Shown one piece after another: positions 1 to 40,543 of a stretch of DNA of 40,543 nucleotides. The translations under genes were made by a program, and so were the position numbers. Positions within the stretch are counted from its first letter, which is position 1; each line of letters begins with the position of its first letter. The DNA lies in the IMG/VR virus record IMGVR_UViG_3300032213_001517, positions 1 through 40,543 of that record; one strand, 5' to 3'. Source of the stretch: a virus. The notes under the pieces are model-generated. The model was given only the letters and a program-made list of their open reading frames with translations, was not told the DNA's origin and ran no database searches.

Positions 1-80
1 CCACCTGATGGCGTGACGGGTAGCAGGTCTGTATCTGCTACTGTGCGTGTAGCGAGTTCATCTATGCGCTTGCTTGCCAT
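1..80 (-). CDS. Tail-fibre-type protein, N-terminal fragment (runs off the left edge)
   Basis: The reading frame starts at an ATG at 80 and is open to position 1, giving 26 complete codons. The start is preceded by a good GGAG-type ribosome binding site. The peptide begins MASKRIDELATRTVADTDLL and continues to a PVTPSG stretch. In phage tail fibres and receptor-binding proteins, a start of this kind (short basic N-terminus, then an ELA..T...DTDLLPV pattern) is the part that attaches to the tail. The gene follows the small tail genes in transcription order. The open frame at the right edge of the window (39686-40543) looks like the other end of the same gene, which would mean the contig was opened inside it. 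Confidence 0.6.
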   Translation of the reverse strand, partial: MASKRIDELATRTVADTDLLPVTPSG

Positions 81-92
81 TTACCTACTCCG

Positions 93-224
93 TCACTGCC
101 AGATTATGTAGTCTGTCGCTGTGCTAAATATCAGAAAGTCTGAAGCATCTTGCCAGAGCAGACCATCGGTTGGGCCTGATGTTGCTGGCGCTGAAGGCCC
201 GACTCCCAATAATGGTAGACTCAT
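93..224 (-). CDS. Small hypothetical phage protein, 43 aa
   Basis: This ORF overlaps the stop of the upstream 103-aa gene in an ATGA arrangement and ends 12 bases before the start of the tail-fibre-type gene, so it sits in the same translationally coupled run. The product begins MSLPLLGVGPSAPATSGPTD and ends in DYIIWQ. It has no transmembrane segment or recognisable domain. Proline/glycine-rich short proteins next to fibre genes are often small virion or fibre-assembly proteins, but that is inference. It is supported by the exact overlap and position rather than by homology. Confidence 0.55.
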   Translation of the reverse strand: MSLPLLGVGPSAPATSGPTDGLLWQDASDFLIFSTATDYIIWQ

Positions 225-532
225 AATACACCAGCGTTTGTAGCTAATCTGGTAAGCGTTGCAATAATATCCGTCATGGTAGAAGCTACATCAGGATCAT
301 TACCGGCAAGGGCCCAAACGTCTGCTATGTGGTAATTGCGTCGTTCATCTCCCAAGTCCCAACCGGTTGAACTTGCCGCGTTACGCCGCGCAATTCTAAA
401 CCATGCTTCCGCGGTCAACGGTTGCTCTATTCCGTTACCACTAAAAACCAACGACTCGACAACCCAAAGCGGGAAGGTTTGCGCCGGTGTTGCTGGTACT
501 GTTACCGGCACCGTTGCTGGAATATCTGCCAT
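221..532 (-). CDS. Hypothetical tail-region protein, 103 aa
   Basis: The ORF begins at an ATG at 532, 12 bases after the stop of the 106-aa gene, and overlaps the next gene by four bases. Its first 20 residues are rich in Pro, Thr, Val and Ala (PATVPVTVPATPAQ). A globular part follows with an AEAWFRIARRNAASSTGW segment and a hydrophilic centre (LGDERRNYHIADVW). There is no signal peptide or membrane segment. Its place between a virion-type small protein and the fibre gene suggests a tail or fibre-associated structural protein. No family is recognised with confidence. Confidence 0.6.
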   Translation of the reverse strand: MADIPATVPVTVPATPAQTFPLWVVESLVFSGNGIEQPLTAEAWFRIARRNAASSTGWDLGDERRNYHIADVWALAGNDPDVASTMTDIIATLTRLATNAGVL

Positions 533-544
533 GGTTATTCTCCG

Positions 545-865
545 TTATACGTTGACTTCAATATAGCAAAGGTGCCCGGCCACGTTTACCGCGCCGCCGA
601 GGCTAAGGTTCAGCGCTTCGCCGGCTTCGGTTTGAAACAACCCGTAGGCGCCACCAGGTGCCAAGATCCCCACCGATGCCGAGGCGCCGCCGGAACTTGC
701 AAGGCTCATCGGGCCCGATAGCGCCGTCGATGCCGATTGCCAAGTTGCTGTTACCGCGCCGGCTGCAACGATGACATAGGAAACCACCCGAATTCTTTTG
801 CCGGTAACGGCTGCAACAATTGCGTTGCTACCGCTGGCGCTTGCGTTGATGGCTGCAAATTTCAT
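545..865 (-). CDS. Small virion-type protein, 106 aa, paralogue of 16138-16458
   Basis: I chose the ATG at 865 (MKFAAINASASGSNAIVA), two bases after the upstream stop. A longer frame to 955 would run far into that upstream gene. The protein has the pattern GKRIRVVSYV, then TATWQSASTALSGPM, then GLFQTEAGEALNLSL, then VAGHLCYIEV. This is a small beta-rich protein type common in phage structural regions. A second copy of the same length and motif order lies at 16138-16458 beside the capsid genes. The function is probably a minor virion or decoration component; the exact role is not known. Confidence 0.7.
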   Translation of the reverse strand: MKFAAINASASGSNAIVAAVTGKRIRVVSYVIVAAGAVTATWQSASTALSGPMSLASSGGASASVGILAPGGAYGLFQTEAGEALNLSLGGAVNVAGHLCYIEVNV

Positions 866-867
866 AA

Positions 868-1200
868 TCAGAGCCCCAGCTGTTTTGACAAGATCCGAAG
901 GGCGATACTTAAAACCAATGACCACGGGAACAGGCCTTGCACTGCCTGAGCGCAAGTCGGTTCCTGTTCAATTGCTGCCTCGAGCACCGCCAGGTCGCCG
1001 GCGGTTTGCAGGTTGTCGGCCACGGGGTCGGCTGTAATCAGGGGCCCACCGCCGAGGGTTTGCGATAGGGCATAACCTGCCACGTTCCAGCACGCATGGA
1101 CTAGCACCGGCGCGGGAATGTCGCCGCCCTTGACGCGATCCACGAGTAGCCCAAGGGCATAGGTTGGGAAGTCGGTTGGGTATGGGGTAAGCATCATCAG
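868..1200 (-). CDS. Hypothetical protein of the lysis-like cassette, 110 aa
   Basis: The start is placed at the ATG at 1200, which overlaps the stop of the peptidase gene as TGATG and has GGAG upstream. A TTG nine bases earlier is possible but weaker. The product begins MMLTPYPTDFPTYALGLLVD and ends in a hydrophobic or amphipathic helix (LFPWSLVLSIALRILSKQ) that could lie on or in a membrane. It is tightly coupled to the papain-like peptidase gene, so a role as a peptidase partner or small lysis accessory is plausible. No family was recognised. Confidence 0.6.
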   Translation of the reverse strand: MMMLTPYPTDFPTYALGLLVDRVKGGDIPAPVLVHACWNVAGYALSQTLGGGPLITADPVADNLQTAGDLAVLEAAIEQEPTCAQAVQGLFPWSLVLSIALRILSKQLGL

Positions 1201-2084
1201 ATACTCCAATTGATTCGGCGCGCCGGGAAGCCGTCAAGGCCTGAAAAGGCCCAACTGTCACCAGCTCCCAACATTCTATCAACTACTTCCGCATCGGCCC
1301 AAAACCCACACGCCGGCGGGTTGCCGGCGCCCAAGGGTCCGGTGTGCTTGTTGTCGCCCCAACTGTTGCAAATAAACCCGCCGGGCCTGCTGCCGCCCTT
1401 ATAGCCGATAAGCCCCATGCAATGATTCCAGGTTCCGGCGGGCCGCGCGAATCCGTCGGCATCTCGCTGGAACACAAACCCGCGGCTTGAACAGATTGCG
1501 ATTCCGTACCCACTAGCCAAGGCTTGGCAAGCCTGTTGAAACGTTTTTACTAGGGTGACGGCTCGCACCGGGTGGAGGCGCGCCACGCTTTCAATGCTGT
1601 CAGGTACTCCGGTTCGCCCCCACTGCCGGCACCGGGTTTCGTCGTATTTGCGCAAATCTTCGGCGCCGTAGACTTCCCGATCCACGACGCCCCATCGGCG
1701 CACAAACTCCGCGGCCCACGCGCCTACCGAACCGTCACCGTTAATCCTGCCGCCACCCACTTCTACCCGGCTTCCGGCGTAGATGACTTCTTGGCAAAGG
1801 TCTTTGATGCTCTCCGCCTCGCCGGCCAGGATTTCCGCGGCCATGGTCGCTTCGATTGCCGCCGCGGTCCCAAACGCCACACAACTTCCCACCTGCCCCT
1901 GATTCCTGCCCGGCCAAGGTTTGCCGGTGATGGCCTCGCGGGCTTTCCAGAGGAAGGCTTCCGGCGGTATGGTTTCCCGTTCTGCCGCGGGTGTCATCGA
2001 AAAAAACGGGAACGGCTGGGCGCCGGCCACCACCGCCACGGCTTCCGGATCGTCCACCCACCCCGGCACGTAATCGTCAATCAT
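1197..2084 (-). CDS. Papain-like (C1-type) cysteine peptidase, 295 aa
   Basis: The protein carries the papain-family signature in the right order. Gln62 and Cys68 lie in NQGQVGSCVAFG, matching the oxyanion-hole Gln and the nucleophile. His221 lies in TWNHCMGLIGY, and Asn240 lies in the classic CNSWGDN motif. There is no signal peptide. The gene overlaps its neighbours on both sides by ATGA/TGATG. It sits directly after a holin-like membrane protein and a protein with a hydrophobic N-terminus, where a phage usually encodes its endolysin. I infer a role in cleaving a protein layer of the host envelope or in virion processing. No separate peptidoglycan hydrolase was seen in the window. Confidence 0.85.
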   Translation of the reverse strand: MIDDYVPGWVDDPEAVAVVAGAQPFPFFSMTPAAERETIPPEAFLWKAREAITGKPWPGRNQGQVGSCVAFGTAAAIEATMAAEILAGEAESIKDLCQEVIYAGSRVEVGGGRINGDGSVGAWAAEFVRRWGVVDREVYGAEDLRKYDETRCRQWGRTGVPDSIESVARLHPVRAVTLVKTFQQACQALASGYGIAICSSRGFVFQRDADGFARPAGTWNHCMGLIGYKGGSRPGGFICNSWGDNKHTGPLGAGNPPACGFWADAEVVDRMLGAGDSWAFSGLDGFPARRINWSI

Positions 2085-2734
2085 TTAAGGCTCTCCAAGA
2101 TTTTTCCAAGCCGACTGTAAATTTCCGTCGCCGCGGTACGAATAGAAGGGGTAAGCGCCGCATCTGGGTCCGTTGGCAATACCGCCGCTAGCTCTTCGCC
2201 CAATCGGTTCCGGATAGCTTCCAGCGCCATGGGTGGAAGCGCCGCCAAGGCCTGCCGGCGCGCAAACGTGAACAGGTCGCCGGCTGTTTTAATCTCGGGA
2301 TCTCCCGCCGCCTTGCTTGCTCGCCGGTATACGTCTGCAAGCGCCACCACTTGCTTTGCCTTGTCTGGGTCTTGATTGACTTCAAGCAACGCCTGCAACG
2401 CCACCGCTAGCGGGTCCACCGGCACCACTGGCCCGGGTGGCGCCGGTGGAGCGCTGCCCACCGTTACCACGCATACCGCCGCCTCGCTGGGGATGTCTCC
2501 CGCCGCGGTCCACGCCAAGATCTTGTACTGTCCCGGTGCCATGGCTGAAAAGATCGCGCTCCGAGTCGATTCCATGACGATGAGATCAGCATCGTCTCCC
2601 GCCAGGTACCACCGGATTAGCTTGCAATCTGTGCGCGCTGCAATCTGCACCAGGCGCCCCGGCCTCGCCGCTACCGCCGGCGGTAGGCTCACCGTAGGGT
2701 CTGCCGCCAAGGCTGCTAATACTAGCCAAATCAT
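2081..2734 (-). CDS. Probable exported protein with Ig-like N-terminal domain, 217 aa
   Basis: The product begins with a short hydrophobic stretch (MIWLVLAALAADPTVSLP) that looks like a signal peptide or membrane anchor. A beta-rich domain to about residue 92 follows (GRLVQIAARTDCKLIRWYL, then GQYKILAWTAAGD), then a proline linker (APPAPPGPVVPVDP), then an alpha-helical C-terminus of about 110 residues. From memory, this N-terminal arrangement resembles proteins of Planctomycetota and their prophages. It overlaps the holin-like gene upstream and the peptidase gene downstream by ATGA, so it is part of the same cassette. Its role could be envelope binding or aid to the peptidase; this is inferred from position only. 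Confidence 0.6.
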   Translation of the reverse strand: MIWLVLAALAADPTVSLPPAVAARPGRLVQIAARTDCKLIRWYLAGDDADLIVMESTRSAIFSAMAPGQYKILAWTAAGDIPSEAAVCVVTVGSAPPAPPGPVVPVDPLAVALQALLEVNQDPDKAKQVVALADVYRRASKAAGDPEIKTAGDLFTFARRQALAALPPMALEAIRNRLGEELAAVLPTDPDAALTPSIRTAATEIYSRLGKILESLK

Positions 2735-2988
2735 TGTTTTGCCCCATTCATGCGCGAGATTTCGGTATTGGAACGGGCCAGCTCGGTAATTTCCCGCGCC
2801 ATGTGCTCTTGTGTTGTCGCAATGGTTTCAAGGGTTTGGCTTAGGCTTGAAAGGAACTCAAAATGCCTGTCCCGAATCGGGATGATTAGGTGTTGGGCGA
2901 TCCATTGCGAAGTAGACCAGATGCCATAGCCGATAGCCACAAGCGCCGCCGTAGGCAATCCAACGGCTTGAATCCATGTCGGGTCCAT
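2731..2988 (-). CDS. Holin-like small membrane protein, 85 aa
   Basis: The start at 2988 has GGAG upstream. Residues about 8-25 form one transmembrane helix (AVGLPTAALVAIGYGIW). A soluble, helical, coiled-coil-like C-terminus then runs to the end (FEFLSSLSQTLETIATTQ). A single N-terminal membrane segment with a hydrophilic helical tail is a common layout for small phage holins or holin accessory proteins. It opens a run of four coupled genes that includes the cysteine peptidase. The holin call rests on topology and position, not on sequence identity. Confidence 0.6.
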   Translation of the reverse strand: MDPTWIQAVGLPTAALVAIGYGIWSTSQWIAQHLIIPIRDRHFEFLSSLSQTLETIATTQEHMAREITELARSNTEISRMNGAKQ

Positions 2989-3020
2989 CTGCGCACTCCG
3001 AAGGTTTGGGGCTCATCATA

Positions 3021-4520
3021 TCATGGTTGCCGGTATTCGCTGCAATCCGAACAGGATTTGAACTTGCTGCCCTGTGCGCCAAACCGCACACACTCCCCGT
3101 GAATGGTGCACGAGTGGAGCGCCGAACACCCACACGCCGGCTTCGGGTCAATCAGTTCCCCAAGGTGCACGCATGCGGTAGCGGCCCGGGTTTTCATCCG
3201 CTCGATGATTGCCAGCCGTTCCGCCTGATACGTTGCCGCTGATTCCATGGGTGCCACCATGGCCGAAGGCGTTATTGCATTGTCCACACATTCCGCGGTA
3301 ACGCCGGAAGGGAATTCCAGCCCGTATAGAATCACTACCGGATCACCTGCCACGCCGCTAAACGTCACCGTTGCCACCCAATGCCCGGTATCGGCCAGCA
3401 CGCCAAGGTCAAGCGTATAGGTGCCGACGGTCCACGCTCCGCCGGGAATCCGGATTGCCACGCATGGGGTGTTCTTGGCCACGGATTTAACCACTAAATC
3501 GAAACCGGCCACCGACGTATATTGTATCTGTTGTTTTTCGGCGCCGTTCACCGGGTCCTCGCCGCCACATCCGGCGTTCAAGAGGTCCACCGCGGTAGGG
3601 TAGATTGGCGTCGGGTCCAATACTGCCGCTACCGGCGGAAGTAAGCCGCTGCCCGAATTATTCCCGCGGAAGCATCCAAGCCGGCCACCGGTGCGGTTCA
3701 CGCCCAACTGGCTCCACTGAGGGCGAAAGGTTCCGGCCACCGCGGGCTTGACCAGCGCCGCCAGGCATGAATACGTTCTCTTGCCGGTGTCCATCGAACA
3801 ATCCGATAGCGGGCCGTTCTCCGCCTTGCCGTTGCAGCCTAGCCGATAGGGCATAAGCTGGATGGTTGCCGTTGCTGAGCGTATGTCTGTTTCGCAATAA
3901 CCGCCGGAAGGAACAAACGGTATCGGGTCGGGGTGGCCCATCACCCACGTTGTATTCCTGTCAAGGGGGTCCGCTAGCGGGTCCAAGATCCGGGTGAGCG
4001 TCACGCCAAACGTTCCGCAAGTTACGTATGTGTTGCTTCCATCCGCCGGGGGCGGTGTGAATTCAACCGCCGGCACCAGGCGCTCCATGGTCACCGATAG
4101 CCCAAGGCTTGCGTCTGGATTCACCACCATGACGGCCCGGAAGCGCCAGCTCATGCCATAGCTGGGGGTGCCTGCAATCAGGATAGACGATATATTCGCC
4201 TCCCCCTGCCAAATGCCTTCCGGCACCGGCGTCTGTGGTAAACATCCTAGGCCCATAGTTACCGGCTGGGGAATGTATCGGGAAGGGCCAGTACCTACCG
4301 AAGGGCACGTAGACGGGTCGCGCGCGAAGGTCAGATACAAAACTCCCATTTGCATCGGCCACCCGATAGCGGTACACGCCAAAGCACAATCAAAGGTAAT
4401 CGGCACCGAATACCCCGCCGTGCTTGGCGCGCAAATATACTGCGCAACTGCAAACCGGTGGTTTCCGCGGGCTTCCCCTTCCGGCGGTATCAGGTTGATG
4501 GTTCCAATTTCATACGGCAT
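3021..4520 (-). CDS. Cysteine-rich tail-tip-type protein with C-terminal zinc-ribbon motif, 499 aa
   Basis: The ATG at 4520 overlaps the previous stop (TGATG). The body is beta-rich and has many cysteines scattered through it. The last 50 residues hold a compact Cys/His cluster (CVHLGELIDP, CGCSALHSCTIHGEC, CSDCSEY), which looks like a metal-binding ribbon. I recall HGEC-type tails of this kind in planctomycete proteins. Coming after the tape measure and distal tail genes and before the lysis-like genes, it is probably a baseplate or tail-tip component. Host binding is possible but not shown. Confidence 0.6.
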   Translation of the reverse strand: MPYEIGTINLIPPEGEARGNHRFAVAQYICAPSTAGYSVPITFDCALACTAIGWPMQMGVLYLTFARDPSTCPSVGTGPSRYIPQPVTMGLGCLPQTPVPEGIWQGEANISSILIAGTPSYGMSWRFRAVMVVNPDASLGLSVTMERLVPAVEFTPPPADGSNTYVTCGTFGVTLTRILDPLADPLDRNTTWVMGHPDPIPFVPSGGYCETDIRSATATIQLMPYRLGCNGKAENGPLSDCSMDTGKRTYSCLAALVKPAVAGTFRPQWSQLGVNRTGGRLGCFRGNNSGSGLLPPVAAVLDPTPIYPTAVDLLNAGCGGEDPVNGAEKQQIQYTSVAGFDLVVKSVAKNTPCVAIRIPGGAWTVGTYTLDLGVLADTGHWVATVTFSGVAGDPVVILYGLEFPSGVTAECVDNAITPSAMVAPMESAATYQAERLAIIERMKTRAATACVHLGELIDPKPACGCSALHSCTIHGECVRFGAQGSKFKSCSDCSEYRQP

Positions 4521-5578
4521 CAGGCACCAATAAAGATTTTGAGATTGGAGAGCGAAAGATAAGCCACCTGTTCCGTGAGTTGCTCGGGATTGTTGGCGTT
4601 CTGCAATAGTGGAAACCTAATCGGTACCGCCACACTTCCACCCACCGAAGCGCCGGCGCCGAAAAACAGGTAGGGGTCCCAAGGGGTGGTTATTCCACCG
4701 ACAATTCGGGTATAGGTCCAATACCGAAGCGCCGCCACCCGCGGACTCTTCAGGAACTTGCCGCTGCTATTTTTGGCCAAATAGATCCAAACCTCGAGAA
4801 CCAATATCTGCCGCTTCGGGTCAAGCTTCGGCACCGGCGGGGGCCCGATATAGACCATATCATCGGGAGGCTTTACCGGATTCTTAACCGCGCCAAGATT
4901 CCAGAACGCAATCCATGCTAGCCCGTCATAGGTTCCTTCCAGTCCGCCGGCTTCGTTGTACACCGGGAGCGCTTCGCAAAATGGGGTGAAGTCTTCGTGT
5001 ATTCCGGTGTTGCTTCGGTTCACATCGGATAGCGAATCTTCAAAAAACGAATCGGCCATCATAGGTTCTGCTACGTGCCGGTTGCTATAACACCACCCGC
5101 CAGGCATAAGGTTCCCGAGCCAGTCCTCGCCCCATGTTGTATCGGTTGCATCCTGCCAATAGACGTTTCCAGCTGCTAAGTATGGATCGTTGGCTTGGTC
5201 TCGCTTGGTTAAACGGATGTAGGTGTTGGGCATTGTGAACCGCGGGCCAGTATACGTCACCGTATACGCGGGGATGCCGTAGGGTGCCGTCACCACCGGA
5301 AGCCACTTGGCCACGTCTGCCAGGTCGAATTTAACCTTCTGCCGGAAGGTCACACCGTTGGGAAGTCCTGTATCTGATCCATACGGGATTGCGTTCTTGC
5401 CTGCCGCGTCGTGAGGCAAAATCATCTTGTTGCCACACAAGCCGGTTTGAAAGTCCACCGGCTGCGTGATTTCCCGAGTGTAGAAAAGCACATGGAGCGA
5501 AACCGACGGGAACGCCGATCCGGCGTCCACCTGATTAAGGCAATTCCCGGCCAGCAGTTCGCCCTTAAATCCGTTCAA
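4520..5578 (-). CDS. Tail-region structural protein, 352 aa
   Basis: A longer reading frame reaches 5758, but its first 60 residues are the upstream gene in another frame. The likely start is a TTG at 5578 that overlaps the upstream stop as TTGA, giving a protein that begins LNGFKGELLAGNCLNQ. It is rich in aromatic residues and beta-type segments (QILVLEVWIYLAKN, VAALRYWTYTRIVGG) and has no membrane segment. It belongs to the distal tail run between the 147-aa and 499-aa genes. No family is recognised, so the tail assignment is by position. Confidence 0.6.
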   Translation of the reverse strand: MNGFKGELLAGNCLNQVDAGSAFPSVSLHVLFYTREITQPVDFQTGLCGNKMILPHDAAGKNAIPYGSDTGLPNGVTFRQKVKFDLADVAKWLPVVTAPYGIPAYTVTYTGPRFTMPNTYIRLTKRDQANDPYLAAGNVYWQDATDTTWGEDWLGNLMPGGWCYSNRHVAEPMMADSFFEDSLSDVNRSNTGIHEDFTPFCEALPVYNEAGGLEGTYDGLAWIAFWNLGAVKNPVKPPDDMVYIGPPPVPKLDPKRQILVLEVWIYLAKNSSGKFLKSPRVAALRYWTYTRIVGGITTPWDPYLFFGAGASVGGSVAVPIRFPLLQNANNPEQLTEQVAYLSLSNLKIFIGA

Positions 5579-6018
5579 ATTGTCACCGCGTTGATGATTA
5601 TTTGGAGCGTTGCGCTGCCTTGAACAAGGGTGCCGGCCAAGGTAAACGAATAAGCCCCACCGACAAACGAGCACCCGTTGCCACTGGCTGCCGGTGTGAA
5701 AATACCGGGACCAATACCGCCGACGTTGCCTACCACTGCACCGGTAGGCTCTGTGCAAAGGCTAAGCGTAGTCGAAAAACTAAACGGTAGGCCAATGGAA
5801 AAGTAGCTGTAAACGTCCCCGCATGGGGATGATAGCGGTAGGGTAAATGCCGTTGGTGTTGTCGGGAATGTTCCGCAGATACCGCCGGAACAATGCCATA
5901 ATCCGCTTACGCTTGTCGGTGGGGCCTTCCAGCCGCAGCACGAATAAGGGCGCGGAAGGGCTCCGTAGAAAGTCGAGGTCTTGCTGTCCCAGCATTGGAA
6001 GGTTTTGACTTCGCCCAT
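5575..6018 (-). CDS. Cysteine-rich tail-region protein, 147 aa
   Basis: The ORF starts at an ATG at 6018, four bases after the preceding stop. The protein has about nine cysteines in 147 residues, including a CC pair (YSCCGW), and many Gly, Ser, Thr and Phe residues typical of small beta proteins. The N-terminus is soluble (MGEVKTFQCWDSKT). Disulfides or metal binding are possible outside the cell. It overlaps the next gene by four bases. No family is recognised; the location suggests a distal tail or baseplate component. Confidence 0.55.
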   Translation of the reverse strand: MGEVKTFQCWDSKTSTFYGALPRPYSCCGWKAPPTSVSGLWHCSGGICGTFPTTPTAFTLPLSSPCGDVYSYFSIGLPFSFSTTLSLCTEPTGAVVGNVGGIGPGIFTPAASGNGCSFVGGAYSFTLAGTLVQGSATLQIIINAVTI

Positions 6019-6022
6019 GATT

Positions 6023-6454
6023 TCACTCGTAGGTCACATATAGGATATTGCCCACGCATTGAACCGATGAAATGGTGGAACCGCTACCGCCACCGCCGAT
6101 ATCGAATTCATAGTTGATTTGCCCGCGGTTCTCACTTCCGGCGCCGCGCACCCGAAGTCTTACAATCTTCCCGGTTGCCGCCGCCAGGTTGTTCATTTCA
6201 AATGCTTGGTTGGTTTCGCCGTCGCCGACAATTCCGAATTCCTTCAATTCATAATCCTGCCCCGTACCCGCCACCGTCATTTCTTCCCACATATAAATCG
6301 TGTTGCCGCTCTCGCTGGTGCCATAGCTGCCGGTGATGCGTGCCACAATAGGCTTGCTTCCGGCGGTTCCGATTTCAATTGCGTTGCCACTCATGGAAAG
6401 CGTCGCGCCTTCGCCTGCCCGGAGCAATGGTAGCTTAGGTTCCTGTTTCATCAT
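6023..6454 (-). CDS. Tail-region protein, 143 aa
   Basis: The start overlaps the previous stop as TAATG. The product begins MMKQEPKLPLLRAGEGATLS. It is predicted to be beta-rich (VARITGSYGTSE, YELKEFGIVGDGETNQ) with a glycine-rich linker near the end (GGGGSGSTISS). No membrane segment or catalytic motif is visible. Its position directly after the 354-aa tail protein points to a tail-tip or fibre-attachment role. This is positional inference. Confidence 0.55.
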   Translation of the reverse strand: MMKQEPKLPLLRAGEGATLSMSGNAIEIGTAGSKPIVARITGSYGTSESGNTIYMWEEMTVAGTGQDYELKEFGIVGDGETNQAFEMNNLAAATGKIVRLRVRGAGSENRGQINYEFDIGGGGSGSTISSVQCVGNILYVTYE

Positions 6455-7518
6455 TACGCCACGTCGGGGTCAGTAAACAACAATTGGAACGGGAACGAAG
6501 GGTAAATCGGCTTCTTATTCAATGTCGATTCTACGTAATAATGGTACCGGCCACCGGCGCCAAACCACGGGAGCAGATTATGCCCACCCGTCACGTTGTT
6601 ACCGACTGCCGCCGGCGGTTGATGCGCTGGGTCCGTCTCGGGATCAAACCGGCTGAAGGTCATTTCGAGATCGACAAGCTTCAATGGCGAAACAATTGCC
6701 GGAGGCCCACCGCCGCCAAGGCCAACAAACCCGGGATAAGCTGGAACGTACCGGCGGTAGCTCATCGCCTGAAACAATAGGGTGCCCGAGTCGTATGAAT
6801 TCCAATAAATCTGGTTTACGTGCCCCAAGGCTTCGTAAATGTAGCCGTAGTGCCTGCTGTTGGGTTCTAAGTATGTAATCGGAACTTGGTACCAAAATAT
6901 CTTTAGACCTGATTTTCGTTGAATTATTCGCACCTGCCCGGGAAGGGTGGCGCCGTTGGGGTTGTTGGTTCCGGCGCCGCCTTCGGCGCGAAACTTAAAC
7001 TGTCCCTGCTGCGCCGTTATGAATTCTGCTGAAGGAACTTCGTCATAGTCTGTAAACCTGTCCCATTCCTTCGCCCATATGCTGTTTTGTGATACCCCGT
7101 TATCGTCAATCCAGTCCATCTTGCCGACTTCGATTGCCGTATCTCGCAAAACAGCGTAGGGTCTTGGCGCAAAGGTTATTTCGCACCGGTAGAGCAAATA
7201 CTTGGCGAAGTTGGGAAGCGCCGGCGCTTCCAATCCGTTGGTATAAACTTCCGAGGTAGTTCCGTTCACGTCGAAGCTTACGCCGGAGATCGCCACGTTT
7301 TCGGCGAATAACCACGGGAACTGGGGGTGCGCCAATGGTAGCACCCGAATCAGGGCGCCGTTTCCCTTGGGTGTAGAGCTTCCGATTATTTCTGTAATCA
7401 CATCGGGTAAATCATACTTGGCTGGATCAACAAACCCCACCATGGTGGCTTTACTGCCGCCCATGTTATGGTTGCTGCTGCTGACTTGCCGGAGGCTTTC
7501 CACGAATTCAAACGCCAT
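6454..7518 (-). CDS. Distal tail-type structural protein, 354 aa
   Basis: This is the first gene after the tape measure, the usual place of a distal tail protein. It begins MAFEFVESLRQVSSSNHNMG and contains many aromatic and beta-type segments (KYLLYRCEITFAPRPYAVL, WYQVPITYLEPNSRHYGYIY). There is a glycine/proline run near residue 270 (GLGGGGPPAIVSP). The late part includes LLPWFGAGGRYHYYVEST. I do not recognise a named family. The distal-tail role follows from gene order, and its four-gene run with small cysteine-rich proteins may build the tail tip. Confidence 0.6.
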   Translation of the reverse strand: MAFEFVESLRQVSSSNHNMGGSKATMVGFVDPAKYDLPDVITEIIGSSTPKGNGALIRVLPLAHPQFPWLFAENVAISGVSFDVNGTTSEVYTNGLEAPALPNFAKYLLYRCEITFAPRPYAVLRDTAIEVGKMDWIDDNGVSQNSIWAKEWDRFTDYDEVPSAEFITAQQGQFKFRAEGGAGTNNPNGATLPGQVRIIQRKSGLKIFWYQVPITYLEPNSRHYGYIYEALGHVNQIYWNSYDSGTLLFQAMSYRRYVPAYPGFVGLGGGGPPAIVSPLKLVDLEMTFSRFDPETDPAHQPPAAVGNNVTGGHNLLPWFGAGGRYHYYVESTLNKKPIYPSFPFQLLFTDPDVA

Positions 7519-7521
7519 GGA

Positions 7522-9429
7522 TTAGCTCCCGTAAATAAGGGCGCCGGCTGCTGAGCCGATGCCGCGGCCCACTGCGCCAATTGTGTAATCGTATGCCGTC
7601 GCAATGCCGGAGCCAATGTTTTTTGGTATGTTTTTAACCATACTGATTCCCAAGGCGCTTTGAATTGCCTTGCCGATTTTATCAGGTAAAGAATTTAAGG
7701 TTGTTATCATGTTTTCTCCGTTGCCTGAAATGGATTCCAGCTCCGTCACCATTTCCGCGTAAAACTCTTCGCTTTTTTTGTTTTCTGCTCCTTTGCCGGG
7801 AATTACTGAAGCAATAACCGCCGCCATTGCCGCATCTTTGCCAACCGATTCTATGCTCTTTATTTGAGCGTTTTGAGCTGCCGCTATGCCGGTTGCGTCT
7901 TCTTTTTTGGCGTTGGTCAATCGTTTGAAATAATTGGCAAGCCCGCCAATTGCATTAACAAACCCGAAGAATTTAAGCATATAGGCCACACCACGAACAA
8001 ACAGTTGCAAAACGTTGTCAATCATTGATTTCATTCCTTCCGCCAGGCTTTTTATTCCGTCTTTTATCTCGCTGCCTCCACCAAATAAAGATTTGATAAT
8101 TTCTGTTATAACCGTCACAAATACACCAAGCTGTATGTAGAGCGCCTTGATGTAATGGCCCAAGACTTCAAAGAGCGGGGCAATGGTAATAAATAGCTCT
8201 GCGATCATGTCGATAAGGGGCATAACGGTTTGTGCCGCTATGTAAAACGTGTCTGTAATTGCGTCAATTGCCGGCTGCATTGCTTCAATGACTCGTCCAA
8301 ACGCTTCGCCAATGGTGCGCGCCACCGGTAGCAATGCGGAACCCATTTGCTTGATTATTGGAACAATAGCTTGCATAACCGGCGCCAATGCGGTTCCGAT
8401 GACTGCGTTAAGGTCATTGAATGCGCTTTCCAGTGCAATCATGATGCCCGGATTAACTGCGCCAACAAACTTGCCGATTTGGCTTGCCGCGCCCATGGCC
8501 ATTTCACCGAAAGCCAAGGGGCCCGCCATTGCCATTCCCGCCATGGATGCAAGGCCACCGACTGCCGCGCCGCCGGCCTTGGCTATTGCTCCGCCTGCCG
8601 CTCCGCCTGCTGACTTCGTGCCGCCTGCCGCAACTGCTCCCGGTGCCGCTGGTGTTGCCAAGCCTTGGCCAGGGCTGCCGGGCGCCTTCGCCTTGGGTGT
8701 CGCCATGGCCTTCATGGCTGCATCATGTTCCGCCTTGGCGTCTGTTTTGCGCTGGGCCAAGGCCTTGGCGCTTGCTGCCGCTTGCACTTCCGCCAGGTCT
8801 TGGTCGGCGTCTGCTGCCGCCTGAACTGCCGCTTGATATTCTGCCGCCGCCGCCGCCGTCGCCTTGCGTGCTTCGTCAAGCGCATCGGCCATTGCTTGAG
8901 TGGGCGTCTGAAGGGTTTCTAGCATGGCTTGGGTTTCGGCTTCTTCTGCGGCTTGCCGCTTGGCAAGGCCTTGTTCCAAGCCCAGTTGCGCCGCGGTGTT
9001 GGCGTCAATTGCCGCTTGTAGCGCTGGGTCGATAACTACGGTTGGGGCGCCTGCCGCCGGGCCTGCCGTAGCTGTTCCCCCTTCCTGCTCCTTAAGCGCT
9101 TCGACCACGGGTTTGGCTGACTGTTCCGGCGTTGGCGTTGCCGGTGGCTTCTTCTTCAACCATGCCACCATTGCCGTTGCCATGGGGGCTTGACGCTTGA
9201 AAAACTCGCCCACCGATGCAAACAGACCACCGCCGGCTTCGGGCGCCGCCATGGTCTCACGTCCCGTATCCGCGGTGTCTGCCGTCGGGCCTGTTGTGGC
9301 ATCGGGCATACTCCCGGCGATTGTTTCAAGGGCTGCCGAATACCGCGCCAAGGCCGTGATCAGCTCGCCAAGGCCACCGGCGCCGCCACCGGGCCCACCT
9401 GCCGCCGTCATGTCAATGCTGGCCGCCAT
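7522..9429 (-). CDS. Tail tape measure protein, 635 aa
   Basis: The start is the ATG at 9429, preceded by AGGGGG at good spacing; the frame open to 9465 is an over-extension. The protein is Ala-rich and helical. A long low-complexity helical segment spans about residues 130-260 (many AEAE/AKA stretches), followed by Gly/Ala linkers. Several hydrophobic helices occur around residues 280-460, and the C-terminus is glycine-rich. This is the usual build of a tape measure, and it lies just after the frameshifted chaperone gene. At about 0.15 nm per residue, 635 residues would fit a tail of roughly 95 nm. Its start overlaps the frameshift product by 17 bases. Confidence 0.85.
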   Translation of the reverse strand: MAASIDMTAAGGPGGGAGGLGELITALARYSAALETIAGSMPDATTGPTADTADTGRETMAAPEAGGGLFASVGEFFKRQAPMATAMVAWLKKKPPATPTPEQSAKPVVEALKEQEGGTATAGPAAGAPTVVIDPALQAAIDANTAAQLGLEQGLAKRQAAEEAETQAMLETLQTPTQAMADALDEARKATAAAAAEYQAAVQAAADADQDLAEVQAAASAKALAQRKTDAKAEHDAAMKAMATPKAKAPGSPGQGLATPAAPGAVAAGGTKSAGGAAGGAIAKAGGAAVGGLASMAGMAMAGPLAFGEMAMGAASQIGKFVGAVNPGIMIALESAFNDLNAVIGTALAPVMQAIVPIIKQMGSALLPVARTIGEAFGRVIEAMQPAIDAITDTFYIAAQTVMPLIDMIAELFITIAPLFEVLGHYIKALYIQLGVFVTVITEIIKSLFGGGSEIKDGIKSLAEGMKSMIDNVLQLFVRGVAYMLKFFGFVNAIGGLANYFKRLTNAKKEDATGIAAAQNAQIKSIESVGKDAAMAAVIASVIPGKGAENKKSEEFYAEMVTELESISGNGENMITTLNSLPDKIGKAIQSALGISMVKNIPKNIGSGIATAYDYTIGAVGRGIGSAAGALIYGS

Positions 9430-9767
9430 GGTTGCCCCCTGTCTTCTTCTGCCACGCCGCTTCAAGCTGGGCTTGATTGATTCCTAGACTGATTCCCATT
9501 GCGAAGTATTCTAGCCGTTCTCGCTCCAATTGTTGCGCCGGTGTCAGCACCGCCTCTTCATGCTCCACCGGCACCGGTAACGGGGCGCCGTCCTTGTCAC
9601 GAGGTCGATAATAGCATTCTATGATCTGCCTGTCGGTTAGTTCTGCGATCTGGGCAAACGTGAGTTGGTACGGTTCGCCGGTGAGGTTGGCGTAGAGCGC
9701 CCACGCGTTGGGCGGGATGGCCGGGCCTGCTGGCTCTCCACCGGTGGCGCCGTCGTCGTTTTTTTTT
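9413..9767 (-). CDS. Tail assembly chaperone, -1 frame extension (gpT-like part of gpGT)
   Basis: After a -1 slip on the A9 run the frame stays open for about 115 codons and ends at a TGA at 9413, giving a fusion of about 258 aa. The extension reads sensibly (NDDGATGGEPAGPAIPPNAW, then YQLTFAQIAELTDRQIIECY, then EHEEAVLTPAQQLERERLEY). The ELTDRQI segment resembles the second domain of such chaperones. The extension has no start codon of its own in a good context, and it overlaps the tape-measure start. The +1 frame gives an arginine-rich nonsense tail, so -1 is the supported direction. Confidence 0.8.
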
Positions 9768-10188
9768 GCGGGAATGACTCTTCCAAGATTGTTTGAAACA
9801 GGTGCTTTAGCTCCACATCGTGTTCCACGGTGAGGTTCACAATTTCATCGGCTGTGCAGGGCCTGCCAGCTTGCACGTCGAATGATACGCTCGCCAATAG
9901 CTGAGACACCCCGCGCACCGTCCCAAGGCTTGCCGCAAACGTTGGGCCATTCCAAGAAAACACGCCGGAGGCGATATCGCGCCGGATTCCGTCGAGGCTC
10001 TTAGAATAACCGTCCTCGCCCAAGACTTCGCGGAAGTCGGTGATGGCTTGCATGGCTGCGCCTGTCAAGAAGCGCTCGTATTCTGATTTGACTCGTTGGG
10101 TAATCAAGCCAAACCGGTAGAGTCTGCCGCCAAGGCTAATTTCCCGCGGTGCTGCATGAGCGCCAAGCGCTTCTGAGATTGTTGCCAC
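9637..10188 (-). CDS. Tail assembly chaperone, zero-frame product (gpG-like), 183 aa
   Basis: The likely start is the GTG at 10188 (VATISEALGAHAAPREISL), with AGGTGG just upstream and nine bases after the tail-tube gene. The zero-frame protein has an ordered part to about residue 140, rich in charged helices (SEYERFLTGAAMQAITDFRE). After the slippery site it ends in a low-complexity Arg/Ser/Thr/Pro tail. Two-product chaperones just before the tape measure are the rule in long-tailed phages; they coat the tape measure during tail assembly. Sequence and place both fit. Confidence 0.8.
   Translation of the reverse strand: MATISEALGAHAAPREISLGGRLYRFGLITQRVKSEYERFLTGAAMQAITDFREVLGEDGYSKSLDGIRRDIASGVFSWNGPTFAASLGTVRGVSQLLASVSFDVQAGRPCTADEIVNLTVEHDVELKHLFQTILEESFPQKKTTTAPPVESQQARPSRPTRGRSTPTSPANRTNSRLPRSQN
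9759..9767 (-). promoter_or_regulatory. Slippery A9 run for -1 ribosomal frameshifting
   Basis: The minus strand has nine consecutive A residues, preceded by CCGC and followed by CGACG. In the zero frame it is read CAA AAA AAA ACG, and slipping back one base gives AAA AAA AAC. Such A-rich heptamers permit tandem tRNA re-pairing. A GC-rich stretch follows that could form structure, but I did not fold it. An assembly indel would mimic this; the gene context makes programmed slippage more likely. Confidence 0.75.
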
Positions 10189-10196
10189 TGCGCCAC

Positions 10197-10559
10197 CTAG
10201 AATAAGATTATGAAATTGCCGGTGCTCTGTGCCGTAATGGCGAACTTGGCCACTCCGCGCACATCCTGAGTGATTGTAAGGTCTCGCACCATAGCGGTAA
10301 TGGCAAACACGGGTCCGGCGCTGGTTGCGCCAAATCCAAACGTGTACACGGTGCCTTCCCGAATCCCGAGGGTTCCGGGCCAAAATCCCTCGGCTGTTAT
10401 GTCAATTGATGAGATGTTTGGAAGGCTCACAATTGTTGCGCCTTCCACCGCGTTGGTAACGTCCTCGATTTCATTCTGCAATTTAATCGACCATGACGTG
10501 AACGGGAGCCTAGCTCCCGCCACCGATATAAACCCGGTTTTTCCCGGTAAAACTGGCAT
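10197..10559 (-). CDS. Tail-tube-type protein, second copy, 120 aa
   Basis: The protein begins MPVLPGKTGFISVAGARLPF and shares a motif order with the next gene upstream (10559-10930): GKTG, then a hydrophobic strand, then a W..K or W..D strand, then E/DVTN, then S.DI.A.G, then a G..FTI or VFAITA strand pattern, ending near an AKF.ITA strand. This is the small all-beta fold of phage tail tube proteins. It overlaps the upstream gene by one base. Two adjacent diverged copies suggest either a two-component tube or one tube and one tail-completion protein. Confidence 0.65.
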   Translation of the reverse strand: MPVLPGKTGFISVAGARLPFTSWSIKLQNEIEDVTNAVEGATIVSLPNISSIDITAEGFWPGTLGIREGTVYTFGFGATSAGPVFAITAMVRDLTITQDVRGVAKFAITAQSTGNFIILF

Positions 10560-10930
10560 CAGGGGCTCGCGGAAAAGATGCCGTTGCTAGTCGCAGTGTA
10601 AGAAACTTTGGCCACATCTTTCACCGATAGGTCAATCTTCACCGACGTGATGCGGGCCTTGACTGTGAAGCCGGCGGCGCCCACGCCGAGGAAAAACGTC
10701 ACATCCTGCCCGGGTGAAGCGCCGGCGCTGCCGTCATAGGGACCGCTGGCTGAAATATCTGCCGATGCGATACCGGCCACGTTTTCGGTAACGCCTTCGG
10801 ATAAGAAGTTGGTAACCTCGACAGCATCCGACTTGAAATCTACGCTCCAATCGGTGAGGGGCTGCGAAGCGCCGTTCACCAATACGCTGCCCGTTTTTCC
10901 ATGGGCGAAACTGGTACTCGTCACCGGCAT
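10559..10930 (-). CDS. Major tail tube-type protein, first copy, 123 aa
   Basis: The product begins MPVTSTSFAHGKTGSVLVNG and continues LTDWSVDFKSDAVEVTNF, a pattern frequent at the start of phage tail tube proteins. Later segments (ADISASGPYDG, VTFFLGVGAAGFTVKARITS, KVSYTATSNG) complete a small beta-barrel-type protein. It follows the tail-terminator-type gene and precedes the chaperone, as expected for a tail tube gene. It is paralogous to the protein encoded immediately downstream. Confidence 0.7.
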   Translation of the reverse strand: MPVTSTSFAHGKTGSVLVNGASQPLTDWSVDFKSDAVEVTNFLSEGVTENVAGIASADISASGPYDGSAGASPGQDVTFFLGVGAAGFTVKARITSVKIDLSVKDVAKVSYTATSNGIFSASP

Positions 10931-10942
10931 GATATCCCCCCC

Positions 10943-11371
10943 TTAGCTTGCCCGCGCCTCGAGGCTGCGGTAGGTCATGGCCATTCCCGAAACGTCGTAG
11001 TTGTTCACGCTGCCCGAAACTACTTCAAGCGCCGGGCTGGTTTCGATCATTGTATCAAATACGCTGTTCACGCCTGCAAGCGCCACCTTGTACAAAACGT
11101 TGCGCACATTCTCCCGCAGATCCAACCACGCCACCACATCGGGTTCGTGAATCCGGTTGCCGGCCTGCACCATGGTAACGTTTACTTGGTAGTCGTAATT
11201 CACATTCCCGCCAAACGTTTCAATGCTTACTGACTCCCGGCCCGGTGAGACCACAATCAAGGGTAGCTTGTCGCCTTCCAGAAAGATGGCTCGCTTGCGC
11301 ACTACCACCGGCACCCCGGCGGTTGCCAAGGCTGATTTAACCGCGCCAAGTATGTCGCTGAACTTGCTCAA
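10943..11371 (-). CDS. Tail terminator / tail completion-type protein, 142 aa
   Basis: The protein begins MSKFSDILGAVKSALATAGV, has a helix followed by strands (VVVRKRAIFLEGDKLPLIVV), a central DYQVNVTMVQAG strand, and a helical-to-strand C-terminus (LRENVRNVLYKVAL). This alpha/beta layout, its length and its place directly before the tail tube genes match tail terminator proteins, which cap the tube and join it to the head. The start at 11371 overlaps the previous gene by four bases. Confidence 0.6.
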   Translation of the reverse strand: MSKFSDILGAVKSALATAGVPVVVRKRAIFLEGDKLPLIVVSPGRESVSIETFGGNVNYDYQVNVTMVQAGNRIHEPDVVAWLDLRENVRNVLYKVALAGVNSVFDTMIETSPALEVVSGSVNNYDVSGMAMTYRSLEARAS

Positions 11372-11979
11372 AAGGTCTCCCCCGCGTCAGCTGTTGTTTC
11401 GACTTCCCAGCAATTGGAATGCACCGTATGCGAAACTCGATTGATGCGAAACCGGTTGCCGTATGTGTCAATCAGGGCGCCGTTAGTCTGTGGCGCCACC
11501 GGACAATCTGCGCCCCATATGATCCACTGTGTTGAATTGCCATACGCTGCCATACTGCCGGCGTCTGCTAGGTCCACCGTACCAGGTAGGCGGAGTGCCC
11601 GCGGTATCCGGATGGTGGCGCCGTCTCGTTGAATCAGGGTAACTATCTCAAGGTTGTCTATTACCACATGGTCACCCGCGGGGGACCATTGAAACAGGCG
11701 CGCCGGCGCCGCGGTTTCAACGCGGAAGGTTCCAAGGCGAGATCCGAAGGCCGCGCCGGTGCCGGCCCACGTGTACATAACCGCGCCGGGCTCGGTGGTG
11801 GTGTAGTCGTAGCGGTAGACGCCCACCGAAACTCGGGTGATACTGGCGCCGGTAAGCGTAATGGTTGCCGCGGTGGGCGGTTCAATGGTAAGGGTCACCG
11901 CGGGATCGGTAAGGCTTCCGTCCCTGTTCTTGAAAACGGTTTCTAACCGTACCACGTCGCCCACATAGTAGGTCATCAT
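11368..11979 (-). CDS. Head-tail region protein with Ig-like N-terminal domain, 203 aa
   Basis: Residues about 1-90 resemble a small beta-sandwich (YYVGDVVRLETVFKNRDGS, then VGVYRYDYTTTEPGAVMYTW), as seen in phage proteins of the BppU or Ig type. The second half (residues 105-203) is another beta-type domain (VVIDNLEIVTLIQRDG, then RFRINRVSHTVHS). It overlaps the LamG/repeat gene by ATGA and the terminator gene by four bases. A role in the head-tail joint or as a decoration is likely from position. Confidence 0.55.
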   Translation of the reverse strand: MMTYYVGDVVRLETVFKNRDGSLTDPAVTLTIEPPTAATITLTGASITRVSVGVYRYDYTTTEPGAVMYTWAGTGAAFGSRLGTFRVETAAPARLFQWSPAGDHVVIDNLEIVTLIQRDGATIRIPRALRLPGTVDLADAGSMAAYGNSTQWIIWGADCPVAPQTNGALIDTYGNRFRINRVSHTVHSNCWEVETTADAGETF

Positions 11980-14672
11980 AGATTAGTACCCGCCCTTCGC
12001 AGGTCATACGTTGAGACGCTAGTACCGCCGCCAGTCGTGATCGGTGCCACACGCGCCGCCGGAGCAATAACCGACACCGTTACCCCGGAAGGGTTGCCGG
12101 TGGCGCTGGCCGTTATGGTGCCGGCGCCGGGTGCCGTCATGGTCACCGTTCCAAGGGCGCCGATACCGCGCACAATAGCCAAGGCCGTGCCGGTAGGTGC
12201 CACCATGGTGATGGTGGCAAGGGGCGCCGTAAGGGTGCCGGCTGCGCTGCCGGCGGTTGCCGTCATGGTCACCGTGCCAGGTGCGCCGGTTGCCACGACT
12301 GAGGCCCGCGCCACGCCTGCCGGTGCCGTCATGGTCACCGCTGCGCCGCCGCCGGTTGCCGATGCCGTGCCGGTTGCAGCTCCCGCCGCCGCCGCGCTGG
12401 TCACCGTTGGAAGGCTTCCGGCTGCCGATACCGATACCCGTGCCGCTCCACCGGGTGCCGTCATAGTTGCCGTGCTTATTGCGCCGGTGCCGGTTGCTGT
12501 GCCGATTGATCCACCTGCCGGCGCCGCTACCGTTACCGTCACGCCTGCCGGGCTCGCCGTTGCGCCGCCGGTTCTTGTCGCTGTCGGCGCCGCCACCGTG
12601 ATGGTTGCCAGGCTTCCGGCTGTTGTCGCCGAGGCTGTCAGGGTGCCGGCGGGTGCCGATACCGCCACGGTTCGCCCCGCGCCGGTGGCTGCTGCCGTTC
12701 CGCCTGCACTGCCGGCGGTAGTGCTTACCGCTATGGTGGAAAGCGCTCCACCTGCCGCCGCTGTGCCAATTGCGCTTCCGGCGGTAGTCGTCACCGTGAC
12801 GGTTGCCAGGCCTGCCGCCTTGGTTGCGGTGCCGGTTGCTCCGCCGGCGAGCGCCGTTACCGCCACCGTGCCCGGCGCTCCACTCGCTGGCGCCGATCCT
12901 GTCGCCGATCCTGCCGCCGGTGATAGTGCCACCGTGCCAATGGTGCCGGCGCTTGCCGCCCTGCCGCTGGCCGATCCTGCCGGCGCCGACACCGTGACGG
13001 TTCGCCCTACCCCGCTAGCCGATCCGCCGCCGGCGCCAAGGCCTGCCGGCGGTATTGTCACCAAGATGGTGGGCCCGATAGTCTCGGCGCCAATCCGCAC
13101 CCGCCCTTCGGGTGGCACCATGGTAACGGTTGGAATGGGTTCGGTAATCCAAGACGTGCGCGCTAATCCGGCTGGCGCCGCCATGGTGATGGTGCGCCCC
13201 GTGCCGGTAGCCGATCCATTAGTTACGCTGCTTGCCGTTCCTGCCGGCGCTGTCATGGTAACGGTAACGCCGGCACCGGTGGCGCTTCCGTTGGTCGGGA
13301 CGGTTGCTGCCCCGGCTGGGGCTGTCATGGTAACCGTTGCGCCGGCACCGGTAGCTGATCCATTGGTTGTTACTACGCTGTATTCTGTCCCGCTACCGCC
13401 GTTATAAATAAGATCGTAATCTACTCCGCCAATTAGTGGCTTATTATAAATCCTTAAATCATCTAAAGTAAACGTATCACCAGTCCCAGCTACGGGGCAC
13501 TGAGCTTGAAAAGTATTTAAGAACGTTCCCGCATTCATTTGAGCTATTATTCGCGGGCCACCAGATGCCGAAGTATAAAATGTCACCCTATATGCAATGG
13601 CGTCATACTTTATAATCTTATGACCAGAAAAATAAGAATCTGAAATTTGAATTGTTGAAGAGCCATTATAGAATTCATAGTAAGATCCAGCCGAATCAAA
13701 CTTGTGCGCAAAGTATTGTGAAAAAGCATCGTGAAAAATATATGTTACATATCCGCCTGCCATAGAAACACTGTTAAATGCAAGCCAATAAGAAACAGTC
13801 CAACCTGTTGATCCGGCCCAATTTTGCGATGGTTGCGTTGCTATTACTCCGCTTGATTGAGTAACTCTAACCGCGTTGGGGCTGTTAGTAAATAATCCAG
13901 AAACATAAGAGCCAGTTCCTAGTGCTGGAATAAATGCCGCAGAAACTGATCCTGTAGTATCGTTTAAGTTATTAGTAAATTTGTAATGATGAATAGGCTG
14001 ATCCCAAGTAGCGGTGGCCGCGGTTGCTTCCGCGGGAAGCCCAGCGTTATAGATTCCCGCTATTTCTCCCGATGAAAGCGAATGGTTGAACACGCGCACA
14101 TCGTCAAGATAGGCATAGAGAGAAGCGAATGCCGATGGTGAGCCGATCCTGATTCCGTTAAACAATGATTTCCCACCGGCCATCATGTTGGTGGTCCATG
14201 TGTTCATGGACTCGGCGCCACCGTTGACGCTTAAATAGCTGGCGCCGCCTGTTACTCGGATTGCAAAGAACACCCACGTTGCCGAAGAACATGCCGCCGA
14301 GGTTCCGTTAAATGTGATCGTTCCATACTTCTGGTCATACACGAGGGTTGCTGTAGATTGCCCTGCTGTGCCGGTGAGAAGTTGAATTAGTTGAGTGCTG
14401 AAACTGGTTAAATATACCCATCCTGTCATCGACCATGATAAAACGCCGTTGGCGGCTTCGGTTGTGTCCGCCGCCATGAAGCCGGAAGCCGCCGCTCCGG
14501 TGCCAGTACACCCAAACCGATAGAATGAAGCGCTGCTGCTAGTTACCGCGCCGGTTGAACCGCCGAGCTTGCCGGGGACATAAACGGGGCTGTTGATGTC
14601 TGCTAATAAATCAAACGCGCCGATACTGTCGTATAGGTTGCCGTTGAATTTGTAATAGTGAATGAGTGCCAC
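11976..14672 (-). CDS. Two LamG-like domains plus about 20 tandem repeats, 898 aa
   Basis: The GTG at 14672 starts a LamG/concanavalin-like domain (IHYYKFNGNLYDSIGAF to YLDDVRVFNHSLSSGEIAGI, residues 3-210). A second LamG-like domain spans about residues 225-430 (HHYKFTNNLNDTTGS to DDLRIYNKPL). About 20 imperfect repeats of roughly 22 residues follow, with the core TVTMTAPAG and a G-A-T-rich half, to a short tail (YDLRRAGTNL). LamG domains bind glycans or proteins; the repeats look like a beta-rich stalk. I infer a head fibre or host-surface adhesin. The second LamG segment is much more AT-rich than the repeats, a sign of recent exchange. Confidence 0.75.
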   Translation of the reverse strand: MALIHYYKFNGNLYDSIGAFDLLADINSPVYVPGKLGGSTGAVTSSSASFYRFGCTGTGAAASGFMAADTTEAANGVLSWSMTGWVYLTSFSTQLIQLLTGTAGQSTATLVYDQKYGTITFNGTSAACSSATWVFFAIRVTGGASYLSVNGGAESMNTWTTNMMAGGKSLFNGIRIGSPSAFASLYAYLDDVRVFNHSLSSGEIAGIYNAGLPAEATAATATWDQPIHHYKFTNNLNDTTGSVSAAFIPALGTGSYVSGLFTNSPNAVRVTQSSGVIATQPSQNWAGSTGWTVSYWLAFNSVSMAGGYVTYIFHDAFSQYFAHKFDSAGSYYEFYNGSSTIQISDSYFSGHKIIKYDAIAYRVTFYTSASGGPRIIAQMNAGTFLNTFQAQCPVAGTGDTFTLDDLRIYNKPLIGGVDYDLIYNGGSGTEYSVVTTNGSATGAGATVTMTAPAGAATVPTNGSATGAGVTVTMTAPAGTASSVTNGSATGTGRTITMAAPAGLARTSWITEPIPTVTMVPPEGRVRIGAETIGPTILVTIPPAGLGAGGGSASGVGRTVTVSAPAGSASGRAASAGTIGTVALSPAAGSATGSAPASGAPGTVAVTALAGGATGTATKAAGLATVTVTTTAGSAIGTAAAGGALSTIAVSTTAGSAGGTAAATGAGRTVAVSAPAGTLTASATTAGSLATITVAAPTATRTGGATASPAGVTVTVAAPAGGSIGTATGTGAISTATMTAPGGAARVSVSAAGSLPTVTSAAAAGAATGTASATGGGAAVTMTAPAGVARASVVATGAPGTVTMTATAGSAAGTLTAPLATITMVAPTGTALAIVRGIGALGTVTMTAPGAGTITASATGNPSGVTVSVIAPAARVAPITTGGGTSVSTYDLRRAGTNL
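12040..13390 (-). repeat. Tandem repeat tract of about 66 bp units
   Basis: This stretch encodes the repeated C-terminal half of the 898-aa protein. Units are about 66 bp (22 codons) and diverged, with the encoded core TVTMTAPAG recurring about 20 times. The most similar neighbours are at the right end (about 13180-13390), where successive units are nearly the same at DNA level. It is coding, not a CRISPR array: there is no fixed repeat with unique spacers. Confidence 0.8.
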
Positions 14673-14673
14673 G

Positions 14674-15255
14674 TTAGCCCCACTTCGGTATATTGGCTCG
14701 AATATGGGCCAAGGCCTGCTCGTTAAATGGCAAGCCTATCAAATCTGAAACCGCTTGCAATTGTGCCGCCGGGTCAATTGTTGTTTTTGGAAACTCCACC
14801 TTCATTCTATCCGCCTCGGGCCAGGCTTGAAACAGGCTCTCCAGGCTTGCCGCCTGGCTGGTGATTATTTCCCGCGCCTCTTCACTCGAAAGGTCATGCC
14901 GCAGGGTTGAATAGGATGCCACGGTGGTTTCAATGTCTCGAGTCGTCCAAACCAAAACCTTGCGATCCACTTGGCATGCCTCAACGAATGATTCCATCAT
15001 GCCGGGAATAAATAGGAGTCGGTGGCTTTTGATGCCCCAAACGTCGGGCATTGAACGGGCTGCGAAGTATTCGTCCCACCCGATAAAGCCTTCAACCTCA
15101 AGAATCCTGTCCTTGTAGCTGCCGGTTGGATGCCACTTGACCCAATCGCGCTCCACGGGCGCGGGGTTCATGTCTGCGCCGCATTCATGGAGAAACCGCG
15201 CCAGCAATGAAGTTCCGGCGCGGTAGGTTCCTGCAACAATCACGCAAGTTGCCAT
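14674..15255 (-). CDS. Sulfotransferase-like P-loop protein, 193 aa
   Basis: The N-terminus has a 5'-phosphosulfate-binding-type loop, VAGTYRAGTSLLARFLHE (residues 7-24), starting on the first beta strand as in sulfotransferases. The second nucleotide-binding element is VLVWTTRDIETTVASYS (R107 and S114), which matches the R....S pattern of the 3'-phosphate site. The length is at the short end for the superfamily. It would transfer sulfate from PAPS to a sugar or protein. It overlaps the upstream 138-aa virion-type gene by TAATG and lies beside the LamG protein, so a virion or surface target is possible. No substrate can be named. Confidence 0.7.
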   Translation of the reverse strand: MATCVIVAGTYRAGTSLLARFLHECGADMNPAPVERDWVKWHPTGSYKDRILEVEGFIGWDEYFAARSMPDVWGIKSHRLLFIPGMMESFVEACQVDRKVLVWTTRDIETTVASYSTLRHDLSSEEAREIITSQAASLESLFQAWPEADRMKVEFPKTTIDPAAQLQAVSDLIGLPFNEQALAHIRANIPKWG

Positions 15256-15671
15256 TAGTTCTGGAAGCGTAGCGGGCTGCTAATCGTCACCGAAAACGTG
15301 CCGGCGGTGCTGGTCACATCGGTGCCAAAATCGACGTAGGCCACCAGTTCGTCGGCGCTTGCAAGGCCTCCGCGAGACTTGTAGATCACACCGGCGCGGG
15401 CCGTAATGGTCGCCGTAGTCCAAGACGTGATTGCGAAGGTAATGTCCTCGCGGTTGTTTGTGTTGTCCTTGGTGACGGTGGCTGCCGCGGCGTTGCCGCC
15501 GGTGGTATAGCCGGTACCGGAAACCTCGTTGGTCACGTCTGAGCGCTTGGCGTGAGTCTTGGCCGCGGTGTAGGAACTGGTCACCAAAATCATCTTGAAG
15601 GTGTCGGTATCAAAATCAATTGATCCGCGTACCGTATCGTCGAGGCATGAATTATAAATCAGGCTTGCCAT
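15255..15671 (-). CDS. Virion-type protein of a common phage family, 138 aa
   Basis: The product begins MASLIYNSCLDDTVRGSIDF and contains the pattern DTFKMILVTSSYT, KRSDVTNEVSGTGYTTGG, then ADELVAYVDFGTDVTSTAGT. I recognise this arrangement as a small protein family often found in phage structural regions, without an agreed function. It lies between the HK97-gp10-like gene and the sulfotransferase gene. A minor head or tail decoration role is likely. Confidence 0.7.
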   Translation of the reverse strand: MASLIYNSCLDDTVRGSIDFDTDTFKMILVTSSYTAAKTHAKRSDVTNEVSGTGYTTGGNAAAATVTKDNTNNREDITFAITSWTTATITARAGVIYKSRGGLASADELVAYVDFGTDVTSTAGTFSVTISSPLRFQN

Positions 15672-15682
15672 GTCAAAACCCC

Positions 15683-16141
15683 CTAGTTAATGAAAGAATC
15701 TGTCACCTGGTATTGTAGCCCCTGCCCGGTAATGGCCTGAAGCTGTGGGAGCAGGTCTTGCAATGTGCCCTTCAATCCAAGGCGCCGGTATCGCACTTCC
15801 AACACCGCGCCATAGAAAGCATTCCGCCGAAGTCCTACGCGCACCCTGCCCGCCGCAATGATGCCCGCAATATCTGTCGGGGCGAATGTTACATTGGCTT
15901 GCAGAAAGCCGGTGCGCTTGTTTGGATATTCGCCGGGCCGCGAGGCTCCGGTATAGCGTACCCTGCCGTTGGCTCGCACTGCCGGCGCCGGCTTGTTAAG
16001 GCGCCGCTGATGTTGACTCATAAGATAAACCGCCGCGCGGGCCAGCTTGGTAGCCTGCCGTTGGTCCATCTCTTCGGTGGGCCTGCCGCCAGGTCCGGTA
16101 AGCGCCGCAAAGGCTTGGGCCACCCCGATGGAAAGGTTCAC
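15683..16141 (-). CDS. HK97 gp10-like connector or tail-joining protein, 152 aa
   Basis: The start is the GTG at 16141, which overlaps the upstream stop as GTGA and has GGGGAGG upstream. A frame to 16255 would only cover the upstream gene. The product is basic and helical at first (QRQATKLARAAVYLMSQHQR), followed by a GFLQANVTFAPTD strand and a RVGLRRNAFYGAVLEV segment. This fits small connector proteins that join the head and tail. Its position between head and tail genes agrees. Confidence 0.6.
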   Translation of the reverse strand: MNLSIGVAQAFAALTGPGGRPTEEMDQRQATKLARAAVYLMSQHQRRLNKPAPAVRANGRVRYTGASRPGEYPNKRTGFLQANVTFAPTDIAGIIAAGRVRVGLRRNAFYGAVLEVRYRRLGLKGTLQDLLPQLQAITGQGLQYQVTDSFIN

Positions 16142-16458
16142 GCTAAAACCTCCCCGTAGGTGATATGCCCGCCGGCGATATGGGCGCCATCGGAGTATAG
16201 CACCAAATCTTCGCCTACTGTCGTCTGGAGCACCGGCATTCCACCCGCGGGCCAATTGTCGCCTAAGTGAATTGCCGCGTTGCTACTGGCGCCCATGTGC
16301 AATTGTCCGCTTAATGCGGTGGCGCCTGATTTCCAAATGAAATAATTATTGGACGCTGAAAACAGAATATAAGCGTAGACGCGAAACCTCTTGCCGGGAA
16401 TGCCCGACAAGATCACGTTATTGCCGCTTGTCGAAGTGTCGATGATGGCCGTTTTCAT
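16138..16458 (-). CDS. Small virion-type protein, 106 aa, paralogue of 545-865
   Basis: The ATG at 16458 (MKTAIIDTSTSGNNVILSGI) overlaps the preceding stop as ATGA, so I preferred it to an upstream start at 16563. It matches the 545-865 protein in length and motif order: GKRFRVYAYILF, then FIWKSGATALSGQL, then TVGEDLVLYSDGAHIAGGH, then Y.EV. These are small beta-rich phage proteins, probably minor virion components. The two copies are about 16 kb apart, one by the head genes and one by the fibre. Confidence 0.7.
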   Translation of the reverse strand: MKTAIIDTSTSGNNVILSGIPGKRFRVYAYILFSASNNYFIWKSGATALSGQLHMGASSNAAIHLGDNWPAGGMPVLQTTVGEDLVLYSDGAHIAGGHITYGEVLA

Positions 16459-16676
16459 ATTGGCCGCATCCGTGTAACCTTCTGGAAGGGGCCCGCTAGG
16501 CTCTGCTGTGCCGCCTGCAGCTTCTGAAGCTGCTCGGTGAGCATGGAAAGATAACTGCCCCACGATATCGACTGTCCACCCACCGAATAGTCGGGCTTGG
16601 GCTGGGTTGTTATCTCTCGGATCTGCGCCGCCACGTTGGCGATGGCCGCGCCGATGTCATCCGCCGGTGTTGGCAT
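16455..16676 (-). CDS. Small head-region protein, 73 aa
   Basis: The ATG at 16676 has GGAG upstream and lies inside the end of the 72-aa gene. The product has a helical start (DDIGAAIANVAAQIREITTQ), a central DYSVGGQSISWGSYLSML segment, and a helical end. A short SVGGQS.SW.SYL motif of this type is common in small proteins next to phage capsid genes. Its function is unknown. It overlaps the next gene by ATGA. Confidence 0.6.
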   Translation of the reverse strand: MPTPADDIGAAIANVAAQIREITTQPKPDYSVGGQSISWGSYLSMLTEQLQKLQAAQQSLAGPFQKVTRMRPI

Positions 16677-16875
16677 GGTCTGGCTCCACTACCACGAGGG
16701 GGCGCGAATGGGCGAGACTGTACATGTCGCAATAGCGCCGCTTGGCGTCTACAGTGTTGAAAGCTTCCACCAGTCGCCGCGGGGTAAACTGCCCGGACAC
16801 TTCGTAAATGCGAAGCACCGGAGCCGCTTCTGCCGCCGGTGCTTGCTTGGCTGGTTTCGCTGGTACCGCGCTCAT
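16657..16875 (-). CDS. Small head-region protein, 72 aa
   Basis: The chosen start is the ATG at 16875, which overlaps the capsid-gene stop as TAATG. A start 36 bases upstream would fall inside the capsid gene. The first 20 residues are Ala/Pro/Lys-rich (MSAVPAKPAKQAPAAEAAPV) and look disordered. The rest is compact (LRIYEVSGQFTPRRLVEAFN). It is likely a minor head or completion protein. No family is assigned. Confidence 0.5.
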   Translation of the reverse strand: MSAVPAKPAKQAPAAEAAPVLRIYEVSGQFTPRRLVEAFNTVDAKRRYCDMYSLAHSRPLVVVEPDHANTGG

Positions 16876-18206
16876 TAGTTCTTGTTCCTGACGATGTGCC
16901 ATGGTGACCATACCGAAGGTACGCCTCTCTCGTTGGCGAAGTAAGCCGCCACGATACCGCGGTCCAGCATTTCGTACTGATTCGGCGCCGCTTGGCTGAC
17001 GCTAAGCGGGTAGTTTTGCATATAACGGAAGGCCTTGCCGCTCTCGAAAGTCCACCAGTATTCGTCTGCGTTGGCTTGCGAGATGTTCAAGCCGTCGGCT
17101 GCTATACAACGCTGTTCAAGCAATGGGGAAGTGATGATTTCCATGCCCGTATACGGTGCGCCGGGGCTCACTGATACGTTCAAGGGGTTGCTGGTTGTCT
17201 GCGGGGTGGTTGCGCCGGCGCCAGTTCTGCGCTCGGTGCTGGTTGCCGCCATGATCAGGTTGGCGGTTGCAATGCGCGCCGGGTTCACCACGATGGTATC
17301 TGGCTTCGTGAGGATGCGCTTGCCGGTGTTTGGATCTTCCTGACGCATGAACAGCATCATGGCCGCTTGAATGGCTGTCCAGTCCGTAAGCGGGTTGGAA
17401 AGGTCATTCAGGTAGCCAAGGGTTCGGCTCGTCTGGTAGGTGTTGTATGCGGTGCCGCTCCAATTGAACGAGTTGGTGGCGCCAATAAACAAGTCGATGA
17501 CTCGAAGTTCTTTTCGGTATGCGATTTCGTCACCGACTGCCGCCGCGGATTGAAGAACCTGCCCGGACAAGTCGTAGAAGACGGCTTCCTTGGATACTTC
17601 CACCGCCAAGGCATATTCTGCGGTTTCGGGGGTCTGCACCCATTTCTCGCCGAATTGCGCGCGTGGGTGAGGTTCTCCCGGTTTGCGTTCCTTTGCCTTG
17701 TCGCCGATGCGGGCGATGCCAATGATCTTCTGTCCGTTAAGCTTTGTGGGCTCCGCGGGCATCAATTTGTCGGCGATCAAAGATGGGTTGGAAAACGCCT
17801 CGAGGATCTTCACCTCGACAAGCCCACCAACTACTGACGTAAACGTGTTGATGTTCAAGAACGCGGTTGGGTCAATACCCACGCCGGTGTTTTCGAGCAG
17901 GTTCCGCGGGTCTCCGGTGTCGAGCAGGGCGCGGGCTGTGGTGTAGCGGTTCAAGGCTTGGCTGTCCGGCGCAAACAGACTGCGCCATGATGGGCCGACG
18001 ATTCCCTCGGCCAGCTCGCTAAGGCTGAAAGACTCGGGGCGAAGGGCTCGTTCTTTCAAGATGCGGTTGCCTGCAAGATCCCGGTGGTCATTGCCGTTGG
18101 CATCGCATAGGCCAAGGCCTTGTTTCATTTCGGTGAGGAAACGCCACCGGCCATTGCTCTGTTTTGAGCGAGATTCAAAGAGGCTGCGGATCTTAACAGG
18201 ATTCAT
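16875..18206 (-). CDS. Major capsid protein, 443 aa
   Basis: It lies after the portal and protease genes and one decoration-like gene. The length suits a phage coat protein. Motifs include a helical N-terminal arm, AFLNINTFTSVVGGLVEVKI, a central VQTPETAEYALAVEVSKEAV, a helix with DEIAYRKELRVIDLF, DTIVVNPARIATANLIM (a P-loop-free strand-helix pair common in coat proteins), and VFR/W-rich C-terminal strands. I do not see a clear delta domain, so cleavage by the upstream protease is uncertain. The HK97-type fold is inferred from context. Confidence 0.75.
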   Translation of the reverse strand: MNPVKIRSLFESRSKQSNGRWRFLTEMKQGLGLCDANGNDHRDLAGNRILKERALRPESFSLSELAEGIVGPSWRSLFAPDSQALNRYTTARALLDTGDPRNLLENTGVGIDPTAFLNINTFTSVVGGLVEVKILEAFSNPSLIADKLMPAEPTKLNGQKIIGIARIGDKAKERKPGEPHPRAQFGEKWVQTPETAEYALAVEVSKEAVFYDLSGQVLQSAAAVGDEIAYRKELRVIDLFIGATNSFNWSGTAYNTYQTSRTLGYLNDLSNPLTDWTAIQAAMMLFMRQEDPNTGKRILTKPDTIVVNPARIATANLIMAATSTERRTGAGATTPQTTSNPLNVSVSPGAPYTGMEIITSPLLEQRCIAADGLNISQANADEYWWTFESGKAFRYMQNYPLSVSQAAPNQYEMLDRGIVAAYFANERGVPSVWSPWHIVRNKN

Positions 18207-18234
18207 AGCTACACTCCGTTGGTTTGGTTATTGA

Positions 18235-18723
18235 TCAAAATACTTGGCGAGCCGCTTTGCCGTAGATGCGACACCGTACCGTTGTGGTCGCACTTGCGTA
18301 GTTGGCCACTACCACGCCGATGGCTTCGGTTGTCAAGGCGGTGGCGTCGATCTTCTGGTCGCTAATCGCGCCAGCTGCTGCGGTTCCGGAACTGAAGGCG
18401 GTAACAAGCGCACCCGCCACCCATGTTTGGCTTGCGCAGTCCGCATCATAAATACAATCGGTTTCAACCGTCACCGTACCGTCGGTGGTTTGCGCCGCGA
18501 TTCTGCCGCTTCGGGCAACGCCAATAAAATTGTCGTGAACAAACACCTGATCGGTGTTTACCGTGCCGCTAGCTACCTTGGAGCTAAGGGGTTTGGCATA
18601 GCCGTCGCCGGTGTCCAAATAAAGCAAATCGCCCACGCCGATGGCGATGCCGCCCTTGGCTGCATAAACCACCGTGCGCGTCATGGTGGGCTGACTAAAT
18701 CGTGATCCTGCAAATGCTCCCAT
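18235..18723 (-). CDS. Capsid decoration-type protein, 162 aa
   Basis: It is beta-rich and begins MGAFAGSRFSQPTMTRTVVY, with GGIAIGVGDLLYLDTGDGYA and AIGVVVANYASATTTVRCRI. This pattern (small Gly/Thr/Ala-rich protein, IAVGDLL, then a repeated V.A..D theme) matches small capsid decoration or DUF2190-like proteins. It sits between the head polyprotein and the capsid gene, where such proteins are usual. It ends 28 bases before the capsid start. Confidence 0.65.
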   Translation of the reverse strand: MGAFAGSRFSQPTMTRTVVYAAKGGIAIGVGDLLYLDTGDGYAKPLSSKVASGTVNTDQVFVHDNFIGVARSGRIAAQTTDGTVTVETDCIYDADCASQTWVAGALVTAFSSGTAAAGAISDQKIDATALTTEAIGVVVANYASATTTVRCRIYGKAARQVF

Positions 18724-18748
18724 GGCCGATACCTCCTCTTGTTTGTGA

Positions 18749-19234
18749 TTAGTTAGCCAACCAGGTGAACAATGCCGGCCCGGTTGGAATGCCGCTGTTG
18801 TCGGTGTTGCCGGTGCGTCCTTCCGTCATATAGCTTCCGCTTCGGGGCGCCTTGGATTTTTGCGCCAATGCAAGGCGCTGTACCTGCCGGGCCGCGGTTT
18901 CCCTTGGCATGTTTGCAAGGTCTTGGAGCAGTTCGCGGGAAGGCTTTAGGTCCACCGCTTCGCATAGCTTGCGAGCGTTGCGAATGGCTTTGGTTTGGCG
19001 CCCTTCCATGGAAGGCTTCTTCTTTTCTTCTGGCTCTTCGTCCATTTCGGAACCTTCGCCGTCTGCTTCTACTGTCTCATCATCCATGGCCGATTTTTCC
19101 TCGGCTTCCATCGCGGGCTTCTCTTCCTCGCCGTCGTAGGCTTCTTCCGATGGAACCTCTTCCTCGCCGCCAAGGCTCATGGCCAGTTGGTCAAGCAGGT
19201 CTTTCAGTTGCGAAACGATTTCGACTGTGTCCAT
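18749..19234 (-). CDS. Possible nested scaffold protein from an internal start, 161 aa
   Basis: Inside the head polyprotein an in-frame ATG at 19234 has AGGAG eight bases upstream. It would yield MDTVEIVSQLKDLLDQL, an acidic middle (EEEKPAMEAEEKSAMDDE) and a helical C-terminus. Lambda makes its scaffold (Nu3) in the same way from within its protease gene. This start matches the natural border of the scaffold-like region. An ATG 24 bases earlier is an alternative. The call needs experimental support. Confidence 0.4.
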   Translation of the reverse strand: MDTVEIVSQLKDLLDQLAMSLGGEEEVPSEEAYDGEEEKPAMEAEEKSAMDDETVEADGEGSEMDEEPEEKKKPSMEGRQTKAIRNARKLCEAVDLKPSRELLQDLANMPRETAARQVQRLALAQKSKAPRSGSYMTEGRTGNTDNSGIPTGPALFTWLAN

Positions 19235-22200
19235 TTGCTTTGCTCCTGTGGCTTCCATGGTTCCCTTGCCGGGTGGGCCTTCGCCCTGTCCGCCGCTGTT
19301 GAATGTGCTGGATGGCTTAAACGATCCAACCTTTTTGCCTGCCTTGTCGGTTGCGATGACTACCGCACCGTCTCGCTTGAATGAACAATCCCCATGCTTA
19401 GACTGGCAAGCCGCTTTCCATTTGTCGTACTTGGTGAATGATTCAGCTTCCATATATCCCGATGCAATCTTTCCTTTCAATGCGTCCCATGAATCATCGG
19501 ATAGAAGCATCACTTCCTTGCCGGTTAGCTTCGCCTTGGGATTCCACTTGTTTACGTATGTGTCGCCCTTGCGTTCCCATTTGTTTTTCGTCAAGAAAAC
19601 GTGCCGCTGATCAAAGCGCTTGTTGTTAATCTTGCGTTGGGTTTCGTTTGTTGGTTCTGGTTCTAGGGGCCAATTGTTGGCGAAGGGGCCCGCGTTAGCT
19701 TCAAGCATTTTTGACTCGCTTAGGCTCTTGGTTGTTGCCGGGTCTGCTACGAGGTCCACGTGCCGCACCTCCACGATTTTGCTTACAACAAACACCCCGT
19801 CCTTGTTTTCTTCGCCCTCGCCTTGGGCGTTGTGAGACATCCCGAATGCGTCTGGCATGCGCTCCGCCGCTTCGCAGATTCGTTCCGCCATGGGGTGGGT
19901 TTTCAAATAAACCAAGTCCCCATAAAGGCCTTCGCCTTCCACCCATCGAATGCGGGTAAGCTTGCCGAATCTGTCGTAGGCGCTGCGTTGTTGGTCCGGC
20001 GAATCTTTCGGGTGGTCGATGTTTACGTGAACGCCTTCGTACAATTTCTTCGCCGCTTGGATGGCCGCGGGAAGATACTGCCTGCCATTCTCGCTGACAA
20101 GCCCGAGGATCTTCACATTGGCAATGGTGCCGGCTTCCCGATTGACTCGGATGCCGCGACCACTCAAAACAGATTCGTGTATGGGGCGTCTCATGGGGTT
20201 CAAGTATAAACACCGGTGCCGTATGGGTCCAAAAGCTTCGCCCAGCGTAATTCCTGCCCGAAGCGCTCGGCGCTCCAATCTGACTGCCTCTTCTAGTCGT
20301 TTCTTTTCTCCGGCCTTCCGGATTGCTATGTCCAGTTTTAGCTTTAGTTTCTTCGCTCGTTTCTCTAGTTCGCTTCGCCTAAAATCAAACGCCTCGTAGC
20401 TTTGGTACCCTGATTCTTTTTTTCTGCGCGCGAGCTGCGCATCTCGCCAAAGGTCTTGCCCGCGCTTGACTAGCTCCGCCGGTATTGGTTCTCCGATTTC
20501 ATACGGGTGGTCGCCGGCCATTATGCCAAACCGTTCCCCCATCTCAACGTTGCCAATCATCCACTTCCTAGTGGTTGGGCTTGTTCTGCTCACTTCAATA
20601 ACCGGAGGTGGCTCCATCGCATTTACTTCCGCCTTGATCTCATCTGTCTCTTTGATTGCCGCATCAAGCACGCTGATTGCCATTTGCATTTTTGCATACG
20701 TCTTGGCGGTAGTGGCAATGTTGGCAATGTCTTGGGCTTGCCCGGGAGTGTACCCAAGTAGGCGCGCTGCGGTTTCTAGACTTACCAGCCTGAGCGTTCC
20801 ATCGGCGCCTCGAACCTCGAATTTGTGAACAATCAGTCTGCCGGTTTCGTCGCTCACGTCTGCGCGGTCCCAATTGCTCACCTTCTTTGCTACCACGTCA
20901 TCGGCTGTCTGCACATCTTCGACTTGATAGGCCCACTCATACGAAACCAGTTCGGCGCCGGTGTTGCCCGTTATCGGTGCCGGGAACACCACTTGCGCAT
21001 CGGATTTCAACCGGCCCGCGGGAATGTACTTCGGAAGCTTCTTTGGCTTCGGTTCCGGTACCGGCTCGGGCTCCGGCGCTGGCTCCGGTTCAACGGTTTC
21101 CTGTGGCGCCGGGTTGTATCCGTAGGCGTCGCCTTCTTCCTCTTCGTCATCCCATCGGCGTTCATCTTCCGCGGGTTCCGCCGCCGCGGTTTCCGCCGGG
21201 AAGTCCCAAGGGTCGCCACCACGGCTTGCCCCGGCTGGTTCCCAATTAGCTTCGCCTTCCTCGTCCTCCCATCGGCGCTCATCCTCTTCGGGTTCCGGCT
21301 GCTCCGCCGCCAGGGGTGGCGCCACCGCACCGCGGGCGAATGGGTCATCATCCCACGGGTCGGGGTCCGGTGTTGCCACCGCGGTGGGCGCCGTCACCCA
21401 TTCGCCTTCCTCGTCATCCCAAACCCGTTCCGGCTCTTCCGCCGGTTGCATCGGTGGTTCTGCCGGCGCTGGCGCGTCGTCATCCCAATTGAACGGCTCG
21501 GTTGAAACAGGAACCACGGGGCGCTCGGGATCGTAGGCGAAGCTTGGATCGTCTCGCACCAAATAGATTTGATCTTTGAAGAAACTGAGCTTGTCGGGCT
21601 TCTTGATTTCTCCGGCCTGACTCCTCATCAGGATGTCCCACAAAACGTAATTCGGGTCAGATGACTTAACGTTTTCGCCTGCCGCCGCGGATAAATCTTC
21701 TTCCGGGTTGCCAAACAACAAACCAGACCATTCATACCCCGTGCGCATGGTTTGAACAATTTCATCGTAGAATGGGAAGTTGGTGTGATCATCCCACACC
21801 GGTGAATTGCGCGCCGGCCAAGGCCGCGATTCCTTCTTTCCTGTTTTGGGGTCGAATTCTCGGGAATAGAATTTCCAGTTCTTGCGCATCTCCGCCATGA
21901 CTTCCTTCTCGGCGTTGTAGCGTTCCATCTCATGCTTCCAGCCCTGTTCGGCAAAGGCTTGGAGTGCTACCGGGTCCACACCGCTGGCAATGGCTTCAAC
22001 GTCAATCATCTTTTCAACTGATTGGCGCTTAATGATCTGCGCGTATAAATAGTCTCGGCGCTTGCCAGTGCCTACCAAAACCTCGGGAAGGGTTGCCGGG
22101 TCGATGTTTACGTGCAACGCCACCTTGGCCATTTGTTCGCCGCTGAGTTCGCCCAATGCGTTAAACAATGGCAAGCTTTTAGTGCCCTTGCCGAATGCCC

Positions 22201-24529
22201 GTTGCGCCAGGTTGACAACCTCGCCGTACCTGTCCATCGCTATATCGTCGGCGCCGTCTGGCATCGGTTCGGCTTCGCCCCGTACCACGTTTACTTGTGG
22301 TGGAGGTGGTGACGGTGCCGTCACTTGCGGGCCTGTCGGCGTCATCACATCAAGCGCCGCCCCAAATCTGTCCACCTTCCCGCGGAGCTTCTTTTCTAGG
22401 CTCTCCACCTGATCCGCTACGGCTTTGATTTCTTTCTTCCAGGCTCGGTGGTCAATCGGTATGTTTACCGCCCATCGCAGTGTTTCGGCTTGCTTGTCGC
22501 GCCATAGGCTGAGCGCTGCCGTCTTCACACCGCGGGTCAATTTCGGCTGTTCGGATTCGTCGTACACTCGGAAAATAATGCCGTCAACAATCCACGCTCG
22601 GTTATTGCCTTGGTCTCCCTCGGGGTGCCGTGTTGGCGGTGGGCCTTCCATCTCTCGAGTCTGGCGCCAAATTTCTTCGGCTTGGTCCGCCTTCTCTTGC
22701 CATGATGCCAAGATCTCTTTGCCAAATTGAATGCGCCACGTTGCCGCGGCAATCTGGTCATACTCGCGCACCTTTGCAGGCTTCAATCCCATGGCCTTGG
22801 CTGCCTGTTCTGGTGTTGCCAACAGAACCCGGGTGCCGTCTGGAGATGCCGTGAGCGTTGTTTTTTCTTCGGCGTACTGAAGGTCCGCCATGGTGAGCTT
22901 GTCCTTCTCCATGAGCTCTTGCCATTCTCTTTTCAATGATGAATCCGAATCCTTTTCAAGCTTCCCGCCGGGTCGCAAAACAGGCTTGTAAACCTCATGC
23001 GATACCGCCACGCCGGTGGGTCCTTCAAGCTTGAACGGGAACCTAGTCGCTTCCCATCGGAAGGGGATGTACTCCGTAGGATCGGCTTTCACTGCCTCCC
23101 CTTGGAAGGCGCCGCCCTTGCCTGCCTCGCGGCTGAACTTCGCCTGCTCGGCGTCAATCCTGTCCTGCTCTACCGGCGCCGGTAGCGGTAGGGGCTCCGG
23201 CGCTTCCGGCGTTGGGCTGTCCGGTGCCGTGTACGGGTGGGGTGCCGGCGGGGTGAGGTCTGCCGTTGGTAACGGTTCGCCTCCGTCCTCCGCGGTGAGG
23301 TAGCCAAACCGTTGTACCTGCCGGGCCAGTCGTTCACGCTCCGCCAAGACTTCCGCCACCCGGGCCATCCGGGCTTCACGCCGTGCCGGTGTTTCCGCGG
23401 TGAGGCGCTCCAATTGCAATAGCTGCCCGGTGGTTGGGTCGATGAAGTGGGCCCACGTCGGCGCCTGCCCGGCTGGAAGGCCTGCCGTGATTGCCGATAG
23501 GCGCCGCGCTCCGACTGCCCACCGGCGTTCTTGGTCACTGGCGTTGGCGAACCAATCCGAATAGACGTTGGGGTCTTGAACCAATTTGTGGTCGTTGTCG
23601 GTGAACAGGGCCCGCGCCGCGGGGTTGTTTTCAATGTCTGGGTCCACGTCCAATACCGGCGTGAGGTAGCACCGGCAATTGTGCGCCACCGTGCCGTCCT
23701 CTTCGAGTGGTGGCCGCGGCATATGCGTCGTGGATTGTTGCCCCGGCTTGGGCCGCACATAGTACACCGTGCCGTTGCGTGCCGCGTGGTGGGGCCGCAC
23801 CCGCCAATCCATGGTTGCGTGAATCTGGTAGCCTGCCACTAGGTCCCCAAGGCCGCTGTAACAATCCATCCGGGCTTCGTGCGCCACCCGCATTCCCTCG
23901 GTTCGTGCCACCCTCCGCGCCGACGTCCTAACACCCTGCACCGCGGGCAGCATAGTTTGCGCCATGGCTTGGATTGTTTGGCCTTGGCTGATTCCTTGGA
24001 TCACGATGTTGGCAAGCTGCTCCGGTGGCGCCAAGGCGCTTTGGGCCGCGATGCGGGCCTGCCAGGTCAGGCCGTTGGTTGGGCGAGCGATGATTGCGGT
24101 GGTTTCGTCATGGTCAAGCGCCGGGAACAATTGCGCTTCCACTTGGGCCCGTTGTTCCGGATTAAGGCGGCGAGCTTCGGTGAGGTCAGGGCGCGCCGGC
24201 GCCGCCAGAGTCAGGGCGGTGGCGATGACTGCCCGCGGGGCTTCCGCCAATACTTCCTCCCGCGCCGCGGCGTGGGCCCGTTTGGCAATCTGCCGGAGGC
24301 CCGCATCCAATCCCTTAACGGTGAGCGTTTGAATCTCGCGCAGGATCGCCCCCAGCTGGGTCCGCGCATCCACGGGAAGGGGCTTCAATGCGATCAGGCG
24401 CAAGGCACGCTTCCATAGTCGCACTACCTTGGCGTCAATGCCGTCGGCCACCGCGTCGGCATGCGCTAGGGTGCGCGCCTGATTGACGCCCACCCGTGCC
24501 GCCATGCGTGAATTGAATACACTGCCCAC
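18749..24529 (-). CDS. Head morphogenesis polyprotein: MuF-like + internal duplicated domain + prohead protease + scaffold, 1926 aa
   Basis: The start is a GTG at 24529 with AAGG upstream. Residues 1-295 are MuF/SPP1-gp7-like (RRVARTEGMRVAHEARMDC, then HNCRCYLTP at about 283-291). A helical domain at about 565-715 recurs in diverged form at about 1243-1400 (shared pattern GT..L.....AA...G..P........IA, then EMEGPPP or AMEPPPV). Between them is an acidic, Pro/Glu-rich tract with ERVWDDEEGEW, ERRWEDEEGE and ERRWDDEEEE repeats (about 1010-1160). Residues 1465-1600 match a prohead serine protease with H1506 (NIDHP) and S1565 (FGMSHNA). Residues 1605-1926 are acidic and scaffold-like. Such genes are normally separate; here they form one open frame. 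Confidence 0.8.
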   Translation of the reverse strand: MGSVFNSRMAARVGVNQARTLAHADAVADGIDAKVVRLWKRALRLIALKPLPVDARTQLGAILREIQTLTVKGLDAGLRQIAKRAHAAAREEVLAEAPRAVIATALTLAAPARPDLTEARRLNPEQRAQVEAQLFPALDHDETTAIIARPTNGLTWQARIAAQSALAPPEQLANIVIQGISQGQTIQAMAQTMLPAVQGVRTSARRVARTEGMRVAHEARMDCYSGLGDLVAGYQIHATMDWRVRPHHAARNGTVYYVRPKPGQQSTTHMPRPPLEEDGTVAHNCRCYLTPVLDVDPDIENNPAARALFTDNDHKLVQDPNVYSDWFANASDQERRWAVGARRLSAITAGLPAGQAPTWAHFIDPTTGQLLQLERLTAETPARREARMARVAEVLAERERLARQVQRFGYLTAEDGGEPLPTADLTPPAPHPYTAPDSPTPEAPEPLPLPAPVEQDRIDAEQAKFSREAGKGGAFQGEAVKADPTEYIPFRWEATRFPFKLEGPTGVAVSHEVYKPVLRPGGKLEKDSDSSLKREWQELMEKDKLTMADLQYAEEKTTLTASPDGTRVLLATPEQAAKAMGLKPAKVREYDQIAAATWRIQFGKEILASWQEKADQAEEIWRQTREMEGPPPTRHPEGDQGNNRAWIVDGIIFRVYDESEQPKLTRGVKTAALSLWRDKQAETLRWAVNIPIDHRAWKKEIKAVADQVESLEKKLRGKVDRFGAALDVMTPTGPQVTAPSPPPPQVNVVRGEAEPMPDGADDIAMDRYGEVVNLAQRAFGKGTKSLPLFNALGELSGEQMAKVALHVNIDPATLPEVLVGTGKRRDYLYAQIIKRQSVEKMIDVEAIASGVDPVALQAFAEQGWKHEMERYNAEKEVMAEMRKNWKFYSREFDPKTGKKESRPWPARNSPVWDDHTNFPFYDEIVQTMRTGYEWSGLLFGNPEEDLSAAAGENVKSSDPNYVLWDILMRSQAGEIKKPDKLSFFKDQIYLVRDDPSFAYDPERPVVPVSTEPFNWDDDAPAPAEPPMQPAEEPERVWDDEEGEWVTAPTAVATPDPDPWDDDPFARGAVAPPLAAEQPEPEEDERRWEDEEGEANWEPAGASRGGDPWDFPAETAAAEPAEDERRWDDEEEEGDAYGYNPAPQETVEPEPAPEPEPVPEPKPKKLPKYIPAGRLKSDAQVVFPAPITGNTGAELVSYEWAYQVEDVQTADDVVAKKVSNWDRADVSDETGRLIVHKFEVRGADGTLRLVSLETAARLLGYTPGQAQDIANIATTAKTYAKMQMAISVLDAAIKETDEIKAEVNAMEPPPVIEVSRTSPTTRKWMIGNVEMGERFGIMAGDHPYEIGEPIPAELVKRGQDLWRDAQLARRKKESGYQSYEAFDFRRSELEKRAKKLKLKLDIAIRKAGEKKRLEEAVRLERRALRAGITLGEAFGPIRHRCLYLNPMRRPIHESVLSGRGIRVNREAGTIANVKILGLVSENGRQYLPAAIQAAKKLYEGVHVNIDHPKDSPDQQRSAYDRFGKLTRIRWVEGEGLYGDLVYLKTHPMAERICEAAERMPDAFGMSHNAQGEGEENKDGVFVVSKIVEVRHVDLVADPATTKSLSESKMLEANAGPFANNWPLEPEPTNETQRKINNKRFDQRHVFLTKNKWERKGDTYVNKWNPKAKLTGKEVMLLSDDSWDALKGKIASGYMEAESFTKYDKWKAACQSKHGDCSFKRDGAVVIATDKAGKKVGSFKPSSTFNSGGQGEGPPGKGTMEATGAKQMDTVEIVSQLKDLLDQLAMSLGGEEEVPSEEAYDGEEEKPAMEAEEKSAMDDETVEADGEGSEMDEEPEEKKKPSMEGRQTKAIRNARKLCEAVDLKPSRELLQDLANMPRETAARQVQRLALAQKSKAPRSGSYMTEGRTGNTDNSGIPTGPALFTWLAN

Positions 24530-24532
24530 CGG

Positions 24533-26152
24533 TTAAACCTTCCACCGCGGGCGCTTGCCTTCCGGCATTGGTGGCGCCGTTGGTGGCAAGTCTTCATCGG
24601 GTCCGAGGATTGCCGGGTCTGTCGGTAGGGCGCCGGCTGCTCCCGATTCCTGCTGGTATTCCTGCTGGTTGGCTAGTTCGGTTTCCCAATCAAGGCCCAG
24701 TTCGTGGGCAATGGTGGGCACCGACTTTACTCCCATCGTGGCGTAAATCTGGTTGGCGCTTGCTTCGGCGTTCTTGTCGCGGGTTTCAAGGCTTGGCGGT
24801 GTTGCCGATAGGTCGATCAGTTCGCAGATGTTGCCCGGAAGGCGCCCCGCCATGGCCGCATTTTTAATGGCCGCGTGAACGACTCGTAGGAAGGGCCGCT
24901 TGTAAAAGCTTTGCAGTCTCAAGCAGTTGCGCAGGAACGGGCTCTCCGCGGTAAGGCTGCTGGAATAGTTGTTATTGCTTGCGTCTGCGCTGACGAGCCA
25001 TTCCGGCGCGTTGTGACGGTTGCCGGCGCTTCTTAACAGGCTCTGGAATATCTCGAGGTGCGCGGTTGAATTCGCCGCCCCGGGTGGCGTTACGTAGTTC
25101 ATTCCCTTCGGGATGTCGAGGAAGCTTCCCGACTGTAACGTCTGGTAGTCGGTTTCCTTCTGGGTCACCGTTGAATATGTGCTATAGTCTGTCATGCCGG
25201 CGTTGAAGGTCTCCACCTGTCCCACCGTGTTATTGTCGTGTTGCCTGATTCCCGCAATGGCCGCTTGTACCGCGGCGCCTTCCCCAAGGTTCTGACGCAA
25301 TTTCGCAGCCACCATGAAGGCGTCGAGGGTCTCATAAGAGAAGTCCGATAGGCCGCGCTTGATGGCTCTCTTCACATTGCACTTGATGTGCACCACGTCT
25401 TCGCTGGGCACCTCTTCACCGATGCCGTCGCGGGCATCTTCCTTGCCACCCGGCGCCAGGTAGTGAACGTAATAAGCTCGCACATTAAATACGTCGTCCA
25501 AGTCTGTTTTGATCCCGTAGGCCCAGTCTGCCAGCTCGTGCCCCGGCGGTTGGAATATCTGCTCCGGTTCAATGGTGCGAATGTTAAGCCTGCCGTTCTC
25601 CTGAAAGAATAACCGGATGAAGGCTTCGCCGTCCTCGCGGGAGCGCTGGAAGATTTCTTGCTCCATTTCGGACCACGCGTTCCGCTCGCAGAATTCGTCG
25701 ATGATGCGCTGCACTCGATCCATGGTGCTCTGGTCGATATCGACACCCTTCCGCGGCTGGGCCTTGTACGTGTAGCCGGTGCCGATGACATAAGACGTGA
25801 GGCCGTTCAGCAGGCCTTGCGCGTTGGGGTTCATGGTGGTAAGCATCCGGGCTTGGGCCCGAATTAGGCTGAGCTGTTGCTCGCTGTACCAGAAGGGGAA
25901 GTTACTACCGTACCGCCTGTCAGTTGGTTGGCTAATAGGGTAGGCTAGCGTTCCACCGTCGCGATATCGAGCCAAGATGTCCGAGTATGCGGTGAGCCAA
26001 TAATCGGAGCCAGCGTAAGACTCTTGCAGCGTCTTGGCGCGCTTAAGCCGGGAGATCTTTAATTCTTCCTCGAGGTTCTCGCGTACCTGGCGGGGGCTTG
26101 GCGCCGCGGGTTGTGATTGCTTGCCGGTGATGCGTTCCCAAAATGTGCTCAT
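24533..26152 (-). CDS. Portal protein, lambda-type, 539 aa
   Basis: The protein starts MSTFWERITGKQSQPAAPSP and contains AQARMLTTMNPNAQGLLNGL, IDEFCERNAWSEMEQEIFQR, SREDGEAFIRLFF, RTIEPEQIFQPPG, DVVHIKCNVKRAIKRGLSDF and RSAGNRHNAPEWLVSADASN. These segments follow the lambda-family portal layout, including the D/E-G-E-A-F/L strand and the R.G.S.F region. The length is usual. It overlaps TerL by ATGA and is followed after three bases by the MuF-containing gene, the standard order terL-portal-MuF. Confidence 0.85.
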   Translation of the reverse strand: MSTFWERITGKQSQPAAPSPRQVRENLEEELKISRLKRAKTLQESYAGSDYWLTAYSDILARYRDGGTLAYPISQPTDRRYGSNFPFWYSEQQLSLIRAQARMLTTMNPNAQGLLNGLTSYVIGTGYTYKAQPRKGVDIDQSTMDRVQRIIDEFCERNAWSEMEQEIFQRSREDGEAFIRLFFQENGRLNIRTIEPEQIFQPPGHELADWAYGIKTDLDDVFNVRAYYVHYLAPGGKEDARDGIGEEVPSEDVVHIKCNVKRAIKRGLSDFSYETLDAFMVAAKLRQNLGEGAAVQAAIAGIRQHDNNTVGQVETFNAGMTDYSTYSTVTQKETDYQTLQSGSFLDIPKGMNYVTPPGAANSTAHLEIFQSLLRSAGNRHNAPEWLVSADASNNNYSSSLTAESPFLRNCLRLQSFYKRPFLRVVHAAIKNAAMAGRLPGNICELIDLSATPPSLETRDKNAEASANQIYATMGVKSVPTIAHELGLDWETELANQQEYQQESGAAGALPTDPAILGPDEDLPPTAPPMPEGKRPRWKV

Positions 26153-27648
26153 GCTCGAAGCCTCCGCACCGGCGCCGCCGTCTGCCTGCCGTTGAATTGT
26201 TCAATCATAACACGCAAGGCCATTTCCAAACTATCGGGCCCGTCGTCGTGGTCGGCTGTCGGGAAGTCTCGCAATTGGTCCACCAGTAGCTTCGTGCCGG
26301 GGCTTGCTGACTTGAACCTTATGGTGCCTTGCCCGAGGTAGGGGCCAAGGCGCCGGATGCGAACAAGCTTGTTTACGCTGTTGTGAAGGGGCACCACCGG
26401 TATGGGCATGCCCGCGGCTCGGGCCCGTTCCGATAGTTGCACCGCTAAGAGCTCTTGGAACTGATTCGCTTCCACCACTACCGCGGTGGCGCAGAAGTTC
26501 CGTTGGTGTTCAAGGGTTGCGTCGATGATTGCTTCGGAAGTCCGGCGCGCCAAGTCTGCTTCCACGTATAGGGTTCCGTCCCGATCTCGCCCAAGCATCA
26601 CGATTGCCGAATAGTCGCCCTGCCTGCCGTCCCTTCCCTTGGACGGGTCCACCGCTATGGTGCGTGCCGTGATGGTGTTGGGCCAATCGTCAAACCAGAT
26701 CCCCTTCCCAAAATACTCCTCGGGCCATTCGGTACCGCCGCCGCTCCGCGGTTGCTGCTGATAAAGGGCGCTCCACTGGTAGTCGCCGATAGAAGCTTTC
26801 ATGCGTTCAAGGTCCGGAAGGTCAAACCGCTCCGGCCAAAGAGCCTGCCCATGGGTCCGCTTGTCATAGGCCGCGGGTTCCGCTGGCGCAATAGCCGGGA
26901 GGTTGATTAGGTCCCACTGATCCGCCCCGGCTTCGGCTTGGGCGAGCGCCAGTAGCTTGCCGGCCAGGTCCTCGGTGTGCCACCGGGTCATCACTACCAG
27001 GATTCGGGCATCGGCTTCCTGCCGCGTCGATAGCGTGCTCGTGTACCAGTCCCACGTACTCTGTCGATAAGAAGCGCTGTCGGCTTCCTCGCGGTTCTTC
27101 ACCGGGTCATCGACAATAAGCCAGCTCCCACCCATGCCGGTGATACCGCCACCGACGCCGGCGCTTCGGTATACGCCCCGCCTGCCCACAATCTCGAACA
27201 GGTCAGAATTCCGGAGCCAGCTGCCTGATACGGTTCGGTTGCCGCCGTCGTTAAGGCGCGTCTCCGGAAACAGGCGTTGGTAAGCCGGCGTATCCATCAC
27301 GCGCTGAACGTCTCGGTTGTTCCGGCTCGCCAAGTCCGCGCTGTAGCTTGCCGCAATAATGGAGGCGTCTGGATTGATCCCGAGAAGGAAGGCGGGAAGG
27401 CGCCGGCTGATCAACTCAGACTTTCCGTGCCGCGGTGGCAAGCTCACGATAAGGCGCCGGGCCTGCCCGGTGATCATGTCGGCGATGCGCTCTCCGATCA
27501 GTCGGTGATACCATGCCGGCTGGTATTCGGGCATCGTGTACCGCGCAAATTCAACCAGGCTCCGCCGGGCCTGCCTCCGGCGTAGAAGCTCCGCCGCCGC
27601 TGCCGGTGGCGCCACTGGCGCGGGCTGCGATGCGTGCGAGCTGCTCAT
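26149..27648 (-). CDS. terL: Terminase large subunit, 499 aa
   Basis: The ATP-binding motif SLPPRHGKSE (residues 69-78) is a typical variant Walker A of large terminases. The Walker B strand is SWLIVDDP (residues 175-182). The nuclease domain begins near AVDPSKGRDG, continues VVVEANQFQELL, and ends DHDDGPDSLEMAL, which gives the acidic metal-binding residues. The start at 27648 has GGAGG upstream and overlaps the small-subunit gene by 98 bases. The enzyme cuts concatemeric DNA and drives packaging. The contig's likely circular permutation would fit headful packaging, but this is not proved. Confidence 0.9.
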   Translation of the reverse strand: MSSSHASQPAPVAPPAAAAELLRRRQARRSLVEFARYTMPEYQPAWYHRLIGERIADMITGQARRLIVSLPPRHGKSELISRRLPAFLLGINPDASIIAASYSADLASRNNRDVQRVMDTPAYQRLFPETRLNDGGNRTVSGSWLRNSDLFEIVGRRGVYRSAGVGGGITGMGGSWLIVDDPVKNREEADSASYRQSTWDWYTSTLSTRQEADARILVVMTRWHTEDLAGKLLALAQAEAGADQWDLINLPAIAPAEPAAYDKRTHGQALWPERFDLPDLERMKASIGDYQWSALYQQQPRSGGGTEWPEEYFGKGIWFDDWPNTITARTIAVDPSKGRDGRQGDYSAIVMLGRDRDGTLYVEADLARRTSEAIIDATLEHQRNFCATAVVVEANQFQELLAVQLSERARAAGMPIPVVPLHNSVNKLVRIRRLGPYLGQGTIRFKSASPGTKLLVDQLRDFPTADHDDGPDSLEMALRVMIEQFNGRQTAAPVRRLRA

Positions 27649-28003
27649 CGGTTAGTTCCTCCGCGGGTTGGGCCAAGGTCACCCGGGTTTCTTGCTGTAT
27701 TTCCTGCCGATCCACGTAGCCGCGCTTCCTGCCGATGGTGCGCAAGGCGAATTGAATGGCCCACGGCTGCTCCGTGACCACGGCTTTATTGAATGCGCTC
27801 TCGGCGTTGTCAACGATTGACTCGCGGAAGTCTGTGCACAATTGCATAAGCCGCGGGTGGCGCTCAATAAAGAACCAAAGGCCTGATCTTGTCGCACCCA
27901 ATCGCCTTGCCGCCGCGGCAACGTTGCCGGTACACGCCGTGAGCGCTACAAATACTTCGTTCTGTTTTAGCCTAGGTCCGCCCACGACAAATTCCTTATT
28001 CAC
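27551..28003 (-). CDS. terS: Terminase small subunit-like DNA-binding protein, 150 aa
   Basis: The start is the GTG at 28003, overlapping the ABC-GNAT stop as GTGA. Residues 21-45 form a helix-turn-helix of small-terminase type (LTACTGNVAAAARRLGATRS). A helical oligomerisation-type middle follows (FRESIVDNAESAFNKAVVTE), then a Q/E-rich segment and a Gly/Ala/Pro tail that overlaps TerL. The gene order directly before TerL supports the call. It would bind the packaging start site. Confidence 0.75.
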   Translation of the reverse strand: MNKEFVVGGPRLKQNEVFVALTACTGNVAAAARRLGATRSGLWFFIERHPRLMQLCTDFRESIVDNAESAFNKAVVTEQPWAIQFALRTIGRKRGYVDRQEIQQETRVTLAQPAEELTDEQLARIAARASGATGSGGGASTPEAGPAEPG

Positions 28004-29139
28004 AACAACCCAAACAGCCTAGCCTCTTTAATCCTCGGCTCTCCCACATAGGTAAAGCTTGCCGTATACCTGCTAGTTGCCATAGATTTTGCATTGTGCG
28101 CAGTTGTCACAATTGAAGCTCGTTTACGGTTGCATGGTAGCTTCATTTGCTGCTCTTGTCGCCACAATGGGGAGCGCCGCCGGTATTCTACCATGGCCGG
28201 GTTGCCTGTCACGCTTCGGAAGCGCTTGCCAGTTGCAACAAACAGACTTGCGACGTATTCGCTCAACCTATTGCCAATGCCAACCCCTTGGTAATCCGGC
28301 GCGCATACGGTGCGATGCTCTCGCCACCAACTGCCTGACTTGTGCGGGAATGAAAGCACCGCGGTAAACGCCACCGGCCTTCCATCAAGACTTGCCGCAA
28401 AACAAAGCGCCGCCTTGTTTAACTTGGTGTCTAGATAATGATGGTGCCTGAATATGTCCCACGTTTTATGATGACATCGCATGATTTCCAGTTCGATTGA
28501 TGGCCTTTGAAGAAGTGCCCTCCGGGTAAATTTACCGCTAGGCATTTCAAGTATCCAATCAGGCTGCAACCATGGCTCAACGTCATGGTGGCATGTTACC
28601 GCTACCACTTGCTTTTCGTGGTGCTTTCGTACCGCCTTGGCGATTGCAGCGCTTCCAATCTGCGCCACCGTTCTATCTACCACCGAAGTGAATTCATCCA
28701 TCACGACAAGCGCCGCGGTATCCGTCAAGGCTCTCGCCATGGTGGCGCGAAACTGTTCACCTGTTGACAAGCACCCGTAAGGCCTTAACCACGCCGGCGG
28801 TGTGCTAAATCCAACCGACGATAGAGCGCCGGTGATTGCCTTGATTGAAAGGCCTTGGTTGAATCCATCGACAATTGCCGCGCCTTCGGGCCAATCGTAG
28901 CCGGTGTTGGCGCAAACGTGTTTCGCCTGTTGGAAGGCCTCGCGGGCCACTGTCGATTTGCCGCTGCCCGAAGGGCCAACAATCAAGCCAATCTTCCACG
29001 GTTCGTCATCATACGGAAAGTCTATTTCCCACCGTGATTCGGCGCGCTCTGCCGGTGGGATGTCAAAGATTCCGTTAAGCTGCATGACTCTTGCAGATTG
29101 CCTTACGGTTGCTGTTTTTACGATATCAAGCTTCGGCAT
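28000..29139 (-). CDS. ABC-type ATPase fused to a GNAT acyltransferase, 379 aa
   Basis: The N-terminal two thirds are an ABC ATPase: Walker A GPSGSGKST (55-63), signature LSTGEQF (124-130), Walker B ALVVMDEFTSVVD (143-155), and a switch histidine in CHHDVEPW (183-190). There is no membrane segment, so it is not a classical transporter. From about residue 225 a GNAT fold follows, with the acetyl-CoA loop DYQGVGIGNRLSE (282-294) and TGNPAMVEYRR. The start at 29139 has GGAGGG upstream and overlaps the ParB-like gene. I know similar ATPase-GNAT fusions from phages, with unknown target. DNA or nucleotide modification is a guess. Confidence 0.75.
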   Translation of the reverse strand: MPKLDIVKTATVRQSARVMQLNGIFDIPPAERAESRWEIDFPYDDEPWKIGLIVGPSGSGKSTVAREAFQQAKHVCANTGYDWPEGAAIVDGFNQGLSIKAITGALSSVGFSTPPAWLRPYGCLSTGEQFRATMARALTDTAALVVMDEFTSVVDRTVAQIGSAAIAKAVRKHHEKQVVAVTCHHDVEPWLQPDWILEMPSGKFTRRALLQRPSIELEIMRCHHKTWDIFRHHHYLDTKLNKAALCFAASLDGRPVAFTAVLSFPHKSGSWWREHRTVCAPDYQGVGIGNRLSEYVASLFVATGKRFRSVTGNPAMVEYRRRSPLWRQEQQMKLPCNRKRASIVTTAHNAKSMATSRYTASFTYVGEPRIKEARLFGLL

Positions 29140-29672
29140 TTATAGCCCTCCGCGGTGAGGCGCTCCAATAGTTCCGCCTGTTGTTCTTCCTTCTGTAACG
29201 TTATCAGGATTTCAAATTGCTCCGGGTTGTCCACCTGCTCCGGTTCATCGTCACCGGTGCCAGGTATCACACCCGCGGCTTCCGCCAGTTCCGCTAGCAT
29301 CGTCGCCAAGGCCTGATTCCCCGTCTGTACATCCCTCAGCAGGCTGTCCAACTTTGCCGCGTCGCTGTCCGCCATGGCGCCAATCGGGTCATACGTCGCC
29401 AAAATCTTGTCGGCTTCGGATTCCGTCACATCCAGCACTAACACCGGTATTATACCGGCGCCGGCGGTTTCGCTCCTCAAGTGCCCGTCGATCAACATCA
29501 GGCCTTCCGGCGTCTCCCGGGCCAATACCGCACCGGCAAACCCTACCTCGGCCAACAATCCTTGGAGCGCTTCGGCTTGGGCCTTGCCGTGAGTCCGCCA
29601 GTTTCGCGGATTCGGTATTAGGTCACAAGCCGGCACCCGTCGAAGTTCCTTAATCCTGTCCCGAATCTTCAT
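29118..29672 (-). CDS. ParB/Srx-fold protein, 184 aa
   Basis: The ATG at 29672 has GGGGGAG upstream and is preferred to an earlier start at 29750. Residues 14-60 form a ParB N-terminal-type domain (CDLIPNPRNWRTHGKAQ, then LARETPEGLMLIDGHLRSET), with the characteristic IDGHLR motif. The rest is helical with an acidic stretch (GDDEPEQVDNPEQFEI). No ParB HTH or ParA partner is present, so plasmid partitioning is unlikely. It is paired with the ABC-GNAT gene by overlap. ParB/Srx-fold domains act as CTP-dependent clamps, nucleases or in DNA modification systems; which applies here is open. Confidence 0.7.
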   Translation of the reverse strand: MKIRDRIKELRRVPACDLIPNPRNWRTHGKAQAEALQGLLAEVGFAGAVLARETPEGLMLIDGHLRSETAGAGIIPVLVLDVTESEADKILATYDPIGAMADSDAAKLDSLLRDVQTGNQALATMLAELAEAAGVIPGTGDDEPEQVDNPEQFEILITLQKEEQQAELLERLTAEGYKCRSLIS

Positions 29673-29985
29673 ATTCGATCTCCCCCGAAAGCCGGTAGTC
29701 CAGTCCCCTGCCCGCGGTGTGCCGATGGTGCAGGATGGTATCGTGTTCACTGAACGGGTTCATTCCTTGCGCCACCCGTTGGGCCATCTTATCAATTTTC
29801 TCGGCACTGCCCGGTGCCGTGTCTGTCTGTTTTGTATCCTCGAGCCTGTCACCGAAAAACTCCGGAAGGACCATTCGGCAAAACGTTTCCCATGCCTCGA
29901 CTTCCATCGAGATTGCGCCGCTGGCTTCCTCGATGCGCTCCACCAGCACCCTGATTAGTATCGTCTGATTATGGTTGGGTTGCAT
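29650..29985 (-). CDS. Hypothetical protein, 111 aa
   Basis: The start is taken at the ATG at 29985 (MQPNHNQTILIRVLVERIEE), with AGGGG upstream and a 17-base overlap with RusA. An extension to 30096 would lie wholly inside RusA. The product is soluble and has a helical centre (EAWETFCRMVLPEFFGDR) and a SEHDTILHHRHTAGRG segment with several histidines. No domain was recognised. It sits between RusA and the ParB-like gene. Confidence 0.6.
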   Translation of the reverse strand: MQPNHNQTILIRVLVERIEEASGAISMEVEAWETFCRMVLPEFFGDRLEDTKQTDTAPGSAEKIDKMAQRVAQGMNPFSEHDTILHHRHTAGRGLDYRLSGEIEYEDSGQD

Positions 29986-30400
29986 CCGCGGGCCCCTTAA
30001 TGCCATGGATGCGCACCCGTAGGAAGGCCTTGTCCTTGGCCTTGGGCGGGTCGCTGTAGGTGATGGTAATACGTCGAACAATGTCGTGGTTATCATCGGG
30101 AATCAGTCCAACCTGAACGATAAAATCTAGTACCGGCTTCAATGCGTTGTCAATGTCGCGCCCCTTGCGCCACCCCTTCCCGCCAATCATCCACAAACGG
30201 ATTGCCACCGGGCCCGGGAAGGCTCCCGGCCTGCCGATCATTAGATGAGAGATGCGAAGCCAGGTGAGGTAGTTACGGCTTCGGAACACCTTGCCGCGGG
30301 AACCACGTTGCCAAATGTGGTTAATGGAGGGCGGGGGCTCAAGGTTGAATACAACCTTGTCCAATGGTGTTTGATCTGGCCCGGGTGCGGGCTGGGTCAT
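29969..30400 (-). CDS. rusA: RusA-family Holliday junction resolvase, 143 aa
   Basis: The ATG at 30400 overlaps the upstream stop as ATGA. The protein has the RusA hallmarks: a PPPSINHIW start of the core, RSRNYLTWLRISH, and the catalytic segment GRDIDNALKPVLDFI with VQVGLIPDDNHDI, giving the three conserved aspartates (RDIDN and DDN). It would resolve four-way junctions during phage recombination or before packaging. Its length is normal for the family. Confidence 0.85.
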   Translation of the reverse strand: MTQPAPGPDQTPLDKVVFNLEPPPSINHIWQRGSRGKVFRSRNYLTWLRISHLMIGRPGAFPGPVAIRLWMIGGKGWRKGRDIDNALKPVLDFIVQVGLIPDDNHDIVRRITITYSDPPKAKDKAFLRVRIHGIKGPADATQP

Positions 30401-30696
30401 TCTCGCATATCCTGATGCTCCCTGCAAACCCACCGAAGTAACTTCCGCGCCGCTAGTAGATCCGCCACGGCTTCATCGGCGCCTTCCCATGATCGGCTTA
30501 GAATTTCCATGACTTGGTGTTGCACCCTGTCTACCGCAAACCGGTACCGCAGATTGGCAAGGTCTTGGAGTAGCTGCTTCCCGTCGGCGTTGGTAAGGCG
30601 CTTCCCGCTTTCAAGCACTGCGTCTAACCGCGCAATGTCTGCGCAGGTAGTCACCGTGCCGGTGCTCGCGTCAATCAGCTCGGGAAGGTCAATCAT
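30397..30696 (-). CDS. Hypothetical helical protein, 99 aa
   Basis: It starts at an ATG at 30696, 11 bases after the 54-aa gene, with a GGGG-type ribosome binding site. It is almost all helix, with a Leu/Ala/Arg pattern (QLLQDLANLRYRFAVDRVQH) and no transmembrane part. It overlaps RusA by four bases and may be a small accessory protein for replication or recombination. The family is unknown. Confidence 0.55.
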   Translation of the reverse strand: MIDLPELIDASTGTVTTCADIARLDAVLESGKRLTNADGKQLLQDLANLRYRFAVDRVQHQVMEILSRSWEGADEAVADLLAARKLLRWVCREHQDMRE

Positions 30697-30706
30697 GGTG
30701 CCGCCC

Positions 30707-30871
30707 CTATTCGTCGATTAGGTCCGGGCTCAATTGCGCCTGAAGGCGCTTTACTTCTTGCTTCAACCGTTCCACTTCCGCCACCGCTTCCGCCCACTGG
30801 TGGGCCAGGGCTTCAAGCGCCGCGGCCATCACTTCCGGTGCCAATTGTCGCTCTATGAAGTCCTTCCTCAT
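30707..30871 (-). CDS. Small coiled-coil protein, 54 aa
   Basis: This short ORF starts at the ATG at 30871, three bases after the sigma-factor stop. It encodes MRKDFIERQLAPEVMAAALE followed by a run of heptad-like residues (EAVAEVERLKQEVKRLQAQL), a good candidate for a short coiled coil. It fills the gap between the sigma and 99-aa genes and shares their orientation. Function unknown; it may bind the sigma factor or another partner. Confidence 0.55.
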   Translation of the reverse strand: MRKDFIERQLAPEVMAAALEALAHQWAEAVAEVERLKQEVKRLQAQLSPDLIDE

Positions 30872-30874
30872 TCC

Positions 30875-31621
30875 TTATTCCTCCCCTTCATCGTACCCCA
30901 TGGATGACATCACGCTAGCAAGTTTCCGCTTGCTCTGTTTCCAGATCTGGTCCACCCGCTGCCGGGTGATACCGATTCGGCGCCCAATGGCTCGCTCTGG
31001 TTCGTCGTCCATCCGGCTCATGACGACTTCCTGTGCCCGGGCTGGAAGGCTCCGCAGTCCCTGCCGCACATCGTCCACCAGGTGAGCTTCCGGCCTTGCT
31101 GGGTCCGGCTGCCGGTGGTCTTCGATGTCGATGGTGTAGGATTCACCATCGGTGCCGCGGGTGTGCAGGGATTGCGCCGCCAGTGATTTCCGGATGCGCT
31201 CCATGCGCACATATTCAACCGCTATCGACCAGCACACCCGGTAGCACCACGTCGAAAATGCGCCCTTGTTTGCATCAAAACTGTGCAGGTTCCGCAGCAC
31301 ATTCAACGCGCATTCCTGTTGCCAGTCCTCAACGTCAATGCCCGTCGGCACCCATCGGCGCGCTGCCTTATAAACCAGCGGTAGGTTATTGTCGTAGAAT
31401 TCCCGCACCTCCCGCGATGCTGGCGGTAGGATCTTTGACTTCCGATACGCCTCAACCGCCACGACGTTGGCCGCTGCTGCCGTTGGCGTCCAATACCGAT
31501 GCCGGCGGTTCCTTATCATGCCGGTAGGCGGCGATATGATCCCGCGGTTCATAAGGTGGGTCACATTAGAAACGTGCATTCCGCACATCACCGCCAGGTC
31601 TTTTGCCATAATCCGTTCCAC
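30875..31621 (-). CDS. Sigma-70-type factor with extra N-terminal HTH, 248 aa
   Basis: The GTG at 31621 has GGGAGG upstream; an ATG 12 bases later is an alternative. Residues about 73-145 match sigma region 2 (NNLPLVYKAARRWVPTGIDV, FSTWCYRVCWSIAVEYVRME). Residues about 185-235 match region 4 (LPARAQEVVMSRM, then ERAIGRRIGITRQRVDQIWK, its HTH). The first 50 residues are an added DNA-binding domain (AKDLAVMCGMHVSNVTHLMN, RGIISPP, RRHRYW) resembling the HTH of the plus-strand regulator at 37832. It likely directs host RNA polymerase to phage promoters. Confidence 0.8.
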   Translation of the reverse strand: MERIMAKDLAVMCGMHVSNVTHLMNRGIISPPTGMIRNRRHRYWTPTAAAANVVAVEAYRKSKILPPASREVREFYDNNLPLVYKAARRWVPTGIDVEDWQQECALNVLRNLHSFDANKGAFSTWCYRVCWSIAVEYVRMERIRKSLAAQSLHTRGTDGESYTIDIEDHRQPDPARPEAHLVDDVRQGLRSLPARAQEVVMSRMDDEPERAIGRRIGITRQRVDQIWKQSKRKLASVMSSMGYDEGEE

Positions 31622-31624
31622 GGC

Positions 31625-32098
31625 TTAACCTCCCACCGCTTCAATTTTCCACAACAAATCCCGCACCCACTCGGGGTGATATTCCTCGCCGCAGATTTCC
31701 GCCTTGGTGTTTTTGCGCAGCACCGAGGCTATTTCGTTTAATATATCTTGATACTTCATAATCGCAAGTTTTGCGTCTGCAAATTCTGTAATCACAGGGC
31801 TTGTTATTACGCGCGTTTTATTAGTTTCTAAAGCATTCTTGACACTGCATTCAATACGATTCCAATGTTCAGACATGTCTGGATAATGAAATTTCAAATA
31901 ACCTATAGGTAAATAAACGTGATCAAATTCACGAATAAAATCAACATGAGAAAGACAAGCTAATTGAAAAACTTCTTCTTCTTCACCTGCAAAAGCCGCA
32001 GGAACATAAATTACATTTTCATCGTCAAGCAATGTGCTTCGCATCCATTCGGGGATTTCCTTGCGCTTATCCCCTCCATGAACTATAATATGCAACAT
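31625..32098 (-). CDS. AT-rich hypothetical protein, 157 aa
   Basis: The ATG at 32098 overlaps the stop of the 42-aa membrane protein (TAATG). The product begins MLHIIVHGGDKRKEIPEWMR and is an alpha/beta-type protein with VIYVPAAFAGEEEEVFQLA and a basic/acidic helical end. The middle of the gene is clearly AT-rich, with AAA, AAT and TTT codons rare in neighbouring genes. This suggests recent gain from a lower-GC source. I do not recognise the family. It may be a nucleotide-handling or accessory (moron-type) protein. Confidence 0.6.
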   Translation of the reverse strand: MLHIIVHGGDKRKEIPEWMRSTLLDDENVIYVPAAFAGEEEEVFQLACLSHVDFIREFDHVYLPIGYLKFHYPDMSEHWNRIECSVKNALETNKTRVITSPVITEFADAKLAIMKYQDILNEIASVLRKNTKAEICGEEYHPEWVRDLLWKIEAVGG

Positions 32099-32226
32099 TA
32101 TTCAAACACTCCATAAATAGCCAACAAAAACAAACCGCCCAAGCCAAACACAAAACAAACCAATACGCAGAAAAACACCCACGCCAATAGCATGGCCATC
32201 GGTGTGGGCGGGCTTCGTTCCATCAT
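32098..32226 (-). CDS. Small membrane protein, 42 aa
   Basis: The start ATG at 32226 overlaps the stop of the primase-helicase gene, and its stop overlaps the next start (TAATG), so it is coupled on both sides. The peptide MMERSPPTPMAMLLAWVFFC continues into a long hydrophobic run (VLVCFVFGLGGLFLLAIYGV), giving one or two membrane passes. Very short membrane proteins of this kind in phages can inhibit host functions or act in superinfection exclusion. The function here is unknown. Confidence 0.6.
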   Translation of the reverse strand: MMERSPPTPMAMLLAWVFFCVLVCFVFGLGGLFLLAIYGVFE

Positions 32227-34301
32227 TCCGATAGCCTCCACCATTGCTTGCCGTCTCGTTCAAATTGTTCCACCTGGGCGCCGTCCTTGGCTTTGTATAA
32301 GCGACTGGAACCAATCCCAATAGCTTGGGCATCGTTCCGCAGGTGGGAGACTCGCTTCGGGCCCATGGCCAAGGCCTCCCGTAACCAATCCATGTCGCCT
32401 CCCAGGTTTGCCGCGGGCCTGCCCGGTTCGCCGCCCACATCGTCGGCGCCTCGGGGCGGGTCCAAGTCGTATTCATTGCCAGCGCTGCCCATTGTTACCC
32501 CAAGCGCCGGCGGTTTCTTGCTGTTGGTTTTGCTTACTTGTAACCGGCGCCGATTCTCGGTTGTTGCGTCGGGGGCGTCAAGGTTGATTACTTGCCGCAC
32601 CGCACCCACGATTCTATTCCCCAGTACCTGCCCGCCGCGGTTCAAATGTGTAACCAACACAATGCTTACGTTGCACCGGGTGGCAATCTCCGCCAAGGGC
32701 TTGAAGAAGGCCTTGGCTTCCTCGGGGCGCCCTTGGTTCCTATCGGTGGCGTTGCCGCAGGTGTCCACAAACACCACCACCGGTTGCACTCGCCGGATTC
32801 GCCGCTCAAGCGCCGCCAAATCTTCAATGCTGTCTAGATTGGTGCCGGCGTATGGGTTGGAGCGGTTCCCGTTAAGAACAATCGCTTCCGGCGCAAACCC
32901 GAATTCCCCCGGTATCGTCCCCAGTTCAGCCCATTGACTATCGGCTGCAATCCACATGACGCGAGAGCCCACCGGATGCGTTGCCGGCGTGCCGTCGGGC
33001 CAAGGTAGGCCCAACCATAAGCGCCGCGCAATATCGGCACACAAGCGAGTTTTACCAATGCCGGGGTCAGAAGCCAAACACGTTAAGGTTCCGCGTTGAA
33101 TCCACCCGGGCCAAGTCCACGTGATGGTTGCCTGCAACGCTATCAGGTCCGCCGCGGTTGCGTCTGGGTCGCCTTCCGGCGGTATATCCTCCGGCACTGA
33201 TTCCGGCCCGAGGTACGGTGCCGCGGGCCTTGGTGCAGGCCTTCCCGCGGGTTGTGCTTGCCTGCCGGCGCCAAGTAGCCGGCCCACATCCTTGGCGTTC
33301 TTCGCCGCGCTGTTGATCTTGTGCGCCAGTTCCGGCTCTGTCCAAGGTGGCGCGCAAGTCTGATTCCATTCTCGGAGCAAGGCTAGCGCTGTCTCCTGAT
33401 CCAGCCCGAAGCCTTCCACCAGCTCCATTGCCGCATGATAGGTCTGCCCATGGCCACCGCTTCCGCTTACCGCGCCGGGTATCTTCGCCAGGTACGCGCG
33501 AGCCCGCGCCACGGTGTCCGGCTCGGTGCGTTGGCGTTCCAGACTTTGCAGCGCCGCGGATTGCCGGGCCCAAGCGCCGACAAGCCCTACCTCAATGGCT
33601 CGGTTGTTAGCCTCGCGGGTGGCTTCGTCCAATACCGCCGCGGGTGCCGATGCCACGAATGCGATTCGCTGGGGCCTGTCGCCGGTATCGGGGCCCTTCC
33701 GGGCCTTGGTGCCGTATAGCTTCCAAATCCGGGCCGCGTTGTACGTGACGGTATCTACCGCCGCTTCGGCTGTGTCGCACCGCTTCGCCAATTCCGCCAG
33801 GATCATCTTGTGCCGGGTCCGGCTGTCGTCATCGTTGGGCCAGTCTATCGGGTAGCAAAGGTGCCACCCGTTGCCACTAGAGCCAATAACCGGTGCCACC
33901 AGTCCCGCGGCACCCATAATTGCTTGAACGTGAGAAGCCACCTGCCACGCCGCGGCCCGCTCTGCCTCGCTTGCATTGCTGCCGGTGGGCCTTGTCGGGT
34001 CGATGTCAATCAGCAGCCACCGTCGGCGCAGGATGTCCCCGTCTTTCGTGCAGACTGTCGCCGGGCCAATCTGCCCAAGGCGTCGCGTTGCTAGCCTAGG
34101 CGCCACCGGGTTGGGCGTGAAGTAGATTCCCGTTGCTTGAGCCCGTTCAAGATCGGCCACGGCCCGGGCTGCTGCGTCAAGGTTTTCATGCTTGAACCAA
34201 CCGCATACCGCGCCGGCTGGAAGAAAGGCCCGAATCTCGATGATGTCGCCGGGCTCTGTAAAATACTTGAGGCATTGAAATACTCGCTCTTGCTCCGTCA
34301 T
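32223..34301 (-). CDS. Primase-polymerase/helicase fusion, 692 aa
   Basis: The N-terminal part is a prim-pol (AEP) domain with the metal-binding strand WLLIDIDPTRPTG (residues 95-107; Asp99 and Asp101) and the GSSGNGWHLCYPID strand (140-153). The C-terminal part is a RepA/RecA-like ATPase: Walker A DPGIGKTRL (412-420), Walker B VVVFVDTCGN (508-517), and a THLNRG motif (551-556). A C-terminal winged-helix-like region (DWLREALAMGPKRVSHLRND) may bind DNA. The start at 34301 has a purine-rich ribosome site. It would prime and unwind the phage genome. Confidence 0.85.
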   Translation of the reverse strand: MTEQERVFQCLKYFTEPGDIIEIRAFLPAGAVCGWFKHENLDAAARAVADLERAQATGIYFTPNPVAPRLATRRLGQIGPATVCTKDGDILRRRWLLIDIDPTRPTGSNASEAERAAAWQVASHVQAIMGAAGLVAPVIGSSGNGWHLCYPIDWPNDDDSRTRHKMILAELAKRCDTAEAAVDTVTYNAARIWKLYGTKARKGPDTGDRPQRIAFVASAPAAVLDEATREANNRAIEVGLVGAWARQSAALQSLERQRTEPDTVARARAYLAKIPGAVSGSGGHGQTYHAAMELVEGFGLDQETALALLREWNQTCAPPWTEPELAHKINSAAKNAKDVGRLLGAGRQAQPAGRPAPRPAAPYLGPESVPEDIPPEGDPDATAADLIALQATITWTWPGWIQRGTLTCLASDPGIGKTRLCADIARRLWLGLPWPDGTPATHPVGSRVMWIAADSQWAELGTIPGEFGFAPEAIVLNGNRSNPYAGTNLDSIEDLAALERRIRRVQPVVVFVDTCGNATDRNQGRPEEAKAFFKPLAEIATRCNVSIVLVTHLNRGGQVLGNRIVGAVRQVINLDAPDATTENRRRLQVSKTNSKKPPALGVTMGSAGNEYDLDPPRGADDVGGEPGRPAANLGGDMDWLREALAMGPKRVSHLRNDAQAIGIGSSRLYKAKDGAQVEQFERDGKQWWRLSE

Positions 34302-34320
34302 GTTCTTCCTCTCCGTAGGG

Positions 34321-34348
34321 GCGCCGGTACCCCGAAAGGTACCGGCGC
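34321..34348 (-). promoter_or_regulatory. Perfect 11-bp stem-loop between the SSB-like and primase-helicase genes
   Basis: An inverted repeat (arms 34321-34331 and 34338-34348, arm GCGCCGGTACC) encloses a 6-base loop. It lies in the only gap in this operon, just upstream of the primase-helicase ribosome site. No T run follows on the minus strand, so it is not a standard terminator. It could be an attenuator, a processing site or a block to exonucleases. Confidence 0.7.
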
Positions 34349-34367
34349 GTTGCTGGTCAATCTAGCA

Positions 34368-34850
34368 TCAGAAGGGCATATCGTCCTTATCGAAACTTGG
34401 TTCCACCGGCTGAGGCATTGAAGGCGCCACCGACGTGATGCGGATATTGTGCCACGGCTTGCCGGCTTGGCTAAGTCCCGAGGTTTTGTTGCACCGGAAG
34501 GCCTTCCCAATCAAGCCTGGCACCGTCTCCCGAAGCATGCGAGAGAAAGGCTTGCCGGCTGCTACCGTCCATTCATGAACTGGGTAGCCAAGAATTGCAA
34601 GGTCGGCGCCCAGAAGGTTTGCGCTTAATGGGGTGCGGAAAAACGTTGCTGTCTCGCACACCGTGCCCGTTTGGGGTCCGGCTGTTACTCGGTACCGCCA
34701 TCGCAAAATTGTTTCGCCTGACTTATCGAGGGTGACAAGTTCTGCGTGAACTATTTCAAGCTGGTAAGGCCCGTCCTCAAGCGCTTCCAAGCCCGCGGGC
34801 CTGCTGTTCTGTGACGGGTTAAACGCATGGTCAAACTGGTCTAGGCTCAC
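34368..34850 (-). CDS. DUF669-type single-strand-binding-like protein, 160 aa
   Basis: The GTG at 34850 overlaps the upstream stop (GTGA) and has AAGGAG before it. The core has the pattern YQLEIVHAELVTLDKSGETI, LRWRYRVTAGPQTGTVCETA, GKAFRCNKTSG, GKPWHNIRITSV, which I associate with DUF669 phage proteins. The C-terminus is acidic and ends DKDDMPF, close to the DDDIPF tip of bacterial SSB, which recruits partner proteins. It lies next to a recombination protein and the primase-helicase, as expected for an SSB. Confidence 0.75.
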   Translation of the reverse strand: MSLDQFDHAFNPSQNSRPAGLEALEDGPYQLEIVHAELVTLDKSGETILRWRYRVTAGPQTGTVCETATFFRTPLSANLLGADLAILGYPVHEWTVAAGKPFSRMLRETVPGLIGKAFRCNKTSGLSQAGKPWHNIRITSVAPSMPQPVEPSFDKDDMPF

Positions 34851-35593
34851 TTTCCTTCTCCTTGAATAGCGGTTCGCTCCTCGATCATCATTTGCAGGTC
34901 AGCAATAACGTTTGCCGCTTGCACCGCGGTAAGGTCCGCGGATTGCTTTACGTTGTAATGCTCTTTCACGCCAAGCCAGTAAGCCGCATCGACGCCGGCC
35001 TCGCGCCCAAGCCGGGCCATTTCTGCCAAGGCCTTCACGCCGGCCTTTCGTTCCGCGGGTGCTGCCGGTGCTGCCTGAGCTGGTGCAGGTAGCGCCAAGG
35101 GTTCCACCGCCGCCCCGGGAATAGTTTCCACTTCGGATTCGTCAAGCATCCCAAGGCCGCATATTGAAAGCGTTACGCGCCGCTTCGCCTTAGTCTCTGC
35201 CTTCATCAATGCGTTGGCTATTGCGTCCCCCTGAAGGCCCTTTACCGGTACCGCGCCGGTGCTCTCGTCTGTCCTGCCGTCTGGCATGGTGGCACGTGCT
35301 GTCACTACGTGCACGCCGTCGGTGGTTTCTCGGTTGACGATTGCCACCGACACGCGGTGAACGCGCCTTAACTGGTCGGTTGCATCTCGGCGCGCGTACA
35401 ACACCAACTTGCCTGAAAGCCTAAGGTACTGAAAGGGTTGGCTTTCAAGCGTAAGCCCGGTGGCTTCGCATATTCTGCGCACCAGCTCGAGACGCTCTGC
35501 CGGTTGCAGGCGCTCAAGGTTGCCATCCACGATAGCGGTTTCCCATCGTTCCGCGGTGCTTTCCATCGGTACCAATTCACTTGCTGTTGTCAT
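34847..35593 (-). CDS. Probable phage recombination (strand-annealing) protein, 248 aa
   Basis: The ATG at 35593 is preceded by AAGGAGAGG, so I rejected the longer frame to 35635. The N-terminal 165 residues have the layout of a phage annealing protein: ICEATGLTLESQPFQYLRLS, KLVLYARRDATDQLRRVH, a beta pair (VHVVTARATMPDGRTDES), and ALMKAETKAKRRVTLSICGL. A Pro/Ala linker and a helical tail follow. I cannot tell RecT, ERF and Sak types apart by eye. It partners with the SSB-like and RusA genes in recombination. Confidence 0.65.
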   Translation of the reverse strand: MTTASELVPMESTAERWETAIVDGNLERLQPAERLELVRRICEATGLTLESQPFQYLRLSGKLVLYARRDATDQLRRVHRVSVAIVNRETTDGVHVVTARATMPDGRTDESTGAVPVKGLQGDAIANALMKAETKAKRRVTLSICGLGMLDESEVETIPGAAVEPLALPAPAQAAPAAPAERKAGVKALAEMARLGREAGVDAAYWLGVKEHYNVKQSADLTAVQAANVIADLQMMIEERTAIQGEGK

Positions 35594-35783
35594 TGTTCCT
35601 CTCCTTTCGTATTTCTGAACGATCAATCCGAACACTAGGTCCGGCGGTAATGCGCAGGCTCACACGCCCACCCGCCGCCGCTTCCACCATAATCACACAC
35701 TCGTTTTCACCTTCTCCAATCACTAATTCCTCCCCCACCTTGCGGTTTAAATACAAACCGCCAAAACTTGGTCCATACGTCAT
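35577..35783 (-). CDS. CsrA-like RNA-binding protein, 68 aa
   Basis: The ATG at 35783 has GGAGGTGA upstream and overlaps the previous stop (ATGA). After seven extra residues the protein reads GGLYLNRKVGEELVIGEGEN, which lines up with the CsrA start (LILTRRVGE.L.IG). It continues VSLRITAGPSVRIDRSEIRK, matching the CsrA end (V.I.AP..V.V.R.EI). The conserved arginine near the start (NRKVGE) and the one in DRSEI, both used for RNA binding, are present. CsrA binds GGA in RNA leaders, so this protein may control phage or host translation. Confidence 0.8.
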   Translation of the reverse strand: MTYGPSFGGLYLNRKVGEELVIGEGENECVIMVEAAAGGRVSLRITAGPSVRIDRSEIRKERNNDNSK

Positions 35784-36037
35784 CGACTCACCTCCATGGT
35801 TATATTCGCCGCTACCGGCCCCTGATTGATTGTGATGGTAACAGTCTCCGCGTGCCGGCACCCGGCAACAAGCGTCAGGAGCGCCAAGCCCCACCGGATT
35901 GATGGGCGCCCCTTCGGCACCCATGGACGATATACCACGGGTTTGGCCTTGGCCTCGGCTTCCGCCTTGGCCTCGGCTTCCGCCAAGGCTTCAACCGCTG
36001 GCTGCACTTCCCGCGGGTCAAGATCAGGCGCTTTCAC
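35780..36037 (-). CDS. Small membrane/lipoprotein-like protein, 85 aa
   Basis: The GTG at 36037 has AAGGAGG upstream. The first 45 residues are hydrophilic and hold an Ala/Glu/Lys repeat (AEAEAKAEAEAKAK), then KGRPSIRWGLALLTLVAGCR, a hydrophobic stretch ending in a lipobox-like LVAGC. A short beta-type tail follows (HAETVTITINQGPVAANITM). The hydrophobic part is internal, so normal signal cleavage is uncertain; a shorter product from an internal start is possible. It overlaps the CsrA-like gene by ATGA. Confidence 0.55.
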   Translation of the reverse strand: MKAPDLDPREVQPAVEALAEAEAKAEAEAKAKPVVYRPWVPKGRPSIRWGLALLTLVAGCRHAETVTITINQGPVAANITMEVSR

Positions 36038-36224
36038 GGTGTGGCCTCCTTGCCTTGACGCATTCCAGCCCGGGGTGCGTTAATCCGTTGGCAAGCTCGC
36101 CAAGCTTCCAGAGGCGCTTGTACAAAAGGTCTTCGCCAAGGCTTTCAAGGTCTGCAACTAATCGTGTTGCTTCGTAGGATAGCGCCAACAAGCGCATCTT
36201 GAATTCGTCTTCCATTGATTCCAT
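36024..36224 (-). CDS. Small helical protein, 66 aa
   Basis: The ATG at 36224 (MESMEDEFKMRLLALSYEAT) has AGGAGATG upstream. A longer frame to 36359 begins with an ATGA overlap but has coding-unlike, Arg-rich content, so I prefer the short form. The product is an acidic-then-basic helical protein (LVADLESLGEDLLYKRLW) with no membrane segment. Its stop overlaps the lipoprotein-like gene by 14 bases. Function unknown. Confidence 0.5.
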   Translation of the reverse strand: MESMEDEFKMRLLALSYEATRLVADLESLGEDLLYKRLWKLGELANGLTHPGLECVKARRPHRESA

Positions 36225-36246
36225 CGGTCCATCTCCTGAAATAAGT

Positions 36247-36353
36247 GGGCAGGCCTGCAACAAAGAAGCTCCCCGGCGCCACGCACGCCGCGCCAGGCCT
36301 GCCCGGTTTCCCCACGCGGTATCTACCGGGTGGGGGTGGCGGGAAGGCCTGCC
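36247..36353. repeat. Three AGGCCTGC repeats forming an inverted pair in a non-coding gap
   Basis: The 131-base gap between the 66-aa and 62-aa genes holds AGGCCTGC at 36251, 36295 and 36345. The first two are parts of an 11-bp inverted pair (GGGCAGGCCTG at 36247-36257 and its complement at 36294-36304) with a loop of about 36 bases. It may fold into an RNA structure in the leader of the 66-aa gene. No promoter was seen here. Confidence 0.5.
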
Positions 36354-36355
36354 AA

Positions 36356-36544
36356 TCATTCCCTAGTCATGCACTGGTGTAAATCCCAAACGTCGCCAAG
36401 CTCTTCTCGGGAACTGCCGTCGCGCTCCCAAGTCTGGTAAAAACTTTCAATAGCTTGCTCAATTGTCTCGGCGTCCACCCGGCGCGTGCCGTTGTAGCCG
36501 TTTGCCAATACGCTGTAGCCAAGCTGAAAGGTGAGGCGATTCAT
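36356..36544 (-). CDS. Small hypothetical early-region protein, 62 aa
   Basis: The ATG at 36544 follows the conserved leader core ACGGAGAACGG shared with the other small genes of this region. The product begins MNRLTFQLGYSVLANGYNGT and has a helix (AETIEQAIESFYQTWERDG) and an acidic end. It is encoded just downstream of the hammerhead ribozyme, so its mRNA would begin with a 5'-hydroxyl about 40 bases before the start codon after self-cleavage. Family unknown. Confidence 0.6.
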   Translation of the reverse strand: MNRLTFQLGYSVLANGYNGTRRVDAETIEQAIESFYQTWERDGSSREELGDVWDLHQCMTRE

Positions 36545-36578
36545 TTTCCGTTCTCCGTGTTATTCCTTATCCTGTGCG

Positions 36579-36629
36579 ACCCAGACCCCGAAGGGTTTCG
36601 CCCCGGCGCCCCGGGGCTCATCAGTGGGT
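36579..36629 (-). ncRNA. Hammerhead self-cleaving ribozyme (type I)
   Basis: The minus-strand RNA has every conserved part of a hammerhead in order. Stem I strand ACCCA (36629-36625) is followed by core CUGAUGA (36624-36618). Stem II is a perfect 7-bp hairpin with loop GGCG (36617-36600), followed by GAAA (36599-36596). Stem III is CCC-UUCG-GGG. The cleavage triplet is GUC, and the stem I return strand UGGGU (36583-36579) pairs fully with ACCCA. Cleavage is predicted between 36584 and 36583. Stem I is open, so it is type I. It lies in the gap between the 64-aa and 62-aa genes. Confidence 0.88.
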
Positions 36630-36630
36630 T

Positions 36631-36825
36631 TCAACCGCCGTTTGCAATTCGAACAAAATTATATTTCCAGTAAATATCGTTGCGCTTAATGTCGCTTTGG
36701 GTCATGGTGCCCTTACCGCGGCAAGCGTAGCAAATATCTACCTTAACTCCCACTCGGCCATTCTGAACTACCTTAAGATGAAACTGGCCCGAACCGTTGC
36801 ACTTGCCGCATGTGATGTTTGCCAT
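36631..36825 (-). CDS. Small zinc-finger protein, 64 aa
   Basis: The start at 36825 has GGAG upstream. The protein contains two CxxC knuckles, CGKCNGSGQF and CYACRGKG, which resemble the CxxCxGxG repeats of the DnaJ zinc domain. The rest is basic and aromatic (NDIYWKYNFVRI). It is likely a metal-binding protein for protein or nucleic-acid contact. It is driven by promoter P3 and ends just before the hammerhead ribozyme, the first element of the following gap. Confidence 0.7.
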   Translation of the reverse strand: MANITCGKCNGSGQFHLKVVQNGRVGVKVDICYACRGKGTMTQSDIKRNDIYWKYNFVRIANGG

Positions 36826-36878
36826 GAGTCCGTCTCCCGTTTGCGTCCCTTGGAACCATCCCTTGGTTCCATGTTTCT

Positions 36879-36906
36879 ATCTTAATCAGTGTCGCAACCA
36901 TGTCAA
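36879..36906 (-). promoter_or_regulatory. Promoter P3 (TTGACA-16-TAAGAT) with operator-like palindrome
   Basis: On the minus strand, -35 TTGACA (36906-36901), a 16-base spacer and -10 TAAGAT (36884-36879) precede an ATG starting six bases later. The spacer holds GGTTGCGACAC, matching the palindrome TGTYGCRACA of P1 and P2. It drives the 64-aa gene after a leader of about 47 bases. Confidence 0.75.
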
Positions 36907-36908
36907 GA

Positions 36909-36933
36909 GGTTCCGGAAGATTTTTCCGGAACC
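36909..36933 (-). terminator. Stem-loop between the 109-aa gene and promoter P3
   Basis: A perfect 10-bp stem (arm GGTTCCGGAA) with a 5-base loop lies 13 bases after the stop of the 109-aa gene and two bases before the P3 -35 box. It has no U run on the minus strand, so a U-less terminator or processing hairpin is the best reading. The same arrangement occurs before P2. Confidence 0.55.
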
Positions 36934-36946
36934 CCGAAAAGTTTTC

Positions 36947-37276
36947 TTAGTAGGTCTCAATTGTCAGGCCTTGGTCCTTGGCGATTTTCTCCGCCAAGCG
37001 CTGGGCGCTGCGCTCTGAGCGACAGTCGTAAACCTTGCCGGCCCATTCCCCATCAATCATGATGCCCACCGACCAGAACAGGCTTTCATCATCATCGCCC
37101 ATGTCTTGGGCTTCGGTGATCGCAACGTACCGTTGGCTGTTGGCTTGGGGCATTTCATCGACTTCGGTACTCTGATCAATGAAGCCGGTGAACTTTATGA
37201 ACTGCTGATCATCGGAGCGGTGATCGACGTTTCCGTTGTAGTCGGTGTTGACAAAGTTGAAGTAGGTCTGGCTCAT
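36947..37276 (-). CDS. Small early-region protein, 109 aa
   Basis: The ATG at 37276 follows the leader ACGGAGAACGGGAC. A longer frame only covers the promoter. The product is acidic (MSQTYFNFVNTDYNGNVDHR, DMGDDDESLFWSVGIMIDGE) and ends in a basic-then-acidic helix (SAQRLAEKIAKDQGLTIETY). No membrane segment is seen. It is the gene of the second promoter cassette (P2). Function unknown; small phage early proteins often target host functions. Confidence 0.6.
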   Translation of the reverse strand: MSQTYFNFVNTDYNGNVDHRSDDQQFIKFTGFIDQSTEVDEMPQANSQRYVAITEAQDMGDDDESLFWSVGIMIDGEWAGKVYDCRSERSAQRLAEKIAKDQGLTIETY

Positions 37277-37329
37277 GTCCCGTTCTCCGTGTTGGCGTTT
37301 CTGACTGCGTCCTTCGCTGTCATGCCTGT

Positions 37330-37357
37330 ATTCTAATCCATGTTGCGACACTGTCAA
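37330..37357 (-). promoter_or_regulatory. Promoter P2 (TTGACA-16-TAGAAT) with TGTYGCRACA operator
   Basis: The -35 TTGACA (37357-37352) and -10 TAGAAT (37335-37330) are separated by 16 bases. The spacer carries the perfect decamer TGTCGCAACA (37350-37341). Six bases after the -10 comes an ATG at the position expected for the transcript start. Confidence 0.8.
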
Positions 37358-37359
37358 GA

Positions 37360-37385
37360 GGGCCCGGAAGAATTTTTCCGGGCCC
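37360..37385 (-). terminator. Stem-loop between the 103-aa gene and promoter P2
   Basis: The arms GGGCCCGGAA and its complement pair perfectly over 10 bp around a 6-base loop. It follows the stop of the 103-aa gene by 11 bases and ends just before the P2 -35 box. Its inner half matches the hairpin before P3, so the two belong to one repeated unit. Confidence 0.6.
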
Positions 37386-37396
37386 AAGAATTTTTC

Positions 37397-37708
37397 TTAG
37401 AGGCTAAGGTAAAGGCCCGTGTTGCGCTCGATGATTCCAACCAACTGGTCGGCATAAACACCAGATAAAACAACCTTCACGTTTTCGCCCTTAATCGTCA
37501 TTCGGCTGAAAACCATGGTGTACGTATCGTCGGCACTCAAGGTGATCTTTACCGAATTGATGCCGTTCAAGCCGCGGGCTTTGAACTTGAACCAAAGCTG
37601 GTTTGGCTTGCCGTGCCCGATTTGAACCGTTCCGCCAATCATTACCATGGCGCGCACGCCGCCGATTTGAGCGAAGGCTGTCGATTCGATTTGATTCAAG
37701 GTTGCCAT
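37397..37708 (-). CDS. Small early-region protein, 103 aa
   Basis: The ATG at 37708 follows ACGGAGAACGGGACA, the leader shared by the cassettes. An alternative ATG at 37756 is in frame and sits at the predicted transcript start, adding 16 residues. The product is beta-rich (QIGGVRAMVMIGGTVQIGHG, then MTIKGENVKVVLSGVYADQL). No membrane or catalytic motif is visible. It is the first gene of the promoter array, driven by P1. Function unknown. Confidence 0.6.
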   Translation of the reverse strand: MATLNQIESTAFAQIGGVRAMVMIGGTVQIGHGKPNQLWFKFKARGLNGINSVKITLSADDTYTMVFSRMTIKGENVKVVLSGVYADQLVGIIERNTGLYLSL

Positions 37709-37762
37709 TGTCCCGTTCTCCGTGTTCGTTGTCTTGGTCCCGTCCTTCGGTTCCATGCTTAA

Positions 37763-37790
37763 ATTCTAATCACTGTTGCGACGCTGTCAA
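37763..37790 (-). promoter_or_regulatory. Promoter P1 (TTGACA-16-TAGAAT)
   Basis: The minus-strand -35 TTGACA (37790-37785) and -10 TAGAAT (37768-37763) are spaced by 16 bases, with CGTCGCAACA in the spacer. It drives the 103-aa gene. It overlaps the plus-strand promoter of the divergent regulator, so both cannot be fully used at once. Confidence 0.8.
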
Positions 37791-37803
37791 GGCGTGGTAC
37801 AAT
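37776..37803 (+). promoter_or_regulatory. Plus-strand promoter of the divergent regulator (TTGCGA-16-TACAAT)
   Basis: The -35 TTGCGA lies within the P1 operator palindrome, and -10 TACAAT follows after 16 bases. A GGAG site (37819-37822) precedes the ATG at 37832. The overlap with P1 means a protein bound at the palindrome would affect both directions. Confidence 0.65.
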
Positions 37804-37831
37804 AAATTTTTCACCACCGGAGATTTTTTCA

Positions 37832-38233
37832 ATGCTTGACTTGGTTCCGCATGTTAGCGCTCGGGAACTCGCCGCGATGCTCGGCATAACCACCCAATCG
37901 GTTTGGGGCTTGGTGCGCCGCGGTGCTATCCTGCCACCCATCCGCATGAGTGCCCGCCGTCATGTGTGGTGCCTTGCCACCGCCGAGGGGATTGTCCGCG
38001 CGCGGAAGGAACCCAGACTCCCGCAGGATACTACCCACCGCCGGCGCCGCGGAACCCAGTTAACCGTATGGGTGCCGCCGGAGTTGAAACAAGCTCTCCA
38101 AGGTTTGGCCAAGGCAAACAATACCACGCTTACCGGCGCTGTTTGCGCCGTCATCAAGTCTTGGTGGTCTGTTTGCAGCACCCAAACAACGCTACCTGTT
38201 TGTTTGGGTAAAGATGATGGGTTAAAGTCCTAG
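37832..38233 (+). CDS. Two-domain DNA-binding regulator, 133 aa
   Basis: This is the only plus-strand gene. Residues 9-50 form a helix-turn-helix domain (ARELAAMLGITTQSVWGLVR, RGAILPP, ARRHVW) of MerR/AlpA-like type. Residues 77-112 match a ribbon-helix-helix domain (LTVWVPPELKQALQGLAKAN, then TTLTGAVCAVIKSWW). Its promoter overlaps P1 across the shared operator. I infer a repressor or switch protein that controls the small-gene promoters and possibly its own. The HTH is related to the N-terminal domain of the phage sigma factor. Confidence 0.75.
   Translation: MLDLVPHVSARELAAMLGITTQSVWGLVRRGAILPPIRMSARRHVWCLATAEGIVRARKEPRLPQDTTHRRRRGTQLTVWVPPELKQALQGLAKANNTTLTGAVCAVIKSWWSVCSTQTTLPVCLGKDDGLKS
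38170..38188. repeat. TGTTTG-N7-CAAACA palindrome, site 1 (in the regulator gene end)
   Basis: TGTTTG and CAAACA are spaced by exactly seven bases, and CTGTTTG...CAAACAACG flanks are shared with the other two sites. This copy lies inside the 3' end of the plus-strand gene and is followed by two further TGTTTG half-sites (38197 and 38201). It may be a protein-binding site. Confidence 0.65.
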
Positions 38234-38253
38234 CTAGCTTGGGGTTGTGGCTT

Positions 38254-38307
38254 CTTGTTTGGTTGTTTGGCAGCCCCTATATACACCATAGGGGCTGTTC
38301 AAACAAG
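38254..38307. terminator. Bidirectional terminator-like stem-loop between convergent genes
   Basis: A 9-bp stem (AGCCCCTAT, 38272-38280, with its complement 38288-38296) encloses a 7-base loop. It is extended by an outer CTTGTTTG/CAAACAAG pair (38254-38261 and 38300-38307). It lies between the stops of the plus-strand regulator and the minus-strand 170-aa gene, the right place to stop both transcripts. Confidence 0.7.
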
Positions 38308-38311
38308 TGAC

Positions 38312-38824
38312 TTATGGTAGGTCAATTAGGATAGATTGGTCGGCAATATATTGGTGATCAATTCCGCCGAATGAGGTCAGGCGCTCCGGCGTAATTAGGC
38401 CCGCGGGCCGCATGGCGCCGCGGAACACCCATTCGGATTCCGGCCCGGTGCCTGTCATCAATACGTACCAGGTGCGTTCCGCCGCGGGCCTGTATTTCCG
38501 CACCGATACCCGGAGGCTCCCGGTAGGGTAGCGGGTGGATTTGATGTCCACCCCTTCGCCATTGGAAAGCCTGCAATCTATTTCCGCCGCCGCGCCGGCG
38601 CCTTCCCTGATTCCTTCCGGGTATATGTTCATAAGCTTGCAGAATGCCAGCTCTGAGCAGCTCGCCAATAGGTCCTGATCTTGCCATGCTCCGGCCCTGC
38701 TGCCATCGCCGATAGCCCACCCCGGGACTTGTTGACGCGCTCGCCATTCGGCGCGCCGTGCTGCCATGGCGCGGGCTAATTCTTGTTCCGGTGGCGCCAG
38801 GGTAACCATGGTTCCCTTAATCAT
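38312..38824 (-). CDS. Possible PD-(D/E)XK nuclease-like protein, 170 aa
   Basis: The start at 38824 has AAGGGG upstream; an ATG 15 bases later is also well placed. A central segment (SELAFCKLMNIYPEG, then AAAEIDCRLSNGEGVDIKST) has the E...D...(V)DIK spacing of restriction-type nuclease cores, and the region is followed by strands (TWYVLMTGTGPESEWVFRGA). The charged N-terminal helix is Arg/Ala-rich. It is flanked by an HNH gene upstream and the control region downstream. The nuclease call is tentative. Confidence 0.55.
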   Translation of the reverse strand: MIKGTMVTLAPPEQELARAMAARRAEWRARQQVPGWAIGDGSRAGAWQDQDLLASCSELAFCKLMNIYPEGIREGAGAAAEIDCRLSNGEGVDIKSTRYPTGSLRVSVRKYRPAAERTWYVLMTGTGPESEWVFRGAMRPAGLITPERLTSFGGIDHQYIADQSILIDLP

Positions 38825-38847
38825 CGGCGCCCCTTGTTAGTTTAGGC

Positions 38848-38866
38848 TGTTTGTATATGCCAAACA
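38848..38866. repeat. TGTTTG-N7-CAAACA palindrome, site 2
   Basis: Same sequence and same 7-base spacing as the site at 38170, in the gap upstream of the 170-aa gene. It lies about 24 bases before its start codon and so could be an operator for that gene. Confidence 0.65.
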
Positions 38867-38933
38867 ACCTTAAGGCCTTGCGTTGTAATGGTTTGCGTAT
38901 GTTAGTTTACGATTTCCACGGGGTAGGGTTTGC

Positions 38934-38952
38934 TGTTTGGCGCACTCAAACA
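38934..38952. repeat. TGTTTG-N7-CAAACA palindrome, site 3
   Basis: Third copy, 86 bases from site 2 and just after the stop of the HNH gene. The half-sites and the seven-base spacing are conserved while the seven bases themselves differ, as expected for a dimeric protein site. Confidence 0.65.
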
Positions 38953-38957
38953 ACGTT

Positions 38958-39272
38958 TTAGGGCCTGCATTCGAGGCGCCGGCGGTAGTTGCCCGCGTCT
39001 TGAATCACGTGTTCGTTGTAGCTGGTCCAAGATTTCAGGTGCCCAAACGTGAAGTGACAATCGCGGCAAAGCGGTATTAGGTTGGTGGGTTCCAATTCCA
39101 GTTCCGGCGCAACGTGTACCGGCACCAGGTGGTGCGCTTCAAGGTCCCGATCCGTGCCGCACGCCAAACAATCGGCGCCCCTTAGGGTCCGGTTGCGAAG
39201 GGCGCTCCACCCCGAGGCTCGAGGCGCCCCGAAGATCATCCGCATGGTGCTGGTGAACAAACCGTCAATCAT
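38958..39272 (-). CDS. HNH endonuclease, 104 aa
   Basis: The ATG at 39272 overlaps the stop of the 43-aa ORF as ATGA. The protein has the HNH core in order: a CLACG knuckle, LEAHHLVPVHVAPELELEPT with the paired histidines, NLIPLCRDCHFTFGHL with the second knuckle and last histidine. This is a metal-dependent nuclease of the type used in phage DNA packaging (nicking beside terminase) or homing. It is far from terminase here in map terms but close if the genome is circular only in the sense of the fibre end. Confidence 0.8.
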   Translation of the reverse strand: MIDGLFTSTMRMIFGAPRASGWSALRNRTLRGADCLACGTDRDLEAHHLVPVHVAPELELEPTNLIPLCRDCHFTFGHLKSWTSYNEHVIQDAGNYRRRLECRP

Positions 39273-39400
39273 GCCGCACCCGCCAAGTGATCGGCGCGGG
39301 CTTGGTTGGCCCGGGCCTTGGTGTTGGCCGTGTTGTTGGCTTCCTTATCGGTGCGACGTACCGCCGAACCGATGAAGGCGCCCCGGGTCATGTCGGACAT
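39269..39400 (-). CDS. Small basic protein, 43 aa
   Basis: The short ORF starts at an ATG at 39400 and ends in an ATGA overlap with the HNH gene. It encodes MSDMTRGAFIGSAVRRTDKE and then an Asn/Ala/Arg-rich helix (ANNTANTKARANQARADHL). The ribosome site is weak. The overlap and continuity with the neighbours support it; no function can be given. Confidence 0.45.
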   Translation of the reverse strand: MSDMTRGAFIGSAVRRTDKEANNTANTKARANQARADHLAGAA

Positions 39401-39438
39401 GGTGGCGCCGCCAGGATGAACCAGACAATAGCAATCAT
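39388..39438 (-). CDS. Possible 16-aa coupled micro-ORF
   Basis: An ATG at 39438 overlaps the stop of the secreted-protein gene (ATGA) and encodes the hydrophobic peptide MIAIVWFILAAPPCPT before stopping inside the 43-aa ORF start. It may be only a coupling device or chance. Confidence 0.25.
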   Translation of the reverse strand: MIAIVWFILAAPPCPT

Positions 39439-39686
39439 CGGTACCTCACGCACGCATACCAGCCGTTTCGCCCACGCGCCACGCCGATTTCAATTGCCAC
39501 CCGCTGCCCATAGTAGCAACAATTCCGGATAGCCTGCCCGGCGCTTGCACCGGAGAACCCCACGCCTTCATACCGGTAACTGCCGCCCCGGTGGGCCATG
39601 CGTCCCGCCTGTGCCGAAGCTTGGGCGGAAGCTTGCGCGCTCTGCGCTGGCGCCATTGCAAGCGCACCTAGTAGAACCCATGTCAT
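39435..39686 (-). CDS. Small secreted protein, 83 aa
   Basis: The ATG at 39686 overlaps the tail-fibre stop (TAATG) and has GGAGGG upstream. The first 22 residues are a typical signal peptide (MTWVLLGALAMAPAQSAQAS) with likely cleavage after an Ala-rich site. The mature part has a small, cysteine-containing domain (EGVGFSGASAGQAIRNCCYY, then GVARGRNGWYACVRY), which I recall from planctomycete-type proteins. Encoded immediately after the fibre gene, it may act on the host envelope or in exclusion. Function not known. Confidence 0.6.
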   Translation of the reverse strand: MTWVLLGALAMAPAQSAQASAQASAQAGRMAHRGGSYRYEGVGFSGASAGQAIRNCCYYGQRVAIEIGVARGRNGWYACVRYR

Positions 39687-40543
39687 TACATTACCCTCCA
39701 TCCAGCAGCACCCGATCCGTTATCGGTGTTATCGTAAACGAGATCGGCCCAGGCATTGACTGCTAGCGCTTTGTCTGCCGCGCCGCTCATGTACATTCTG
39801 TTAGCTGCCGTGCTGCTTGCGCTATTGTGTTTGAGCGTCACCGTTGCCGTGCCCACAGACACGAGCCTGATCATGCGCCCATCGACATGCGCCCCGCCAG
39901 TCGGTGGAGCGATGCCGGTGATGTCTGATGCAGTGGTGCAGTTTAAGCGTTGAAATGCGCCTCCATTTAGCACATAGTTATTTTGATTAGCTACGATTGC
40001 TGCTGGCGTGCTGGAATGATATGCAATTGAGGCAGGAGATCCTGCACCAGTAGTCGTGTCGTGTAATTTAATAATGCCAAATGCCGAGCCTAATTGTAGA
40101 TAATGGCTTGTGTTTGCCGATTGGATTATGCAAGTTGAAGGTTTGAATATCGTAAACTGAATCATCATGTCGTCAGCAGTATACATTTTTAGCGGAACGT
40201 CAAATTCAAAAGTAAAATTCCGAGTAGTTGTAGATACGTCTGATCTTGTAAGTTTTACTGATTTTCCAGATGCCGAATTTGCAATAAGCAAAAGTGAGCC
40301 TTTAGAGGTGTTTACTGATGCATTCGTCCCATCGTGTAATAATCCTAATGTTTCGGTTCCGCCCGGCTGTCTAATAACCACAGTGCCATTTCCACCAGTG
40401 GTCGCCTGTGCCCCCGGTTCCAAAATGATACTGCCACCTGCCCCACTTGTAATACCATCCGCTGCAATGATCGATAGGTTTGCCCCGGCACCAGACGATG
40501 CGCTATTAGGCTGAGACAGCCCCTCAGCGACGATAGCTGCAAC
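39686..40543 (-). CDS. Tail-fibre-type protein, C-terminal part (runs off the right edge)
   Basis: The frame is open from the window edge to a stop at 39686, at least 285 codons; an internal TTG at 40423 is not a needed start. The sequence has Gly/Ala/Ser-rich stretches (SSGAGANLSII, GGSIILEPGAQATTGGNG), VVIRQPGGTETLGLLHDGT, then beta strands (VTLKHNSASSTAANRMY) and an end (LVYDNTDNGSGAAGWRVM) seen in fibre tips. About 39930-40330 is AT-rich, suggesting exchange of a receptor-binding part. With 1-80 it probably forms one gene split by the contig ends. Confidence 0.7.
   Translation of the reverse strand, partial: VAAIVAEGLSQPNSASSGAGANLSIIAADGITSGAGGSIILEPGAQATTGGNGTVVIRQPGGTETLGLLHDGTNASVNTSKGSLLLIANSASGKSVKLTRSDVSTTTRNFTFEFDVPLKMYTADDMMIQFTIFKPSTCIIQSANTSHYLQLGSAFGIIKLHDTTTGAGSPASIAYHSSTPAAIVANQNNYVLNGGAFQRLNCTTASDITGIAPPTGGAHVDGRMIRLVSVGTATVTLKHNSASSTAANRMYMSGAADKALAVNAWADLVYDNTDNGSGAAGWRVM

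Follow-up and report, generated by a model that had tools for sequence, protein, structure and literature searches.

The window, a 40.5-kb IMG/VR virus record, very probably encodes on its minus strand (36579-36629) a cis-acting type I hammerhead ribozyme that includes a short pseudoknot and that would divide a polycistronic early mRNA independently of the identity of the genes on either side. The hammerhead assignment draws on sequence, fold, a descriptor search and relatives, whereas the gene-independent divider is proposed because of placement, conservation and gene swapping. The motif, the covariation of the pseudoknot within a subfamily, the conservation, the position and the exchange of neighbours can all be read from the DNA itself.

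Type I hammerheads located between the genes of (pro)phages entered the literature in 2011 (Perreault et al., PMC3088659). These prophage hammerheads cleave in vitro and in E. coli, multiple copies flanking phage genes and a pseudoknot have been described, and it was suggested that they cut transcripts into gene-length mRNAs (PMC3088659); the known phage and prophage background is covered in a review (PMC6155905). The element described here shares with the published ones the core, the type I topology, a pseudoknot joining loop II to the stem I side, the position between small phage genes and the occurrence of several hammerheads per phage in related loci; new are its own sequence and the lineage of the phage. 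Gut phages also have self-cleaving ribozymes in their genomes, the theta ribozymes, but these are HDV-like and are linked to tRNAs in the title and abstract of PMC10879173, whereas the window has a hammerhead and no tRNA genes were found in it. For the question of what phages gain from hammerheads, this locus offers a clean case, with an unchanged ribozyme, interchangeable neighbours, one upstream promoter and a defined leader. A wider set of phages with the ribozyme on a stop codon adds to its value.

Core, fold and pseudoknot

Read on the minus strand, the stop codon TGA of the upstream gene (36633-36631) is followed by one A and then by the 5' strand of stem I, ACCCA (36629-36625), whose partner is UGGGU (36583-36579). 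Next come the core strand CUGAUGA (36624-36618), stem II (GCCCCGG and CCGGGGC, 7 bp, closed by a GGCG loop, 36617-36600), the GAAA core strand directly 3' of it, and stem III (ACCC-UUCG-GGGU), after which C17 lies at 36584. Both the CUGANGA and the GAAA strands are thus present in order, three helices meet at the core with the pairs 10.1-11.1, 1.1-2.1 and A15.1-U16.1 formed, and position 17 is an H (C here, C or A in relatives). Stem III had been given 3 bp in the original prediction (CCC-UUCG-GGG); it has 4 bp, as the final A of the GAAA strand (A15.1) forms a further pair with the U in the GUC triplet. From the position of this NUH triplet, cleavage is predicted between C17 (36584) and U1.1 (36583), the same site, strand and coordinates as had been proposed before.

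The minimum-energy fold of the region is the hammerhead structure. Owing to the high G+C content of the region, its folding stability does not rise above that of shuffled sequences (z = 0.26 and -0.72), and therefore the case for a ribozyme rests on the core and not on energy.

Fast hammerhead cleavage requires a tertiary contact between stems I and II. In the window, the last three bases of loop II (GGCG, 36607-36610), i.e. the GCG at 36609-36607, can pair with the CGC directly 3' of stem I (36576-36578), all on the minus strand, giving a possible GCG:CGC pseudoknot. Covariation in a subfamily of 38 hammerheads, defined by a 4-nt loop II starting with G and by CCC in stem I and not selected for the pseudoknot pairing, supports this contact. 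The last three loop II bases can pair just 3' of stem I in 32 of the 38, against 24.1 ± 1.6 in shuffles, a count that none of 5000 shuffles reached, although these are not strict probabilities because the sequences are mutually related. The pairs themselves vary (GCG:CGC, GCG:UGC, GCA:UGC and GGA:UCC). Within a wider set of 233 hammerheads, runs of at least 4 Watson-Crick pairs occurred 60 times compared with 19 expected. A 3-bp pseudoknot is a weak contact, and stem I of the window could instead be lengthened by 3 bp, in competition with it. In three contigs with 69% terminase identity (L017, L357 and L361) the complementary UGC lies several nucleotides farther into the flank. The pseudoknot is of the same kind as that described in PMC3088659. 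The original prediction had correctly recognised a hammerhead and had overlooked the 3-bp pseudoknot, the general abutment on stop codons and the evolutionary picture.

Conservation amid exchanged neighbours

Contigs with very similar terminase or neighbour genes carry the ribozyme at the same place. When the window and four relatives were aligned, 98% of the first 50 ribozyme columns were invariant in these five sequences, and the sole variable position was N7 of CUGANGA, which tolerates any base in the hammerhead core; the flanks, where still alignable, were 24-72% invariant. One close relative (L047) has lost the fifth stem I pair by a U to G change. The three contigs with 69% terminase identity each have at least two hammerheads between small genes; in the same region, their stems II and III differ in sequence and are still paired, i.e. 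compensated. In one of them, L017, the upstream gene also encodes a CxxCxGxG protein and its stop lies directly before stem I. Among the relatives, four kinds of upstream gene and two kinds of downstream gene surround the same ribozyme, and one gene family is found upstream of it in L012 and downstream of it in L006. This constant ribozyme amid swapped genes points to a gene-independent role in RNA processing. The phage of the window probably infects planctomycete bacteria, as its terminase has its best relatives in cellular genomes almost exclusively among Planctomycetota.

The two flanking genes, the ribosome-binding module and P3 lie on the minus strand. As had been noted before, the ribozyme lies between a zinc-finger gene and a gene of 62 aa. 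The upstream gene (36631-36825) encodes a 64-aa CxxCxGxG zinc-finger protein resembling the DnaJ central domain (PF00684, 26.1 bits, below the cut-off of 32.7), which also matches phrog_6060 'Q-like' at 6e-5. The downstream gene (36356-36544) has no assigned function and follows the predicted cut after a leader of 39 nt, close to the roughly 40 bases first estimated. It is preceded by the ribosome-binding module AACACGGAGAACGGAAA (36545-36561), part of repeat family D3 (36541-36561), which also precedes genes of 109 aa and 119 aa, both promoter-led. Going upstream from the ribozyme, the nearest good promoter is P3 (36879-36906), a sigma-70-like candidate (TTGACA-16-TAAGAT) by consensus match. 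It belongs to three repeated promoter modules at 37790, 37357 and 36906, the last of which is followed by the zinc-finger gene. Before the 62-aa gene, the ribozyme occupies the spot where the promoter-led neighbours have their promoter, and no strong promoter was found between the zinc-finger gene and the operon. The 62-aa gene is succeeded by small genes, by a CsrA-like ORF and by genes for replication.

Altogether, we propose that the minus-strand early transcript starting at P3 would be cut by the ribozyme. Self-cleavage by hammerheads leaves a 2',3'-cyclic phosphate and a 5'-OH. By this chemistry, the zinc-finger mRNA would end in a 2',3'-cyclic phosphate shortly past its stop codon, and stems II and III would stand at this 3' end as two tight hairpins. 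The downstream message, carrying the 62-aa gene and probably the replication and recombination genes behind it, would begin with a 5'-OH and the 39-nt leader, which is about equal in length to the promoter-made leaders of neighbouring genes. The ribozyme would then be a divider sited where other genes of the region have a promoter. We infer cutting in vivo, an effect of the end chemistry on mRNA stability or translation, and selection for it.

Two further observations concern this neighbourhood. The CsrA-like ORF (PF02599, 6.5e-9) is located at 35577-35762 on the minus strand, and the ribosome-binding site of the 62-aa gene (ACGGAGAACGGA) has two ANGGA motifs, ANGGA being the CsrA-binding consensus. 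The promoter modules (36851-36950, 37300-37400 and 37709-37791) carry inverted repeats immediately before TTGACA (GGGCCCGG..CCGGGCCC, GGTTCCGG..CCGGAACC); such modules may insulate neighbour genes and aid gene swapping.

Stop codons, translation and recombination

Two biased pattern scans of IMG/VR phages yielded at least 230 loci, of which at least 199 contain a full hammerhead, and up to eight hammerheads per locus among the matches listed. Of 123 distinct listed matches to the pattern AACCCNCTGANGAG..CGAAAC by itself, 91 turned out to mark a full hammerhead. When stem I was left free in the scan, 74 of 130 listed cases had an ORF of 80 or more codons ending at -8 to +4 of the core on the sense strand, against 2 of 47 on the antisense strand. 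The stop codon was the UGA inside the core in 16 of the listed cases, some of which may be artefacts of mechanical ORF calling because the core always blocks one reading frame. From the cut to the next start codon, the median distance was 32 nt among the matches listed in these phages. It is conceivable, and we put it forward tentatively, that in many phages hammerheads at stop codons make mRNA 3' and 5' ends without protein, replacing terminators and promoters and easing swaps of small genes, and that in some the UGA of the core ends the upstream gene. The text of PMC3088659 contains no statement that we found on stop-codon abutment or gene swapping, and 'stop codon' occurs 0 times in it; we claim no priority for the pattern, as our literature search covered open PMC text only.

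Hammerheads were also checked for a general link to CxxCxGxG genes, and none was seen, with 10 loosely matching upstream ORFs for 294 hammerheads among the matches listed. Six loci (L151, L199, L273, L149, L177 and L189) each have between four and eight hammerheads, in gene gaps close to one another, and the six in L189 have a stem I of 3 bp only (CCC/GGG).

The most interesting point raised by the abutment is a possible gating of the cut by translation. During termination the ribosome covers some 12-15 nt of downstream mRNA. One stopped at the adjacent UGA would cover stem I together with part of the core and could delay or block folding, which weighs against the plain divider. Cutting would then be held back by ribosomes terminating at the abutting stop, and processing would report translation of the upstream gene. 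This reading, a refinement of the divider and not its opposite, agrees with the footprint and with the stop lying at most 8 nt from the core or inside it in the majority of those listed phage examples that have an ORF upstream; since tight packing of phage genes alone would put a ribozyme beside a stop codon, we consider it unlikely.

The exchange of neighbours could also be explained if the element were a recombination joint, a short invariant block through which a recombinase swaps small genes, with cleavage secondary. Flanking genes do differ among relatives around 50-70 nearly identical nucleotides, and the blast match between the window and L006 begins at the ribozyme edge. However, the promoter and ribosome-binding repeats of the region could serve equally well, N7 is the only variable position within the ribozyme, and in distant relatives the structure persists although the sequence differs, something that recombination would not require. 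A joint of this kind therefore appears distinctly improbable, and the mRNA divider is the reading that we retain.

Chance matches and the reach of Rfam models

A descriptor combining the core, three stems and H17 had exactly one match in the window. It covers type I only, the type II and III permutations being covered by Rfam. Among 7807 dinucleotide-shuffled windows it matched 9 times with stems of 4/4/3 (relaxed) and once with stems of 5/5/4 (strict), so that together with core and fold the type I reading of the original prediction is borne out.

The same prediction had expected a covariance-model match above the Rfam threshold, and here it failed: no match at the gathering cut-off was obtained from Rfam. 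The best match was RF02275 (Hammerhead_HH9) with 22 bits against a gathering cut-off of 52 (E = 0.0022 on 201 bases, E = 0.07 when searched over 6.5 kb). The element aligns across all 77 positions of this model, but its outer stem I fits poorly, and it is not filed in that family. Such a score is to be expected, because 22 of 23 equally complete strict phage hammerheads from 20 IMG/VR loci were also missed and a single one reached the Rfam hammerhead cut-offs. The failure is a sensitivity limit for short phage hammerheads with no bearing on class membership, and these cut-offs conceal most such phage elements.

Searching the region and the ribozyme by blastn against 50,697 phage records gave no relevant match. 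Our own covariance model R2 matches the window element at 70 bits, which is circular because the element belongs to the training set; a search with R2 of 21 genomes with related terminases (mostly Planctomycetota), run without a positive control, matched none. Stem covariation in alignment A1 was not counted as proof, because its members had been selected for paired stems.

That the element only resembles a hammerhead by accident or after decay, or is a plain hairpin or terminator, would suit the Rfam score below gathering and the ordinary folding energy, but is hardly credible given the shuffles, the conservation with only N7 free, the compensated relatives, the pseudoknot and hairpins followed by no U tract. 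An intrinsic terminator (G+C-rich hairpin plus U tract) was also sought, and no terminator-like site was present on the sense strand after the zinc-finger gene.

Other RNA elements accompany hammerheads in phage contigs. One such contig has a Twister-P5 ribozyme (L304, 1199-1253, minus strand, 48.4 bits) in addition to a hammerhead, and another carries a tRNA gene array (L284, 33-1295) with a hammerhead at 585-621 between tRNAs.
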